Source of the DNA: Alcanivoracaceae bacterium
Lineage (GTDB): Bacteria > Pseudomonadota > Gammaproteobacteria > Pseudomonadales > Alcanivoracaceae
Assembly (NCBI GenBank): GCA_029213045.1
Contig: JARGPN010000001.1
Coordinates: 186,001-250,000 of the forward strand
DNA: 64,000 nucleotides
Direction of reading: 5' to 3'
Shown here: one piece after another, positions 1 to 64,000 of the stretch
Position numbering within the stretch: position 1 is the stretch's first letter
Layout of the letters: the number at the start of each line of letters is the position of its first letter
Notes under the pieces: generated by a model
The model's database searches: none
The model's input: only the letters and a program-made list of their open reading frames with translations
Told to the model about the DNA's origin: nothing
Made by a program: the position numbers and the translations under genes

Positions 1-7
1 TCGACCC

Positions 8-57
8 AAATACTAAAAAGGGCCCACTCCTTTCGGAGTGAGCCCTTTTTAGTATTT
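8..57 (-). terminator. Native ssrA terminator, displaced by the island
   Basis: A near-perfect 23-bp inverted repeat (8-30 with 35-57, one G.T-type mismatch) closes a 4-base loop, GAAA on the minus strand. The stem is flanked by A-rich and T-rich arms, so it can terminate in both directions. Read on the minus strand it directly follows the left copy of the ssrA 3' end. If the island were removed, ssrA would run straight into this hairpin, so it is best read as the original tmRNA terminator. Confidence 0.85.
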
Positions 58-73
58 GGTGGAGCCGGCGGGA
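54..73. repeat. Left island attachment site (direct repeat of ssrA 3' end)
   Basis: These 20 bases are identical to 13464-13483, which contain the last 17 bases of ssrA plus three flanking bases. Similarity continues weakly for about 10 more bases (a shared 'aacccgc') and then stops. Direct repeats of a tRNA or tmRNA 3' end on both sides of an integrase-bearing segment are the usual mark of tyrosine-recombinase integration. Confidence 0.88.
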
Positions 74-167
74 GACTAACCCGCTAGCCATAACCATTTG
101 ATTTATAAGCCAGCTTCCCGGGCGCTAGGCGGCGGTACCTTCGAAAATTGTACCACAGAAATGTCTA

Positions 168-181
168 TGAAACCGGTTTCA
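168..181. repeat. Island palindrome copy 1 (TGAAACCGGTTTCA)
   Basis: A perfect 14-bp palindrome about 95 bp inside the left attachment site, in non-coding DNA. It is the leftmost of six copies in the island. The next one is about 7.8 kb away. Confidence 0.85.
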
Positions 182-457
182 TTTTTTGGAAATTGGACCT
201 AGAGGGTTTGGCCTCAAAGGGCAGATTTCTGAGCGTTAGCGGCTAGGGCGAGCCCAATTGATTTGTGGGTGGTCATAATGACTATTCCGGACCCAGACGC
301 TCTAGGGCTAGAAGAAGAGCCTCACGCCTAGAACAAAAAGCTTCGGGTGACTGCTCGTCTTGTCGGACTCGGCTGGATCGATATCCATCTCGATGCCCGA
401 ATTATGAACCCTTTTCAAGAAGTAGCGCCATGCTCCCTCCTGTCCCTCTTTCCCCTT
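182..457. other. Non-coding island end
   Basis: This lies between the first palindrome and the 3' end of the helicase gene. Only short overlapping reading frames are present, without good ribosome-binding sites, and I see no gene here. It would form the untranslated tail of the long minus-strand transcription direction of the island. Confidence 0.5.
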
Positions 458-3400
458 CTAGCAAACTGGAGCAGATGGACAGATGTTGGCATACGCACAC
501 CGGCTGCAGTGTCTTCCCTTGCTCGGAGAAATTACTCCTGATAGGTAGTTGACGGCAGCCTTGAATGATTTCGTGCTTTCAATCCTTCTTGCTCCGGGAA
601 CGTTATCGCTCTTATCTGACATAACATAATGTAAACTTAACTTCTTACTTCCTTGGACAAGTAAGCCCGGAACTACAGGTTTTAATATTGTCTGAGCGCT
701 TGAAACGCCGGATCGACTAAATTTAATCATGGCAAATTCTACGCTGTGAGGATTCTCAAGAATGAATCCCCACGGCAATTGAATGGTGACACCGCCAACA
801 ATGGATTTCGGCTCACAAAGTATTCCGCCCTTAGAGATAATAATCTTTATTAAATCTATTCCTTTCGAAAATGCCGTGTTTGCGTCTTTCCAAAGCTTCG
901 GGTCTTCAACTTGATCTGGAAGGCCATATTCAGACCATATTTCGCGGGAAATCTCGTTGGGGTCAATCTGCTCTCCGCCGGCAAACCGCTTTAACAAGTG
1001 CATTATGGCCCATCGGGTTTGAATTGAAATGTCTATATCCGTCTCAGGCTTTAGCTTTAGAATCCGTGAGTACCAATACTGAAGTGAACAAGTAACATAA
1101 CTCCTAAAGTGCTCGTAATTAATTTCTGGTTCAGGGGTAAAGCGATTTACTGCAGGAGAAAGACTTTGTGGTAGATAATTTTCGCTGAAATCTACGTCGA
1201 GATACTTCTTTGGATAATGATCCCACTGAGGCGCGAAGTTATCTCGGCCGAACTGCCCGTCTTGATAAATATAAAGATGGTTTCTTGCCCGTGATACAGC
1301 GACATATAAAAGATTGTTTCTTTCGACCGCCTCCTCCATGTCATATTCATCCTTGTTACTCCCAAGTGACTCTGGAGGAACCATCGTCATTACATCGTCC
1401 TCAGGCCTCCAAGTCGGTGCCTTTGAGGAGTAATAGCCGCTACTCGCATACCCCAAGTGAACAGCATCAAACTCCAAGCCTTTGCTGCCGTGTACTGTAA
1501 GTAGTCTAACGCCGTCTAGAGCCTCGGCCTCTGGTGGCAGCTCTCGGCTTGCAAGCTCTTCACCAATTCTTTGCCGCAGGTGCTGGCGAATCAAAAAGCG
1601 GTAGAGACGGTAGTCCTTCGCATTTGCCGCGCCATTGCGAACCGCGTAGCAGAACTGCCAAAGAGCTAGTTTTGATACCCAAGCTTCAACTGAGTTCTCT
1701 TCTGTTCCGGGAACATTAAACCTGCTTTCCAGAAGTAGATCGCAGACAAGTGCCCATGTGCTAGATTGACGATTCCATTTGCCTATCAATTGATTGAGGT
1801 TTCTTATGGCCTGTTGGCCTTGCAAGGAAAGATCAAGGTGCTGATGATTAAGCCACCGGCCGCGCTGCAATGTTGGCCTGCTTTTGGTTTTTTCGAGAAG
1901 TGCTTCAATGTCCGCTAAAGGCATATCTAAACCATCTATGCCCTTCAGGCCGATTAGGGATTTTGGATTCCGCTCAACCAGAAGCTGCATTAGGCAATAA
2001 ATTTGTTTGATTTCAACACGCTGGGATATATCGCCGACGTAAACGATAGGTATTCCACTGTCCTTTAGCGCTTCTGCTACATCTGTGACCTCGTTTACGC
2101 TTCTGCATAGAACAGCTTGGTCTCTAAATGCAACTCCTTGATTCTTTAGGTGTTGGATGTTCTTTACTATCGCTAAAGGAATAGTTGTTCGTGAGTGGCA
2201 TGTAGTGAGTACGGGCTTGAGGCCACTGGGCCCTTTTTCGGCAGTCATGGGGGCAAGTGGTATTTGGGATTCCAGTCGATGTTGACGCCCAACTTCCTCG
2301 ACGAGATTAAGTATCTCCTGTGAACTGCGCCGATTCCTATTCAGCGTATAGCGCTGTATTTGCGTGCCGTTTGCATGGGCTTTAAATTCCTGATCAAACT
2401 TTAGAAGACTCTTAAGTGATGCTCCGCGCCAGTGATGTATTGCTTGGCGAATGTCTCCGACTACCCATATAGATTTAGATTTACCAATTTGCCTTAGCAA
2501 CTCTACCATGGCTTGAGTTACGTCCTGATACTCATCAACAAGGACGTACTTAAACCGATCCGCTAGCTCTACAAAGGGTGCTCTGTTTTCTTTGAGGGCG
2601 AGGGCAGGAAGAGATATCAGGTCTACAAAGTCAATCTCCTGACGATTGCGAAGTAATGCCTCATGAGCTGCATATAGGGTGGCAACGTCGTGCCTTTGAC
2701 TTTGTAGTTCAGAGTCATCGCATGGATGCTCTAGAATAAAACGCCTATACTCGTCAGGCGAAATCAGCTCTTCCTTTAAACGCTTTATTCCATTGATTAC
2801 AGGAATAAGCCAATCTATAGGGTCATCCGTTCGTAAGTAATGCATCAAATCGAGACTTGGTAGAGCTGAAGTGAGCATTGATATCGTCGAAAGTAAATCT
2901 GTTACGGGGATGTCCGGCTCTAATCTGAAGTGATGATGATACTTCCTTAAAAACTCAAGGCCAAAGGCATGGAAGGTGCCAGCCCATACATTCGATACGT
3001 CTTGAACTCCTATTCCTCTTAGTCGCTCTATAAGCTCAAATGCTGCCTTGTTCGTAAAGGTTAATACCAATATCTCAGATGGATCGACCCCTTTGTCTTT
3101 GATTAGATGCTTTATTCTGTGTATCAGTGTTGTGGTTTTACCAGTTCCGGGTCCGGCGACAACGTTAGATGCTCTTGCTTCGCTCTGCGCCGCTTTAATC
3201 TGATCTATACTTGGCTCTTTTAGTTGTGATTCTTTCTGGTTAAAGACAGGAAGAAACAGGGCATCAAGCATTTGTATTTGGGCGTACTCTAATGGTATCC
3301 CCAAGAGCTCAGAAACTGAGCTCGGAGTATGATTATTGGCTGCAAGCTTTCTTGCTAGCTCTCTAGGAAGCAGTAACTCTCGGGCATAAACGTTAGCTTG

Positions 3401-3796
3401 TAACTCCTCCCTTTCTCGCGCCCCGTATGCCTCAACTTTCATTACGGAGGAGGTCCCCTCAGATCCAAATAGCTCCTTGAGATGAGATACTTTTGTTGGG
3501 GAGCATTGGGAGTCTAAGTACCAATGTCCTAGCTCGTGGCCAATTAGAGAGCAAAACTTTGGGCTCCAAGGCTCGATCTCATTGTTAACATAAATAAACC
3601 TTTGAGATCTGATGAGTACAGCGCTTCCACCGCCAAGATCCGGGAATGATTTGTTGATAGGCTCAATTGCAATGTTGAGCTTGTCCTCAACAGATAATAG
3701 GAGATTGCGTGCTGATACGATGGATAGAGGGTTTCCGTCCGTGAGTAAGGTCCTCGTTTCCAGAGCCTGATCCCTAGCCCTTTGGAATGGGTTCAT
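458..3796 (-). CDS. ImmA/IrrE metallopeptidase-UvrD/Rep helicase fusion
   Basis: A 1112-aa multidomain protein. Residues 1-180 look like an ImmA/IrrE (COG2856) zinc peptidase: HELGH at 87-91 and the downstream acidic helix EELQANVYARELLLP near 130-144. An SF1A UvrD-like helicase follows, with Walker A GPGTGKT (215-221), Walker B DEYQD (421-425), VVGDIRQ (446-451), a motif V VHGSKGLEFDA and a motif VI YVAVSRAR. The last 17 residues carry a C-x2-C-x5-C-x5-C cluster. With an upstream Cys in VTCSLQYWY, this resembles the iron-sulfur cysteines of Cas4/AddB-type PD-(D/E)XK nucleases. I cannot find a convincing D...ExK active site between them, so the nuclease fold may be degenerate. The start lies 1 nt after the stop of the upstream gene, implying co-transcription. 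Such fusions are typical of mobile islands. A role in phage defence is inference only. Confidence 0.85.
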   Translation of the reverse strand: MNPFQRARDQALETRTLLTDGNPLSIVSARNLLLSVEDKLNIAIEPINKSFPDLGGGSAVLIRSQRFIYVNNEIEPWSPKFCSLIGHELGHWYLDSQCSPTKVSHLKELFGSEGTSSVMKVEAYGAREREELQANVYARELLLPRELARKLAANNHTPSSVSELLGIPLEYAQIQMLDALFLPVFNQKESQLKEPSIDQIKAAQSEARASNVVAGPGTGKTTTLIHRIKHLIKDKGVDPSEILVLTFTNKAAFELIERLRGIGVQDVSNVWAGTFHAFGLEFLRKYHHHFRLEPDIPVTDLLSTISMLTSALPSLDLMHYLRTDDPIDWLIPVINGIKRLKEELISPDEYRRFILEHPCDDSELQSQRHDVATLYAAHEALLRNRQEIDFVDLISLPALALKENRAPFVELADRFKYVLVDEYQDVTQAMVELLRQIGKSKSIWVVGDIRQAIHHWRGASLKSLLKFDQEFKAHANGTQIQRYTLNRNRRSSQEILNLVEEVGRQHRLESQIPLAPMTAEKGPSGLKPVLTTCHSRTTIPLAIVKNIQHLKNQGVAFRDQAVLCRSVNEVTDVAEALKDSGIPIVYVGDISQRVEIKQIYCLMQLLVERNPKSLIGLKGIDGLDMPLADIEALLEKTKSRPTLQRGRWLNHQHLDLSLQGQQAIRNLNQLIGKWNRQSSTWALVCDLLLESRFNVPGTEENSVEAWVSKLALWQFCYAVRNGAANAKDYRLYRFLIRQHLRQRIGEELASRELPPEAEALDGVRLLTVHGSKGLEFDAVHLGYASSGYYSSKAPTWRPEDDVMTMVPPESLGSNKDEYDMEEAVERNNLLYVAVSRARNHLYIYQDGQFGRDNFAPQWDHYPKKYLDVDFSENYLPQSLSPAVNRFTPEPEINYEHFRSYVTCSLQYWYSRILKLKPETDIDISIQTRWAIMHLLKRFAGGEQIDPNEISREIWSEYGLPDQVEDPKLWKDANTAFSKGIDLIKIIISKGGILCEPKSIVGGVTIQLPWGFILENPHSVEFAMIKFSRSGVSSAQTILKPVVPGLLVQGSKKLSLHYVMSDKSDNVPGARRIESTKSFKAAVNYLSGVISPSKGRHCSRCAYANICPSAPVC

Positions 3797-3797
3797 A

Positions 3798-4838
3798 TTA
3801 TTTATCTCTAAAATCTAGAAGGAATGCCTCTTCCTCAGGTGTGAGACCAAGACTTTTGATGGATTCTTCCCATGATACAGCTTCAGTTTGTACCAGTGGC
3901 TTTCCACTCTCTGCTTTGTATGAAGGCACGAGCTTTGCGCTTCTAGTGTTTTCGATAAATTCTCTTAAAATATTGAGTGAGGTGTTGAATTGTCTGCTTA
4001 GTAACGCCAAAAATGAATTTGGAGCTTCGATTGATCCATCAAGAACAGAAGAAATTAAAGCTCTATGACCATAAACTCCTATCCTTTCTGCGATCTTTCC
4101 TAGAGCTGGCCCCTTGGTCTCGGCTATCTTTTCGCCTAATTCTTCCATGGCCCGATAAATTCCGTGCCCATGAGAGATAAAGAAAAATCCAAATTGGGAA
4201 GCTGAATGGTTATATTCTTTTGCAGAAGCCCGAATTCTCACATCGAGATCTGGGTCAACTCTAACCATTACTTGGTTGCTTTCCTCAGAGTGCCATTTTT
4301 TTGCTTCCACATTTAAAGAATGTATTAAAAACTTCGATGATTCATAGAATGTTCTCCTGTCGAAGTCCTCAAACCCTATTTCTATAAATGTTCGAGTAAC
4401 ATTTGAGAAGCTCTTTCCAAGACCTTTAGCCTCAAACTGAATGCATTCCTTCAGGCTCGCTGGCATGGTGACGCCGATAGTGGACCGCTTCTGCTTTGAC
4501 TGGAATCTCGTCGTGATTTTTTCTTCTTGCGCAGTATTGGCAAAAGATTTCCCCTCTTCTTGAGTGGCTTCGTTGTAATGGTTCGTCCATTCCGCAAACG
4601 GGACTGAAAGTAGGCTCTCATTGAGTAGTAGGACTGTCTTCTTGATTGCTTCTTGAGCGCTCTTCCCAGAAATGGCCGATATTGGCGATCCCGGGAAGTC
4701 GACGGTGCAGCTCACTGTGCCCGCGTCCGTATCGATCTCTAAGTGTGCATGGCTAAATGCCGATGCGTAGAGGTCTGGTAACTTGTCGAGCAACGCCTTT
4801 CCCTCTGCAATCCCTAAAGGGTCATGAGAGACTTTCAT
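3798..4838 (-). CDS. Putative DNA-binding regulator paired with the ImmA-helicase
   Basis: A 346-aa protein not recognised by name. Two segments look like ribbon-helix-helix units: one beginning STIGVTMPASLKE (about 120-160) and one beginning NQVMVRVDPDLDVRIRASA (about 190-225). A later segment (about 245-295, GKIAERIGVYGHRALISSVL) could be helix-turn-helix. The C-terminus LTPEEEAFLLDFRDK resembles the tails of proteins encoded just upstream of ImmA/IrrE peptidases. The start has a good GGAGG ribosome-binding site. Its stop is 1 nt before the helicase start. By analogy with Xre-COG2856 pairs it may be a repressor or antitoxin cut by the partner's peptidase domain. That is inferred from neighbourhood, not shown. 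Confidence 0.6.
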   Translation of the reverse strand: MKVSHDPLGIAEGKALLDKLPDLYASAFSHAHLEIDTDAGTVSCTVDFPGSPISAISGKSAQEAIKKTVLLLNESLLSVPFAEWTNHYNEATQEEGKSFANTAQEEKITTRFQSKQKRSTIGVTMPASLKECIQFEAKGLGKSFSNVTRTFIEIGFEDFDRRTFYESSKFLIHSLNVEAKKWHSEESNQVMVRVDPDLDVRIRASAKEYNHSASQFGFFFISHGHGIYRAMEELGEKIAETKGPALGKIAERIGVYGHRALISSVLDGSIEAPNSFLALLSRQFNTSLNILREFIENTRSAKLVPSYKAESGKPLVQTEAVSWEESIKSLGLTPEEEAFLLDFRDK

Positions 4839-4877
4839 TGCCGGCCTCCGCTGGAATGTGTTCCAAATAATTAGTGA

Positions 4878-4903
4878 TTGACATGAGCTTACCCATGTAT
4901 CAA
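4878..4903. promoter_or_regulatory. Divergent promoter/operator between regulator and oxygenase
   Basis: The 89-bp gap between two divergent genes contains an imperfect inverted repeat: TTGACATG (4878-4885), 8 bases, then CATGTATCAA (4894-4903). The first arm doubles as a consensus -35 (TTGACA) for the rightward gene, with a weak TATCAA -10 about 15 bp on. It would be a natural operator for the regulator encoded at 3798-4838. Confidence 0.45.
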
Positions 4904-4927
4904 CAATATATCAAATAGGAGGTAGCC

Positions 4928-5971
4928 ATGACGACATCGCACCTCGGGGCGGCTGTCAGGGCTGCCATTGCTGACTGGGAGAAGGAAGGCTCGGCCGCGA
5001 AGAGGCTTGAAGAGCTCGCGGAGCCCGCACAGCTGGCCGAGAAGTTACATAAGCTTGCCATAGAACGCCTGCCAGAGGGGGGCGCCGAGCTGGGCACAAT
5101 CCGGGCGTTGGTATCCAGCGAGCCTTGCCTTCATTTGAAAGGCATCATTTCTCTGGGGCAGATGCAGTCTACGCCCGGGGGTTTTACCCCGGTTCCTGAT
5201 GATGACACTACTATCAGGGCTCGAGCTACGGTGTTGGCAATACATTCCTTATTGGGGATGGAGACCATTTCATACGGGACCGAGAATAATGGTGAGCTCT
5301 TTGTAAATTTGGTGCCGATTGACGGCCAAGGCGCGTACGCAGAGAAGTCTAAGAACGCGATGAGAGGCCATACAGATGCCGCCAGTTTTCCGTTTAGTGG
5401 CGAGCGTGACCACGATCAGCCCCGAATAGCTCCGTCCCCTGATCTGGTTACACTGATCGGGTTGAGAAATCCTAGCAAAGTGCCAACAACAATTATGCCA
5501 CTAAAGAAAGTGGTTAGCGGACTAGATCAGCAAACGATCGAAGTACTGCAGGAGCCTAGGTTCTCCATTCGGCCTCAAAAGACCTTTATAGAAGGCATGC
5601 AGAAAAAGCTCGGCAGGGTTCACGTGCTCCACCGGGTGCCCCTCCTGAGAATACTCCGTACAAGTCTCCTCTCAATCAGGTATAGCCACTCATCAGTGGT
5701 GAGTTATGACAGCGCTGATTCTGTGTCTGAGGAAGCCTGCAATAGGTTGCAGCAAGCATGTGCGCATTCTGTGGAAGAGCTGGTTATTGAGCCCGGTGAT
5801 ATTCTTGTGATAAACAATCGGTCCTGTTTGCATGGCAGGCGAAGTTTGGGAGAAGAGGGGAATAACGGGCGCTGGTTGATTAGAGCCTACGGATTGAATA
5901 CCGAGACATTAAGTGAAGAGCAGCGGTATCACGATGGTGACCCGAAGAAGAAGCATATACTTTATCCATGA
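4928..5971 (+). CDS. Fe(II)/2-oxoglutarate oxygenase, TauD/clavaminate synthase-like
   Basis: A 347-aa protein with the facial-triad layout of clavaminate synthase/TauD-like oxygenases. It has H148-T-D150 (in RGHTDAASFPF), a distal H302 (CLHGRRS) after the strand EPGDILVINN, and R315/R319 (GRWLIRAYG) suited to binding the 2-oxoglutarate carboxylate. This subgroup hydroxylates free or carrier-bound amino acids and small acids. The substrate cannot be read from sequence. The start is fixed by AGGAGG 5 bases upstream of the ATG. It is divergent from the regulator-helicase pair and shares its control region. It is the island's only clearly metabolic enzyme. Function within the island is unknown. 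Confidence 0.75.
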   Translation: MTTSHLGAAVRAAIADWEKEGSAAKRLEELAEPAQLAEKLHKLAIERLPEGGAELGTIRALVSSEPCLHLKGIISLGQMQSTPGGFTPVPDDDTTIRARATVLAIHSLLGMETISYGTENNGELFVNLVPIDGQGAYAEKSKNAMRGHTDAASFPFSGERDHDQPRIAPSPDLVTLIGLRNPSKVPTTIMPLKKVVSGLDQQTIEVLQEPRFSIRPQKTFIEGMQKKLGRVHVLHRVPLLRILRTSLLSIRYSHSSVVSYDSADSVSEEACNRLQQACAHSVEELVIEPGDILVINNRSCLHGRRSLGEEGNNGRWLIRAYGLNTETLSEEQRYHDGDPKKKHILYP

Positions 5972-6387
5972 CTCATGCGTGTTCATAGAATTGGCTCGCC
6001 ACTCCATCGTTCTCTAGCTATTGGCGAAGTTTGGTCTGGGCTGCCCGGGCTCAGCCAAGACCATTCTTCTATCAGATAGTTGATTACGGCTATGCAAACT
6101 TACTTGAAGTTAGGCTTATCTGTTGTGGAAGATTTCTTACATGACTTATGGTCGATATCGGTTAAGTCATTTTATAGGTGTGCCAAGCTTCCCTTGCCAA
6201 TGCTAGCCAGCGGCCCGCGACACCTGCACAGTGGTGAGACAGCCGGAAAGACGGTCTATGTCTGCCCACCTATGCCAATCTTTTTTGATTTACAAAGAGA
6301 AGAGAGCTATCTCACTTTGCTATGAGTTAGGCAGGTAGTGGCAGTGGATACGCAATGGCGTGCATGCGTCTGGCTGGGTATTCTCAC
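5972..6387. other. Intergenic stretch with an imperfect stem-loop
   Basis: There are 416 bases between convergent genes. An inverted repeat (6033-6043 with 6052-6062, one mismatch) lies 60 bases after the oxygenase stop and could act as a weak terminator. An 81-codon open frame at 6080-6325 on the plus strand lacks a ribosome-binding site and recognisable features, so I do not call it a gene. Confidence 0.5.
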
Positions 6388-7872
6388 TCATGCCAGTGGA
6401 GGCGTTTGGCGTCCCTTGAGCTGGAATGCCCCTAGTCCTTGGGAGCCGTAGCTAGTTTCGAACTCATAAAGAATCCCTTTGTCTCTTAGCGCTCGCAGGT
6501 AGTGCTGCACGGCTAGCGCCGGCTTGGGGACCCATTCCCAGTCCTGATCATTGATTTCAGTCAGCTCTCGCGGTTTCCTTGCAGGAATTTCCTCGGCGCC
6601 ACAGGCAAGCAGCTTGGCGACATCCTCAGTGAGCGGCGAGGATTTGACGCCCTTCTTGTAGAGTCGCCGGCAGGCATCACCCGGGGTTACTTGACGGTAC
6701 TTCGCAAGCGAGGCGTCAGCTTGGACCCAGTTCTTTGGCAGTATGTCACCGCCCGGGTTAAGGGGCTTTCTCCAATACTGCACGCCGTGTTGGGCTTCGA
6801 ACTTCAGTGCTTTCTGATAGGGCTCAATCACTAGGAATTCATAGATTGCCCACTGCCAGACACAGCGGTGGACTTCCCAAAATGCGAGCTCGTCTGGGAC
6901 AGGCACATTCACTTCCGCAGGGATGAGACCAAATCGCTTTATGAGCGTATCGCTTACTTTGGCTGACTTGGTGCGCGGCTTGATGACCTGTTGCAAGTAT
7001 TCCTGCCGGCGTTTCTCACGCCATTGCTCTTGCCGCGCTCTGACGAGCTTGCGTGCGATCTGCTCGAGAACTTGCTGGCGGACATTGGCCTGCTCCTGAG
7101 CTTGCTCGGCTTTTAGTGCGTCTTGTGCAAGTCGCCGCTCCGCCTCTCTTTCTTGAGCTAGTTTCTCTATCCTCGCTTTTTCCATGGCGTCATCTAGGGC
7201 AGCATGGATGTCGTCTGGGTAGAGATTGCAGCTCACCCACTCGCGGTGCGCTTTCTCGATGACATGCTCTCTGAATCTGTCTGGGCTGGCGAGCAACTCT
7301 TGCCACTCCTCTCCTTGGCATTCTTTTACGTGGATCTCAAGACAGTTGAGGTGGTTGCGGCGGTAGAAGGAGCCCCGGACCGAGTCTACTGGGTTGGCCA
7401 CATGAACCTCGACAAACAGCGGAACGTTTTCACTCAGGTAGGCCGTGACGTCGGGAGTCCTTATTTCGCCTTCGACAACGAGCCTGTGTTCTAGCTGAGT
7501 ACGCGTGAGCTCTACACGCCGGCCCGGTGACCACGCTCGACCTATGATTTTGTTGTCGCCTTCCCAGTCCTCCAGCGCCAGTTCGGTTTCGTAACCGGGC
7601 AGAAGCAATGCCTTCTGTTCAGCTATAATCTGCTTGGCCCACAAGTGAGCCAGTGATTCGGCTTCGCCGGAGCATTCAGACCCCTGACGATGTGAGAAGT
7701 AGAACGCTTTTATTCGCCCGTCAAATTTCCGATTGGCAGCGGTAAGTTTCTCTTTGCACACGCGACATTCGGCCCCCTTGAACCCTTCGGCCACGAGATT
7801 GATATGGACGACATTTTCTGTGCTGGGGTCCCAAGCTAGAACCGAAGCTACTTTTCTGATGCTTTTAGTCAT
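6388..7872 (-). CDS. CoiA-like nuclease with zinc finger and coiled coil
   Basis: A 494-aa protein resembling the competence-protein-CoiA-like family. The N-terminus has a probable zinc site: C36-x2-C39, then H61 and C67 in YFSHRQGSEC. A PD-(D/E)XK-type core follows: TPDV with D141, then LFVEVHVAN with E155 and H157 where the family usually has K or Q. Residues about 225-310 are a highly charged coiled coil (Glu/Arg/Gln/Ala-rich). The last 180 residues are of unknown fold. CoiA acts during transformation in Gram-positives, whereas the broader family is scattered on mobile and defence islands. No competence genes lie nearby. Nuclease activity is likely, role unknown. Confidence 0.65.
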   Translation of the reverse strand: MTKSIRKVASVLAWDPSTENVVHINLVAEGFKGAECRVCKEKLTAANRKFDGRIKAFYFSHRQGSECSGEAESLAHLWAKQIIAEQKALLLPGYETELALEDWEGDNKIIGRAWSPGRRVELTRTQLEHRLVVEGEIRTPDVTAYLSENVPLFVEVHVANPVDSVRGSFYRRNHLNCLEIHVKECQGEEWQELLASPDRFREHVIEKAHREWVSCNLYPDDIHAALDDAMEKARIEKLAQEREAERRLAQDALKAEQAQEQANVRQQVLEQIARKLVRARQEQWREKRRQEYLQQVIKPRTKSAKVSDTLIKRFGLIPAEVNVPVPDELAFWEVHRCVWQWAIYEFLVIEPYQKALKFEAQHGVQYWRKPLNPGGDILPKNWVQADASLAKYRQVTPGDACRRLYKKGVKSSPLTEDVAKLLACGAEEIPARKPRELTEINDQDWEWVPKPALAVQHYLRALRDKGILYEFETSYGSQGLGAFQLKGRQTPPLA

Positions 7873-8008
7873 CGAGAGCTCAGAGTTGCCAATAGTGCGT
7901 GTCTTGATGGTACAGATCGCTCAGAGGATTGACTCGCCCCGGCGAAAACTTGGATTGTGGCTCATGAATCAGCGCTATCCGAGCGTGCCATCTGAGTATT
8001 TAAGTGAA

Positions 8009-8024
8009 TTGAAACCGGTTTCAA
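8009..8024. repeat. Island palindrome copy 2 (TTGAAACCGGTTTCAA)
   Basis: A perfect 16-bp palindrome. It overlaps the TGA stop codon (8021-8023, minus strand) of the 448-aa gene. Confidence 0.9.
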
Positions 8025-9367
8025 TGGCGGAGTGAAGTTCTAGCTCGTGTGTAGCTCGTGTGGACACGGTACCACCCTCGCTGGTTCCTTGCTGGCCTCG
8101 ATAAAACGCCCGTGCGGACTAGCCGCCGCAGAGCCTGCTTCTGCTGATCGGTGGCCTCCAGCGCAGAGTATCCACCGTTCTCGACAAGGCACTCAATTAG
8201 GTTTCTGGCCCATCGGTAGTCGTCACCAACCGCACGATATATGTGATCGACCATAGCTATACTTGACTGTTGGAGGTGGGGGGAGAGGCTTTCTCTTGCA
8301 TTAAGTCGACTAAGGAACTCGTTGACGCTCTGTGTGGCATGAGCGGCAAGGTTCTCGAGCGTTCCAATTAGCTGCCCTATGGAAGTCGCTCGAAGTGATC
8401 CCCCGTGATTAGGGTTTCGTGGGTGGCGAAGTAATTCTCGGTTCTTCCTTGGGTTTACAGCGGCTTCTATCCGGACTCTCTTATTGGTTTTGGCGTAGAC
8501 TTTTATGTCAATGCCGGCCCGGTGAGAAACCGAAAGCGACCTTGAATTTCTTACTGTCTCCTCACGCGTCACATAGTTGCTAGATCTTGCTTCGCTGTAA
8601 GCTGCGGCGGCAAGTGGGCCAATGAGGCCCATAAGTGAAAGTGGGTATTCGTGGACGAACTCCCAATAGAACTCCACCTTCCCTATAGTAAAATCCTCAT
8701 GCAACTGAAACTCGATATCTGAGCCAGCCTGAAGAAAGCACTCGAGCTCCGATGTAATGTAATTCATTAAAGCGCATATATTTGCCGAGAATATGCTTTG
8801 CCATCTCGTGTACTGGAGGCGCGACTTAGGCATCAAGGTAAGGGCGACATTATCCTTGCCGTCAAGAGAAAACTCATCCGCGTGCCGAGTTATTCGTGGT
8901 TCGTTTCGGAATGGTCGGTATGTCCGATTTGGCAGATCTCTTTTCCCTTCCTGTCTAGTTCGAAGACGTGGCAAGTCCTGATATATCAAGAATCTTGTTG
9001 GATTAAGCGAGCAGTTAAGAGATAGGGGGGTTCTAATGTAGCCTTCGGTGTTCTCTGTTATCTGGTTAGAGGGAGTCACATTCAGGAAGCCGCTAACCAA
9101 AGGGGAATAGTTTTGAGTGATAGGCTTCCGAACTCTAAATTTACCTCTGGTCGGTATAGTCGTTTGCTCTGGCTGCGCAGTATGGAATAGGGGTGCCCCA
9201 GAAGGCGGTCGGTGAGGGAAATCCCTATAGTTGCCCAGAGAGGCTCTAAAAAGGGCTAGCTCTGAGCTATCCGAAATGAGCTCCCATCCGGAGATACGAA
9301 GCTCAATCTTGTCGATGTGCGCGTCAGATTCGAGTACGCGACTGTTGAAACTGAAGTTTTCCAGCAT
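8021..9367 (-). CDS. Unknown island protein, 448 aa
   Basis: Not recognised as a family. It is mostly soluble and basic. The segment GIDIKVYAKTNKRVRIEAAV (about 290-310) recalls the K-x-Y-x-K...R-x-E pattern seen in some replication-initiation proteins of small phages and plasmids. The C-terminal 60 residues (ALEATDQQKQALRRLVRTG and what follows) look like a winged-helix domain. Both are weak, motif-level impressions. A TATAAT box at 9379-9384 ends only 11 bases before the ATG, so the mRNA may be almost leaderless. Its stop codon lies inside an island palindrome and another copy lies 44 bp upstream of its start. Not obviously related to either neighbour. Confidence 0.55.
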   Translation of the reverse strand: MLENFSFNSRVLESDAHIDKIELRISGWELISDSSELALFRASLGNYRDFPHRPPSGAPLFHTAQPEQTTIPTRGKFRVRKPITQNYSPLVSGFLNVTPSNQITENTEGYIRTPLSLNCSLNPTRFLIYQDLPRLRTRQEGKRDLPNRTYRPFRNEPRITRHADEFSLDGKDNVALTLMPKSRLQYTRWQSIFSANICALMNYITSELECFLQAGSDIEFQLHEDFTIGKVEFYWEFVHEYPLSLMGLIGPLAAAAYSEARSSNYVTREETVRNSRSLSVSHRAGIDIKVYAKTNKRVRIEAAVNPRKNRELLRHPRNPNHGGSLRATSIGQLIGTLENLAAHATQSVNEFLSRLNARESLSPHLQQSSIAMVDHIYRAVGDDYRWARNLIECLVENGGYSALEATDQQKQALRRLVRTGVLSRPARNQRGWYRVHTSYTRARTSLRH

Positions 9368-9410
9368 AAGCCATGATTATTATATAGGAGTGTGAGCATT
9401 TGGCTGGATG

Positions 9411-9426
9411 TTGAAACCGGTTGCAA
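9411..9426. repeat. Island palindrome copy 3 (TTGAAACCGGTTGCAA)
   Basis: A 16-bp palindrome with one base change in the right arm. It lies in the gap between the 448-aa gene's start and the M15-like gene's stop. Confidence 0.8.
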
Positions 9427-9458
9427 CTGCTAACGCGCTGGGCAGTGGAGCGCATGAC

Positions 9459-10148
9459 TCACGGTTTCTCTTTGATAGTAGCCTGTTTGTCGAGCCCTTT
9501 AAAGCGTAGATTGGCGGATACGGTATTGAGCAGAAGCCTAGGTTGAAAAAACCCCTTCGGATAGATGTGACTCTGAATAGAACTGTTCCGTGCCTCGTGC
9601 CATCCAATGTTGAAAGCGCACAGTTTCGGGAAGAAAGTAAGAGATGAGTATTCAGGAATGTTTCTTATAATCCACTGCGCGATGCTTAGCCAGTCTCCGG
9701 TTTTCTCATAATGTGGCACGTATGAAGGGACAACAATACATGCCGTTGCTCCTTTTCTTCCGCTGCTATCTGTTTTGTCCCAGATATGTTTTGAATAGTT
9801 TTTTTCGTTTCTCGCACATGAGAGCCCTTTCAATGATCCAATACTATTGAGCTCTGCCGACCTGTACCCCGACCGTATGGAAATTCTTCCGAATTCGTAT
9901 TGCAGAGGTTCAAGAATCAGGCGGCACAATATAGAGCCGTTCTCAATCGCGAGATCTGGATCTTCAGGTATGTTTGGAATGCCTTCTATCTGGGATATCT
10001 CTGAATGAAGGAAGTCGCGCATGAAGAATGATTCAGATAGCCGCGTGCGCCCAAACTCTTCAAGGCTTCTGACTGTCCATCTCCGTTTCAAGTCTCCCCC
10101 AGTTGCAACCGGTTTCAAATCTAAATAATCCCAAGCCATTTCGCGCAA
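9459..10148 (-). CDS. M15-peptidase-like protein
   Basis: A 229-aa protein similar in layout to a widespread hypothetical family with an M15 (D-Ala-D-Ala carboxypeptidase/VanY-like) fold. It has PDDPDLAI-type opening (NIPEDPDLAIENG), RSGYRS, KHIWDKTD, then ACIVVP, DWLSIAQWI and NIGWHEA. The His of HIWD and WHE with the Asp of KTD are candidate zinc ligands, although the usual H-x6-D spacing is not exact. No signal peptide is visible, so action on periplasmic peptidoglycan is doubtful. The first ATG overlaps the 3' end of the upstream membrane-protein gene by 28 bases, so the two are co-transcribed. A second in-frame ATG lies 3 codons on. An island palindrome is inside the coding region near codon 12. 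Confidence 0.6.
   Translation of the reverse strand: MREMAWDYLDLKPVATGGDLKRRWTVRSLEEFGRTRLSESFFMRDFLHSEISQIEGIPNIPEDPDLAIENGSILCRLILEPLQYEFGRISIRSGYRSAELNSIGSLKGLSCARNEKNYSKHIWDKTDSSGRKGATACIVVPSYVPHYEKTGDWLSIAQWIIRNIPEYSSLTFFPKLCAFNIGWHEARNSSIQSHIYPKGFFQPRLLLNTVSANLRFKGLDKQATIKEKP
10103..10118. repeat. Island palindrome copy 4 (TTGCAACCGGTTTCAA)
   Basis: A 16-bp palindrome with one arm change. It lies inside the start of the M15-like gene and encodes part of LKPVAT. Confidence 0.8.
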
Positions 10149-10963
10149 AAGATAGTTCCTGCTTCTCCATTTTCAAGAGACTTGCACCAGTCAGTTAAGA
10201 TTTCCCTCCCTGAGGCATGGTCAGACGAGACTTGCTGTGCTTTGTCCAGTATTTCTCTGTCGTGGTGGCGCGTATGGCCGTCTTGCAGTTGAGCAAAGGT
10301 GTTGGTGTCGTAGTCCACACTTAGAGCCCTGAAGTAGCCGCCATCCATGCTCTTCACCATCAAAATGTATCTGGTTTTGGGAACGAGGGCGGTGAGCTCC
10401 TGCTTCCCTTTAAGCTGCATCGCGGCATCGGCAATATTAAATGAGAGTTTTTCTACGTAGGACTTATTGTCCCAAGCGCTATCAATTTCAATCCAGACAG
10501 TTGCCTGTGACCCAGCGATTTCCACTCTTGCTACGTCTGCGCCTTCACTGAGAGCTTTCTCCAGCTCCCGTTGTGTGCGGCGCAGTTCCGCTGCGGCTTC
10601 GTATTTCTCTAGCTCAGCTGATGTCATCTGTGATTTGTCAGGGGCTGTGGCATGGACCATCAGCATTATGGTCAATAAGAATGCTAGAACTGACGCTACG
10701 CTCATGACTGCTCCCGCGGACCTGTTTGCGGGCTCTTTGGGGCGTATTACAACGGCGGCCCCCAATACGGTTCCGGCTAGCGCGAGAAGTATGGATATGG
10801 CGAAGAGTTCTGCTGAGTGAGTCAGTATGGCGACGGCAGCTATGCCACTCCATGCGGCGGAAACACCACTCATTGGCCGATGCATGAACGGGGGGCGAGG
10901 CTTGAGTAACAGGCCGGCAGCAACACCAGCGAACAGTAGGAGCGTTATCGCAATAAAAGCCAT
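10121..10963 (-). CDS. Membrane protein of unknown function
   Basis: A 280-aa protein using the ATG at 10963. A frame open to 11074 would add 37 residues with no hydrophobic segment, and the chosen start puts a membrane helix (MAFIAITLLLFAGVAAGLLL) at the N-terminus. Three or four hydrophobic helices fill residues 1-115. A helical segment (DKSQMTSAELEKYEAAAEL) and a soluble alpha/beta domain of about 150 residues ending KWLGII follow. No family recognised. It is divergent from the Xre gene and overlaps the M15-like gene downstream, so the two may work together. Confidence 0.6.
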   Translation of the reverse strand: MAFIAITLLLFAGVAAGLLLKPRPPFMHRPMSGVSAAWSGIAAVAILTHSAELFAISILLALAGTVLGAAVVIRPKEPANRSAGAVMSVASVLAFLLTIMLMVHATAPDKSQMTSAELEKYEAAAELRRTQRELEKALSEGADVARVEIAGSQATVWIEIDSAWDNKSYVEKLSFNIADAAMQLKGKQELTALVPKTRYILMVKSMDGGYFRALSVDYDTNTFAQLQDGHTRHHDREILDKAQQVSSDHASGREILTDWCKSLENGEAGTIFCAKWLGII

Positions 10964-11089
10964 GTCGAACCCCGTATTGATGTTTTCTTGGACAAAATAA
11001 CAATAAGAAGAACAAAACTTCTTCAAAGAGTCTGCAAAGTAGAAGTATACCTCATTTTTGAAGGCCGCAATCATAGCTAGCCTTCATAC

Positions 11090-11428
11090 ATGGATAGAAA
11101 GCAACTAGTTGGGGCTCGCGTCAAGGCGCTTCGAAAAACTCGGGGGTTGTCACAGCGAAGCTTGGCCGAGATTCTGGGGAAGTCCACGGAGTCCGTTAGC
11201 CAGCTGGAAAGAGGTGTGTTCTTGCCAAGCTACGAAACCTTGGAAGGCTTGGCCGTTGCCTTTGATGTTCCCATGGCTGAGTTTTTTCCATCGGTTGGCG
11301 GTTCACGCCTGACGGATAAGGAAGAAGACCTCATTAATCAGGTGCAGCAGATTTCACGGCGGCTTGGGGAGAAGAAGCTAGAGACCGCTGTGGCGCAGCT
11401 TACGGCCTTGCTGGCACTATCGGAGTAA
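11090..11428 (+). CDS. Xre-family transcriptional regulator
   Basis: A 112-aa protein. Residues 5-65 form a classic HTH_3 domain (VKALRKTRGLSQRSLAEILGKS then VSQLERG and the PSYETLEGLAVAFDVPMAEFF tail). A C-terminal helix (about 75-112) is probably for dimerisation. It is one of only two plus-strand genes in the island and is divergent from the membrane-protein gene, so it likely controls that 127-bp gap. It may act as the island's maintenance or excision repressor, which is a guess from position. Confidence 0.85.
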   Translation: MDRKQLVGARVKALRKTRGLSQRSLAEILGKSTESVSQLERGVFLPSYETLEGLAVAFDVPMAEFFPSVGGSRLTDKEEDLINQVQQISRRLGEKKLETAVAQLTALLALSE

Positions 11429-11551
11429 AATAAGGTTCCGCGCCTCTGTTCCTGTATGTCCGGTGATTATTTCTGCCCACAAGATGCGAACGTTCTGTTT
11501 TTTTTTGAGAAGTCCTTTCTGAACAATTGCTTGTGATATTTGGACTAGTAT

Positions 11552-11567
11552 TTGAAACCGGTTTCAA
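11552..11567. repeat. Island palindrome copy 5 (TTGAAACCGGTTTCAA)
   Basis: A perfect 16-bp palindrome overlapping the TGA stop codon (11564-11566, minus strand) of the integrase gene. This is the same arrangement as copy 2. Confidence 0.9.
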
Positions 11568-13432
11568 TTCTTTACTAGGTGGCCCATTCTCAATCCCGGG
11601 TACTTGAGCTTCTCGATTTCATTAAATAGCGCTCGTATCGCGTATTGACCACCATACTGCGCGTCGATCATTTCCTTCTGCTGCCATCCAAGAATCGCTT
11701 TGATCTTTTCCCTATCCATCTGCGCGTTGGCGGACTTATAGGCCCAGTAGTTAAAGGTGTGTCGAAATGAGTGGAAGCAGATGCGGTCGCCTTCTGTCTT
11801 TCCGATATGCCGTTTTAGAAAATAGTTGTATCGCTTAGAGAAGGCGTCAGATGGATTGGACCGCTTCTGTATGATCGGGAACAGCCATTGCTCATCGCTA
11901 GCCTTCAGGTCGGCCACGTAGTCTAGTAGACCGATTTTGATGAGCGCCGGATGGATAGGGATCTTGCGTTGGCTAGATGCGGTCTTCAGATTCTTGCCAA
12001 TCGAGGCATTTTCATTGATGTCGAGGTAATCGACGCCGTCTTCTTGCTTCACGTCCGATACCAGCAGCTGGCAGATTTCATTTTGTCTTGCGCCTGAGAA
12101 GAGGGCTATAAGTATGGCCCAACAGTCGTCTTTCTGTGCGTGACTTAGCTTGTTTAGCGCAAACTCCTTGAATGGCGGGCTCTCCAAGATGGCGTTGATC
12201 TGCGCTATCGAATAATTCCTATCTCCAGACTGGGCGACTTTGGCTCTGGCGCTGAGCTTGCGCGCAGGACTCTTCTGAATGATTCCTTCGTCGATCGCAA
12301 AATTGAATATTGTTTTCAGTCTGGTGATCTGTGTTAGGTGGGTGTTGGCCGCTCGACGTGGAAGGCCTTTCGATATGGCAATCTCCGCCGCCTCTCGCAA
12401 CGTTTTTCCCTTGTATATCTTTTTGGCGTTTGCTGGCACAACCGGGAATATGTCATTCCAGTCGAAACACATCTCTGGGGTAATTTCGGAAACTTGAGTG
12501 TCTAGCCCAAATATCTCGTTAGCCAGATCTATCGCTGAGCGATACCCACTTAGTGTCTTGCTCGATACGCTGCGGCCGTGGATAGAAATGAATTTCTCAA
12601 CTAACGCAGTCCATGTGACTCCGCCGGCAGGTGAAACCGGTTTCAATCCGGAGGGAGAGCCTAAGGTTTCGTTTACGCCTTCGTAGAGTAACGGAGAAGT
12701 TGATGTTTCTTGCTCGCCGATCAGCCGCCTGCGGCGTAGCGCTAGCAACTCCAGAAGCGCTGAGTGGGTAAATGTTATGGCGTCCTTATAGAGCTCACTG
12801 TTCCGGTCATCATAAGAAACAAAATAGCCTGCCGAGCTTAGAATTCTGTCGGCAACCCCTTGGATGGTCTTTAAGTAGTCCTCGTTTTGATGGCCCCCAT
12901 TGAACCGTATTGTTGCAGTGTCTATTTCGTTTCCTTCTATCTCGCCTTGGACTTCGGGAGAATCGGGGTCGTGGTGAGCAAGAAGGTACATGTCTGCTTG
13001 CCGCTCTTCTCGTAGGCGGCTGTGGAACCACAGTTTTATGATGTTCTGAACATCGCTCTTAGCAGACAGGGATGCAAAAGGAGTCAGGCTCTCCTGTAGG
13101 CCTGCCTGTCGCCTGATGCGCCTTTCGCGAGGGCTGAGAAGGGGTGAGCCGTCGGATGCTTGGATAAGGCTTCTGGCGGCTCTTATCTCACGCTTTTTCT
13201 CTGCAATGAATTCTAGGTGGGAAGACTCAATTTCGCGCCACTTGGCCACGGCCCAGCGCTTTTTGAATTCGCGCTTTCCATCGAAGTGATGACGAACATC
13301 GTCAGGAATGACCAGCCGAGAGTAATAGCCCCCGGCTTTGGCGTCGTGATAGAGGTATTGGGGCATCTCATCCATCCAGTGAATGTACCAGCTTTTTGTA
13401 CCAGCCGGGAGGATGGAAGCCTTTAAAATCAT
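11564..13432 (-). CDS. Tyrosine recombinase/integrase of the ssrA island
   Basis: A 622-aa phage-type integrase. A long N-terminal region (about 1-270) with the YYSRLVIPDDVR opening typical of large proteobacterial integrases is followed by a SAM-like core-binding domain (about 273-385) and the catalytic domain. Catalytic residues: R449 (GARQNE), H554 and R557 (HSFRHTF), W583 in place of the third histidine (LGW), and the nucleophile Y593 (AQYGGQY). The start is uncertain; the ATGs at codons 20 and 23 are alternatives and none has a strong ribosome-binding site. It begins 35 bases after the ssrA 3' end in the same direction, with no clear terminator between. This fits catalysing site-specific insertion at ssrA. 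Confidence 0.9.
   Translation of the reverse strand: MILKASILPAGTKSWYIHWMDEMPQYLYHDAKAGGYYSRLVIPDDVRHHFDGKREFKKRWAVAKWREIESSHLEFIAEKKREIRAARSLIQASDGSPLLSPRERRIRRQAGLQESLTPFASLSAKSDVQNIIKLWFHSRLREERQADMYLLAHHDPDSPEVQGEIEGNEIDTATIRFNGGHQNEDYLKTIQGVADRILSSAGYFVSYDDRNSELYKDAITFTHSALLELLALRRRRLIGEQETSTSPLLYEGVNETLGSPSGLKPVSPAGGVTWTALVEKFISIHGRSVSSKTLSGYRSAIDLANEIFGLDTQVSEITPEMCFDWNDIFPVVPANAKKIYKGKTLREAAEIAISKGLPRRAANTHLTQITRLKTIFNFAIDEGIIQKSPARKLSARAKVAQSGDRNYSIAQINAILESPPFKEFALNKLSHAQKDDCWAILIALFSGARQNEICQLLVSDVKQEDGVDYLDINENASIGKNLKTASSQRKIPIHPALIKIGLLDYVADLKASDEQWLFPIIQKRSNPSDAFSKRYNYFLKRHIGKTEGDRICFHSFRHTFNYWAYKSANAQMDREKIKAILGWQQKEMIDAQYGGQYAIRALFNEIEKLKYPGLRMGHLVKN
12632..12645. repeat. Island palindrome copy 6 (TGAAACCGGTTTCA)
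   Basis: A perfect 14-bp palindrome inside the integrase coding region. It encodes the LKPVS part of the linker (about residue 265) between the N-terminal and core-binding domains. Confidence 0.85.
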
Positions 13433-13463
13433 GGGGTTGTAGGAAAACCAACCCCCTTACAGG

Positions 13464-13483
13464 ATTTGGTGGAGCCGGCGGGA
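13464..13483. repeat. Right island attachment site (ssrA 3' end)
   Basis: A 20-bp exact match to 54-73. It overlaps the last 17 bases of ssrA, including the encoded CCA, so integration leaves tmRNA intact. Confidence 0.9.
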
Positions 13484-13822
13484 ATCGAACCCGCGTCCGT
13501 CAGCAATCCGCCAGTAGATCTACATGCTTAGCCGTGTCTATTGATTTAGGTCCCAGAGGCCCGACGGGCAGGGTGCTGGTTCCGATCCCCTAAGGTTTTA
13601 GCAACGCGGTCCGGGGCGAACATTGTTGCGAGCCTGTGTAGCGATGCTCGCCGCTCTTCCCCACAGGCTGGGTCGATTGGCGATAAGCAGGGATTAAGCT
13701 GCTAGTGCGTAAGAATCGTCGTTTGCGATTACTTTAGTGTGTCACAAGGGATTTACGAGCACTGTAACCTACTCGGCATGCACCACAGGTTTCATAACCG
13801 GCGTCGAAGCCAGGTCGGCCCC
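13467..13822 (-). ncRNA. ssrA: tmRNA (SsrA), tag (A)ANDDSYALAA
   Basis: Transfer-messenger RNA of about 356 nt that rescues stalled ribosomes with SmpB. The 5' end reads GGGGCCGACCTGGCTTCGAC on the minus strand. The 3' end is a tRNA-Ala-like half with a TTCGATTC T-loop and CCACCA. The tag frame (13694-13726) begins at resume codon GCA and encodes ANDDSYALAA before TAA, ending in the LAA degron. P. aeruginosa has ANDDNYALAA. The 3' end serves as the attachment site of the neighbouring island. smpB lies 0.7 kb away. Confidence 0.95.
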
Positions 13823-13835
13823 TGAAAGTGCGTCC

Positions 13836-13841
13836 ATTGTA
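13836..13841 (-). promoter_or_regulatory. ssrA -10 element
   Basis: TACAAT on the minus strand lies 13 bases upstream of the tmRNA 5' end. Upstream sequence around 13859-13864 (TTTCAC) is only a poor -35. Confidence 0.5.
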
Positions 13842-14156
13842 GGGGATGCGTGGTTGGGGTGAAAGTTAAATAAAGGTTAAGTGTTATCTATCTGTGTTAG
13901 ACAATCGTGCAGTTTTTTGGCCGTTGTCGGGCACTTTCCGGTCTGATGGTACTCAGTAGGAAGAGTCCTGTGGTTGCGCCTGAAAATGGTTTGGGCGGGC
14001 AGAAGGATTCAACCTCTGACCAGTTTCCAGCGAGTCCCCAATTTCGGGAATCGCTGGGTAAGTCGGCAGTGATGGTCTGCTTTCGATTTACCCAGCGGTT
14101 TCCTCAAGGAAGCGATCGTTGATCGAAGCTGAGTCATTCATTAAGGAGTATCGGAG
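13842..14156. other. Intergenic region upstream of ssrA and the 96-aa gene
   Basis: This holds the promoters of two divergent genes. A 10-bp inverted repeat (CGCTGGGTAA at 14052-14061 with TTACCCAGCG at 14088-14097) could be an operator or a hairpin in the leader of the 96-aa gene. A 71-codon open frame starting at 13907 has no support. Confidence 0.5.
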
Positions 14157-14447
14157 ATGAAGACGATGTTTGATCGTGTAAATGAAAAGGTAGCGGTTGC
14201 GTTGGCGCCGCTGAAGCGTCACCCGGTGGTGTTCAGTGCACTCGGCTTGTTGTTGGTGGTGGCATTGTATGTGGGTGGTTTGATGGCGGTGGCGGCGTTT
14301 ACCACTGAAACGAGATTGCCGCTGGTGCTGACCGGTGTGTACTTCTTGCCGGCGGTGTTGCGGGCTTGGTTGCTGTTTTACTGGGCGGCACGTGACGAAG
14401 TGCGTGCGGCGGTGAAGGCGCGTAGTCAAAAAGCACGCATCGGTTGA
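14157..14447 (+). CDS. Small inner-membrane protein
   Basis: A 96-aa protein with two hydrophobic helices (about 26-46 LGLLLVVALYVGGLMAVAA and 54-77 LPLVLTGVYFLPAVLRAWLL). The flanks are positively charged and the C-terminal tail is basic. A strong AAGGAG ribosome-binding site fixes the start. No family recognised. A stem-loop with a four-base loop (about 14473-14488, agggct/agccct, then TTATT) follows and may terminate it. Convergent with smpB. Confidence 0.7.
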   Translation: MKTMFDRVNEKVAVALAPLKRHPVVFSALGLLLVVALYVGGLMAVAAFTTETRLPLVLTGVYFLPAVLRAWLLFYWAARDEVRAAVKARSQKARIG

Positions 14448-14527
14448 TTGGGTAGGCATGCTCGCAGGCGCAGGGCTTTGCAGCCCTTATTGCCTGTAGG
14501 CAGGCGCCTTCAACAATCCTTCGTTGA

Positions 14528-15001
14528 TTAGCCGCGACGCATGACGCGGTGTTTCTGTCTGCTCCAGTCGCGGTCTTTCTCGGTCGCGCGTTTATCGTGA
14601 TTTTGTTTGCCTTTGGCCAGTGCGATTTCGCATTTGGCTCGGCCACGCACCCAGTAAAGGCTTAGCGGTACGCAGGTGTAGCCTTGTTTTTGTACGGCCC
14701 CAAAAATTTTCCCTAGCTCGCGTTGATGCAGAAGCAGCTTTTTGTTGCGCACTGGGTCTGGGGTGTAATGGGTGCTAACGGTGCCGAGTGGCTCGGTGCG
14801 GGCGCCGAACAGCCACGCCTCGCCGTCGCGCAGTAGCACGTAGGCTTCGGTTAAATTGATGCGCCCAGCCCGCAAAGACTTCACTTCCCAGCCTTCAAGT
14901 ACTAGGCCTGCTTCAAAACGATCATCTAAGTGATATTCAAAACGGGCTTTGCGGTTGGCAGCGATGTGAGCGTCGCTGGCGCTTTTTTTGGATTTACTCA
15001 T
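14528..15001 (-). CDS. smpB: SsrA-binding protein SmpB
   Basis: A 157-aa protein that binds the tRNA-like domain of tmRNA and carries it to stalled ribosomes. Family features: the N-terminal [27 protein letters not shown], the [10 protein letters not shown] strand, and the basic tail [19 protein letters not shown] that enters the empty mRNA channel. The ATG at 15001 is chosen (MSKSKKSA); an upstream in-frame ATG at 15043 would add 14 unlike residues. It is encoded close to ssrA. Confidence 0.96.
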
Positions 15002-15121
15002 AGGGCCGCGATTATAGGCAGGCGCCGCGCGGAACGCACCCATTCACTGCAATGTGCATTGCAACTTGAGCCGATGGCCCGTTCACCGGACAATGGCGGC
15101 TTGTTGTGTTGGGGGTTATGC

Positions 15122-16510
15122 ATGAAGAAGGAAATGAAGCCGGTCCACGGTGTGTGGGCAAGTCGCTGGGTGTTTATTTTGGCGGCGACCGGTTCTGCGG
15201 TGGGCTTGGGCAATATCTGGAAGTTTCCCTATATCACTGGCGACTACGGCGGCGGCGCGTTCGTGCTGGTGTATTTGGCCTGTATTTTAATTATCGGCAT
15301 TCCGGTGATGACGGCGGAAATCATGTTGGGCCGTCGTGGCGGTATGAGCCCGATTCATTCCATGCAAGCGTTGGCGAAGCAGGCGGAAGCAAAAAAGTCG
15401 TGGTCGTTGATTGGCTATATGGGCGCGTTGGCAGGCTTTTTTATTCTGTCGTTTTATAGCGTGGTGGCTGGCTGGGCGTTGTATTACGTGTTCAAAATGC
15501 CGACGGCGTTTGCGGGCGCAACGGCGGAATCTGTCGGCGCTACGTTCGACGGTTTACTGGCTGCACCGTACACCCTCACGGCAATGCATTTTGTGTTCAT
15601 GGTGATGACCATGGGTGTGGTGGCCTTTGGTGTGAACAAAGGTTTGGAGCGCATGGTGCGCATTGTTATGCCGTTGTTGTTTTTGTTGTTGGCTATTTTA
15701 TTAGGTTATGCAGCAACCACGGGGCACTTTTCTGATGGCCTCGCGTTTTTGTTTACGTTTGATTTTAGCAAGCTCACCAGTGAAGCGGTGATCGTGGCGA
15801 TGGGACATTCGTTTTTTACACTGAGCCTGGGTTTGGGCGCGATCATGGCGTATGGCGCGTACATGCCGCGCGAAATGATAGTGGGTGGTGTGAAAAAGCC
15901 GGTGTCGATCGGTTCCACCGTGTTAATTATTGCGTTGCTCGATACGTTGGTGGCGTTGGTGGCGGGCATGGCGATTTTTCCGATCGTGTTTGCCAACGGA
16001 CTTGAGCCAAGCGCTGGCCCAGGTTTGATGTTTGTGACGTTGCCGCTGGCGTTTTCTGCCATGCCGATGGGTGTGTTATTTGGCACGTTATTTTTTGTGT
16101 TGGTGGTGTGCGCGGCGTGGAGTTCCTCTATTTCGTTGGGCGAGCCGCTGGTGGCGTGGCTGGTGGAGCGCAGCTGGAATCGAGTAAAAGCGTCGGTGTT
16201 AATTGGTGTGCTGGCGTTTGTGTTGGGCATGGGGTCTGTGTGGTCGTTTAATATTTTTGCGGGCGCAGAATACAAATTATTTGATCGCACGTTCTTCGAT
16301 TTACTCGAATATTTAACGACCAACATTATGTTGCCGTTGGGTGGATTGCTGATTGCGATTTACGCCGGTTGGGTAATGAAAGAGACCCATGTGCGCAAAG
16401 AGTTAGGCATGAAAAACTTTAAGCTGTATATGGTGTGGCGTGCAGTGGTGCGAATTTTTGCGCCGCTGGCGATTGCCGTGGTGTTTTTAAATGCGCTGGG
16501 TGTGATTTAA
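15122..16510 (+). CDS. Sodium-dependent symporter, NSS/SNF family
   Basis: A 462-aa inner-membrane transporter of the neurotransmitter:sodium symporter family (LeuT fold), about 11-12 helices. The family signature in helix 1 is clear (GSAVGLGNIWKFPYITGDYG, including the unwound GxGNxWRFPY-like sodium and substrate site). Bacterial members import amino acids with sodium, but the substrate cannot be deduced. The ATG at 15122 is chosen because helix 1 follows directly; the frame open upstream overlaps smpB. rnfH begins 6 bases after its stop. Confidence 0.92.
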   Translation: MKKEMKPVHGVWASRWVFILAATGSAVGLGNIWKFPYITGDYGGGAFVLVYLACILIIGIPVMTAEIMLGRRGGMSPIHSMQALAKQAEAKKSWSLIGYMGALAGFFILSFYSVVAGWALYYVFKMPTAFAGATAESVGATFDGLLAAPYTLTAMHFVFMVMTMGVVAFGVNKGLERMVRIVMPLLFLLLAILLGYAATTGHFSDGLAFLFTFDFSKLTSEAVIVAMGHSFFTLSLGLGAIMAYGAYMPREMIVGGVKKPVSIGSTVLIIALLDTLVALVAGMAIFPIVFANGLEPSAGPGLMFVTLPLAFSAMPMGVLFGTLFFVLVVCAAWSSSISLGEPLVAWLVERSWNRVKASVLIGVLAFVLGMGSVWSFNIFAGAEYKLFDRTFFDLLEYLTTNIMLPLGGLLIAIYAGWVMKETHVRKELGMKNFKLYMVWRAVVRIFAPLAIAVVFLNALGVI

Positions 16511-16515
16511 TTTCA

Positions 16516-16821
16516 ATGAGCGAGATGATCGGAATTGAAGTGGTTTATGCTCTGCCAGAAAAGCAGAAGTTACTGTCGTTAAAAGTGGCGGCGGGTACAA
16601 CAATGTTTGAGGCGGCGCGCCAGTCTGGCATTACGGAATTTTTTCCGAATTTGGATTTGTCTGTTGCTAGCATGGGTGTTTACGGCAAAGTGGAGGGCAA
16701 TCCACGGCAGCGTGAAATGCACGATGGCGAGCGGGTGGAAATTTATCGGCCGTTGACGGCAGATCCGAAAGAAAACCGAAAGGCGCGTGCGCAACGCGCG
16801 AAGCAGCGTAAAGCGGAATAG
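16516..16821 (+). CDS. rnfH: RnfH/RatB-family protein (UPF0125)
   Basis: A 101-aa ubiquitin-like beta-grasp protein. Residues include IEVVYALPEKQ and the hallmark VASMGVYGKV...DGERVEIYRPLTADPKENRKARA ending. The family is often next to smpB, ratA and bamE. Its exact function is unsettled. In E. coli the gene is known as ratB in a TA-like pair with ratA. Here no ratA-like gene adjoins it. The start at 16516 is 6 bases after the symporter stop. Confidence 0.88.
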   Translation: MSEMIGIEVVYALPEKQKLLSLKVAAGTTMFEAARQSGITEFFPNLDLSVASMGVYGKVEGNPRQREMHDGERVEIYRPLTADPKENRKARAQRAKQRKAE

Positions 16822-16834
16822 TTTTTTCGCGTAT

Positions 16835-16868
16835 AAAAAAGCCGAGACGGAAAGTGTCTCGGCTTTTT
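16835..16868. terminator. Bidirectional terminator, rnfH/bamE
   Basis: The stem gccgagac (16841-16848) pairs with gtctcggc (16856-16863). It is flanked by A6 and T6, so it works on both strands between the convergent genes. Confidence 0.9.
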
Positions 16869-16907
16869 TGTTTCTTACATGCGGCTACGTTGAAGCAGGG
16901 TGGGTCG

Positions 16908-17420
16908 TTATGGCTGTTTGGTGCTGTCATCGAGCGGCGCTGTTTCCATTTGTTCGGCTGGAACGGGCTCGGCATCGGATTCTTCGTCAGTGCCGTCTTC
17001 GTCTGTGCTGGACTCACGGATTTGTCTTTCCGCTTTTTTGTGCAGCTCGGCGTCTTTCTCGGCTTGCGTTTGGCGCTGCATGTCTGCGGCGACCTCGCCC
17101 TCATAGCCGGAATAGATGCCCTGATCGAAGTGCACCACGATTTGCTGATCGACCGGCTGGCCTTTGCCGGGCTGGTAGGTCATCAGGTAAAACCAGGTGT
17201 CGGCGGTGAACGGATCGACCAACGTTGGTACGCCAAGCACGTAACGCACCTGCTCTGGGGTCATTCCAGGCTGCAAGTCAGCGAGCATGTCTGAGGTTAC
17301 AAAGTTGCCCTGCGGAATATCAATGCGATAAACGCCGGGGAAACGCACCGTGCTGCAGGCGCTGAGCGCGAGCAGGATTGCCAGCATTGCGGCTGGTTTG
17401 AGTGAATAGAGCTTTTGCAT
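16908..17420 (-). CDS. bamE: Outer membrane assembly lipoprotein BamE (SmpA/OmlA)
   Basis: A 170-aa lipoprotein of the BAM complex, which inserts beta-barrel proteins in the outer membrane. The signal peptide MQKLYSLKPAAMLAILLALS ends in the lipobox LSAC (Cys22). The SmpA/OmlA domain follows: VYRIDIPQGNFV, LQPGMTPEQVRYVLGVPTL, DTWFYLMTY. The C-terminal 45 residues form an acidic, low-complexity tail (EDGTDEESDAEPVPAEQ), longer than in E. coli BamE. The ATG at 17420 is chosen for the signal peptide; an ATG 6 codons upstream is possible. Divergent from fur, as in pseudomonads. Confidence 0.93.
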   Translation of the reverse strand: MQKLYSLKPAAMLAILLALSACSTVRFPGVYRIDIPQGNFVTSDMLADLQPGMTPEQVRYVLGVPTLVDPFTADTWFYLMTYQPGKGQPVDQQIVVHFDQGIYSGYEGEVAADMQRQTQAEKDAELHKKAERQIRESSTDEDGTDEESDAEPVPAEQMETAPLDDSTKQP

Positions 17421-17509
17421 AGGTATGGGAATTCGCATAAGGTTGCGGCGATAATACAGACCCCGAGAGTAGAAACAAGGTTCCGGCCCCCGGTACCGAT
17501 GACGGAGCA

Positions 17510-17920
17510 ATGCCAGTGGATAATCAGGATTTGCGTAAGGCCGGATTAAAGGTCACCTTGCCGCGAGTGAAAATCTTGCAGTATTTGGAAGCTGCTCCAG
17601 AGCGTCATATGAGCGCCGAGGACATCTACAAGGCACTGCTTGAGGCTGGCGAAGACGTGGGTCTGGCGACGGTATATCGCGTATTAACCCAATTTGAACA
17701 GGCTGGCATTGTTGAGCGCCATAACTTCGAAGGTGGTTCCGCTGTATTTGAATTGGCGAACGAAGGGCACCACGACCATATGGTGCGTCTGGATACCAAC
17801 GAAGTGATCGAATTTGTCGACCCCGAAATTGAAAAGCGCCAGCGCTTGATCGCCGAGCAGCATGGTTTCGAACTGGTTGATCACAAGCTTGTGCTGTATG
17901 TGAAAGCGAAGAAAGAGTAA
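17510..17920 (+). CDS. fur: Ferric uptake regulator Fur
   Basis: A 136-aa iron-responsive repressor. The winged helix is about 1-82 (LKVTLPRVKILQYLE, then the recognition helix LATVYRVLTQFEQAG) and the metal-binding dimer domain contains HHDHM and the C-terminal EIEKRQRLIAEQHGFELVDHKLVLY. The protein contains no cysteine at all; the usual CxxC after HHDH is VRLD here. Pseudomonas Fur also lacks the CxxC pairs. The start is at 17510, 89 bases from the divergent bamE start. Confidence 0.95.
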   Translation: MPVDNQDLRKAGLKVTLPRVKILQYLEAAPERHMSAEDIYKALLEAGEDVGLATVYRVLTQFEQAGIVERHNFEGGSAVFELANEGHHDHMVRLDTNEVIEFVDPEIEKRQRLIAEQHGFELVDHKLVLYVKAKKE

Positions 17921-18026
17921 GGCTGGAAAGACTGAGGCTTAAGAAGGCCCGGCCCAAAAAGTCCGACCCCAAAAGTAAGCCTTTAGAAGCCCTAAGACTC
18001 GATCTTCAGCAATACCCTCCTAACCG

Positions 18027-18063
18027 AACAGCCCGTTGCCCTATTCGCAAGCAACGGGCTGTT
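18027..18063 (+). terminator. Terminator downstream of fur
   Basis: A 13-bp perfect stem (aacagcccgttgc at 18027-18039 with 18051-18063) is followed by TTCGTTTTC. It lies 100 bases after the fur stop. Confidence 0.75.
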
Positions 18064-18112
18064 TTCGTTTTCAGCACCCAACATTCGCCCCGACAATTTC
18101 CATATGCCCCCA

Positions 18113-19012
18113 TGTGGGAGCTTGCCTGCAAGCGATAGAGCCTTGGAAAAGAGCTCATAGCTTTCCAAACATTGCACTGGGCTGGCTCGGAGCAGGTTAA
18201 TTATTTCTGTGCATGCTGCTAGGTAGAATCGCTTGCAGGCAAGCTCCCACAGGTGCTCTTACATAGGGTTGTGTGGAGTTGGAGGTTGGAGTTTTGAATA
18301 GAATTGGGTGAGCGAAAGAGCTTGGCCGATGTGCTCCCTCACAATTTTTATGTGCCCCTCTGTGGGAGCTTGCCTGCAAGCGATAGTGCCTTGGATAGGG
18401 GCTCATAGCTTTGCAAACATTGCACTGGGCTGGCTCGGAGCGGGCTAATTATTTCTGTGCATGCAGCTAGGTAGAATCGCTTGCAGGCAAGCTCCCACAG
18501 GTGCTCTTACATAGGGTTGTGTGGAGTTGGAGGTTGGAGTTTTGAATAGAAGTGGGTGGGTGAAAGAGCTTGGCCGATGTGCTCCCTCACAATTTTTATG
18601 TGCCCCTCTGTGGGAGCTTGCTTGCAAGCGATAGTGCCTTGGATAAGGGCTCATAGCTTTGCAAACATTGCACTGGGCTGCCTCGGAGCGGGCTAATTAT
18701 TTCTGTGCATGCTGCTAGGTAGAATCGCTTGCAGGCAAGCTCCCACAGGTGGTTTCCCACAAGGGCTGCGGAAGATTGGTGGTTGGGGTTTTGAATAGAA
18801 GTGGGTGGGTGAAAGAGCTTGGCCGATGTGCTCCCTCACAATTTTTATGTGCCCCTCTGTGGGAGCTTGCCTGCAAGCGATAGTGCCTTGGATAAGGGCT
18901 CATAGCTTTGCAAACATTGCACTGGGCTGGCTCGGAGCAGGTTAATTATTTCTGTGCATGCAGCTAGGCAGAATCGCTTGCAGGCAAGCTCCCTCCGGTG
19001 GTTTCTACATAG
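18113..19012. repeat. Tandem array of REP-doublet units (about 3.7 x 248 bp)
   Basis: Four units begin at 18113, 18361, 18609 and 18858, spaced 248, 248 and 249 bp. Each opens with GTGGGAGCTTGC(C/T)TGCAAGCGAT and about 110 bp later carries the inverse, ATCGCTTGCAGGCAAGCTCCCAC. This is the head-to-head doublet layout of REPINs in Pseudomonas. Spacers are almost identical between units, so the whole doublet plus spacer has duplicated in tandem. Unit 3 carries a diverged patch around 18750-18790. No transposase (RAYT) is in the window. Short open frames inside are products of the repeat, not genes. Confidence 0.9.
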
Positions 19013-19049
19013 GGCTCCCGCATGGGGTTTCCATGGGGAGCGCTGGGGA

Positions 19050-20717
19050 TTATACGGCTTGGCTTTTTTGGAGCATTTCTTTGGCGTGGTTGAGGGTGGA
19101 TTCGGTGATTTCTACGCCGCCTAGCATGCGCGCGACTTCTTTTACGCGGGAGTCGATATCCAGCGAGAGAATGCGTGTGTGGGTGCTGGTTTTGCTTTGT
19201 TGTTTCAGCACATGCCAATGATGGTGGCCGAGTGAGGCCACTTGCGGTTGGTGGGTGATGCAGAGGACTTGTGCGTGTTCGCCGAGTTCTCTGAGGAGTC
19301 GCCCAACAATTTCTGCTACGCCGCCGCCGACGCCGACATCGACTTCATCGAACACTAAGCACGGAACGGTGAGGGTTTGTGCGCAGATCACCTGAATGGC
19401 AAGGCTCACTCTTGAAAGTTCGCCGCCGGAGGCGACTTTGGCGAGCGGTTTTAGCGGTTGTCCTGGGTTGGCGGTGAACAGAAATTCGATCTGCTCCATG
19501 CCGTCTGCACCGGCGTCGCAAGGCTGCAAGGCGATTTCAATTCGGGCGCCCGCCATGCCGAGGGTTTTTAAATGTTTTAGCACGCCGCTGGCGAGTTCGG
19601 ACGCTTTTTTACGGCGTAAGTCGCTCAGTTTGCGGGCGGATTTTTCATACGCGGTTTGTGCTTTACGCGCCGACGCTTCCAATTCAGCGAGGTGTTCGTC
19701 GTAATGTTCCAGCGTGCCGGATTCTTCCAGTAGCCGCTGGTGGTGCGCGAACAATTCTTCCGAGCGCACGCGATGTTTGCGCGCCAGCGACCAGGCTTGG
19801 CCTAATCGCTCTTCGACAAAGGCGAGGCGTTCTGGGTCGACTTCGAGCTTATCCAAATAATGACGCAAATCATCCGCAGCGGCTTCAACTTGCAGGCGTG
19901 CAGATTCAACACCGCTTAGCACATTGTTCAGCGCCACATCTTCGGCGTTGGCATCGGCAAGCCAATGGCTGCATTGGCCGAGTTGATCGTTGATGGTGCC
20001 GTCTTCGCCTTCGTATAAAAGCGCGAGAGATTGTTGGCAAAGACGAATCAATGAGTCGGCATTACCAAGACGCTTTTGTTCGGTTTCCAATTCGCTCAGC
20101 TCATTTTCGCTAAGGCCAAAGGCGTCGAGTTCTTCTAACTGAAAGCGCAATAAGTCTTGGCGTTCGCCTTGTTCGTTGGCTTTTGCCAGTGCTTCGGCAT
20201 GGGCTTTATTGGCTTGATGCCAAAGCCGCCATTGGCGACGAACATCGCTGGCGAGGGCGGCGGCGCTGGCGTAGCTGTCGAGCAAATCCCGCTGGGTTTC
20301 TTTTTTAAGCAGCGACTGATGTTCGTGCTGGGAGTGGATGCTGATCAGCAAATCGCCTAGGTCGCGCACTTCGCCGACGGGTACAGGGCTGCCGTTAATG
20401 TACGCGCGGGAGCGGCCATCTTCGCGCACAGTGCGGCGCAGAATGCAGTCATCGTCGGCGTCGAGTTCGCGTTCGGCGAGCCACTGCCGCGCACTGGGGC
20501 AATCGCGGATATCAAAGGTGGCCTGCACTTCGGCGCGTTCACTGCCTGCACGGACGGCGGCGGCGTCGGCCCGTTCGCCGAGGGCGAGGCCGAGCGCATC
20601 AATGATAATAGACTTGCCCGCGCCGGTTTCACCGCTAATGACGGTGAGGCCTTTGCTGGGTTCAAGTTCCAGCGATTCAACGGTGGCAAAGTTGCGAACG
20701 CTTAAGTGTGTAATCAT
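19050..20717 (-). CDS. recN: DNA repair protein RecN
   Basis: A 555-aa SMC-like ATPase that acts in recombinational double-strand-break repair. The N-terminus FATVESLELEP is followed by Walker A GETGAGKSIIIDAL (about 30-43), long coiled-coil arms, the ABC signature ASGGELSRVSLAIQ, the Walker B region CLVFDEVDVGVGGGVAEIVG and a HQPQVAS switch. Length is standard. A CTG-N10-CAG sequence (20724-20739) just upstream of the ATG could be a LexA box. The 3' end faces the REP array. Confidence 0.95.
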   Translation of the reverse strand: MITHLSVRNFATVESLELEPSKGLTVISGETGAGKSIIIDALGLALGERADAAAVRAGSERAEVQATFDIRDCPSARQWLAERELDADDDCILRRTVREDGRSRAYINGSPVPVGEVRDLGDLLISIHSQHEHQSLLKKETQRDLLDSYASAAALASDVRRQWRLWHQANKAHAEALAKANEQGERQDLLRFQLEELDAFGLSENELSELETEQKRLGNADSLIRLCQQSLALLYEGEDGTINDQLGQCSHWLADANAEDVALNNVLSGVESARLQVEAAADDLRHYLDKLEVDPERLAFVEERLGQAWSLARKHRVRSEELFAHHQRLLEESGTLEHYDEHLAELEASARKAQTAYEKSARKLSDLRRKKASELASGVLKHLKTLGMAGARIEIALQPCDAGADGMEQIEFLFTANPGQPLKPLAKVASGGELSRVSLAIQVICAQTLTVPCLVFDEVDVGVGGGVAEIVGRLLRELGEHAQVLCITHQPQVASLGHHHWHVLKQQSKTSTHTRILSLDIDSRVKEVARMLGGVEITESTLNHAKEMLQKSQAV

Positions 20718-20723
20718 GTCGGA

Positions 20724-20739
20724 CTGTCCATAAGGTCAG
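20724..20739 (-). promoter_or_regulatory. Possible LexA box upstream of recN
   Basis: CTGTCCATAAGGTCAG has the CTG-N10-CAG frame, but its interior fits the AT-rich consensus poorly. It overlaps the recN ribosome-binding region. recN is an SOS gene in related bacteria, which lends some support. Confidence 0.35.
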
Positions 20740-20813
20740 TAATGTGAGCATCATAAGCAAAGAATCGCGACTTGATAAGTCTTTTCGTCTGGCATGTGCT
20801 TTCTATAATGGTC

Positions 20814-20819
20814 AGGATT
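20814..20819 (+). promoter_or_regulatory. hrcA -10 element
   Basis: A consensus TATAAT lies 44 bases upstream of the hrcA ATG. A possible -35 is CTGGCA (20789-20794), with a long 19-bp spacer. I find no CIRCE element here. Confidence 0.45.
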
Positions 20820-20862
20820 GGCTGATTCGGTTTTTAGCGTGCGACCAACACAGGTTTAATGA

Positions 20863-21927
20863 ATGGCTCTCCCAGATTTAAATGAGCGTAAGCAACGGCT
20901 TTTGATGGCGCTGGTGGAGCGGCACATTCGAGATGGCCAGCCTGTGGGGTCGAAAACGCTGGCGGAAGGCACGGGTCTGTCGGTCAGCCCTGCGACCATT
21001 CGCAATATCATGGCCGAATTAGAAGATATTGGTGTGTTGTCGAGCCCGCATACGTCGGCAGGAAGGGTGCCCACGGAAAAGGGGTATCGCCTGTACGTGG
21101 ACGCATTGCTGCGCAGCGCGCCGATGAATCAAAGCAATTCCGGCAATCTAAAGCGCGAGCTGGAGCAGCTCATTCATCCGAATTTATCGCCGCAAGAATT
21201 GGTCGGCCAAGCGTCCAAGGCGCTGGCGGAGTTAACCCGTATGGCCGGTGTAGTGGTGGTGCCACGTCGCGCGGTGACGACGTTGCGACAGGTTGAGTTT
21301 TTGCCTTTGTCGGGTCAGCGGGTGCTAGTGATTTTGGTGATCAATCGCGCGGAAGTGCAAAACCGCATTATTCATACCGACCGCGAATACGGTGAAATAG
21401 AGCTGCGCCAAGCGGCAAACTATATCAATCACACCTACGCCGGTTGCGATCTTGATGACGTGTGCGATGGCTTGCTGCGCACCATGCAGGCCGACAAGCA
21501 GCAGATGGATTCGATGATGCAGGCGGCAATGGATGTGGCGGCCAAGGCGTTGCAGCGTGAAGATCAGAGTGACGGTTACGTGCTGTCCGGCGAAGCGAAT
21601 TTACTCGATAGCACGCAGGCAGAAAATCTGGATAAGTTGAAGGGCTTGTTCGAAGCGTTTAATCACAAGCGCGATATTTTGCATCTGTTAGAGCGCAGTA
21701 TTCACGCTCAAGGCGTGCAGATTTTTATTGGTCGCGAGGCGGGGTATCAGCCGTTTAGCGAGTACTCGTTAGTGTCCGCGCCATACAGTGCCGGTGACGC
21801 GGGTGCAGGCGGAAGTCCGGTCGGGGTGTTGGCGGTGGTGGGCCCGACGCGGATGGACTACGAGCGCGTGATTCCCACCGTCGATATCACCGCACGGATT
21901 CTTTCTGCCGCGTTACGGGGCAATTGA
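20863..21927 (+). CDS. hrcA: Heat-inducible repressor HrcA
   Basis: A 354-aa repressor that binds CIRCE operators and is activated by GroEL. It has an N-terminal winged helix (LNERKQRLLMALVERHI, GSKTLAEGTGLSVSPATIRNIM, SSPHTSAGRVPTEKGYRLYVD), a GAF-like central domain, and the C-terminal IGREAGYQPFSEYSLVSAPY...GVLAVVGPTRMDYERVIPTVD. It is absent from Pseudomonas at this locus, so a useful taxonomic marker. No CIRCE (TTAGCACTC-N9-GAGTGCTAA) is visible before hrcA, grpE or dnaK. Its targets, probably groESL, would lie elsewhere. Confidence 0.95.
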   Translation: MALPDLNERKQRLLMALVERHIRDGQPVGSKTLAEGTGLSVSPATIRNIMAELEDIGVLSSPHTSAGRVPTEKGYRLYVDALLRSAPMNQSNSGNLKRELEQLIHPNLSPQELVGQASKALAELTRMAGVVVVPRRAVTTLRQVEFLPLSGQRVLVILVINRAEVQNRIIHTDREYGEIELRQAANYINHTYAGCDLDDVCDGLLRTMQADKQQMDSMMQAAMDVAAKALQREDQSDGYVLSGEANLLDSTQAENLDKLKGLFEAFNHKRDILHLLERSIHAQGVQIFIGREAGYQPFSEYSLVSAPYSAGDAGAGGSPVGVLAVVGPTRMDYERVIPTVDITARILSAALRGN

Positions 21928-21969
21928 CCGCTATTCCGGCAAATAAAGCGATTTCCCGGCTGTTCAGCC

Positions 21970-21998
21970 CTTGAATCTCACCTAATAGTTCCCATATT
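21970..21998 (+). promoter_or_regulatory. Sigma-32 heat-shock promoter of grpE
   Basis: CTTGAA (21970-21975), 15 bases, then CCCATATT (21991-21998). This matches the RpoH consensus CTTGAA-N(12-15)-CCCCATnT closely. It lies about 75 bases upstream of grpE. Confidence 0.85.
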
Positions 21999-22072
21999 GT
22001 TCCCGGCTTTCCTGAAAGTAGGCGCGAACGCGTCTGTCAGAACCGTCTGTTAGAACTACGGAGTTATTGAAC

Positions 22073-22648
22073 ATGAGCGACCAGGAAAAAGGTCAAGTGG
22101 ATGAGGCCGTTGAGGGTGTTGTTGAACCCGCAGTTGATGCAACGGACGCGGGTGAGGCACCAGCGCCTGACCTGGCAGCGGAGCTTGCCGCAGTGCAAGA
22201 AAAGTTAGCCGCGACGGAAAAGGCCCTTTCAGAGGCCGATATCCGTGCGCAGGCAGAAATACAAAACATGCGTCGTCGCCTTGAGCGCGATGTGAGTAAT
22301 GCCCACAAATATGCGCTGGAGAAATTCTCCACCGATATTTTGGCCGTGGCCGATAGTTTGGAGCGAGGCTTGGTGACATTGCCCGCCGACGACGAGGCGT
22401 TAAAGCCAGCCCGTGAAGGCACCGAGCTGACGTTAAAAGTGCTGCTCGATATTTTCGGCAAATACAAAATCGCACAGCTGAACCCCGTGGGCGAGAAGTT
22501 TGATCCGCAGCAGCATGAGGCAATGGCCATGGTGCCCATGCCAGGTGCTGAGCCGAATGCCGTGATCGAAGTGCTCGAGAAGGGCTATGCCCTGAATGAG
22601 CGTTTGATTCGTCCGGCTCGCGTGGTGGTTGCTAAGGGTGACGAATAA
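22073..22648 (+). CDS. grpE: Nucleotide exchange factor GrpE
   Basis: A 191-aa cochaperone that releases ADP from DnaK. It has an acidic disordered N-terminus, a long coiled coil (AAVQEKLAATEKALSEADIRAQAEIQNMRRRLERDV), the four-helix bundle, and a C-terminal beta domain ending EKGYALNERLIRPARVVVAK. The ATG at 22073 is chosen over a TTG two codons upstream, because GGAGTTATTGAAC places the ribosome-binding site correctly. It has its own sigma-32 promoter. Confidence 0.96.
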   Translation: MSDQEKGQVDEAVEGVVEPAVDATDAGEAPAPDLAAELAAVQEKLAATEKALSEADIRAQAEIQNMRRRLERDVSNAHKYALEKFSTDILAVADSLERGLVTLPADDEALKPAREGTELTLKVLLDIFGKYKIAQLNPVGEKFDPQQHEAMAMVPMPGAEPNAVIEVLEKGYALNERLIRPARVVVAKGDE

Positions 22649-22672
22649 TTCTGCGAATTACGCATTTTAGGG

Positions 22673-22700
22673 CTTGAAAGCAACGACATCGGCGCCATAT
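22673..22700 (+). promoter_or_regulatory. Sigma-32 heat-shock promoter of dnaK
   Basis: CTTGAAA (22673-22679), 13 bases, then CGCCATAT (22693-22700). This matches the RpoH consensus. It gives a leader of about 70 bases before the dnaK ATG. Confidence 0.85.
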
Positions 22701-22778
22701 AGGCAAAGGTGAAGTTAACAGTTCAGCCTTGTAGGTTGCCGCTAGGGGCCTGCAAGCGACGTGAAGGAGAGAGTAAAG

Positions 22779-24689
22779 ATGGGCAAGATTATTGGTATTG
22801 ACTTAGGTACCACCAATTCATGTGTCGCGGTAATGGAAGGCGACAAAGTTAAGGTGATTGAGAATAGCGAAGGCGCGCGTACCACGCCGTCGATTATCGC
22901 TTACGCCGAAGAAACGTTAGTGGGTCAAGCTGCTAAGCGTCAGGCGGTGACCAATCCGACCAACACTCTTTATGCGATCAAGCGTTTGATTGGCCGTCGT
23001 TTTGAAGATGATGTTGTGCAGAAAGACATCAAGATGGTGCCGTACAAAATTGCCAAGGCGGACAATGGTGACGCTTGGGTAGAAGTAAAAGGCGAAAAAA
23101 TGGCACCGCCGCAGATCTCTGCGCAAGTGCTCAAGAAAATGAAAAAAACCGCAGAAGATTACCTCGGTGAAACCGTCACTGAAGCGGTCATCACCGTGCC
23201 TGCGTATTTTAACGATTCCCAGCGTCAGGCAACAAAAGATGCAGGTCGCATCGCCGGTCTAGACGTTAAGCGTATTATCAATGAGCCAACAGCTGCTGCG
23301 CTGGCTTATGGCATGGATAAAACCGACGGTAAAGATCGCAAAATCGCCGTCTACGATTTGGGTGGCGGTACCTTCGACGTATCGATCATTGAAATTGCAG
23401 ATGTCGATGGCGAAAAACAATTTGAAGTATTGGCAACCAATGGCGACACGTTCCTTGGTGGTGAAGATTTCGATTTGCGCTTGATTAATTTCCTCGCTGA
23501 CGAATTTAAGAAAGATTCGGGTATTACGTTGTCGGGCGACGCGCTTGCCATGCAGCGTTTAAAAGAAGCGGCGGAAAAAGCCAAGATCGAATTGTCTTCC
23601 AGCGAACAAACCGAAGTGAACTTGCCGTACATCACTGCAGACAACACTGGCCCTAAGCATTTAGTGGTGAAAGTGACGCGCGCGAAGTTGGAATCACTGG
23701 TTGAAGATTTAGTGACTAACTCTTTGGCGCCATGCAAAACAGCATTGGCCGATGCGGGCTTAAAAAACAGCGACATCACCGACGTGATTTTGGTGGGTGG
23801 TCAAACGCGCATGCCGATGGTGCAGAAGAAAGTTGCTGAGTTCTTCGGTAAAGAGCCACGTAAAGATGTAAACCCAGACGAAGCGGTTGCAATCGGTGCT
23901 GCATTGCAAGGCGCGATTATGTCCGGCGATGTGAAAGACGTGCTGTTGCTAGACGTTACGCCACTGACATTGGGCATCGAAACAATGGGCGGCGTCATGA
24001 CGCCAATCATTGATAAAAACACCACGATCCCAACGAAGGCATCGCAAGTGTTTTCCACCGCAGCGGATAATCAAACAGCGGTAACCGTGCATGTGTTGCA
24101 GGGCGAGCGTAAGCAGTCTGCGCAAAACAAATCACTTGGCCAATTTAATTTGGAAGACATTCCGCCAGCACCACGCGGCATGCCACAAATTGAAGTGACT
24201 TTTGATATCGATGCGAACGGTATTTTGCATGTTGGCGCGAAAGACAAAGCCACCGGCAAAGAGCAAACCATTCAGGTGAAAGCAAACTCCGGTTTGTCTG
24301 ATGACGAAATCGATCAAATGGTGAAAGACGCGGAAGCTCACGCTGACGAAGATAAAAAATTCGAGAAGCTAGTGAGTGCGCGTAACCAAGGCGATCATTT
24401 GGTTCACGCCAGCAAGAAGACGCTGGAAGAAGCAGGCGACAAAGCCACGGAAGAAGATAAAACCAATATCACCGCAGCGGCTGCCGCGCTTGAAGAAGCG
24501 TTGAAAGGCAGTGACGCCGATGACATCGAAGCAAAAACCAAAGTGCTGGCGGATGCTTCTGCGGAATTGGCGCAACGCATGTATGCCGATGCAGCGCAGC
24601 AAGAGCAGCCTGCTGAAGGCGAGCCGGCACCAGCGGGTGACGATGTTGTCGATGCGGAATTTGAAGAAGTTAAAGACGACAAGAAGTAA
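22779..24689 (+). CDS. dnaK: Molecular chaperone DnaK (Hsp70)
   Basis: A 636-aa ATP-dependent chaperone, cytoplasmic. Signatures: [17 protein letters not shown] at the N-terminus, [30 protein letters not shown], the interdomain linker [15 protein letters not shown], and the acidic tail [11 protein letters not shown]. The ATG at 22779 (MGKIIGID) follows an AGGAGAGAG ribosome-binding site; a GTG 6 codons upstream is not needed. It is preceded by its own sigma-32 promoter. dnaJ follows after 110 bases. Confidence 0.98.
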
Positions 24690-24740
24690 TCGTAACGCTA
24701 AGCGCTAAGCATCGCGCCCAACGTTAGAGGCACCATTCGC

Positions 24741-24763
24741 AACGCCGGGCACCGCCCGGCGTT
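24741..24763 (+). terminator. Hairpin between dnaK and dnaJ
   Basis: AACGCCGGG (24741-24749) pairs with CCCGGCGTT (24755-24763). There is no T-run, so it may be a leaky terminator or an mRNA-stability or processing element that sets the dnaK:dnaJ ratio. Confidence 0.6.
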
Positions 24764-24799
24764 AGCGTGTGAGAACCTAAATAGAAGTAGTTGTTGCTT

Positions 24800-25930
24800 A
24801 TGTCCAAACGTGATTTTTATGAAGTGCTCGGCGTTGAAAAAAATGCGGGCGCGGATGAACTAAAGAAAGCTTATCGCCGCTTGGCAATGAAGCATCACCC
24901 TGACCGCAATCAGGACGACAAAGAGGCCGAGGCGAAATTTAAAGAAGCCAAGGAAGCCTACGAGGTGTTGTCCGATGAACAAAAACGGGCAGCCTATGAT
25001 CGCTTTGGCCATGACGGTGTGAACGGTCAGGCTGGTGGCGGTCATGGTGGCGGTCACGGTGCTGGCGGATTCGGCGATATCTTTGGCGATATCTTCGGTG
25101 ACATTTTTGGCGGTGCTGGCGGCGGTCGTCGTCGTGGTCCTGCGCGTGGTTCCGATCTGCGCTACACCCTTGAGCTTGATTTAGAGCAAGCAGTGCGTGG
25201 TACCAGCGAAAAAATTCGCGTGCCGACGTGGGTGGGTTGCGAAGTGTGTGACGGCACCGGCGCGAAAGATAAAGCCGATCCTGTTGCCTGTGGCACCTGC
25301 GGTGGCGCGGGTCAGGTCAGAATGCAGCAGGGTTTTTTCACCGTGCAGCAAACCTGCCCAACCTGTCGCGGCGCTGGCACAACGATTAAAAATCCTTGTG
25401 GTAGTTGCCAAGGCCAGGGCCGTAAGCAAAGCACCAAAACCTTGTCGGTAAAAATTCCTGCGGGGGTTGATACTGGCGATCGCATTCGTCTTGCTGGTGA
25501 AGGCGAAGCGGGCATGCACGGCGCGCCCGCTGGCGACTTGTATGTGCAAGTGTCGGTGCGCGAGCACAAAATTTTCCAGCGTGATGGCAACGATTTGCAC
25601 TGTGAAGTGCCTATGTCGTTTGTCGATGCGGCGCTGGGAGGGTCCATTGAAGTGCCCATGCTCGACGGCAAGGTGATGCTGAAGGTCCCCGCTGAAACGC
25701 AAACCGGCAAGATGTTCCGATTGCGCGGCAAGGGCGTCACGTCCGTTCGCGGTGGTCCGCCGGGGGATTTGATTTGTCGTGTTGAGGTGGAAACGCCGGT
25801 TGGCCTCACGTCGGATCAAAAAGATCTGCTGCGTCAGTTTCAAGACTCGCTGGATCAAGGCGGCTCTAAGCATAACCCTATGAAAACAAGCTGGTTCGAA
25901 GGCGTTAAACGCTTTTTTGACGGCATCTAA
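24800..25930 (+). CDS. dnaJ: Chaperone DnaJ (Hsp40)
   Basis: A 376-aa cochaperone that stimulates DnaK ATPase. The J domain is at 1-70 with HPD at 33-35. A Gly/Phe-rich linker follows ([20 protein letters not shown], with [10 protein letters not shown] repeats). Four CxxCxGxG zinc repeats ([32 protein letters not shown]) and the C-terminal substrate domain come next. The ATG at 24800 is chosen; TTG codons three positions upstream are less likely. I see no separate sigma-32 promoter, so it is read from dnaK. Confidence 0.97.
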
Positions 25931-25937
25931 TTTGTTT

Positions 25938-25973
25938 CCGGGCCGCGCTGCGGCCCGGATTCCAGTCTTTTTT
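25938..25973 (+). terminator. Terminator downstream of dnaJ
   Basis: CCGGGCCGC (25938-25946) pairs with GCGGCCCGG (25950-25958). ATTCCAG and a run of T follow. Confidence 0.75.
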
Positions 25974-26054
25974 CGACCCCGAAATGTGAATTCTGAGACG
26001 TTCGACGGATTGTTGCCGTCTGTGCGGCTGCTATAGTTTTGTCATCATTACAAA

Positions 26055-26062
26055 AATAACAA
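26055..26062 (+). promoter_or_regulatory. Candidate Hfq/Crc (CA) motif in a leader
   Basis: AATAACAA fits AAYAAYAA and ends 12 bases before the ATG of the next gene, where a ribosome-binding site should be. No good Shine-Dalgarno is present. Hfq/Crc binding at such sites blocks translation in Pseudomonas. The presence of a crcZ-like RNA in this window makes this worth noting. Confidence 0.35.
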
Positions 26063-26074
26063 TAGAGCTTAAAT

Positions 26075-27232
26075 ATGAGCCGCTTCCTATTTGCCCTGAG
26101 TTTGCTCCTGCTCGGTCATGTCGCTGTCGCCGCAACGCCGCTGGAAAGCGCGCAAGCGAGAGCACGCGCCACCTTTGAGCAGAAAAACAGCGCCCAATTC
26201 GACATTGATCCCGCCATTTTGAACGCCCGTTGGCAAACGGTGCCGTTCGATCAAAAGCCGTACATGTTTACCTTCAAGGAAATAGAGCTGTACTGGGATC
26301 GCTTTATGCGTGGCCTGCGCATTCCGTACCCGTCGCCCGCCTATTTAAAAGATCGCTACGCCCGTTATCCGCGTTTTATGCACACGTTGGGCTACCAAGA
26401 TAATGATTGGGAACAGCACAGCTTAAATGTATTGGAAACGTGGCAAGCGTATATGCGCGGCGACTTCCAGCACGCATACAACCTTGGCAAGAAGTACGGC
26501 GGCTACGCGCTTATTCCTGCCATTTTTGGTGAGATTCTTCAGGGTGTTTATCTGGCCCGTACCAATGAAGAGAAGCAAACCTTTCTGCAGGACGCAATCA
26601 AGAATATCCAGCTGCTCAGCGAGCAGATGCCCATACTGCCAAGCGAAGAGGGTGTGCACGAAGAGTATGTGTTGATGCGCTTGGGCTATGCCTACGCGGT
26701 TGCGCGATTAGCGGAAGATGCGCCGGTGGCAAAAACACTGACAGCAGGCTACGCGCCTGCGGTGATTAATTCCGCCACTGAGGCGTTGGCGGTGGATTCG
26801 GATCACCCGTTAACCTTGGCGTTAAATGCCGCCTTCGATGCCAACGTTATTCGTCGAGTTGGCAAAGGCATGGGCCGAATTACGTTTGGCGCTCAGCCGA
26901 TCAATGCGGAGGCGGATTTCAATAAAGCCATCGGTTTGGCGGGCGACATGGCGATTATCCGTTACGAATACGCCAACAGCCTGCTTTATATCGGTAAGGA
27001 TGAAGAGGCGGCGAACGCGATGAAGCAGCTGCAAGCCGCCGCCGCGATGACGGCCGGCTATAGTATGGAAGCTCTTGATGTTTTGTACGCGCGCAAACGT
27101 TTGGTGGAAGTGCGCTCTTGGCAGGATTCCGGTATCAGCTTCGGAAAATTCGATCGCAAGCGTCGCAAATACATGGAACGTACCGGCGAAAACCTTTACA
27201 GCGTGGTCAGTCGCCCGTTTCTGGTGAACTAA
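26075..27232 (+). CDS. Secreted helical-repeat protein, unknown
   Basis: A 385-aa protein with a clear signal peptide (MSRFLFALSLLLLGHVAVAA, cleavage after about residue 20). The mature part is predominantly helical, with alternating Ala/Tyr/Leu patterns like TPR-type repeats (AYNLGKKYGGYALIPAIFGEI, YEYANSLLYIGKDEEAANAM). It probably resides in the periplasm. I do not recognise the family. Position between dnaJ and dapB is not known to me as conserved in Pseudomonas. A possible Hfq/Crc site lies at the ribosome-binding region. Confidence 0.7.
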   Translation: MSRFLFALSLLLLGHVAVAATPLESAQARARATFEQKNSAQFDIDPAILNARWQTVPFDQKPYMFTFKEIELYWDRFMRGLRIPYPSPAYLKDRYARYPRFMHTLGYQDNDWEQHSLNVLETWQAYMRGDFQHAYNLGKKYGGYALIPAIFGEILQGVYLARTNEEKQTFLQDAIKNIQLLSEQMPILPSEEGVHEEYVLMRLGYAYAVARLAEDAPVAKTLTAGYAPAVINSATEALAVDSDHPLTLALNAAFDANVIRRVGKGMGRITFGAQPINAEADFNKAIGLAGDMAIIRYEYANSLLYIGKDEEAANAMKQLQAAAAMTAGYSMEALDVLYARKRLVEVRSWQDSGISFGKFDRKRRKYMERTGENLYSVVSRPFLVN

Positions 27233-27310
27233 CTGGCGCGAGCGGCTACACTTAGCCTCCTGATACATTCTTTTGTAGAAGCCTGTTTGCAGTCGATGAC
27301 GGCCGGATAA

Positions 27311-28168
<858 letters not shown>

Positions 28169-28192
28169 CGCTCACAGAATGCCTGTTTCTCC

Positions 28193-28221
28193 GTGACAGG
28201 CGCGCCGTCACCCCCTACAAT
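28193..28221 (+). promoter_or_regulatory. Sigma-70 promoter of carAB
   Basis: GTGACA (28193-28198), a 17-base spacer, then TACAAT (28216-28221). Each box matches consensus at five of six positions. It lies 137 bases upstream of the carA start. Confidence 0.65.
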
Positions 28222-28274
28222 TACGACCCGCCCTAAGGGGTCCGCGGCAGACGAAAATCCGCAATAAATAGCTG

Positions 28275-28308
28275 AGCGAGGTGGAAAGCTTTCCATCTCG
28301 CTTTTTTG
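28275..28308 (+). terminator. Terminator/attenuator hairpin in the carA leader
   Basis: AGCGAGGTGGAAAG (28275-28288) pairs with CTTTCCATCTCGCT (28289-28302), followed by TTTTTT. It sits between the predicted carAB promoter and carA, so it could attenuate carAB rather than only end dapB. GGCAGACG (28246-28253) and CGTCTGCC (28316-28323) flank it and can pair as an enclosing stem. Confidence 0.7.
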
Positions 28309-28358
28309 CGACGCGCGTCTGCCTGCCACCCCGCCCCCAACATCTACTGGAGGTTACC

Positions 28359-29492
28359 TTGACGGTACCGGCCCTACTCGCACTGGAAGACGGCAGTATC
28401 TTCCGGGGTGTCGCCATCGGTGCGCCCGGCGAAGCCGTTGGAGAGGTGGTTTTTAATACCGCCCTGACTGGTTATCAGGAAATCCTGACAGATCCCTCGT
28501 ACGCTGAGCAGATCGTCACCCTGACCTATCCTCATATCGGCAACGTTGGCGTGAATGCTGAAGATGCAGAGTCTGATCGCGTTTGGGCCAAAGGCCTGAT
28601 CATTCGCGATCTGGCGATGACCGTATCGAATTTCCGCGCAGAAAAATCGTTGCCGGAATATCTGAACGACAACAACATTGTTGGCATCGCCGATATCGAC
28701 ACCCGCCGTCTTACGCGTATCTTGCGCGAAAAAGGCGCGCAGAACGGCTGCATCATCGCCGGTGACGATATCAGCGAAGAAAAAGCTCTTGCCGCCGCGC
28801 GCGCCTTCCCCGGTTTGAAGGGCATGGATCTCGCCAAAGAAGTCACCACGGATAAAACATTTTCGTGGACTGACAGCACATGGGTGTTGGGCGAAGGCCA
28901 TGGCACGCTCCAGAACGAGCAGTTCCATGTTGTAGCCTACGACTTTGGCGCCAAGCGAAATATTTTACGCATGCTGGTTGAGCGCGGATGTCGCCTCACA
29001 GTTGTGCCTGCGCAAACCTCGGCGAAAGATGTTTTAGCGTTGAAGCCAGACGGTGTGTTTTTATCAAATGGCCCTGGCGATCCAGAGCCTTGTGATTACG
29101 CTATCGCCGCCATCAAAGATATTTTAGAAACCGATATTCCTGTGTTTGGTATTTGCTTGGGCCATCAGTTGCTGGCGCTGGCGAGCGGAGCGAAAACACA
29201 GAAAATGAAATTCGGTCATCACGGCGCCAACCATCCCGTGAAAGATATCGAAAAAGACGTGGTGATGATTACCAGTCAGAACCACGGCTTTGCGGTGGAT
29301 GAATCCACTTTGCCGGCGACACTCAAAGCAACGCATGTGTCGTTGTTTGATGGATCGCTGCAAGGTATTCATCGTACCGACAAACCGGCGTTTAGCTTTC
29401 AGGGTCACCCCGAAGCAAGCCCCGGCCCGCATGATGCGGCTTCCCTGTTCGATCACTTTATCGAACTCATGCAACAAGCGAAAAACGGGTAA
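28359..29492 (+). CDS. carA: Carbamoyl-phosphate synthase small subunit CarA
   Basis: A 377-aa glutamine amidotransferase subunit, supplying ammonia for carbamoyl phosphate (arginine and pyrimidine synthesis). The N-terminal domain begins [16 protein letters not shown]; the class I amidotransferase domain contains the nucleophile elbow FGICLGHQ and the catalytic [11 protein letters not shown] choose the TTG at 28359, which has GGAGG 5 bases upstream and matches family starts; an upstream in-frame ATG (28281) lies in the leader hairpin. carB starts 6 bases after its stop. Confidence 0.95.
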
Positions 29493-29498
29493 GCGCCG

Positions 29499-32400
29499 AT
29501 GCCAAAAAGAACGGACATTAAAAGCATTCTGATTATTGGCGCTGGGCCGATTGTGATCGGTCAGGCGTGTGAATTCGATTACTCCGGCGCGCAGGCGTGT
29601 AAAGCGCTTCGCGAAGAAGGCTATCGCGTTATTTTGGTGAACTCGAATCCAGCCACCATTATGACCGACCCAGCCATGGCGGACGCGACCTACATCGAGC
29701 CAATTACTTGGCAAACGGTTGCGAAAATTATCGAAAAAGAACGCCCTGACGTTTTGCTGCCAACCATGGGTGGTCAAACCGCATTGAACTGTGCGCTTGA
29801 TCTGGCTCGTGAAGGCGTGCTGGAAAAGTTCGGCGTAGAAATGATTGGCGCCAACGCGGACGCAATTGATAAAGCAGAAGATCGTCAGCGTTTCGATAAA
29901 GCCATGAAGAAAATTGGTTTGGAATGCCCCCGTGCTGCGATTGCACATAGCATGGAAGAAGCATTTCAAGTGCTCGATTCCATCGGCTTTCCGTGCATCA
30001 TTCGCCCAAGCTTTACCATGGGTGGCTCAGGCGGTGGCATTGCGTATAACCGCGAAGAGTTCGAAGAAATTTGTTTGCGCGGTTTAGATTTATCGCCGAC
30101 AAAAGAATTGCTGATCGATGAATCATTGCTCGGTTGGAAAGAATATGAAATGGAAGTTGTCCGCGATAGAAAGGACAACTGCATTATCGTTTGTACCATT
30201 GAAAACTTTGATCCAATGGGTGTGCACACAGGCGATTCGATTACGGTTGCGCCCGCACAAACGTTGACCGACAAAGAATTTCAAATCATGCGTAACGCCT
30301 CGTTGGCGGTGCTTCGCGAAATCGGCGTCGAAACCGGCGGCTCCAACGTGCAGTTTGGCGTGGACCCAGAAACTGGGCGCATGGTTGTTATTGAAATGAA
30401 TCCGCGTGTGTCGCGCTCGTCGGCATTGGCATCGAAAGCAACCGGTTTCCCGATTGCAAAAGTGGCCGCCAAGCTGGCAATCGGTTACACCTTGGACGAA
30501 CTTCAAAACGACATTACGAGTGGTAAAACGCCCGCGTCGTTCGAGCCGTCCATCGATTACGTTGTGACAAAAATCCCGCGCTTTAACTTTGAGAAATTTG
30601 CCGACGCAGATCCTACGCTGACCACACAGATGAAGTCTGTGGGTGAAGTGATGGCGATTGGTCGTAATTTCCAAGAGTCTCTGCAGAAAGCCATGCGCGG
30701 ATTGGAAACCGATTCGTCTGGCTTCGATCCGAAGCTCGATGCTGACGAAGGCAATATGCGTGAGCGTGTTGCGCAAGCGTTAGCGGTACCCACGCCGGAT
30801 CGTTTGTGGGTGCTGGGTGATGCATTCCGTGCCGGTTATACCGTTGACGAGTTGTACCAGCTCACCAAAATCGACAAATGGTATTTGGTGCAAATTGAAG
30901 ATTTAATTCGCGACGAACAAACGCTATCGGCGGGTACGTTCAGCAGCTTAGATAAAGACACCTTGTATCGCTTAAAGCGCAAAGGTTTTGCTGACGAACG
31001 CTTGGCGACGTTGCTTGGCGTTAAAGAAGCCGACATTCGCAGCAAGCGCTACGAATTGAATATTCGTCCGGTGTATAAACGCGTCGACACCTGTGCTGCG
31101 GAATTTTCTACCAGCACCGCGTATATGTATTCCTCTTACGACGAAGAGTGCGAATCTGCACCGAGCGATCGCGATAAAATCATGGTGCTTGGTGGCGGTC
31201 CAAACCGTATTGGCCAGGGCATTGAGTTTGATTATTGCTGTGTGCACGCAGCGCTCGCCATGCGCGAAGACGGTTACGAAACCATTATGGTGAACTGTAA
31301 CCCTGAAACGGTTTCCACGGATTACGACACCTCCGATCGTTTGTACTTCGAGCCGGTGACGCTTGAAAACGTATTGGAAATTGTCGCGAAAGAAAAACCC
31401 AAAGGTGTGATCGTTCAGTACGGCGGTCAAACGCCATTGAAGCTGGCCCGTGCACTGCAGGCGGCGGGTGTGCCCATTATTGGTACCAGCCCAGACGCCA
31501 TCGATGAAGCGGAAGACCGCGAGCGGTTCCAGCAACTGGTGACCAAGCTAGCGCTAAAACAGCCACCTAACCGCACCGCACGTAGCGCCGATGAAGGCTG
31601 CAAGCTGGCCGCGGAAATTGGCTATCCATTGGTGGTGCGTCCGTCGTATGTACTGGGCGGTCGCGCAATGGAAATCGTCTATAACGAAGACGAGCTGCGC
31701 AGCTATATGAAAAATGCTGTGTCGGTGTCGAACGAGTCGCCGGTATTGTTAGATCGTTTTCTCGATGACGCTGTTGAAGTGGATGTCGATGCGGTCAGCG
31801 ACGGCAAACAGGTTGTTATCGGTGCGATCATGCAGCATATCGAGCAGGCGGGTGTTCACTCTGGTGATTCCGCTTGTTCTTTGCCGCCGTATGCGTTGTC
31901 GGAAGACGTGCAAAACGTGATGCGCGAACAGTCTCGCGCTATGGCGTTAGAGTTGGGCGTGATCGGTTTGATGAACGTGCAGTTCGCAGTGAAAGACGGC
32001 GACGTGTATGTGTTGGAAGTAAATCCACGCGCATCCCGTACTGTGCCGTACGTGTCCAAAGCTATTGGTGTGTCGCTGGCGAAGATTGCTGCGCGCTGCA
32101 TGGCGGGCACGAGCTTGGCGGATCAGAAGTTCACCAGCGAAATTGTGCCGAAAGAATATTACGTAAAAGAAGCGGTGTTCCCGTTTAATAAATTCCCGAA
32201 AGTCGATCCAATTCTTGGCCCGGAAATGAAGTCAACGGGCGAAGTCATGGGTGTTGGTGCGACGTTCGCAGAAGCCTTTACCAAAGCCGCGCTGGGTGCC
32301 GGTGATCGGTTGCCACGTAAAGGCACGGCATTTATTTCTGTGCGCGAATTCGATAAGCCAGCCGCCGTTGAAGTGGCTCGTGATCTGGTTGCCAACGGAT

Positions 32401-32726
32401 TTAAATTGGTGGCTACGCGAGGCACGGCGAAAGTGATTGAGGCAGCAGGCATTGCGGTGGCATCCGTTAATAAAGTGCTTGAAGGACGCCCGCACATCGT
32501 TGATATGATCAAGAACGGCGACGTTGATTTGATTATTAATACGACAGAAGGCAAGCAAGCCATACGCGACTCTGCAGCGATCCGTCGTTCTGCATTGCAG
32601 CGCAAGGTGTACTACACAACGACCATTACTGCAGCGCGCGCGGTTTGTCAGGCAGTTTCGACAGACGCAACAGACAGTGAAATTGAAGTGCGTCGACTGC
32701 AGGACTTACACGCTAACCGAGCGTGA
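29499..32726 (+). CDS. carB: Carbamoyl-phosphate synthase large subunit CarB
   Basis: A 1075-aa synthetase with two homologous ATP-grasp halves, each with a pre-grasp domain ([22 protein letters not shown] in the first, [19 protein letters not shown] in the second). An oligomerisation region lies between them. A C-terminal MGS-like allosteric domain (about 940-1075, [18 protein letters not shown] and [14 protein letters not shown]) binds UMP/ornithine-type effectors in the family. Full length, coupled to carA. Confidence 0.98.
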
Positions 32727-32736
32727 GGGGATACGT

Positions 32737-33213
32737 ATGCAAAGATATCCAATGACAACTGAAGGTGCTGCGGCGTTACGCGAAGAGCTGCAGCGTTTAA
32801 AAACAGTTGATCGTCCGCGCATTTCTAAAGCGATTGCGGAAGCGCGTGAGCACGGCGATTTAAAAGAAAACGCTGAGTATCACGCCGCCCGCGAAGAGCA
32901 AGGTTTTGCTGAAGGTCGTCTGCAGGAAATCGAAGCGAAGCTATCCGCTGCGCAGATTATTGATATCCGTGAAATTCCGCACTCCGGAAAAGTTATTTTC
33001 GGCACCACGGTGAGCATCATCAATACAAACACTGATGAAGAGAAGAAATATCAAATCGTTGGTGATGATGAAGCGGATATTAAGAAAGGTAAGATCTCGG
33101 TGAACTCTCCGATTGCCCGTGGCTTAATCGGCAAAGAAGAGGGTGACGTTGTGAGAATTGAAACGCCGAGCGGCATTATTGAGTACGAAATCGATCAGGT
33201 AGAGCATCTATAA
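32737..33213 (+). CDS. greA: Transcription elongation factor GreA
   Basis: A 158-aa factor that enters the RNA polymerase secondary channel and stimulates cleavage of backtracked RNA. The N-terminal coiled coil contains [38 protein letters not shown], with tip acidic residues in GDLKENAEY; the C-terminal FKBP-like domain ends [13 protein letters not shown]. The ATG at 32737 gives the canonical N-terminus; it begins 10 bases after the carB stop. Confidence 0.97.
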
Positions 33214-33314
33214 CTGAGTCTGCGAGGATGGTTTTGCAGGCGGACATGTTGGCAAACGCGATTGAAGGGTTTGCCAGCAAGTCCTCGAAGACACACCAAT
33301 AAATAGCCGAGTTG

Positions 33315-33629
33315 TTACTCGCCGGTGGCGCGCAATAAATTGGACAGTTTTGGATTCGGTTTTTTCGCGGCACGGTAGAGCAACGCAATCGTGCCGATGC
33401 TTTGTACCAATTCGCAATCACCCGCCTCGCACAGTGCAGCAATTACCTCGGCACGATCTTCACGCGTTTCAGCGTTCACTTTCACTTTAATGAGCTCGTG
33501 ATCTTCTAAGCGTCCGTTGAGCTCGTCCACAAAGTTTTCAGTCAGGCCATTGCCGCCGAAAATCAGCACCGGCTTAAGGTGATGGCCAATGGATTTAAAG
33601 CGCTGCTTATCCTGTTTGTTCAGTGGCAT
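33315..33629 (-). CDS. yhbY: RNA-binding protein YhbY (CRM domain)
   Basis: A 104-aa protein of the YhbY/CRM family, associated with 50S precursor subunits. Motifs: LKPVLIFGGNGLTENFVDELNGRLEDHELIKVKV (GxxG loop) and IGTIALLYRAAKK. Convergent with greA and divergent from rlmE. The greA side contains a short hairpin pair (TGGCAAAC/GTTTGCCA near 33250-33280) without a T-run. Confidence 0.93.
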   Translation of the reverse strand: MPLNKQDKQRFKSIGHHLKPVLIFGGNGLTENFVDELNGRLEDHELIKVKVNAETREDRAEVIAALCEAGDCELVQSIGTIALLYRAAKKPNPKLSNLLRATGE

Positions 33630-33844
33630 GGTGTTCTCCGTAAAAGGGCGGCTATTCTAGAGCTTGGGTGGCGCTATTGGAAATGTTGATCTCGCGTTTG
33701 CGCTGAGGTTGGTCCCAGGCCCGAACCAGGACAAAGACAGCGTCGCGGTTTGTCAGCGCCGGAGCGGCATGGGCGGCCAAACTGCAACACTATGAAGATG
33801 CACAATTTAGAAGTAGGAGAGAGCGCGCGGCGCTCAAACATGTC

Positions 33845-34468
33845 ATGGCACGATCCAAAAGTAGCCAGCGTTGGCTAAAAGAACACTTTGATGACCATTG
33901 GGTGGCACGCGCCAAAGCCGAAGGTTATCGCTCCCGAGCGAGCTTTAAGTTGTTGGAAATCAATGAAAAAGACAAGTTGCTTCGGCCGGGGATGCGGGTA
34001 TTGGATCTTGGCGCGGCGCCGGGCGGCTGGTCGCAGGTGGCGTCTCGATTAATCGGCAGCCGCGGCCAGATCGTTGCCAGCGATATTCTCGCCATGGAGG
34101 CTATTCCTGACGTCACCTTCCTGCAGGGGGACTTTCGTGAGGACTCTGTGTTCCAAGAACTGCTCAATATTCTCGATGGCGGCAAGGTAGACCTTGTTTT
34201 ATCGGATATGGCCCCCAATATGTCAGGGAATAGGTCAGTAGATGTGCCCAAGGCGATGTATTTGGCCGAGTTGGCGCTGGATATGGCGCAAAAGGTGTTA
34301 GAACCTGATGGCCGTTTCCTAGTCAAAGCCTTTCAAGGCGAAGGCTACGACCAGTACCGCCGCGACTTTCAGGCGGTATTTAGCAAGATGACCACGCGTA
34401 AACCGGAGGCCAGCAGGCCCCGTTCTAACGAGGTCTATTTATTGGGGTCAGGCCTGAAAATGGTGTAA
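33845..34468 (+). CDS. rlmE: 23S rRNA (U2552) 2'-O-methyltransferase RlmE
   Basis: A 207-aa FtsJ/RrmJ-type methyltransferase. The start [19 protein letters not shown] and [12 protein letters not shown] carry the first catalytic Lys; the SAM loop is [22 protein letters not shown] and [10 protein letters not shown] supply the remaining K-D-K-E residues. It is upstream of ftsH, the classic ftsJ-ftsH pairing. Confidence 0.97.
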
Positions 34469-34608
34469 GTTAGCGCCTGATAACAAGATTTTATTGATGT
34501 GTCGCCGGCAGCGGTTGCATGTCGCATTTCCGCGCAGCTAGGCGATGTTCACCGGTTTGGTGGGTTGCCAAGGGGTTGTGCGGTACACAAAAAAAGGTGA
34601 GGTGTGCG

Positions 34609-36543
34609 TTGAACGACATGACCCGCAATATCATTCTCTGGCTGGTAATCGCCGGTGTGCTGTATGTGGTGGCCCAAAGTATTAATCCGCAAGCCAAGCC
34701 GGATCGCTTAGCGTATTCCAGCTTCGTTGAGAAAGCGGACCAGGGCAAAGTTAAAAAAGTCACCATTAGCGAGTACCTGATCTCCGGTGAGCTAGAGGGC
34801 GGGCAAAAGTTCGAAACGATTAAGCCTCCAGTGCTTGATCTAGAGCTGATGCCAATGCTGCATGAAAAGCAGGTTGAGGTGGCTGGCTCAGAGCCAGAGC
34901 GTCAAAGCTTCTTCACTCAGTTATTGCTTTCCGTGCTGCCTATTTTGCTCATTCTTGGCATCTTTATTTTCTTTATGCGCCAAGTGCAGGGCGGCGGACG
35001 TGGCGGCGGTGGCCCCATGACGTTTGGCAAAAGCCGCGCGCGGTTGATGGGCGAAGATCAAATCAAAACAACCTTTGCGGACGTTGCTGGCGTTGAAGAA
35101 GCCAAAGACGAAGTGCAAGAGCTGGTTGAGTTCTTGCGCGACCCCGGAAAATTTCAACGCTTAGGCGGTAAAATTCCGCGCGGCGTGTTGATGGTGGGTT
35201 CGCCGGGTACCGGTAAAACGTTGCTCGCCAAAGCGATTGCTGGCGAAGCAAAAGTCCCGTTCTTTTCTATCTCCGGTTCAGACTTCGTTGAAATGTTTGT
35301 CGGTGTCGGTGCATCACGTGTGCGCGATATGTTTGAGCAAGCCAAGAAGCATGCGCCGTGCATTATCTTTATTGATGAAATCGACGCAGTGGGTCGCTCC
35401 CGTGGCGCAGGTTTAGGTGGCGGTCACGACGAGCGTGAGCAAACACTTAACCAGCTGCTTGTTGAGATGGACGGTTTTGACGGACACGAAGGCATTATCG
35501 TTATTGCGGCCACTAACCGCCCTGACGTTCTGGATGCGGCGCTGTTGCGTCCAGGTCGATTCGATCGTCAGGTAGTTGTACCGTTGCCGGACATTCGCGG
35601 GCGCGAACAAATTATCAAAGTGCATATGCGCACCGTGCCTGTGTCAGACGACGTCGATGCGGGCCTTATTGCGCGCGGCACACCAGGTTTCTCTGGCGCA
35701 GATTTAGCGAACTTGGTTAACGAGGCGGCATTGTTTGCTGCGCGCGCCAACAAGCGCATCGTTGCGATGGAAGAATTTGAACGCGCGAAAGATAAAATTC
35801 TGATGGGCGCCGAGCGTCGTACCATGGTGATGTCGGAAGCTGAAAAGCGGAATACCGCGTATCACGAAGCGGGTCACGCCATTGTTGGTCGCATGGTGCC
35901 TGAGCATGATCCCGTTTATAAAGTCAGTATTATTCCGCGAGGTCGCGCCCTGGGTGTGACCATGTATTTGCCGGAAGAAGATAAGTATTCGCAATCAAAG
36001 CGCGCTATCGAAAGTATGATTTGTTCTTTGTTCGGTGGTCGTATTGCGGAAGAGCTGATTAACGGTTTCGATGGCGTCACAACAGGCGCGTCAAACGATA
36101 TTGAACGTGCGACGAAAATGGCGCGCGCGATGGTGACCAAATGGGGCTTAAGTGAAAAGCTTGGCCCTCTTGCCTATGAAGAAGATGAAGGCGAAGTGTT
36201 TTTGGGTAAATCCGTCACGCAGCGCAAACACGTTTCGGAGCAAACAGCAGAAGAAATTGATCGCGAAGTGCGAGTTATCATTGATCGTTGTTACGCTATC
36301 GCAAAGGGAATTTTGGAAGAAAATCGCGAGAAATTGGAAGCGATGTCTGACGCCCTGATGCAATACGAAACAATTGATGCGGCACAAATTAACGACATCA
36401 TGGAAGGCCGTACACCTCGTCCACCCAAAGATTGGGGCGATTCTTCTGGCGGATCGGGTGGCAGTGCCACGGGTGATGCGCCTGCGGCGGATCAAAAGCC
36501 ACAGGGGAGCGGTCCTATCGGAGGCCCGGCCAACACGCATTAA
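34609..36543 (+). CDS. ftsH: ATP-dependent zinc metalloprotease FtsH
   Basis: A 644-aa membrane-anchored AAA+ protease for quality control. Two membrane helices (about 7-24 and 103-123) flank a periplasmic domain. The AAA module has Walker A GSPGTGKT (197-204), Walker [10 protein letters not shown] and the second region of homology. The zinc site is HEAGH (419-423). The C-terminus is Gly/Ser/Pro-rich. The TTG at 34609 gives the NDMTRN start seen in pseudomonads and follows AAGGTGAGG; the ATG three codons later is the alternative. folP starts 6 bases downstream. Confidence 0.97.
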
Positions 36544-36549
36544 TTTGTT

Positions 36550-37398
36550 ATGATTCACATACTGCAATGCGCGGCGCGGACACTGGATTTGTCCGCGCCC
36601 GTCGTTATGGGGGTGCTAAATGTCACCCCCGATTCCTTTTCAGACGGCGGTCGCTTTACCGAGCGAGACGCCGCGCTGCGTCAAGTTCAGAAAATGCTTG
36701 CAGACGGCGCCGCCATCATCGATGTCGGTGGTGAGTCGACACGCCCTGGTGCAGCAGTTGTTTCCGCTCAGCAAGAGCTCGATAGAGTGATTCCGGTTGT
36801 TGAGCAAATTTCAGCACGATTCGATACGATAATTTCCTTGGATACCTCCACCCCAGAAGTGATGCGCGCTGGCGCTGCTGCGGGGGCGGGGTTAATTAAT
36901 GATGTGCGTGCGCTGGGTCGCGACGGTGCGGTTCAAGCGGCGAAGGACGTGGGGTTGCCTGTTTGTCTAATGCACATGCAAGGGCGGCCTAGCACGATGC
37001 AGTCTGCGCCCAGTTACCAGCATGTCGTTGACGAAGTCTTGGCGTTTCTCGTTGAGCGTATTGATGCGTGTGTTGATGCGGGAATCGCGAGGGAAGCATT
37101 GTTGATTGATCCAGGCTTCGGTTTTGGCAAGACCGATCAGCACAACCTTGCCTTGTTGGCGCAGTTGGAAAACTTTGCGGCGTTAGGTTTGCCGGTGTTG
37201 GCGGGCTTGTCGCGGAAATCTATGATAGGCCGCTTATTAGATAGACCAGTAGAAGACAGACTAATCGGTAGCGTGGCCTTGGCGTTAATGGCGATCGAGC
37301 GCGGCGCAAAAGTTTTGCGCGTGCATGACGTAAAAGAAACAATGGATGCCGTTCGCCTTTGGCAGGCGATGCAGCCTTTTATGGAGAGAAAGGAATGA
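36550..37398 (+). CDS. folP: Dihydropteroate synthase FolP
   Basis: A 282-aa TIM-barrel enzyme joining p-aminobenzoate to the pterin pyrophosphate in folate synthesis; the sulfonamide target. Motifs: [49 protein letters not shown] and GLSRKSMIG. The stop overlaps the glmM start (ATGA at 37395), so translation is likely coupled. Confidence 0.97.
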
Positions 37399-38741
37399 CA
37401 CGGAAATATTTCGGCACGGACGGGATTCGCGGCACGGTTGGGAATCCGCCGATTACGCCAGATTTTGTGTTGAAGCTTGGTTGGGCTGCCGGCACGGTGT
37501 TGGCGCGTCGCGCATCACATTGCGAAAACAAAATTCTTATCGGTAAAGATACACGTAGCTCGGGCTACATTTTTGAATCTGCGCTTGAGGCGGGTATTTC
37601 TGCAGCGGGCGTTGATGTGCGTTTGCTCGGCCCAATGCCCACGCCAGCGATTGCCTATTTAACCCGTACTTTTCGCGCGCAGGCCGGTGTGGTGATTTCT
37701 GCGTCACACAATCCTTATTACGATAACGGCATTAAATTTTTCGGCGCTGATGGCCGTAAGCTCAACGACGAAATTGAATTAGAAATTGAAGAAATGCTCG
37801 ACACACCAATGCAAATGGTTACGGCCGATTTGTTGGGTAAGGTGCGCCGCATAGAGGATGCCCGTGGCCGCTACATCGAATTTTGCAAAAGCACTGTGCC
37901 ACATCGTTTTAGTTTGAAAGGCATGCGCATCGTTGTGGATTGCGCGAACGGCGCTTGTTATCACATTGCTCCTGATGTTTTTGAAGAGCTTGGCGCAGAA
38001 GTTATCGCAATCAGCCACACGCCCGACGGTGTGAACATCAACAAAGATTGCGGCAGTACGCATCCGCAAGCATTGCAAGCGCGGGTGCTGGAAGAGAAAG
38101 CGGATTTGGGTATCGCCTTTGATGGCGATGCAGATCGCGTGCTGATGGTTGATGAGCACGGCGAATTGGTTGATGGCGACCAGCTTATTTTTATTTTGGC
38201 GTTAGATCGTGCGGCAAGAAATGTGTTGGAGGGTGGCGTGGTTGGCACCTTGATGTCTAACTTCGGCATGGAGTTGGCGCTGAAAGATCGCAATGTGCCT
38301 TTTGTCCGCGCCAAAGTGGGTGATCGCTACGTGATGGAAATGTTGGATAAAAATCAATGGTACCTAGGTGGTGAAGCATCGGGGCATATTGTTTGTCTGG
38401 ATCAAACCAGCACCGGCGATGGAATTATTTCCGCCCTGCAAGTATTGGCTGCATTGCAGCGACAGCGCCTTAGTTTAAGCGCCGCGTGCGCAGAGATGGG
38501 CAAAGTGCCGCAAACGTTGATCAATGTGCGTGGCGCTAATCGCAGAGGCTATGAAACGAAAAAAGAAGTTGTTGATGTGATGGCAGCTGCCGAACAGAAA
38601 CTTGCGGGTCGTGGTCGTGTTTTATTAAGGCCGTCGGGTACCGAGCCGTTAATTCGGGTGATGGTGGAAGGCGAAGATAAAAATCTTGTGCAGCAATTGT
38701 GTGAAGAAATTGCCAGCGTGGTAGAGCAGGCAATCGCCTAA
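37395..38741 (+). CDS. glmM: Phosphoglucosamine mutase GlmM
   Basis: A 448-aa phosphohexose mutase making glucosamine-1-phosphate for peptidoglycan and lipopolysaccharide. It begins [13 protein letters not shown]; the phosphoserine loop is [17 protein letters not shown], the metal loop is [11 protein letters not shown], the sugar loop is GGEASGHIV, and the phosphate-binding loop is [15 protein letters not shown]. Overlaps folP by 4 bases. Confidence 0.97.
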
Positions 38742-38835
38742 GCGCAAGGAATTGTTCGGCGTTGTGTGTGAAACAGTTGTTGAGAAACATTGAGCTGGCT
38801 ATTCTTGCCGCTCACTGAAAAGTTGAAGGCTTATC

Positions 38836-39591
38836 ATGGCAAGACAATACATCGTAGCAGGCAATTGGAAAATGAATGGCCGGCTCGACATGGCGCAACA
38901 GTTAACAGCCTCTATTGTTGCTGCAGCGCCGGACAGCGCTAAGGTTATCTTGTGTGTGCCGTACCCGTATTTAACGACAGTGCGCGATCTCTGCGCGAAA
39001 ACGTCTGTCGCGCTGGGTGCGCAAAACATTAGCGAGCAGAAAGATGGCGCGTTCACTGGAGAAGTGTCCGGTGAAATGCTGCGTGATTGTGGCGTTGAAT
39101 ATGTGCTTGTGGGCCATTCTGAGCGCCGCAACGTATACGGTGAGTCCGACGAATTGGTCGCTGAGAAGTTCGCACGCGCAACAGATGCAGGGCTGACGCC
39201 TATTTTATGCCTCGGCGAAACGCTTGAAGAGAGAGAGTCTGATAAGACGGATTTGGTTGTGTCTAGGCAGCTACAGGCGGTTGTTTCGCGTGTGGGCGTG
39301 GGCGCGTTAGCTACCGCAGTGATTGCGTATGAGCCAGTATGGGCTATCGGAACGGGGCTCACGGCGTCACCGGAGCAGGCTCAAGCAGTGCATGCATTTA
39401 TTCGCGCTCAGTTGGCGCAGATTGATGCATCAATAGCCGAGCAAGCCACTATCCTTTACGGCGGCAGCGTAAAGGCGGATAATGCCGCCGCCCTGTTCGC
39501 CGGTCCGGATATTGACGGCGGCTTGATCGGGGGGGCGTCATTAGACGCAGACAGTTTTCTCGCCATTTGCCAGGCGACCACTAAAAAGTAA
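38836..39591 (+). CDS. tpiA: Triosephosphate isomerase
   Basis: A 251-aa glycolytic TIM barrel. GNWKMNG contains the active-site Asn/Lys, VGHSERR the electrophilic His, and [11 protein letters not shown] the catalytic Glu and flexible loop 6; [10 protein letters not shown] is the phosphate site. The start at 38836 follows an adequate GAAGG site. secG starts 8 bases after its stop. Confidence 0.97.
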
Positions 39592-39599
39592 CGGTTTCT

Positions 39600-40031
39600 A
39601 TGGATATCCTTCTTCACGTCGTACACGTGCTGGCCGCGCTTGCTCTTATCGGTCTAGTTTTGATTCAGCACGGCAAGGGTGCAGATGCAGGCGCGTCATT
39701 TGGCGGCGGCTCATCGAACACCGTATTCGGTAGCGCAGGGGCGGCGAACTTTTTGACTCGCGCCACAGCCATTTGCGCTGTCATCTTCTTTGTGACTAGC
39801 CTCGGTTTGGCTTGGATGGCGCGCCAGCAAGCAGGTGTGGACGATCCTGTCTTGCCTGTGTTGGAAAAAATCCAGCAAGAAAGCGAAGTGCCTGAGCTTG
39901 CGGAGCCAGCGGCTGAGTCGGATGTGCCTGCTATGCCGGAATCTTCTGAAGAAAATACTTCAGACGCTTCACCGGCTGGGGTAGAATCCGCGCCCGCTGC
40001 TAGTGACACGCAAGACGGCCCGGCGAAATAA
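39600..40031 (+). CDS. secG: Protein-export membrane protein SecG
   Basis: A 143-aa subunit of the SecYEG translocon. Two membrane helices (about 3-22 and 54-72) flank the conserved [22 protein letters not shown] loop. The C-terminal 65 residues form a long Glu/Pro/Ser/Ala-rich acidic tail; E. coli SecG has a shorter, different tail. tRNA-Leu starts 19 bases downstream. Confidence 0.95.
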
Positions 40032-40050
40032 GCCGTTGCCAGCAGAATTT

Positions 40051-40137
40051 GCCGAAGTGGTGAAATTGGTAGACACGCCATCTTGAGGGGGTGGTGGGCG
40101 TAAGCCCGTGCCGGTTCAAGTCCGGCCTTCGGCACCA
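40051..40137 (+). tRNA. tRNA-Leu(GAG)
   Basis: 87 nt including an encoded CCA. The acceptor stem GCCGAAG pairs with CTTCGGC. It has a long variable arm, as class II tRNAs do (TGGGCGTAAGCCC), a GGTTCAAGTCC T-arm, and the anticodon loop TTGAGGG gives anticodon GAG (reads CUC/CUU). Confidence 0.96.
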
Positions 40138-40141
40138 TCTT

Positions 40142-40173
40142 AATAAAGGCTCTTTGTGAGCCTTTATTTTTCT
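40142..40173 (+). terminator. Terminator after tRNA-Leu
   Basis: AATAAAGGCTC (40142-40152) pairs with GAGCCTTTATT (40158-40168), followed by TTTC. It ends the secG-tRNA-Leu unit. Confidence 0.85.
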
Positions 40174-40333
40174 CGGAAAAACTGGAAAACGGCATCGACG
40201 TTTCCCAACGCTGAGAAAAACGCGTTTTATCAAGCAGATAAAGATGTTCGCGCGATGAAGTTGAGTGTTTTTCACGCATGCGTGCAAGATGCGGAAAAAT
40301 AAGGGGCTTTTTTAGAATTAGTCTCAGATCACG

Positions 40334-40362
40334 TTGACAATGGCGCCTCGGCTTACTATAGT
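40334..40362 (+). promoter_or_regulatory. Strong sigma-70 promoter of initiator tRNA-rimP-nusA operon
   Basis: A consensus TTGACA (40334-40339), 17-base spacer, and TATAGT (40357-40362), followed by a GC-rich discriminator (CAGCGCCC), as in stringently controlled stable-RNA promoters. Transcription would start about 130 bases before the tRNA. Confidence 0.85.
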
Positions 40363-40498
40363 CAGCGCCCGATTCAGACACGCTTTAAGACGTTTCGAAA
40401 TTACCGGAACTCTTGAGTGTGATGCCGAAGGAAGTTGATGGGCGACCTTCGGATTTTAAGCCTCGTGCAGGGCTCTAAAGTGGCATTAAAGGTTAAGT

Positions 40499-40575
<77 letters not shown>

Positions 40576-40620
40576 AACAGGAAGAAGTAGGCGTATCTGT
40601 TTGGCAGATGACCTACTTAA

Positions 40621-40648
40621 AAAAAGCCCCTCATCGTAGGGGCTTTTT
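40621..40648 (+). terminator. Terminator after tRNA-fMet
   Basis: AAAAAGCCCCT (40621-40631) pairs with AGGGGCTTTTT (40638-40648). It probably reduces read-through into rimP. Confidence 0.85.
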
Positions 40649-40770
40649 GTTAGGCGCTTCTGGAATATTTTCGGGATTTTCAGGACGCAATCGACGAGCT
40701 TAAGCAGTTCCGAGTTTGTCAGTAGATGTGGGCGGTTCGCCCATTTTTTATTTGTGGCGTTGGAAAAATT

Positions 40771-41226
40771 ATGTCGCGCAAGTCAGACGATATCAGTGCC
40801 TTACTCGGTCCAGTGGTGGAAGCCATGGGCTATGAGTTCTGGGGGTTGGATTACCTTCAGGGGCGTGGTGCCGTGTTGCGCATTTTCATCGACAGCGAGA
40901 ATGGAATTTCGGTGGATGACTGCGCTGCAGTCAGTCATCAAGTTAGTGGGGTGCTCGATGTTGAGGACCCAATTTCCGGTGAATATAACCTTGAGGTTTC
41001 TTCGCCAGGAATGGAGCGGCCGCTCTACACGCTGGAGCAGTATTCCCGTTATCTGGGCGAACAAGTGCAAATGCGTTTGTTGGCACCGTTAGCAGGCAAG
41101 CGACGCTTAAAAGCGCAGCTTGAAGCTGTGCAAGGTGAAGAGTTGGTACTAAAGGTGGGCGATGAGGTGCTTAACGTACCTATCTCTCAGGTGGATCGAG
41201 CTAATCTGGTTGCGACCTTCGATTAA
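40771..41226 (+). CDS. rimP: Ribosome maturation factor RimP
   Basis: A 151-aa protein needed for 30S assembly. Motifs: LLGPVVEAMGYEFWGLDYL, LRIFIDSENGISVDDCAAVSHQVSGVLDVEDPI and YNLEVSSPGMERPLYT. The ATG at 40771 is chosen; a frame open 15 codons upstream carries the cluster MWAVRPFF with no family match. First gene of the nusA-infB operon. Confidence 0.95.
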   Translation: MSRKSDDISALLGPVVEAMGYEFWGLDYLQGRGAVLRIFIDSENGISVDDCAAVSHQVSGVLDVEDPISGEYNLEVSSPGMERPLYTLEQYSRYLGEQVQMRLLAPLAGKRRLKAQLEAVQGEELVLKVGDEVLNVPISQVDRANLVATFD

Positions 41227-41270
41227 CTCGGTGACGTCAAAGGACACTTTGTCTTTGTAAAGGCTTGGCC

Positions 41271-42776
41271 ATGAACAAAGAAATTTTACTGGTTGCAGAA
41301 ACCGTATCGAACGAAAAAGGCGTTAGCCGCGATGTAATTTTTGAAGCGATTGAGTTGGCGCTAGCTGCGGCAACAAAAAAACGTTTCAAAGAAGACGTGG
41401 AAATTCGCGTCGCAATTGATCGCGAAGATGGCGACTACAAATCATTCCGAGTTTGGCACGTTGTGCCAGACGAAGACCTGTATGAATTCGGCAAACAGCT
41501 TACGCTGGACGAAGTGCATGAATTCAATACGAGCTTACAGATCGGCGACATCTATGAAGAAGAAGTCGAGTCTGTAGCGTTTGGTCGTATCGGTGCGCAA
41601 ACCGCGAAACAAGTGATCGTACAAAAAGTACGTGAAGCTGAACGCGCGCAGATCATCGAAGAATATCGTGATCGTATTGGCGAGCTGGTAAGCGGCTTGG
41701 TCAAGAAAGTCACTCGCGACAGCATTATTCTGGATCTTGGCAGCAATGCCGAAGCGCTGATCACTCGCGAGCATATGATTCCGCGCGAAACGGTTCGTCA
41801 GAACGACCGTATCCGTGCGTACTTGCTCGGTGTGAACACTGAAAACCGCGGCCCGCAACTTTTCGCGAGTCGTGCAGCGCCAGAAATGCTGATCGAACTA
41901 TTCAAAATCGAAGTGCCTGAAATTGGCGAAGAGCTGATTGAAATTAAAGGTGCGGCCCGTGATCCCGGATCGCGTGCAAAGATTGCAGTGAAAACCAACG
42001 ACCAACGCATTGACCCGGTTGGTGCTTGCGTGGGTATGCGCGGCGCGCGCGTTCAAGCCGTTTCAAACGAACTGGCTGGCGAGCGTATCGACATCGTGTT
42101 GTGGGATGACAATCCCGCACAGTTAGTGATTAACGCGATGCAGCCTGCTGAAGTTGCTTCTATCGTTGTGGATGAAGAAAAACACGCGATGGACATTGCT
42201 GTTGAAGACGAATCGGCATTGGCGCAAGCCATTGGTCGTGGCGGCCAAAACATTCGCTTAGCTTCTGAGTTAACCGCTTGGGAATTGAATGTAATGACCA
42301 CCGACGCTGCTTCTGAAAAACAAGAAGCAGAAGCGGAAGAAGCGATTACTTCCTTTATCGACGACTTAGGTGTTGATGAAGATGTAGCCGCAATATTAGT
42401 AGAAGAAGGTTTTACTTCCATCGAAGAAGTGGCTTATGTGCCGCTTGAGGAAATGCTCAACATTGAAGCATTCGACGAAGACATTGTAGAAGCACTTCGT
42501 CAGCGCGCTAAAGATGTATTGTTAACGCGTGCGTTGGCATCGGAAGAGCAGTTGGATTCCTCAGCGCCAGCAGAAGATTTGCTGAACATGGATGGCATGA
42601 CTCGCGATTTGGCAGTGTTATTGGCCGCGCAGGGTATTGTCACGATGGAAGACCTTGCCGAACAGGCGGTGGACGATTTGCTCGATATCGAAGGTATCGA
42701 TGAGCAGCGTGCCGCTGAACTGATCATGACCGCTCGTGCCCCTTGGTTCGAGAATGAGGAACAGTCTGCCAGCTAA
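41271..42776 (+). CDS. nusA: Transcription termination/antitermination factor NusA
   Basis: A 501-aa RNA-polymerase-binding factor. It has an N-terminal RNAP-binding domain, S1 (about 135-200, [21 protein letters not shown]), two KH domains ([18 protein letters not shown] and [16 protein letters not shown]), and two C-terminal acidic helix-hairpin-helix repeats as in E. coli. The ATG at 41271 gives [16 protein letters not shown]. Confidence 0.97.
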
Positions 42777-42832
42777 TTTCGGCTGACAGGTGTGGGAACG
42801 AGCGAGCGACGAACAGGAGCAGGTTGGCTGAC

Positions 42833-45556
42833 ATGGCGGAAACAACCGTAAAGAAATTGGCCGATGTGGTTGGCACCCCGGTAGATAAACTGCTTACGCA
42901 GATGAAAGAAGCCGGATTGCCACACGAAGACGCTGAAGCTTTGGTAAACGATGACCAAAAGCAGCAGCTGCTATCGCATTTGCGTAAGTCACATGGTTCT
43001 GCTGACGCAGAGCCAAAGAAAATTACGCTGAAGCGAAAAACGCAAAGCACCATTAAAACTACGGGTTCGACTGGCAAAGCCAAAACCGTAGCGGTGGAAG
43101 TGCGCAAGAAGCGTACTTACGTTAAACGCGAAGTGATTGAAGAACAGGAACGCGAGCGCGAAGAGCAAGAGCGTTTAGAAGCGGAGCGTATTGCTGCGGA
43201 AGAAGCAGCACGCAAAGCGGAAGAAGAAGCGCGCGCGAAAGCGCAACAGGAAGAGGAAGAGCGCGCTCGCCGCGAAGCGGAAGCAGCTGCCTCTCCTGAA
43301 GCAATGCGCGACGCTGAAGCGAAAGCCAAAAAAGCGGCGGAAGAAAAAGCGAAGCGCTTGTCTGTGCCTAAACCGACAAGCAAAGCGGCGCCGAAAAAAG
43401 CAGACGGTAAAAAAGAAACCGCTGCTGAGCGTGCTGAGCGTGAAGCGGAAGAAAAACGCAAACGCGAAGCCGATGAAGCGCGTCGTAAGCAAGAAGCTGA
43501 AGTTCGCAAAAAAGCGGAAGAAGAAGCGGTGCGTCGCACTGCTGAAGAAGCTGCGCGTATTGCTGCGGAGCTTGAAAGCCGTACTCCAGAAGAGAAACCC
43601 TCCAAAGACGATGAAGACGATGGTTCGTCCATTGTGTCGCAGGCACTCGAAGCCAGCTTCCGCGATGAAGAGCGTTCATCACGCCGCCGCCGTCGCCGTC
43701 CGGGTTCTCGTGGAGAAGAGGGCAAGATTGTTGCCCACGGCCAGATGAAATCCTCGTTCCACAAAGCTCACGGCTTTAAGAGCCCGACGGAGAAAATGGT
43801 GTACGACGTTGAAGTACCGGAAGCCATTACCGTTGCGGATCTCGCACAGCGCATGAGCGTTAAGGCGAAGGAAGTAATGAAGACCCTGATTACCATGGGT
43901 GAAATGGCAACAGTGAACCAAGCAATTGACCAAGAAACAGCAATGTTGTTGGTTGAAGAAATGGGCCACACGCCGCGTGCTGTGAAGACTGAAGAAGAGT
44001 CGTTGCAGGATGATTTGGCGAGCCTGAGCAAACACGAAGCAGAAGTTGCCTCGCGTGCGCCGGTTGTTACCATCATGGGTCACGTCGATCACGGTAAAAC
44101 ATCGCTGCTTGATTACATTCGTCGCGCCAAAGTGGCGGACGGTGAAGCCGGTGGTATTACTCAGCACATCGGTGCTTATCACGTAGAAACTGATAAGGGC
44201 ATGATCACGTTCTTGGATACCCCCGGTCACGCCGCGTTTACCGCAATGCGTGCACGTGGTGCCAAGGCGACTGACATTGTTGTGATTGTTGTGGCAGCGG
44301 ATGACGGTGTTATGCCGCAAACCGAAGAAGCGATTAACCACGCCAAAGCAGCCGGCGTGCCGTTAATTATTGCTGTCAACAAAATGGATAAGCCGAGCGC
44401 CGATCCGGAACGCGTGAAAAGCGAATTGTCGCAGCGCGAAGTTATTTCCGAAGAATGGGGCGGCGAGTATCAGTTCAAATATGTTTCTGCTCACTCAGGT
44501 GAAGGCGTTGATGATTTGCTCGACGCAATTTTACTGCAAGCAGAACTGTTAGAACTGAGCGCTATACCAGTCGGTCCTGCGCGAGGCGTAGTGATTGAGT
44601 CACGCATTGAAAAAGGTCGCGGTACGATTGCTGCGGTACTGATTCAAGAAGGCGAGTTAAAAGTTGGCGACATGCTGTTGGCCGGCGGTAACTTTGGCCG
44701 TGTGCGTGCAATGAATGATGAAAACGGCAAACCAATCAAAAAGTCTGGCCCGTCCATTCCGGTGGAAGTGCTTGGCTTAGATGGTGCGCCGGACGCGGGC
44801 GAGCAATTCCAAGTTGTTCCTGATGAGAAGAAGGCGCGTGAAGTTGCTGAATTCCGTCAAGCCCGTGATCGCGAATTGAAATTGAAGCGTCAGCAAGCGT
44901 CTAAACTCGAAAATCTTTTCGAGAATATGGGCAACGCGGAAGCGCAGCAGGTCAATATCGTACTGAAAGCCGATGTGCGCGGTTCTCTTGAAGCTTTGCT
45001 TGGTGCGTTGCATGACCTCAGCACTGACGAAGTAAAAGTGAATGCGGTGTCTAGCGGTGTTGGTGCGATCAACGAATCCGACGTTAACCTAGCGATGACA
45101 TCCGGTGCTGTATTGCTCGGCTTTAACGTTCGTGCGGACTCCGCTGCGAAACGTTTGTGCGAAAGCGAAGGCATTGATTTGCGTTACTACTCGATCATTT
45201 ATGAATTGATCGATGATGTTAAGAACGCAATGAGTGGTTTGTTGGCGCCAGAAAAACGCGAAGAAATTCTCGGTGTTGCCGATGTGCGCGACGTGTTCCG
45301 CTCCTCTAAATTCGGCGCAGTTGCCGGGTGTATGGTGGTAGAGGGCACCTTGTATCGGAACCGTCCGATTCGCGTATTGCGTGACGATGTTGTGGTCTTT
45401 GAAGGCGAGCTAGAATCTCTGCGTCGCTTTAAAGACGATGTCCCTGAAGTGCGTAACGGCATGGAATGCGGTATCGCGGTGAAGAGCTACAACGACGTAA
45501 AAGCAGGCGACAAGATCGAAGTCTTTGAAGTGAAAGAAATTGCGCGTTCGCTTTAA
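42833..45556 (+). CDS. infB: Translation initiation factor IF-2
   Basis: A 907-aa GTPase that brings fMet-tRNA to the 30S subunit. The N-terminal IF2_N helix bundle ([27 protein letters not shown]) is followed by a long Lys/Glu/Ala-rich charged linker (about 85-280), a second IF2_N, then the G domain: [27 protein letters not shown]. The fMet-tRNA-binding C-terminus follows. The ATG at 42833 matches family starts; a TTG three codons upstream is possible. Confidence 0.97.
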
Positions 45557-45594
45557 GCGAGCGCGTAACTCACCTTACTCCGAGATTCTGAATC

Positions 45595-45999
45595 ATGACA
45601 AAGCATCGGCGGCCACAAGGTTTTCAACGCACTGATCGAATTGCCGATCAAATGCAGCGTGAGCTGTCGCGCTTGTTGCAGTTCGAAATGAAAGATCCGC
45701 GCATATCCTTGGCAACGGTTCAAGATGTGCGCGTATCTCGCGATTTAAGTTTTGCTGATGTCTATTTCACCTTGCTCGGTCAAGGTAAAGAAGAAGGCAC
45801 GGCTGCGGAAGTTGTGTTGCAAAATGCAGCAGGTTTTTTTCGTAGCGAATTGGCGAAATCCTTAAATACTCGCACCACTCCCAAGCTACGCTTTCATTAC
45901 GATGAGACACCGGAAAACGCTAGCCGTATGTCCGTGTTAATCGATCAGGCTCGCGCCAGTGATACTGACGCAGACAACGAGCCCGATTCCCAGGACTAA
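45595..45999 (+). CDS. rbfA: Ribosome-binding factor A
   Basis: A 134-aa KH-like factor for 30S maturation and cold adaptation. Motifs: RIADQMQRELSRLLQFEMKDPR, SLATVQDVRVSRDLSFADVYFT and RTTPKLRFHYDETPE; Asp-rich tail. It is between infB and truB, the usual operon order. Confidence 0.96.
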   Translation: MTKHRRPQGFQRTDRIADQMQRELSRLLQFEMKDPRISLATVQDVRVSRDLSFADVYFTLLGQGKEEGTAAEVVLQNAAGFFRSELAKSLNTRTTPKLRFHYDETPENASRMSVLIDQARASDTDADNEPDSQD

Positions 46000-46014
46000 A
46001 TTCAGGAGTAAACA

Positions 46015-46929
46015 GTGGCGAGACAACGCCGCGGCCGTCCCGTGAACGGGATTCTGCTGTTGAATAAATCCGGCGGAATGACCAGCAATGGTGTGCTGCA
46101 AGTGGCTAAGCGTATGTTTGGCGCTGCGAAAGCAGGACACACTGGAAGCTTGGACCCTCTCGCGACAGGTATGCTGCCGATTTGTTTTGGTGAAGCCACC
46201 AAGTTCAGCCAGTTCTTACTCGATGCTGATAAGAGTTACCGTGTCACGGCGAAGCTTGGAATCACCACAGAAACCAGTGACGCAGATGGTGAAGTGGTCA
46301 ACACACGTCCGGTCACGGCGACGCCTGAGCAAGTCGAAGCTGCGCTAATGGGCTTTGTTGGCAACATTGAACAAGTGCCGTCGATGTATTCCGCGATCAA
46401 GCATCAAGGCCAGCCGTTGTATAAGTTAGCGCGGCAGGGCATTGAGGTTGAGCGCACCCCCCGCAAGGTGACCATTCACGCGATTCGTATTTTGGCTATT
46501 CGCCCCGATGAAGTGGACTTCGAGGTGGATTGCACAAAAGGCACCTATGTTCGCTCCATCGTTGAAGACCTTGGTATCGCGCTCAATTGCGGCGGCCACG
46601 TTCAAGCGCTGCATCGCATCTCAGCTGGGCCGTATCCGACTGACAAGATGCTCACCATGGATCAGCTTGGTGCGATCAAGGAAAGCGGCGACTTTGCGGC
46701 GTTGGATGCGTTGCTGCTGCCAGTAGAAACCAGTGTCTGTGATCTGCCCCGCGTTAACCTGACTGATGATGCGACTTTTTACCTGCAGCGCGGTCAGCCG
46801 GTGATGGCGACAGATCGCCCGCGAGATGGCCTTGTTAGCCTGTTTAGAGACACCGACCAGCAATTCTTGGGGGTCGGGGAAGTGAGTGATGACGGGATGA
46901 TTGCGCCGCGCCGATTGGTGGTCAATTAA
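46015..46929 (+). CDS. truB: tRNA pseudouridine(55) synthase TruB
   Basis: A 304-aa enzyme modifying U55 in the T-loop of all tRNAs. GILLLNKSGGMTSNGVLQ and the catalytic loop AGHTGSLDPLATGMLPICFGEATKF (nucleophile Asp), YRVTAKLGITTETSDADGE, VPSMYSAIKHQGQPLYKLAR; a C-terminal PUA-like domain. The start is a GTG at 46015 preceded by CAGGAG. Confidence 0.96.
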   Translation: MARQRRGRPVNGILLLNKSGGMTSNGVLQVAKRMFGAAKAGHTGSLDPLATGMLPICFGEATKFSQFLLDADKSYRVTAKLGITTETSDADGEVVNTRPVTATPEQVEAALMGFVGNIEQVPSMYSAIKHQGQPLYKLARQGIEVERTPRKVTIHAIRILAIRPDEVDFEVDCTKGTYVRSIVEDLGIALNCGGHVQALHRISAGPYPTDKMLTMDQLGAIKESGDFAALDALLLPVETSVCDLPRVNLTDDATFYLQRGQPVMATDRPRDGLVSLFRDTDQQFLGVGEVSDDGMIAPRRLVVN

Positions 46930-47043
46930 CCAAAATCGGTGTATTCTTTGCGCCCCTTCACCTCGGTGTTGGGGCTAACTTGGCGACAGCTATAAATATG
47001 CATGGCTGCTCGTGTCATACATTACGCATATTGGAGAAGTAAC

Positions 47044-47313
47044 ATGGCATTATCCGCAGAGCAAAAAGCTGCAATTGTTAAAGAGTACGCCTTGAAAGAT
47101 GGCGATACCGGTTCTACCGAAGTTCAGGTTGCGTTGTTGTCTCACAACATCAACGAACTGCAAGGTCACTTCAAAGATCACAAGAAAGATCACCACAGCC
47201 GTCGCGGTTTGATCCGCATGGTAAACCAGCGTCGTAAGCTGCTGGACTACCTGGCCAAGAATGATCGTGATCGTTATTTGAAGCTGATTGAGCGTCTGAG
47301 CCTACGTCGTTAA
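47044..47313 (+). CDS. rpsO: 30S ribosomal protein S15
   Basis: An 89-aa primary 16S rRNA binder. The sequence is canonical: [37 protein letters not shown], then [22 protein letters not shown]. The ATG at 47044 follows GGAGAAGTAAC. Confidence 0.98.
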
Positions 47314-47347
47314 TGTTAACGGCATCAGGCAAGACAAGCTGATTGCA

Positions 47348-47378
47348 GACAAAAGCCCGGCCGGTCCGGGCTTTTGTC
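47348..47378. terminator. Terminator after rpsO
   Basis: GACAAAAGCCCGG (47348-47360) pairs with CCGGGCTTTTGTC (47366-47378). Confidence 0.8.
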
Positions 47379-47432
47379 GTTTTCCAAGTCGCGGAGTTGG
47401 TAATAATTCAGCCTTGGTGATTCGCAAAAAGT

Positions 47433-47460
47433 ACGCGCCCTGATCAAAAAAAGATCGGCG
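47433..47460 (+). promoter_or_regulatory. Hairpin in the pnp leader
   Basis: CGCCCTGATC and GATCGGCG pair around a run of A (about 47436-47460). It lies in the 225-bp leader between the rpsO terminator and pnp. In E. coli pnp is autoregulated through an RNase III-cleaved leader hairpin; whether this one does the same is not known. Confidence 0.35.
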
Positions 47461-47602
47461 TATCGAAAAGGTCAGTGAACTAGCTTGAAGCAGCATCTCG
47501 TAGTAGAAAGAAAAACAGTTAAAGCATTGTAGTAGTGGAAATGAAGCGCGCGAATGGCGCAGAAAATTTGAAGTGAAAGAAGAGAAGAGAGAGATAGAGA
47601 GT

Positions 47603-49714
47603 ATGTTTAATATCGTTAAAAAGGAATTTCAATTCGGTCGCGACACCGTCGTGCTGGAAACTGGACGCATTGCCCGTCAGGCCACTGCTGCTGTAATGGT
47701 CACCATTGGTGAAACAGCTGTATTGGTTACCGTAGTGGGTAAAAAAGAAGCGGACCCAAAGAAAGATTTCTTCCCGCTTACTGTGAACTACCAAGAAAAA
47801 ACGTACGCTGCCGGTAAAATTCCTGGTGGCTTCTTCAAGCGCGAAGGTCGTCCGTCCGAGAAAGAGACGCTGACTTGCCGCTTGATCGACCGTCCAATTC
47901 GTCCGCTGTTCCCTGACGGCTTCAAAAATGAAGTGCAGGTTGTGGCGACTGTGATGTCAGCAAGCAAAAACGTAGATCCAGATATTGCTTCGTTAATCGG
48001 TGCATCGGCCGCATTGGCGATTTCTGGTATTCCTTTTAGTGGCCCAATCGGTGCCGCGCGCGTTGGCTTTATCGACGGTTCTTATATTTTGAACCCAACT
48101 TTCTCTGAGCTAGAAACATCAGCGTTGGATTTGGTTGTTGCCGGCACCAAAGCTGCTGTACTGATGGTTGAATCAGAAGCGGAAGAGCTGACTGAAGATC
48201 AAATGCTTGGCGCCGTATTGTTCGGTCACCAAGAGCTGCAAGCGGCTGTTACAGCGATCAATGAATTTGCTGCAGAAGTTGGCACGCCTAAGTGGGAGTG
48301 GTCAGCTCCACAGGAAAATACAACGCTGAAAAACGCGATTGCTGAAAAGTTCGGTGCGGCGTTAAACGATGCCTACCGCATCATTAACAAGCAAGACCGT
48401 TACGGCAAAGTTGGTGAGTTGAAAGCTGCCGCCGTTGAAGCGTTTGCGACGGACGCCGAAGGCGCGCCAAGCAAAGACGAAGTGAGCAATCTTTTCCACG
48501 ACATCGAATACCGCATCGTTCGTGATGCCGTGTTAGACGGTCGTCGTATTGATGGTCGTGCATTGAACCAAGTGCGTGCGATTGAAAGCTCAGTGAACGT
48601 GCTGCCAAAAACACACGGTTCTGCTTTGTTCACACGCGGTGAAACGCAGGCCATTGTTGTTGCAACGTTGGGTGGCATGCGTGATGCACAAAACATCGAA
48701 GCATTGGAAGGTCGTCGTACCGACCGCTTTATGCTGCACTATAACTTCCCTCCATTCTGCGTAGGTGAAACCGGCATGATCGGCTCACCTAAGCGTCGCG
48801 AAATCGGTCATGGCCGTTTGGCGCGTCGTGGCGTTCAAGCAATGCTGCCGGATGAAAAAGATTTCCCTTACGCGATTCGCGTTGTGTCTGAAATCACTGA
48901 ATCTAACGGTTCGTCTTCCATGGCGTCCGTATGTGGTTCCTCAATGGCGATGATGGACGCTGGTGTGCCAATTAAAGCACCGGTTGCTGGTATCGCGATG
49001 GGCTTGGTGAAAGAAGACGACGGTCGTTTCTCTGTTATCTCTGACATCCTCGGCGACGAAGATCACCTCGGCGATATGGACTTCAAAGTAGCGGGTACCG
49101 CGAACGGCGTTACTGCGTTGCAGATGGACATTAAGATCGAAGGCATTAACGAAGAAATTATGGATGCGGCACTGACGCAAGCGCGCGAAGGTCGTTTACA
49201 TATTCTTGGTGAAATGGCGAAAGCGATCAGCGCACCGCGTGCACAATTGTCTGCGAATGCACCGACATTGCTTAGCATCAAGATCAAAGCGGACAAGATT
49301 CGTGACGTTATCGGTAAAGGTGGCGCGACCATTCGTTCACTGTGTGAAGAAACTGGCGCGAACATCGACATCGAAGATGATGGATCGATCAAAGTGTACG
49401 GCGATACTCGTGAAGCAGCTGAGCTAGCAGTACGTAGAATTGAAGAAATTACTGCTGAAGCAGAAGTAGGCACAATCTACGAAGGCAAAGTGACACGCTG
49501 CGTAGATTTCGGCGCATTCGTTGAAATCATGCCGGGCACTGAAGGTCTATTGCACATTTCTCAGATCGCACAAGAGCGCGTTGAGAAAGTGACAGACTAT
49601 GTGAACGAAGGCGATATCATTAAAGTGAAAGTACTGGACGTTGATCAGCGCGGCCGTATCAAGCTTTCAATGAAAGAAGCCAAGCTTGAGCTGGAAACAC
49701 AGCAAGAAAGCTAA
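47603..49714 (+). CDS. pnp: Polyribonucleotide nucleotidyltransferase (PNPase)
   Basis: A 703-aa phosphorolytic 3'-5' exonuclease of the RNA degradosome. Two RNase PH domains flank a helical domain; the second PH copy bears [20 protein letters not shown] domain ([20 protein letters not shown]) and S1 domain ([28 protein letters not shown]) at the C-terminus. The ATG at 47603 ([12 protein letters not shown]) is canonical; a start 10 codons upstream is unsupported. Confidence 0.98.
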
Positions 49715-49721
49715 GCGTTAA

Positions 49722-49763
49722 GACCCACAAAAAAGCCGGCGAAAGCCGGCTTTTTTGTGGGTC
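49722..49763. terminator. Terminator after pnp
   Basis: A perfect 19-bp stem (49722-49740 with 49745-49763) closes a GAAA tetraloop; A6 and T6 in the stem allow both orientations. It also lies at the 3' side of the minus-strand pseudogene. Confidence 0.93.
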
Positions 49764-49795
49764 GTATATGCTGCTCAGTTAAAGCAGCGCGACAA

Positions 49796-50346
49796 TTAGA
49801 AGTCGATAAACATAGAGAATCTAGTAATGTTATCGTCCAAGTCAGAGTCTTGAATGATAACGTATTCGAAACCAAAGGCTTGGCCAAATCGACCGTTGCC
49901 CAAGCTGCCGCCGAAACCAAACGCAATATCTCCTACGCTTTCGTCAGCGGATGTGCCGTTCACGGTGATGGTGTAAGGCTCCAAGCCAATCAAACCGTAA
50001 AGTGTGTAGTCGCTTTGCGAAAAGAAAAGCTTCCTAATTTCACGTTCGCTCTAAAGTAAGGGTCGAGACCGATGTCGGTTTCGGTGCCGCCGCTGAAGAC
50101 GGTGTCCTCGATTAAACCAAAACCAATAGCACCACCGAGGGCAACGTTTTAATTGGCGTAAAAGTTGCCGCCTATACTGACGCCTAGTGGTACTTGATTG
50201 TCACTGGCGGCTGATTTGATTGGTAGAGCAACGATATCGGCGGCTACCCGTAGCGCGCCTTGTTTGATGGCGGTGTCGCTCGCCATAGCGGTAAGCGGCA
50301 GGCTAAGTGTTAGTGCAGTAGCAAGTGCAATACGTGTGTGATGCAT
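49796..50346 (-). pseudogene. Decayed outer-membrane beta-barrel protein gene
   Basis: A start at 50346 gives an intact signal peptide (MHHTRIALATALTLSLPLTAMA). The frame stops at an in-frame TAA (50149-50151) after SIGGNFYAN but continues in the same frame as NVALGGAIGFGLIEDTVFSGG...DIGLDPYFRANVKLG. Around 50020-50035, in a T-rich stretch, it shifts frame to continue SDYTLYGLIGLEPYTITVNG...QAFGFEYVIIQDSDLDDNITRFSMFIDF. The alternating strands and terminal Phe are typical of outer-membrane barrels of about 180 residues. Two lesions argue for a real pseudogene over a single sequencing error. Confidence 0.8.
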
Positions 50347-50830
50347 GAGATTCCCCAAGGGCAAGTAAGGTGTTGATCTTGGCGGATGTTCACTCGACCT
50401 CGAAAATCGACGCATCCCTCATATGGGGGAGAGATCGCGAAAACGATGTATTTTTGGGGTCGCTATTGCCTGCCCAAATCTGAATGGATTTTTCAGTGGC
50501 GGGTTCTGCGTTGTTGTCCTGTAAGGCTTGCTTCATCACATCGAGTTCACCGGAGCAGCAAAACTGCTGGGATGCTTTTTGTCGTAGCGCTGGATGGTTT
50601 TGACGATGTCTTCAGGCCATAAACGTCATCGATAAGATGATGTGTAAATTCTCATGTGGCAGGCGACGTTGTTTAATACTCGGTTTAGCGAACGCTGGTG
50701 TTATCGAAGTATTGGAACATTGTTTCGGGATGAATTAGTGCGCCGCCAAAAGGACGAGGGTGGAAATGACGAACAGAAGGGCGCGGGGCTATGCAGTAAT
50801 CCCCGCGTCGCTTTCTTTGTTTTGCATGTT
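50347..50830. other. Intergenic region, no confident gene
   Basis: 484 bases between the pseudogene start and the acs 3' end. A 48-codon minus-strand frame (50390-50536, MKQALQDNNAEPATEKSI) has no recognisable match and might be a gene remnant. A stem CGCGGGG (50782-50788) with CCCCGCG (50801-50807) may act as a terminator near acs. Nothing else is supported. Confidence 0.45.
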
Positions 50831-52768
50831 TTAGCTGTTCATGCGCCCGGCGATTAATTCATCCACTACCGATGGGTCGGCGAGGGTTGAGGTATCACCA
50901 AGGGTATCCAATTCATTGGCCGCAATTTTGCGCAAAATGCGCCGCATGATTTTGCCTGAACGGGTTTTCGGAAGCCCCGGTGCAAAGTGAATTAAATCGG
51001 GTTTTGCGATGGCGCCAATTTCTTTCGCCACAAACTCTCTCAGCTCTTGGTGAAGTGCGTCACTGTCTTCGACACCTTTCATAAGCGAGATGTAGGCGTA
51101 GATGCCTTGGCCTTTAATGTCGTGCGGGTAGCCGACGACGGCGGCCTCAGAAACGGCTTTGTGTAGCACTAAGGCCGATTCCACTTCGGCAGTGCCGAGA
51201 CGGTGTCCTGAGACGTTCAGGACGTCATCGACGCGGCCGGTGATCCAGTAGTAACCGTCTTCGTCGCGACGCGCGCCGTCGCCGGTGAAGTAGGCATTTT
51301 TGTACGCAGAAAAATAGGTCTCGATCATTCTTTTGTGATCGCCGTAGACGGTACGAATTTGGCTCGGCCAGCTGCTTTTAATAATTAAGTTGCCAGACGC
51401 TGCGCCTTCCAGTTCGTTGCCTTCTGGGTCCACCAGCGCAGGCTCAACGCCGAACATCGGCAAGGTGGCGGAGCCAGGTTTTAGATCTGTTACGCCAGGA
51501 ATCGGCGAAATCATGATGGCGCCGGTTTCGGTTTGCCACCAGGTATCGACAACGGGGCAGCGTTCTTCACCTACGACGCGGTGATACCACTCCCAGGCTT
51601 CGGGGTTAATCGGTTCGCCAACGGAGCCTAAAAGTTTGAGTGACGCGCGTGAGGTTTTGGTTACTGGCTCGTCACCGAGACCCATTAGCGCGCGGATGGC
51701 CGTCGGCGCGGTGTAGAAAATATTGACCTTATGTTTGTCGATGACTTGCCAAAAACGGGACGCATCTGGGTAGGTCGGCACACCTTCAAACATTAATGTG
51801 ACGGCGCCGTTCGCGAGTGGGCCGTAAACGATATAGGAATGCCCGGTGATCCAGCCAACGTCGGCGGTGCACCAGAAAATGTCGCCGTCGTGATAATCAA
51901 ACACATATTTGTGTGTGAGGGTGGCGTTGAGCAAATACCCTGCGGTGGTGTGAAGCACGCCTTTGGGTTTGCCGGTGGAACCAGAGGTATAAAGAATAAA
52001 GAGCGGATCTTCCGCGTCCATGCTTTCTGCGGGGCAATCGGCGCTGACGCTAGCGCATGCGTCGTGGTACCAAACATCGCGGTCGCTATGCCATTCGATA
52101 TCGCCGCCAGTGCGTTTTACGACAATGCAGGTGTGTGTGCTAGGGCAATGTGCCAAGGCTTTATCGGCGTTAGCCTTGAGCGGTACTTTCTTGCCGCCAC
52201 GTACGCCTTCGTCGGCAGTAATCACTGCGCTGGCTTCGGCATCAAGAATACGATCCTTCAGTGCTTCGGGAGAGAACCCTCCGAAGACAACGGAATGCAC
52301 AGCACCAATGCGTGCGCAGGCCAACATGGCGTAAGCGGCTTCAGGAATCATTGGCATGTAGATGCAAACGCGGTCGCCTTTTTTAACGCCGCGTTGTTTG
52401 AGTACGTTGGCAAGGCGGCACACTTCTTCGTGTAGTTCACGATAGCTGATGTGCTTTTGTTGGTCGGGTTCGTCGCCTTCCCAAATAATCGCAGTTTGAT
52501 CGGCACGGTCGGCGAGATGTCGGTCAATGCAGTTGGTGGTGACGTTCAGTTTGCCGCCGCGAAACCAGCTCGCTTGGCCTTCGGCGAAATCCCACTCGCA
52601 CACTTCGTCCCAGTGCTTGTCCCACGTTAATAATTGTTCGGCCCGAGCACCCCAAAAACGCGCGGGTGAATCGATGGACTCTTTATACCAAGCATCATAA
52701 GTGGCTTTGTTCATGAGCGATTGGCGCTTGAAGTCTTCGGGAACCGGATAGACCTTAACGGTGGACAT
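50831..52768 (-). CDS. acs: Acetyl-CoA synthetase (AMP-forming)
   Basis: A 645-aa enzyme activating acetate to acetyl-CoA through acetyl-AMP. Motifs: ANL-superfamily [44 protein letters not shown], and the catalytic/acetylation-site Lys in [15 protein letters not shown] near the C-terminus. Full length. The leader region extends about 145 bases upstream to the panD terminator. Acetate metabolism is commonly under CbrAB/Crc influence in pseudomonads; that link is inference. Confidence 0.97.
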
Positions 52769-52913
52769 AGCATCTCCCTTTTATGTACGGCTAGTTCGAT
52801 TTCGAGCACAACGCAGTCCGCGTTGGCGAATTGTTTTTTCGGGGGAGTCACTATTGAACAAACGTTGCGGCAGGTAAAGAGCAAGTGAGGGTGTTGTGAG
52901 AAAAAGCTGCAAC

Positions 52914-52939
52914 AAAAAACGCCGGTGAGACCGGCGTTT
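52914..52939 (-). terminator. Terminator after panD
   Basis: GCCGGT (52921-52926) pairs with ACCGGC (52930-52935), extended by A/T arms; on the minus strand it ends with a run of T. It lies 30 bases after the panD stop. Confidence 0.8.
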
Positions 52940-52968
52940 TATTAAACAGATTTGCGCTGTTTATAGAT

Positions 52969-53349
52969 TCAGGCGACCTGAACCGGAATCGCATTGCTGG
53001 AGCCTTTCACATCATTGCCGTCGGCCAAGTACACCAGACGAGGTTTGAAGTTGATCAGCTCTGCAGACGAGTAGCCAGCGTAGGCACAGATGATCAGACG
53101 ATCACCAGGGCTCGCTTTGTGGGCGGCTGCGCCGTTAACAGAAATCATGCGTGACCCTTCCTCTGCGCGAATCGCATAGGTGGTGAAACGCTCGCCATTA
53201 TCGACGTTATAAATTTGGATTTGCTCATATTCCAAGATTCCCGCCATATCGAGCAAGTTGCCATCGATAGCGCAGGAGCCTTCATATTCCAGTTCCGCGT
53301 GTGTCACTCGGGCCTGGTGCAGTTTGGCTTTCAACATTGTGCACTGCAT
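52969..53349 (-). CDS. panD: Aspartate 1-decarboxylase PanD
   Basis: A 126-aa proenzyme that makes beta-alanine for pantothenate. The self-cleavage Gly-Ser is in YEGSCAID (pyruvoyl from Ser25). ENGERF-like [11 protein letters not shown] and [22 protein letters not shown] are conserved. The start [13 protein letters not shown] matches pseudomonad starts. Last gene of the minus-strand folK-pan cluster, 131 bases after panC. Confidence 0.96.
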
Positions 53350-53480
53350 AGGTAATACCTCTCTCAGCTGCCCGTACTACGTTGATTCAAGTGCTGAACC
53401 AATACGACGAACTACTTAAGTAACGCTCAGGCGTCGGTGCCGAAAATGGCGCGCCAGTATGCCTTAAGAATAAGGCGCTC

Positions 53481-54323
53481 TCAAATCGTCAAAACGACAT
53501 TGTCTATCAATCGCGTGCCGCCGAGTTTGGCCGCAACGGCAACAACCAAGCGGCTGCTCGGCAAAGTGGCCGGTAACAGCGTGTCAGCATCTGCGATTTG
53601 TAAGTAATCGACCCTGAATCCTTTGGCCTCCAAGGTTTGCGAATACTTACTCTCAAGCGATCTGAAGTCAGCAGATTTGACCATAATTTCTGCCTTCAGT
53701 GCCTGTAAAACCTTGTGAATTTCTGCAGCAAGCTGCTTTTCAGGGGCGCTAAGGTATCCATTTCTGGAGCTCATGGCGAGGCCGCTGGCCTCTCGGCAGG
53801 TCGGAACGCCGACAATTTCGATCGGAAAAAAGAGATCTTTGGTCATGCGCCGCAATACGGCCAGTTGTTGGAAGTCCTTTTCGCCGAAGCAAGCGACGTC
53901 GGGTTGGACGATGTTGAACAGCTTGCTGACCACCGTGGTGACGCCGCGAAAGTGCCCAGGTCGGCTGGCACCACATAGGGTGTCGCCGAGGTCGTCTACG
54001 TCAACCCAGGTGCCATTTCTCTCAGGGTACATCTCATCTACGGACGGCGCGAACACAAGGTGGCAGCCGCCCTCGGCGAGCTGGGCGCAGTCGTTGTCGA
54101 GGGTGCGCGGATAGCTATCGAAGTCTTCGTTCGGGCCGAATTGGGTGGGGTTAACGAAGATGCTCGCGACGACGCGATCGGCGTGCTTAAGCGCTTCGGT
54201 AACCAGAGATATATGCCCAGCGTGGAGGTTGCCCATGGTGGGCACGAACGCCACTTTGAGGTTTTGCATTTTCCAGTCACGCACCTGCCGGCGGACTTCA
54301 GCAATGGTATGCAGGGTTTGCAT
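53481..54323 (-). CDS. panC: Pantothenate synthetase PanC
   Basis: A 280-aa ligase joining pantoate and beta-alanine. Motifs: VPTMGNLHAGHISLV (HIGH-like), FVNPTQFGPNEDF, GRFRG-like RPGHFRGVTTVV, CFGEKDFQQL, MSSRNGYLS. Full length. A 199-bp gap with a REP half-site separates it from panB. Confidence 0.97.
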   Translation of the reverse strand: MQTLHTIAEVRRQVRDWKMQNLKVAFVPTMGNLHAGHISLVTEALKHADRVVASIFVNPTQFGPNEDFDSYPRTLDNDCAQLAEGGCHLVFAPSVDEMYPERNGTWVDVDDLGDTLCGASRPGHFRGVTTVVSKLFNIVQPDVACFGEKDFQQLAVLRRMTKDLFFPIEIVGVPTCREASGLAMSSRNGYLSAPEKQLAAEIHKVLQALKAEIMVKSADFRSLESKYSQTLEAKGFRVDYLQIADADTLLPATLPSSRLVVAVAAKLGGTRLIDNVVLTI

Positions 54324-54467
54324 AGTCAGACATCTCCAGCGGTGATGGTAGCGAGCAGGGCGCGCATTATCGGATGTCTTAATGTTTTTGTCGCCTCTTG
54401 TATAACTTGAGGTGTTAGCAGGTGCTTGGGGCTAGGTTGAGGTTTTGGAGTGTTAGTCGAGGCCGTT

Positions 54468-54487
54468 ATCGCTTGCCTGCAAGCGAT
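54468..54487. repeat. Isolated REP half-site between panC and panB
   Basis: ATCGCTTGCCTGCAAGCGAT, a palindrome with a CT centre, shares the GCTTGCCTGCAAGCGAT core with the array at 18113-19012. Placement between same-strand genes fits a REP stabilising or processing the mRNA. Confidence 0.75.
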
Positions 54488-54522
54488 GATGGCGTGCAGG
54501 CGGCGTCCCAGGCTAAGCCGTG

Positions 54523-55311
54523 TTAGAAGCAGTGTTCCGAAGCGGGGAAGTTGCCGCTTTTTACGGCCTCGTCATAGGCTTTGAACGCGGCATTAATGTT
54601 GTCTTGGCCGTCCATAAAGTTTTTCACGAAGCGCGCGGTTTTGCCGACGGTGACGCCGAGCATGTCATGCATTACCAGCACTTGTCCGTCGCATTCTGGG
54701 CCTGCACCGATGCCGATAACCGGGATGCCTACCGCAGCCACTAGCTCAGCGGTAACGGCGCGCGGCACGCATTCTAGGAGCAGCACATCCGCGCCGGCGG
54801 CTTCCAGTGCTTTGGCGTCTGCAATCATTTTCTTCGCGGCATCCGCTTCCCGACCCTGCACGCGGTAGCCGCCGAAGGCATTGACGCTTTGTGGCGTCAG
54901 ACCTAAGTGTGCACAGACGGGCACGCCGTTGCGTTTAAGGATACCGATGGTGTCGGCCAGCCAGCCGGCGCCCTCGAGCTTAACCATGTTGGCGCCAGCC
55001 GCCATTAACGTGTGTGCGGCATCTAGTGCGCGCTCAGGAGTGGCTGCGGTCATGAAGGGCAGGTCGGCCATGATCAAAGCGCCTTGGTTGCCTCGGGCCA
55101 CTGCGGCGGTGTGATAGGCAATATCAGCGGTGGTCACAGGCAGTGTGCTGTCGTGCCCTTGCAGCACCATGCCGAGGGAATCACCGATCAGCATGACGTC
55201 GATGCCGGCACTGCTGATTTGATGTGAGAACGTCGCATCGTAAGCGGTGAGCACTGAGAATTTTTTTCCATCGAGTTTGCATTGCTGCAGGGTACGAAGG
55301 GTGACAGCCAT
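54523..55311 (-). CDS. panB: 3-methyl-2-oxobutanoate hydroxymethyltransferase PanB
   Basis: A 262-aa enzyme, first committed step of pantoate synthesis. Motifs: [81 protein letters not shown]. The ATG at 55311 follows AGGAGG; an in-frame ATG 6 codons upstream overlaps that site and is rejected. Confidence 0.96.
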
Positions 55312-55352
55312 GGAGGCCTCCTGCGACACAGAGTTCGGAAATGGGCTGGCGG

Positions 55353-56027
55353 TTAGGCCAGCGGGCGCGGATTAAAGTAGTGCCGACCTGAGCGGATGTC
55401 CAGCGCATAGTCGATCAGTTGCTGGTAGTCCTCGTCGCGGTTGGCCAAATCAATATCGCTGGCATTGACGATAAGCAGTGGCGCGGCATCGTAAAAATGA
55501 AAGAACCGCGCATAGGCATCGTTAAGCCGATCTAAATATTCTGCGTTGATATCTTGTTCGCTGGCCACGCCACGACGTTGAATGCGTTGTAGCAGCACGT
55601 TGCTAGGTGCCTGCAAATAAATTACTAAATCAGGCCGCGGCGCGTCGAGCGTCATATGTTCATAAACATTGGCGTAAAGCTTGTACTCGTCTTCGTCGAG
55701 AGTGACTTCAGCGAAGAGTTTGTCCTTATCGATCAAAAAATCGCTGACGCGTACATTTTCAAACAAGTTGTCTTGCTTTATATCACGCAGCTGTTGCGCG
55801 CGCTGAAACAGGAAAAATAATTGTGTTTGCAGGGCGTAGCGTTTTGGGTCTTGGTAAAAGCGCGTGAGAAAAGGATTTTCTTCCGCTTGTTCGAGAAGCG
55901 TTTCGTAATTGAAGGTGTCTGCGAGTTTGCGCGCGAGAGTCGTTTTGCCGACGCCGATGGCACCTTCAACAGCAATAAAATGCGGTAACTTTCCGGATTG
56001 TCTTAATTGTTCGAGCTTTGGATTCAA
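55353..56027 (-). CDS. Deoxynucleoside kinase
   Basis: A 224-aa P-loop kinase of the dNK family (dGK/dCK-like). [17 protein letters not shown] at 19-35; [44 protein letters not shown]. It phosphorylates deoxynucleosides for salvage. It typically sits between folK and panB in this group; overlaps the folK stop by 4 bases. Exact substrate preference not deducible. Confidence 0.9.
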
Positions 56028-56530
56028 GGCGCGGGTCTCCAGTCTGCCTTGCTATGATACCAGACACCGTCTTTATTGCAGGTGCGATATAGCGCTTCAA
56101 TGCTGCGCCCATCTGCAAGCACTAAATGTGGTGCGATGGCGTGCAGAGGCACCAATACAAAAGCGCGTTCACCAATATGGGCGTGCGGAACAATCAGGTC
56201 TGCGGTGTGAATAATGTCGTCGCCGTAGCTCAAAATATCTAAGTCCAACATCCTTTCGCCCCAGTGTCTTGTTGGGGTGCGGCCAGCGGCTTTTTCTATT
56301 TCTTGGATGGCGGCGAGTAATGCGTGCGCGGATAACGTTGTTTGAATATGCACAGCGGCATTGAGGAATTCAGGTTGATCCTGTGGGCCAACAGGGGTGG
56401 TGCGGAACAGCGGAGAGACGTCAAGGATGTGAGTGCTAGAAAGGGCGGCAAGTTGGTCTACAGCGAAACGTAATTGTGTTTCGGGGTTGCCGAGGTTACT
56501 ACCTAATCCAATAAAGCAGTCATTTACCAT
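56024..56530 (-). CDS. folK: Hydroxymethyldihydropterin pyrophosphokinase FolK
   Basis: A 168-aa enzyme of folate synthesis, feeding FolP. Motifs: CFIGLGSNLGNPETQL, FLNAAVHIQTTL, and GRTPTRHWGERMLDLDILSYGDD with the metal-binding Asp pair; PHAHIGERAFVLVPL. The ATG at 56530 is chosen, 1 base after the pcnB stop; the longer open frame upstream lies inside pcnB. Confidence 0.95.
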   Translation of the reverse strand: MVNDCFIGLGSNLGNPETQLRFAVDQLAALSSTHILDVSPLFRTTPVGPQDQPEFLNAAVHIQTTLSAHALLAAIQEIEKAAGRTPTRHWGERMLDLDILSYGDDIIHTADLIVPHAHIGERAFVLVPLHAIAPHLVLADGRSIEALYRTCNKDGVWYHSKADWRPAP

Positions 56531-56531
56531 T

Positions 56532-57884
56532 TTACGTGTTCTGGCGTCGCGGACGCCGACGGCGTCTTTTGCCGCTGCTTGCTCCTTGACCAAGATCGCG
56601 GACCAACTGGTCTCTACCGATGCTATCCGCCTCTTGGTACTGCGTCCACCATTCTCCGAGTCCTGGCTCAATTTCGCCGGATTGTTCGCGTAGTAACAAG
56701 AAATCGTATGCGGCACGGAAGCGAGGGTGCTCCACGAGTGCTTCTGCGCGGCGGCCGTGGCGGCTATCGAGGCGGGCTTGTAAATCCCAAATCTCGCGCA
56801 TTACCGTAGAAAAGCGTTTCGGGATGGTGGTGACTTTGATTTGTTCGTTAAGCACCTGTCCGGACGCTTTGGACATGGCGGGGGCGTACGGCATGCCATT
56901 GTCGAGATGCTTTTGCAGGCGTTTATGTAAGGCGGGCCAAAGCAGTACCGCATACAAAAAAGCGGGTGTGACGGGACGCTCGTTAGCAATGCGAACGTCG
57001 GTGTTGCGTGCCGCCTGCTCAATCAACGCCTGCCAGATTTTTTTCTGCTCCGCATCGTGCAGGCGTTTTCCGGTTTCCGGAAATAGCACTTCAAATAAGC
57101 TATAGCGTTGTAGCGCTGCCACCGAGCTTAGTGCGTGGCCGGTGAGGAATAACTTTAAAACTTCATCGAATAGGCGTGCGGCGGGTACTTGATATAACAA
57201 CGTCGCAAGCGGGCGAATGGGCTTTTCCGTTGACGCCTCAAGTTCGAAATTTAATTTTGCGGCGAAGCGTGCCGCGCGCAACATGCGCACAGGATCTTCG
57301 CGGTAGCGTTGTTCTGGGTCACCGATTAAACGAATTAATTTGCGCTCTATATCTTTGAGGCTGCCAACAAAGTCATACAATGCGAAATCAGCAATATTGT
57401 AGTAGAGCGCATTGATGGTGAAGTCACGACGCAGTGCATCTTCTTCAATGCTGCCGTAAACGTTGTCGCGAAGAATTAATCCACCGTCACTTTGCGAATG
57501 ATCGTCATCGGCATGATCACTGGTGAGCGCGCGGAAGGTGGATACTTCGATGGTCTCGCGACCGAACATTACATGCACTAAGCGAAAGCGACGGCCGATA
57601 ATGCGACTGCGGCGAAAGAGCGGTTTAGCTTCTTCGGGCGTAGCATTGGTGACAACGTCAAAATCTTTCGGCGTGTAGCCGGTGAGGATATCGCGCAAAC
57701 AGCCGCCAACCAGATAGGCGTCGAAGCCGCCTTTGTGCAGACCGTAGAGCACATCGAGCGCCGCACGGCTAAGTTGCTTGCGAGAAATTTCGTGGTGTTC
57801 GCGGGTATGGATATCCGGCACCGGTAAACTGGTGGAACTCTTCCCGAAGATTCGAGTCACAAATGCGGACAACTTGCCAGACAT
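56532..57884 (-). CDS. pcnB: Poly(A) polymerase I PcnB
   Basis: A 450-aa nucleotidyltransferase that adds 3' A tails and promotes RNA decay. AYLVGGCLRDILTGYTPKDFDVVTNATPEEAKPLF contains the nucleotidyl-transfer Asp pair (DFD); RRDFTINALYYN and RRAADALR-like LRAARFAAKL are conserved. The C-terminal tail is basic (GKRRRRRPRRQ). Gene order cbrB-(sRNA)-pcnB-folK is as in Pseudomonas. Confidence 0.95.
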   Translation of the reverse strand: MSGKLSAFVTRIFGKSSTSLPVPDIHTREHHEISRKQLSRAALDVLYGLHKGGFDAYLVGGCLRDILTGYTPKDFDVVTNATPEEAKPLFRRSRIIGRRFRLVHVMFGRETIEVSTFRALTSDHADDDHSQSDGGLILRDNVYGSIEEDALRRDFTINALYYNIADFALYDFVGSLKDIERKLIRLIGDPEQRYREDPVRMLRAARFAAKLNFELEASTEKPIRPLATLLYQVPAARLFDEVLKLFLTGHALSSVAALQRYSLFEVLFPETGKRLHDAEQKKIWQALIEQAARNTDVRIANERPVTPAFLYAVLLWPALHKRLQKHLDNGMPYAPAMSKASGQVLNEQIKVTTIPKRFSTVMREIWDLQARLDSRHGRRAEALVEHPRFRAAYDFLLLREQSGEIEPGLGEWWTQYQEADSIGRDQLVRDLGQGASSGKRRRRRPRRQNT

Positions 57885-58065
57885 GCGTTTTCACTATTCC
57901 AGTTTTTCAAAGTCGGGCATGTTAGCACGGCCAGTGCGCTGAATGTGTAGCATGCAGTAGAGAGTTTTGCGGTATTCGCCTGTTGAGAGGTTATCGGTTT
58001 GCTGATTCGGCTGGAGGAAAATTTGTTGGGATGCTGGTTTAGATGCCACGAATTCCAAAGGCCCA

Positions 58066-58316
58066 GAAATGAAAATGGGACCACAGCTCCGCTGTGGTCC
58101 CCATTGCGCTGATTCTATTGTTATTATTGTTTGTCTGTTCTTATTTGCCTGTTATGAAATCCCGGTAAGGGGAAAGCATAACGTTGCACTGCATTGGCTC
58201 GTAAAATTGTTATTATTATTTCAACAGCCTATTTTTATTTTTTGTGGCCGTGAGCCTAATCATCACCGCGTTTTTGTTATTAGTTATCCGGTGTGGTGAT
58301 CATATTGATGATTTGA
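58066..58316 (-). ncRNA. crcZ: CrcZ-like Hfq/Crc-sequestering small RNA (predicted)
   Basis: In the 571-bp cbrB-pcnB gap, on the minus strand, three clusters match the Hfq/Crc CA motif AAYAAYAA: 58274-58281, 58207-58220 (two overlapping) and 58118-58131 (three overlapping). Downstream is a perfect 11-bp hairpin (58077-58087 with 58091-58101, 3-base loop) ending in a T-rich tail, a plausible terminator. In Pseudomonas the same gap holds crcZ, an RNA that titrates Hfq/Crc to relieve catabolite repression and is activated by CbrB. Position, motifs and regulatory sites agree. Ends are approximate. Confidence 0.75.
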
Positions 58317-58324
58317 CGGGTGCT

Positions 58325-58341
58325 TTGCAAGATTACGTGAA
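58325..58341 (-). promoter_or_regulatory. Possible sigma-54 promoter of the crcZ-like RNA
   Basis: On the minus strand, TTTCACGTAATCTTGCA has a good -12 (TTGCA) but its -24 side reads TTTCAC where TGGCAC is expected, and the spacing is 1 base too long. It lies about 80 bases downstream of the CbrB-like sites, which suits an enhancer-dependent promoter. Confidence 0.35.
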
Positions 58342-58405
58342 AGTCTTTTGAATCAACGGGTTATGAATATTGTTGATTTTCCGGACATGTGTTTATTGCA
58401 GTAAT

Positions 58406-58440
58406 GTAACAAACCTGTGTAGGACGGTAACACTTGTTAC
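58406..58440. promoter_or_regulatory. CbrB-type activator sites (GTAACA/TGTTAC)
   Basis: Three half-sites occur: GTAACA (58406-58411), GTAACA (58427-58432) and TGTTAC (58435-58440). The last two form the palindrome GGTAACACTTGTTACC. These match the TGTTAC/GTAACA half-sites I recall for Pseudomonas CbrB upstream of crcZ. They lie directly after the cbrB stop. Confidence 0.7.
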
Positions 58441-58455
58441 CCCTTGCCTATGTTG

Positions 58456-59799
58456 TTAGCCGACAGCACTTCCTTTCTTGCGCGGTATGCTCAATCTCTG
58501 ACGACGCTCCCACAGACACTTTCGGCTGATGCCTAGTTTGCGCGCCAATTCGGTTTCGGTCATGTGGTCTTGGTTTTCCAAAACAAAGCGTGCGAAATAA
58601 TCCTCTAGCGAAAGCTCTTCTGAAGGGTCCTGAAAACCGCGGTTTTCACCGGGATCAATGTCGAGCTCTTCGGCGGTGATTTCTTCTTTTTCGCTCATGA
58701 TCACGGCGCGTTCAATCACATTGCTGAGTTCGCGGACGTTGCCCGGCCAATAATAGTGGGTCATGGCAAACACGGCGTCTTCGCTGAAATGCAGTTCGCC
58801 AAAGCCTAAGCGTGCACAGGTGTTCTCAAGAAAATGGCTGGCGAGCGCTTCAATGTCTTGCTGGCGGTCGCGTAATGGCGGCACTTTTAGCTCAAGGACG
58901 TTGAGGCGGTAATAGAGGTCTTCGCGGAAGCGGCCGTCGCGCACCTGCTTGGCTAAATCTCGGTGGCTGGTGGCCACCAAACGCACGTCCACTTTTCGCG
59001 GCTCGACGCTGCCAATGCGTCGGACTTCCTGATCCTGCAGCAGGCGTAACAGCCGGCCCTGTGCTTCCATTGGCATTTCATCAATATCTTCTAAGAACAG
59101 ACAGCCGCCGTGTGCCGATTCGGCGAGTCCACGGTGGGTTGCCTGTGCAGCGGCAAAGGCGCCTTTTTCGTGGCCAAAAATTTCAGACTCTATTTGGTCT
59201 GCAGGCAAGGCTGCACAATTTACAGAGATAAAGGGGCCGCGGTGGCGTGAGCCTTGGGTGTGTAGCATTTGCGCAATCAACTCTTTGCCAGTGCCTGATT
59301 CACCGGTAATTAATACGGTGCTGTCGCTCACCGCAACGCGCTCCATGCGGCGCTGTAACGCTTGCATAGGCTCGCTTTCGCCGATGATGGCTTGGGCTTT
59401 TTGTTCAGCGCTGGCAGTGCGCTTGCCTGAATGGGCGGCGGCGCGAGGTGCCAGTTTTTGCGTAAGGATACGGTCTACTGCGGCAACCATTTCATCGTGG
59501 TCAAATGGCTTGGCGATATAGTCCACCGCGCCAAGTTTCATGGCGTCCACGGCGGAGCGCAGGCTGGCGTAACTGGTCATGATTAAAACAGGAGTGGGGC
59601 TCGCCGAGGTGATGAGGTCGGTGCCATGGGCGCCTGGCAGGCGCAAATCGCTGATCACTAAATCGAAATCAGGAAGAGATTGTTCGCAGGCCTGCTCGAC
59701 AGATTCAGCTTCTACAACATTATGGTCGTGACGTTCCAGCAGCTTGCGTAACGCGCCGCGAATAACGGGTTCATCTTCGACTATCAGGATGTGGCTCAT
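58456..59799 (-). CDS. cbrB: Response regulator CbrB (sigma-54 activator)
   Basis: A 447-aa NtrC-type regulator for carbon/nitrogen hierarchy. The receiver has D51 (VISDLRLPG) and K97 (IAKPFD). The AAA+ domain has Walker A GESGTGKE (166-173), Walker B GGCLFLEDIDEMP, and R fingers in REDLYYRLNVLELKVPPLR. A Fis-type helix-turn-helix ends the protein (TELARKLGISRKCLWERRQ). The sigma-54-contact loop reads GAFAAA (213-218) instead of GAFTGA. ATGA overlap with cbrA. Identified as CbrB by gene order and the partner's unusual architecture. Confidence 0.9.
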   Translation of the reverse strand: MSHILIVEDEPVIRGALRKLLERHDHNVVEAESVEQACEQSLPDFDLVISDLRLPGAHGTDLITSASPTPVLIMTSYASLRSAVDAMKLGAVDYIAKPFDHDEMVAAVDRILTQKLAPRAAAHSGKRTASAEQKAQAIIGESEPMQALQRRMERVAVSDSTVLITGESGTGKELIAQMLHTQGSRHRGPFISVNCAALPADQIESEIFGHEKGAFAAAQATHRGLAESAHGGCLFLEDIDEMPMEAQGRLLRLLQDQEVRRIGSVEPRKVDVRLVATSHRDLAKQVRDGRFREDLYYRLNVLELKVPPLRDRQQDIEALASHFLENTCARLGFGELHFSEDAVFAMTHYYWPGNVRELSNVIERAVIMSEKEEITAEELDIDPGENRGFQDPSEELSLEDYFARFVLENQDHMTETELARKLGISRKCLWERRQRLSIPRKKGSAVG

Positions 59800-62744
59800 G
59801 ACTGCTCCGCAACTGCCTCCACATAAGCAGGTAATGTAATCGTGAAACGGGTGCCTTGGCCATCGGCAACAGGGCTTTCCACACGAATACTCCCACCGTG
59901 ATCTTCAATAATACTGTACACCAGCGCTAAGCCAAGGCCTGTGCCTCTGCCCGGTGCCTTGCTGGTTACAAACGGTTCAAACAGGGTTTCGCGTAATTCA
60001 ACGGGTATACCTTGACCGTGATCTTCGACTTCGAGTGTCACCTCTTGTTCCTGCAGGCTGCCGCGTATCGTGACCGGCTGTCGGTCTGGATTGGCGTCAG
60101 CAGCGTTGGAGAGCAGGTTAACAAATACCTGAAGTAGCCGCTGTGGGTCACCGTTGGCGGTCAGGGTGTCTGGACATTCATTGACGATCGGCAGATGCCT
60201 ACGATCTGGGTCAAGACGGATCAGCGCCTTGGCTTCCTCAATGACGTCGTGCATGCGTACCGGTAAATGGCTTTGCGCGGGTAAACCGCCGGAGTGGCTG
60301 AAGGTGACCAACGATTCAACAATGCGCGAGATGCGGCGCGTTTGTTCCAAAATTTGCTGGCTCGATTCGCGCACGTCATCGTCGTGATCGCTGAGGTCTA
60401 AGTTTTGCGTTAGGCAGGCGATAGCAGTAACCGGGTTGCCGATCTCGTGGGCAACACCGGCGGCGAGTCGGCCAATTGAAGCGAGGCGTTCATTGTGTGC
60501 CAGGCGCGACTCAAGTGAGCGGACGTCGGTGACGTCTTCGACAACGATGACCTGACCGCCATCCCGTTCGCCCGGTGTGGGGCCGTGGACGCGTGATTTA
60601 TGCAGACTTAACCATTGGGTTTGATGATTAATTTCTAATGTTTGCTGCGGCATTCTCACCACATCGCCGAGCGCAAACTCCATTAAGAGTTGTCGCCATG
60701 GTTGAGGCAAATTGGATAACCGTGAGCCAATCATGCGGCGGCCACTGATATGGGTCAGTTGCTCCATGGCCAGATTCCAACCAATGATTTCGCCGTCGGA
60801 GCCGAGTGAAATAACGCCCATGGGCAACTCAAGCAGAGTTTGCCTATGGAACCGGCGTAAGCTATCAAGTTCTGCCGCCAAGCCGGAAAGTCTATTGCGA
60901 TACAGCTCTAAACGGGATTCGATAAATTGAATATCTTCGCTGGTTTCTGATTCGTCGTGCGGCTTATAGGGTAAGTAATCATCAACCAGCTGGTGCGAGA
61001 CCGAAGGGCCCAGTAAGCCGGATAAGTTTGTTTCGAGTTGATCGCGTAAACGCCGCAGCGCATAGGGCCGCGTTTCATTGCGCGAGACATTTAAATCACG
61101 CAGCGCCAGTTCTACTTCGCGTTCCGCGGTCGATGCGCCAAGCGGATTAGCGAGGGACCCAATAAAATCTTCAACGCTATTCGCCTCAAGCTCCCAGCGA
61201 TATGGACGGCGCAAGCTGTCCACCGCGCAGGCTTCTGCTGCGTTCCGTTCGGCGGGGGTGGTACTGGTTATCATGGACACAATGGCGAACAAAAATCCGT
61301 TGGCGGCGACAGAAAACATGGCGATGGTTTGCCATTGTTCGGCGGGTTCAATAAAACGAACGCCAAGAAGTTCTTGCGCCAATGGAATCTGCCAGCTCGG
61401 CATCAGCATTGGCAAAACGAGGACAAAGAGCCACACGATAAAGCCGGTCATTAAACCGGTGAACAACCCTTTGCGATTGGCGCCCGGCCAAAACAGGGTG
61501 CCGATTAATCCAGGCACAAATTGCAGGGTGGCAACAAAAGACAGCACGCCTAGTTCGGTGAGGCTATGGCGGTGCCCGCTCCACACGTAAAACAAGTATG
61601 CCAGCAGTAGCATGGATGCGATTAGGATGCGGCGAGCCCAAAGCAACCAGCGATATAAGTCTTCTGTGTGCTGCACTGGGCGTAATGGCAGCACGAGGTG
61701 ATTAAGTGCCATGCTCGACAGTGCCAAGGTCGCCACAATGAGCATGCCGCTAGCGCCAGCGAGGCCTGCAATATAGGCGAGCAGGGAGGCGTGACCGCCA
61801 ATATGCTGAGTAAGGCCAAGTGAGAAATAATCTGCAGGTGTGGTGACTTGTACTTTTAGCGACGCCCACAACACCAACGGCACGCTGATCGCCATCACCA
61901 AGAATAATAGCGGCACGCCCCAGCTCGCGGTAATTAGTGCGCGGGGGTTTAGGTTCTCAGTGAAGGCCATATGAAACATGTGCGGCATTACCACGGCGGA
62001 CACGAAAAACGCCATAACCAGTGAATGCCAAGAGCCATCTTGTAATGGGAAGTACAGGCGCGCGAGCATTTCGGGGTGGTCGTTCAGCCACGTGTTGAGG
62101 CCGTCAGGTCCGTCGAACACACCAAATAATCCAATCAGTGCAACGGCGGCAAAGGCGACAACTTTAATTAACGATTCCACCGCAATGGCGACCACTAACC
62201 CTTCATGTTTTTCTCGGGCGGTGGCGTGGCGGGCACCAAATAAAATGGCAAACAGTGTGATCAGCATGCAAAACCAACCGGCCACATTAATTGGTTCGTT
62301 GCCGCCGCTCAAAATTTCAATGGATTCGGCGACCGCTTTAATTTGCAGTGACAGCAATGGCAGCATGCAGGCAATCATGATGATGGTGGTTAACGCACCG
62401 GCGGAGCGGCTGCGAAAACGAAAGGCAAATAAATCAGCGAGAGAGCTTAATTGATAGGTCGTCGTTAGCCGCAAAATAGGCGCAAGCAAGATCGGCGCCA
62501 GCAAAAACGCGCCGGAAATTCCGAGGAAGTAGGCCATGTAGTTGTAGCCATACAGGTGCGCATAACCCACCGCACCGTAAATGGCCCAAGCGCTACAATA
62601 AACCCCGAGCGACAACACATAAATGGCGGGATGGCGCACGAGGCGCGCAGGAAGCAAGCCTCGATCGGTAATCCACGCAACGAAGAAAAGAAGAAGTAAG
62701 TAGCCCAGCGCGACGGCGAAAAGCTGATAAAAACTAAAGCCCAT
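59796..62744 (-). CDS. cbrA: Transporter-fused sensor kinase CbrA
   Basis: A 982-aa membrane sensor. The N-terminal half (about 1-490) is a sodium:solute symporter-like module of about 13 helices ([22 protein letters not shown]). A STAC-like/connector region (about 520-600), a PAS domain (about 640-740, [22 protein letters not shown]), HisKA with H766 ([12 protein letters not shown]), and HATPase ([40 protein letters not shown]) follow. This is the CbrA architecture. The ATG at 62744 is chosen; a TTG 7 codons upstream exists. The start lies inside the 3' end of the small upstream gene, suggesting coupled translation. Confidence 0.93.
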
Positions 62745-62910
62745 CGAAATCCCTGCTTCGCGCAATCCAGTAGCTCAGGCCGATCAGTGCCAGCCAAACC
62801 ATAAAGGGTCGGAACCACGACTGGCCGCCGTCGCTCCACCATTGAATAATCGCCGGTGACAGCAGGTAGGTGCCAAGAATAAAAATGATTAAAAGCCGGT
62901 CTGTATACAT
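62734..62910 (-). CDS. cbrX: Small membrane protein upstream of cbrA (CbrX-like)
   Basis: A 58-aa gene, too short for common gene-length cut-offs. MYTDRLLIIFILGTYLLSPA gives one hydrophobic helix (about 5-22); a second is PFMVWLALIGLSYWIA (36-51). It ends RSRDFDGL. It overlaps the cbrA start by 11 bases. A small gene in this place, translationally coupled to cbrA, is known in pseudomonads as cbrX. GGAGT lies 13 bases upstream of the ATG. Confidence 0.8.
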   Translation of the reverse strand: MYTDRLLIIFILGTYLLSPAIIQWWSDGGQSWFRPFMVWLALIGLSYWIARSRDFDGL

Positions 62911-62946
62911 GCGCCGCTGGGCACTCCGGAAACCTTAAGTGTGGCT

Positions 62947-63837
62947 CTATGTTAGAGACAGCGCGGGCGCGGGGCCAGCTTCCATATTGCGCAGGGCCTT
63001 TGCGCCTGTCGGCCACCATTGCTTTGCGACATCGAGGATGTCGTTGATGCTGCCGTGTATTAGCGGCCCACCGAGCCAATGCAGCGCCATACCAAGTTGC
63101 GCGGCAGCATTGTTGGTCTCTAATGACAGGGCGTTATTGGATTTGGCGAGCTTCATGCCCTGTGCATCCGTGACCACGGGCAGGTGCGCATAGGCGGGTG
63201 CTTGGCGCTGTAGCGCTTTGAGCACGGTCAGTTGTCGAGGCGTGGAGTCGATTAAATCGATGCCTCGCACTACATGGCTAATGTTGTCATCCGCATCATC
63301 GAGCGCGCAGGCGAGTTGGTAGGCGTACAGCCCGTCGCGGCGCTGAATAACGAACGCGCCTCCAGTTGTGTGCAAGTTGTAGCAAGTGCGTCCTTGCCAG
63401 CGATCATCAAAACAGATGTCGCCGTTGGCAACGCGTAGACGCACCGCCGCGTTGAGGCCGTCTTGAACGGCTACGCTGGTGCCAGGGTGTTGATTGCCTA
63501 ATGCTTCTAGATCTGCGCGAGATAGCGCGCAATAAAATGCGTCGGAGTGGTTGAGTAGCGTGCGAATGGCATCAGCATAGGCGTCGTGGCGCAAACTTTG
63601 GTAGCGCACGCCGCCGTCCCAGTGCAATCCGAAGGCGTCCAATTGGCGCAAAATTGTGTCCGCCGCACCGGGGATTTCTCGCGGTGGATCAATGTCGTCA
63701 ATACGCACAAACCATTGCCCGTTTACGCAGCGAGCATCCAGCCAGCTTGCAAGCGCGGCAACCAGTGAGCCGAAGTGCAACGGCCCAGAAGGCGTTGGAG
63801 CGAATCGACCACGATAGGGATGGGGTGTGTTAGTCAT
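62947..63837 (-). CDS. gluQ: Glutamyl-Q tRNA(Asp) synthetase GluQRS
   Basis: A 296-aa paralogue of the GluRS catalytic core that glutamylates queuosine in tRNA-Asp. RGRFAPTPSGPLHFGSL is the HIGH region, RIDDIDPPRE the Glu site, and MKLAKSNNA replaces KMSKS. The zinc-binding region (residues about 98-118) retains only one cysteine in AFYCALSR, where E. coli has CTC...C, so zinc is probably not bound. It sits between dksA and cbrX, as in Pseudomonas. Confidence 0.94.
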   Translation of the reverse strand: MTNTPHPYRGRFAPTPSGPLHFGSLVAALASWLDARCVNGQWFVRIDDIDPPREIPGAADTILRQLDAFGLHWDGGVRYQSLRHDAYADAIRTLLNHSDAFYCALSRADLEALGNQHPGTSVAVQDGLNAAVRLRVANGDICFDDRWQGRTCYNLHTTGGAFVIQRRDGLYAYQLACALDDADDNISHVVRGIDLIDSTPRQLTVLKALQRQAPAYAHLPVVTDAQGMKLAKSNNALSLETNNAAAQLGMALHWLGGPLIHGSINDILDVAKQWWPTGAKALRNMEAGPAPALSLT

Positions 63838-63851
63838 GGATTAAGCATAAC

Positions 63852-63879
63852 AAAAACGCCGAGCAAGCCCGGCGTTTTT
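63852..63879. terminator. Terminator between dksA and gluQRS
   Basis: AAAAACGCCG (63852-63861) pairs with CGGCGTTTTT (63870-63879). It follows the dksA stop on the minus strand, so dksA and gluQRS are separate units or coupled by read-through. Confidence 0.85.
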
Positions 63880-63930
63880 GTTGGCGCAATCAAGTGTCTT
63901 GCGCCCAGTTGTTCTTTCAACGAGACGCAA

Positions 63931-64000
63931 TTAGCTCGCCAATTGTTTCTCTTTAATCTCTGCGAGTTCTTTGCAGTCGATGCAAAGCTCTGCAGTAGGG
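63931..64000 (-). CDS. dksA: RNA polymerase-binding factor DksA, 3' end (partial)
   Basis: Only the last 22 codons and the stop lie in the window. The visible part, PTAELCIDCKELAEIKEKQ then LAS, is the C-terminal half of the DksA zinc finger (CxxC) and tail. Full-length DksA works with ppGpp at stable-RNA promoters. The 5' part is beyond the window edge. Confidence 0.93.
   Translation of the reverse strand, partial: PTAELCIDCKELAEIKEKQLAS

Follow-up and report, generated by a model that had tools for sequence, protein, structure and literature searches.

A probable CrcZ-type small RNA gene in the cbrB–pcnB gap of an Alcanivorax-containing family that lacks crc

The cbrA–cbrB–pcnB locus

The 64-kb stretch of DNA analyzed here (the window) belongs to a genome of 3.17 Mb (G000) that is 99.9% complete, and the GTDB family in which this genome is placed, hereafter the family, includes Alcanivorax. 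On the minus strand of the window cbrA, cbrB and pcnB follow one another, and the gap between the last two contains a putative operator, a candidate promoter region and a predicted RNA. The genes and features are as follows.

59796–62765, minus strand: cbrA, transceptor kinase with an SLC5-type domain, PAS and HisKA/HATPase (PDB 10ed match; Pfam HisKA/HATPase_c)
58456–59799, minus strand: cbrB, NtrC-type response regulator of 447 aa (ORF; Pfam Response_reg, Sigma54_activat and AAA_lid; L1 loop alignment; tree)
58455–57885, minus strand: cbrB–pcnB gap, between the cbrB stop (58456–58458) and the pcnB ATG (at 57884), both on the minus strand
58405–58441, minus strand: putative CbrB-type operator, with GGTAAC (58441–58436), F1 TGTTAC (58432–58427) followed by CGTCCTACACA, and a degenerate R1 GTTACA (58410–58405)
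58351–58363, plus strand: predicted IHF-type site AATCAACGGGTTA, which matches WATCAANNNNTTR, between operator and promoter
58326–58330, minus strand: TTGCA, what is left of a sigma-54 −24 element, in register with the TGGCACG of Pseudomonas
58299–58304, minus strand: TATGAT, candidate −10-type element (invariant columns of alignment A2, see below; conserved family CAnnATnA block)
58067–58292, minus strand: predicted CrcZ-type RNA, ~225 nt (conserved alignment block through the terminator; covariance model; fold z-score)
58274–58281, minus strand: A-rich cluster 1 (AATAACAA), in the loop of the consensus 5′ stem (motif scan, family alignment)
58207–58220, minus strand: A-rich cluster 2, three overlapping AAYAAYAA, within the stem GGCTC (58256–58252)/GAGCC (58200–58196)
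58118–58131, minus strand: A-rich cluster 3, three overlapping AAYAAYAA, with the near-invariant AGAATCAGCGCA coming next
58067–58101, minus strand: intrinsic terminator of the RNA, GGGACCACAGC-GGA-GCTGTGGTCCC and then ATTTTCATTT (covariation)
56532–57884, minus strand: pcnB, poly(A) polymerase, the downstream gene (TIGR01942, 510 bits)

Residues 7–603 of CbrA match a histidine kinase (PDB 10ed, E 3e-206) with the transceptor domain kept, and a protein with both SLC5-type transceptor and kinase domains thus adjoins cbrB, as is characteristic of CbrAB systems; the closest named CbrB is 60% identical to that of the window. The predicted RNA shares its strand with cbrB and pcnB and sits between them, which is the position of CrcZ. 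This cbrB–RNA–pcnB arrangement, with A-rich clusters on the sense strand, is present at all 35 family loci that have cbrB, and its sigma-54 form occurs in Pseudomonas and, among the remaining Pseudomonadales families that were sampled, in most; it therefore extends beyond the Pseudomonadaceae. A 2022 review describes CbrAB and the cbrA–cbrB–crcZ order as unique to the Pseudomonadaceae (PMC8871633); unlike that statement, we find the order and the motifs in many other Pseudomonadales families.

Two genomes of the family have gaps (L090 and L091) that match those of the named Alcanivorax loci L004 and L007 in how long they are, in identity and in where the motifs stand. Another, G014, probably corresponds to Alcanivorax dieselolei B-5, as the position of its tmRNA (4,307,334–4,307,691) agrees with that of the antisense RNA sRNA4307718 of PMC9788540. 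A catalogue of 549 small RNAs from Alcanivorax dieselolei B-5 notes that Crc is missing, and CrcZ neither figures in its Rfam annotations nor is mentioned in the accessible text (PMC9788540). Elsewhere in the window, Rfam models mark a ribosomal S15 leader (46982–47100) and a tmRNA (13467–13822).

The predicted RNA and its kinship to CrcZ

The motif AAYAAYAA, a ligand of the Hfq distal face, has seven overlapping matches on the minus strand of the gap, in three clusters (starts at 58281; at 58220, 58217 and 58214; and at 58131, 58128 and 58125), and none on the plus strand; for AANAANAA the sense strand has 11 matches. Dinucleotide shuffles of the gap give a mean of 0.39 AAYAAYAA matches, with seven reached in 0 of 2000, and of just 17 matches on the two strands of the whole window the gap accounts for seven. 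The several sense-strand Hfq motifs of the AAnAAnAA type that are expected of an RNA of CrcZ's functional kind are thus present.

We aligned 33 family sequences from TTGCA through the terminator (alignment A2). Their common architecture is a 5′ stem around cluster 1, the GGCTC/GAGCC stem around cluster 2, cluster 3 with the sequence that follows it, and the terminator; the clusters are the conserved part of the RNA and stand at the same positions across all 33. Compensatory changes are found in 7 of the 11 terminator pairs. Stems 1 and 2 have none in this alignment, where their pairing is kept and their bases are nearly invariant, and covariation is therefore uninformative for or against them. 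The fold z-score of the window RNA is −4.5, and in the MFE fold of its own sequence the first consensus stem is not formed. A covariance model built on A2 finds a single copy in the genome, at 180 bits, and no extra copies of the crcX/crcY kind.

Most of what the initial annotation had described at this locus is borne out. Its three AAYAAYAA clusters on one strand are there, with seven overlapping matches and not the six it counted; its terminal hairpin is the intrinsic terminator at 58101–58067; and the GTAACA/TGTTAC half-sites that it placed between the cbrB stop and the RNA are present near that stop (GTAACA at 58440–58435, TGTTAC at 58432–58427 and 58411–58406). It gave the RNA about 250 nt and called it shorter than Pseudomonas CrcZ, which agrees with a predicted ~225 nt against 407 for CrcZ (RF01675), and conservation of the A-rich clusters in relatives, which it proposed as a check, is seen in the 33 family sequences. 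The covariance search against crcZ that it also proposed gave a score below the threshold: the Rfam CrcZ model (RF01675) scores 15.0 bits on the window with a cut-off of 95, 20–24 bits on two relatives and 276 bits on a Pseudomonas control locus (L008), and the family covariance model scores <20 bits on Pseudomonas loci. A CRISPR repeat, also returned by Rfam in the window, was rejected as a chance match on the terminator stem.

Because sequence identity is far below the Rfam threshold, kinship to CrcZ rests on synteny, the operator, the IHF-type block, and the type and architecture of the motifs. With the Pseudomonas/Azotobacter CrcZ (RF01675) the family RNA shares the site between cbrB and pcnB, several sense-strand A-rich Hfq motifs, an intrinsic terminator, and an upstream CbrB-type box and IHF-type block; it differs in having no sigma-54 promoter, in belonging to an organism without Crc, and in the conserved GGCTC/GAGCC stem around cluster 2. 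From the sequence, the gap very probably holds a real, conserved small RNA gene of the CrcZ type, an Hfq sponge downstream of CbrAB, and the initial annotation's view of a CrcZ-type RNA at the CrcZ position in a non-Pseudomonas genome, with Hfq-type A-rich motifs, terminator and CbrB-type box, is retained. CsrB/RsmZ-type RNAs likewise titrate a translational repressor through repeats of a motif to which it binds, but they bind CsrA/RsmA through GGA, whereas the motif of the window RNA is AAYAAYAA, for Hfq.

Operator, promoter and CbrB

The CbrB of Pseudomonas is a sigma-54 activator with the site consensus TGTTAC-N12-14-GTAACA-N15-19-GTAACA (PMC8871633, PMC6296734). In the window F1 is perfect, R1 is degenerate (GTTACA) and R2 is absent; across the family a perfect TGTTAC-N12-18-GTAACA is present at 30 of 35 loci, compared with 0 in shuffled gaps. 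An exact match to the extended operator occurs only once in the whole genome; another CbrB-type site (G000:C15:6709), which has a single mismatch, falls within a coding frame and was judged to be due to chance. Family and Pseudomonas loci have the IHF-type block in a common register. The family shares with Pseudomonas CbrAB the CbrA transceptor and CbrB, the operon order and a TGTTAC-type operator, and is unlike it in a CbrB L1 loop without GAFTGA (below) and in a CTACnCA extension of the operator. This extension follows the operator TGTTACC (58432–58416 in the window) at 32 of 35 family loci and at 0 of 74 Pseudomonas loci, as if the operator had gained a second recognition element. Part of genus g3 (L004, L007, L092 and L093) has a conserved inverted repeat between the CbrB box and the promoter (AGTGAACA nnn TGTTCACT in L004), and in L008, a Pseudomonas locus, the Rfam small RNA P36 (RF01679) is placed in the cbrB–crcZ gap (4943–5003), over the region of the cbrB terminator that includes the R2 half-site.

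Sigma-54 promoters with a score of at least 10 occur in the gap at 74 of 74 Pseudomonas loci, at 18 of 27 loci of other families and at 0 of 35 family loci; the −24/−12 promoter expected of CrcZ is missing from the family. In an anchored display, TTGCA[AT] stands exactly where Pseudomonas has TGGCACG, every displayed family sequence having T in place of the leading G of the GG; nothing is left of the −12 TGC, and the block TAAnnnnTTGA...AAG keeps its register. Loss of rpoN was rejected as the cause of this decay, since the gene is present in G000 and in all well-assembled family genomes. About 20 nt past TTGCA and ahead of the first conserved stem lies the CAnnATnA block, which reads TATGAT in the window and, for two large genera, CACTATGAATCCC, and which may be a −10 element; in G014 it stands at about 4,261,049–4,261,055. 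The candidate −35/−10 pair has a 20-bp spacer. A scan upstream of the RNA recognized no consensus sigma-70 promoter, and it missed TATGAT as well.

The GAFTGA motif is standard in NtrC-type activators, and its loss within the family is for that reason the simpler direction of change. Our L1-loop alignment of about 140 CbrB sequences includes 74 of the Pseudomonas block, all with GAFTGA, and 35 of the family, all of which have lost it; other families have GAFTGA too, with GSFTGA or GAFSGA in three. The window CbrB reads GAFAAA and so does not have the GAFTGA of a sigma-54-dependent enhancer-binding protein, and the loops of other family members are GAFAGA, GAFEGA, DALPGA, DAVPGA, GAVAGR, otherwise altered, or, in two genera, deleted. 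In the CbrB tree a branch supported at 100/99 sets the family apart from the rest.

Changes in the GAFTGA loop mostly abolish sigma-54 activity, and proline at position 4 is a common defect (PMC3162934), which the DALPGA of the family matches. NtrC proteins without GAFTGA act at sigma-70 promoters in Rhodobacter and Caulobacter (PMC10274813; GAFTGA-less NtrC at sigma-70 also in PMC3162934). Those of Rhodobacter capsulatus and Caulobacter have in common with family CbrB the REC, AAA+ and HTH domains and the lost sigma-54 contact loop, but their regulon is nitrogen, whereas family CbrB adjoins the putative small RNA gene with its parallel decay of a sigma-54 promoter. The activator's contact loop and its presumed target promoter were lost together while the operator stayed.

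Some CbrB proteins of the family are altered elsewhere. The Walker B of the window CbrB is LFLEDIDEMP, not LFLDEIGELP (LFLDDVDELP in the sister genome), and ATP hydrolysis by CbrB may be impaired in the window's genus. L166, from a 2.1-Mb genome (G007), has a very divergent CbrB in which both Walker A (GEASTGKQ) and Walker B (LVLAEI) are damaged, yet box and terminator are retained, as is the RNA (140 bits). L096 (G012) has an in-frame TGA near the CbrB C-terminus and a repeated stretch, GAATCGGCTCCCATCCACATTCGTTGGGCTC, in the gap.

Crc, Hfq and the proposed switch

A P. aeruginosa Crc query, validated by its full-length match to PDB 4jg3, found no crc in G000 but one protein only, 29% identical, which is XthA (PDB 1ako, E 5e-114). 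Among 57 relatives no family genome has a match better than about E 5e-10, compared with E < 1e-57 in most other families, and in a profile search Crc is absent from 46 of 46 family genomes (41 of them at least 90% complete), with at most one match per genome, of about 88–113 bits and mostly of XthA length. The genes rph and pyrE, the latter of which adjoins crc in P. aeruginosa, are 10 nt apart with no gene between them. Independently, one report states that Alcanivorax has no Crc homologue (PMC9788540). The gene on which Hfq/Crc catabolite repression depends is thus missing from G000 and from the 46 family genomes. In G000 hfq is present, and of the family genomes read nearly all share an identical Hfq core. 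Hfq residue 25, a distal-face contact, is Tyr in Pseudomonas and Phe throughout the family; Y25F was rejected as a family-specific adaptation to Crc loss, since F25 also occurs in several Crc-bearing families.

The initial annotation had the RNA sequester Hfq/Crc in the same switch as in Pseudomonas, and named the lack of a crc-like gene as grounds for refutation. The Crc half of the claim falls, as this 99.9% complete genome has only XthA, and the hfq gene is in place. "The same switch" is also too strong for a CbrB without the sigma-54 contact motif and a crcZ whose sigma-54 promoter is gone.

We consider it likely that the locus encodes a rewired CbrB–CrcZ–Hfq switch, in which a CrcZ-type RNA of ~225 nt would have Hfq as its sole target and would probably be made by the housekeeping polymerase. 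Poor carbon sources would activate CbrA and lead to phosphorylation of CbrB, which would bind the TGTTAC-type operator ~140 nt upstream and switch the RNA on with the help of IHF bending. Since its contact loop is lost and the promoter is without −24/−12 elements, CbrB probably works on the housekeeping (sigma-70) polymerase, like the GAFTGA-less NtrC proteins. The RNA would show its three AAYAAYAA clusters to the Hfq distal face and titrate Hfq off A-rich ribosome-binding sites, by which blocked carbon-use genes would be released. Crc has no role in this scheme, and the RNA cannot titrate an Hfq/Crc complex, because crc is absent from the family. Work on P. aeruginosa assigns repression chiefly to Hfq, which CrcZ titrates, and gives Crc an auxiliary part; esterase goes up on overexpression of crcZ even when crc is mutated, and in E. 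coli Hfq suffices by itself to repress a target (PMC4063720). These findings, together with GAFTGA-less NtrC at sigma-70 promoters (PMC10274813), make a switch free of Crc and sigma-54 the best reading. As to its origin, we lean slightly toward an ancestor of the family that rewired the carbon switch as a unit, with CbrB turned into an activator of the housekeeping polymerase, the crcZ promoter converted in place and Crc discarded, leaving a Crc-free circuit in hydrocarbon degraders. The family would then offer the best-studied Hfq-sponge circuit in a form that is Crc-free by nature, in which the roles of CrcZ and Hfq without Crc can be asked.

The main alternative, which seems to us unlikely, is that the RNA lacks a dedicated promoter and is the processed 3′ end of the cbrB transcript, so that CrcZ follows cbrB expression. 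Unlike Pseudomonas crcZ loci, most family loci have no terminator after cbrB (by hairpin search it is present at 57 of 72 Pseudomonas loci and missing at 30 of 33 family loci), and this read-through would also fit the lack of a consensus promoter upstream of the RNA and the high basal CrcZ that Pseudomonas keeps up under repressing conditions (PMC8871633). However, the operator, the IHF-type block, TTGCA and CAnnATnA are conserved before the RNA start and the bases between the latter two are not, and the region therefore resembles a promoter and not a transcribed leader. Less probable still is a relic of CrcZ, whose A-rich motifs would work through base pairing or a different protein and not by Hfq titration: stable Hfq repression may be weaker without Crc, given its description as an auxiliary (PMC4063720), but the Hfq ligand AAYAAYAA is the very part of the RNA that is conserved, and the near-uniform Hfq core likewise argues against a relic. 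A full Pseudomonas-type CrcZ titrating Hfq/Crc under sigma-54 control, though alike in gene order, box and motifs and in having rpoN, can hardly be entertained, as it is contradicted by the lack of crc in genome and family (only XthA; nothing between rph and pyrE) and of both the sigma-54 promoter and GAFTGA.

For the rewired CbrB–CrcZ–Hfq switch, the genome has AAYAAYAA 3–16 nt ahead of ATG at 166 places, versus 95 for the reversed pattern, and among the ~100 such places listed few precede convincing gene starts. Candidate targets, as a lead only, are a lipase-like alpha/beta hydrolase (L267) and an aldehyde dehydrogenase (L314). At L221 (G000:C3:4960–4981), AATAACAAGGAGATG lies over the start of what by eye is a Csy2-like CRISPR protein and may be an Hfq-type site in a system of type I-F.
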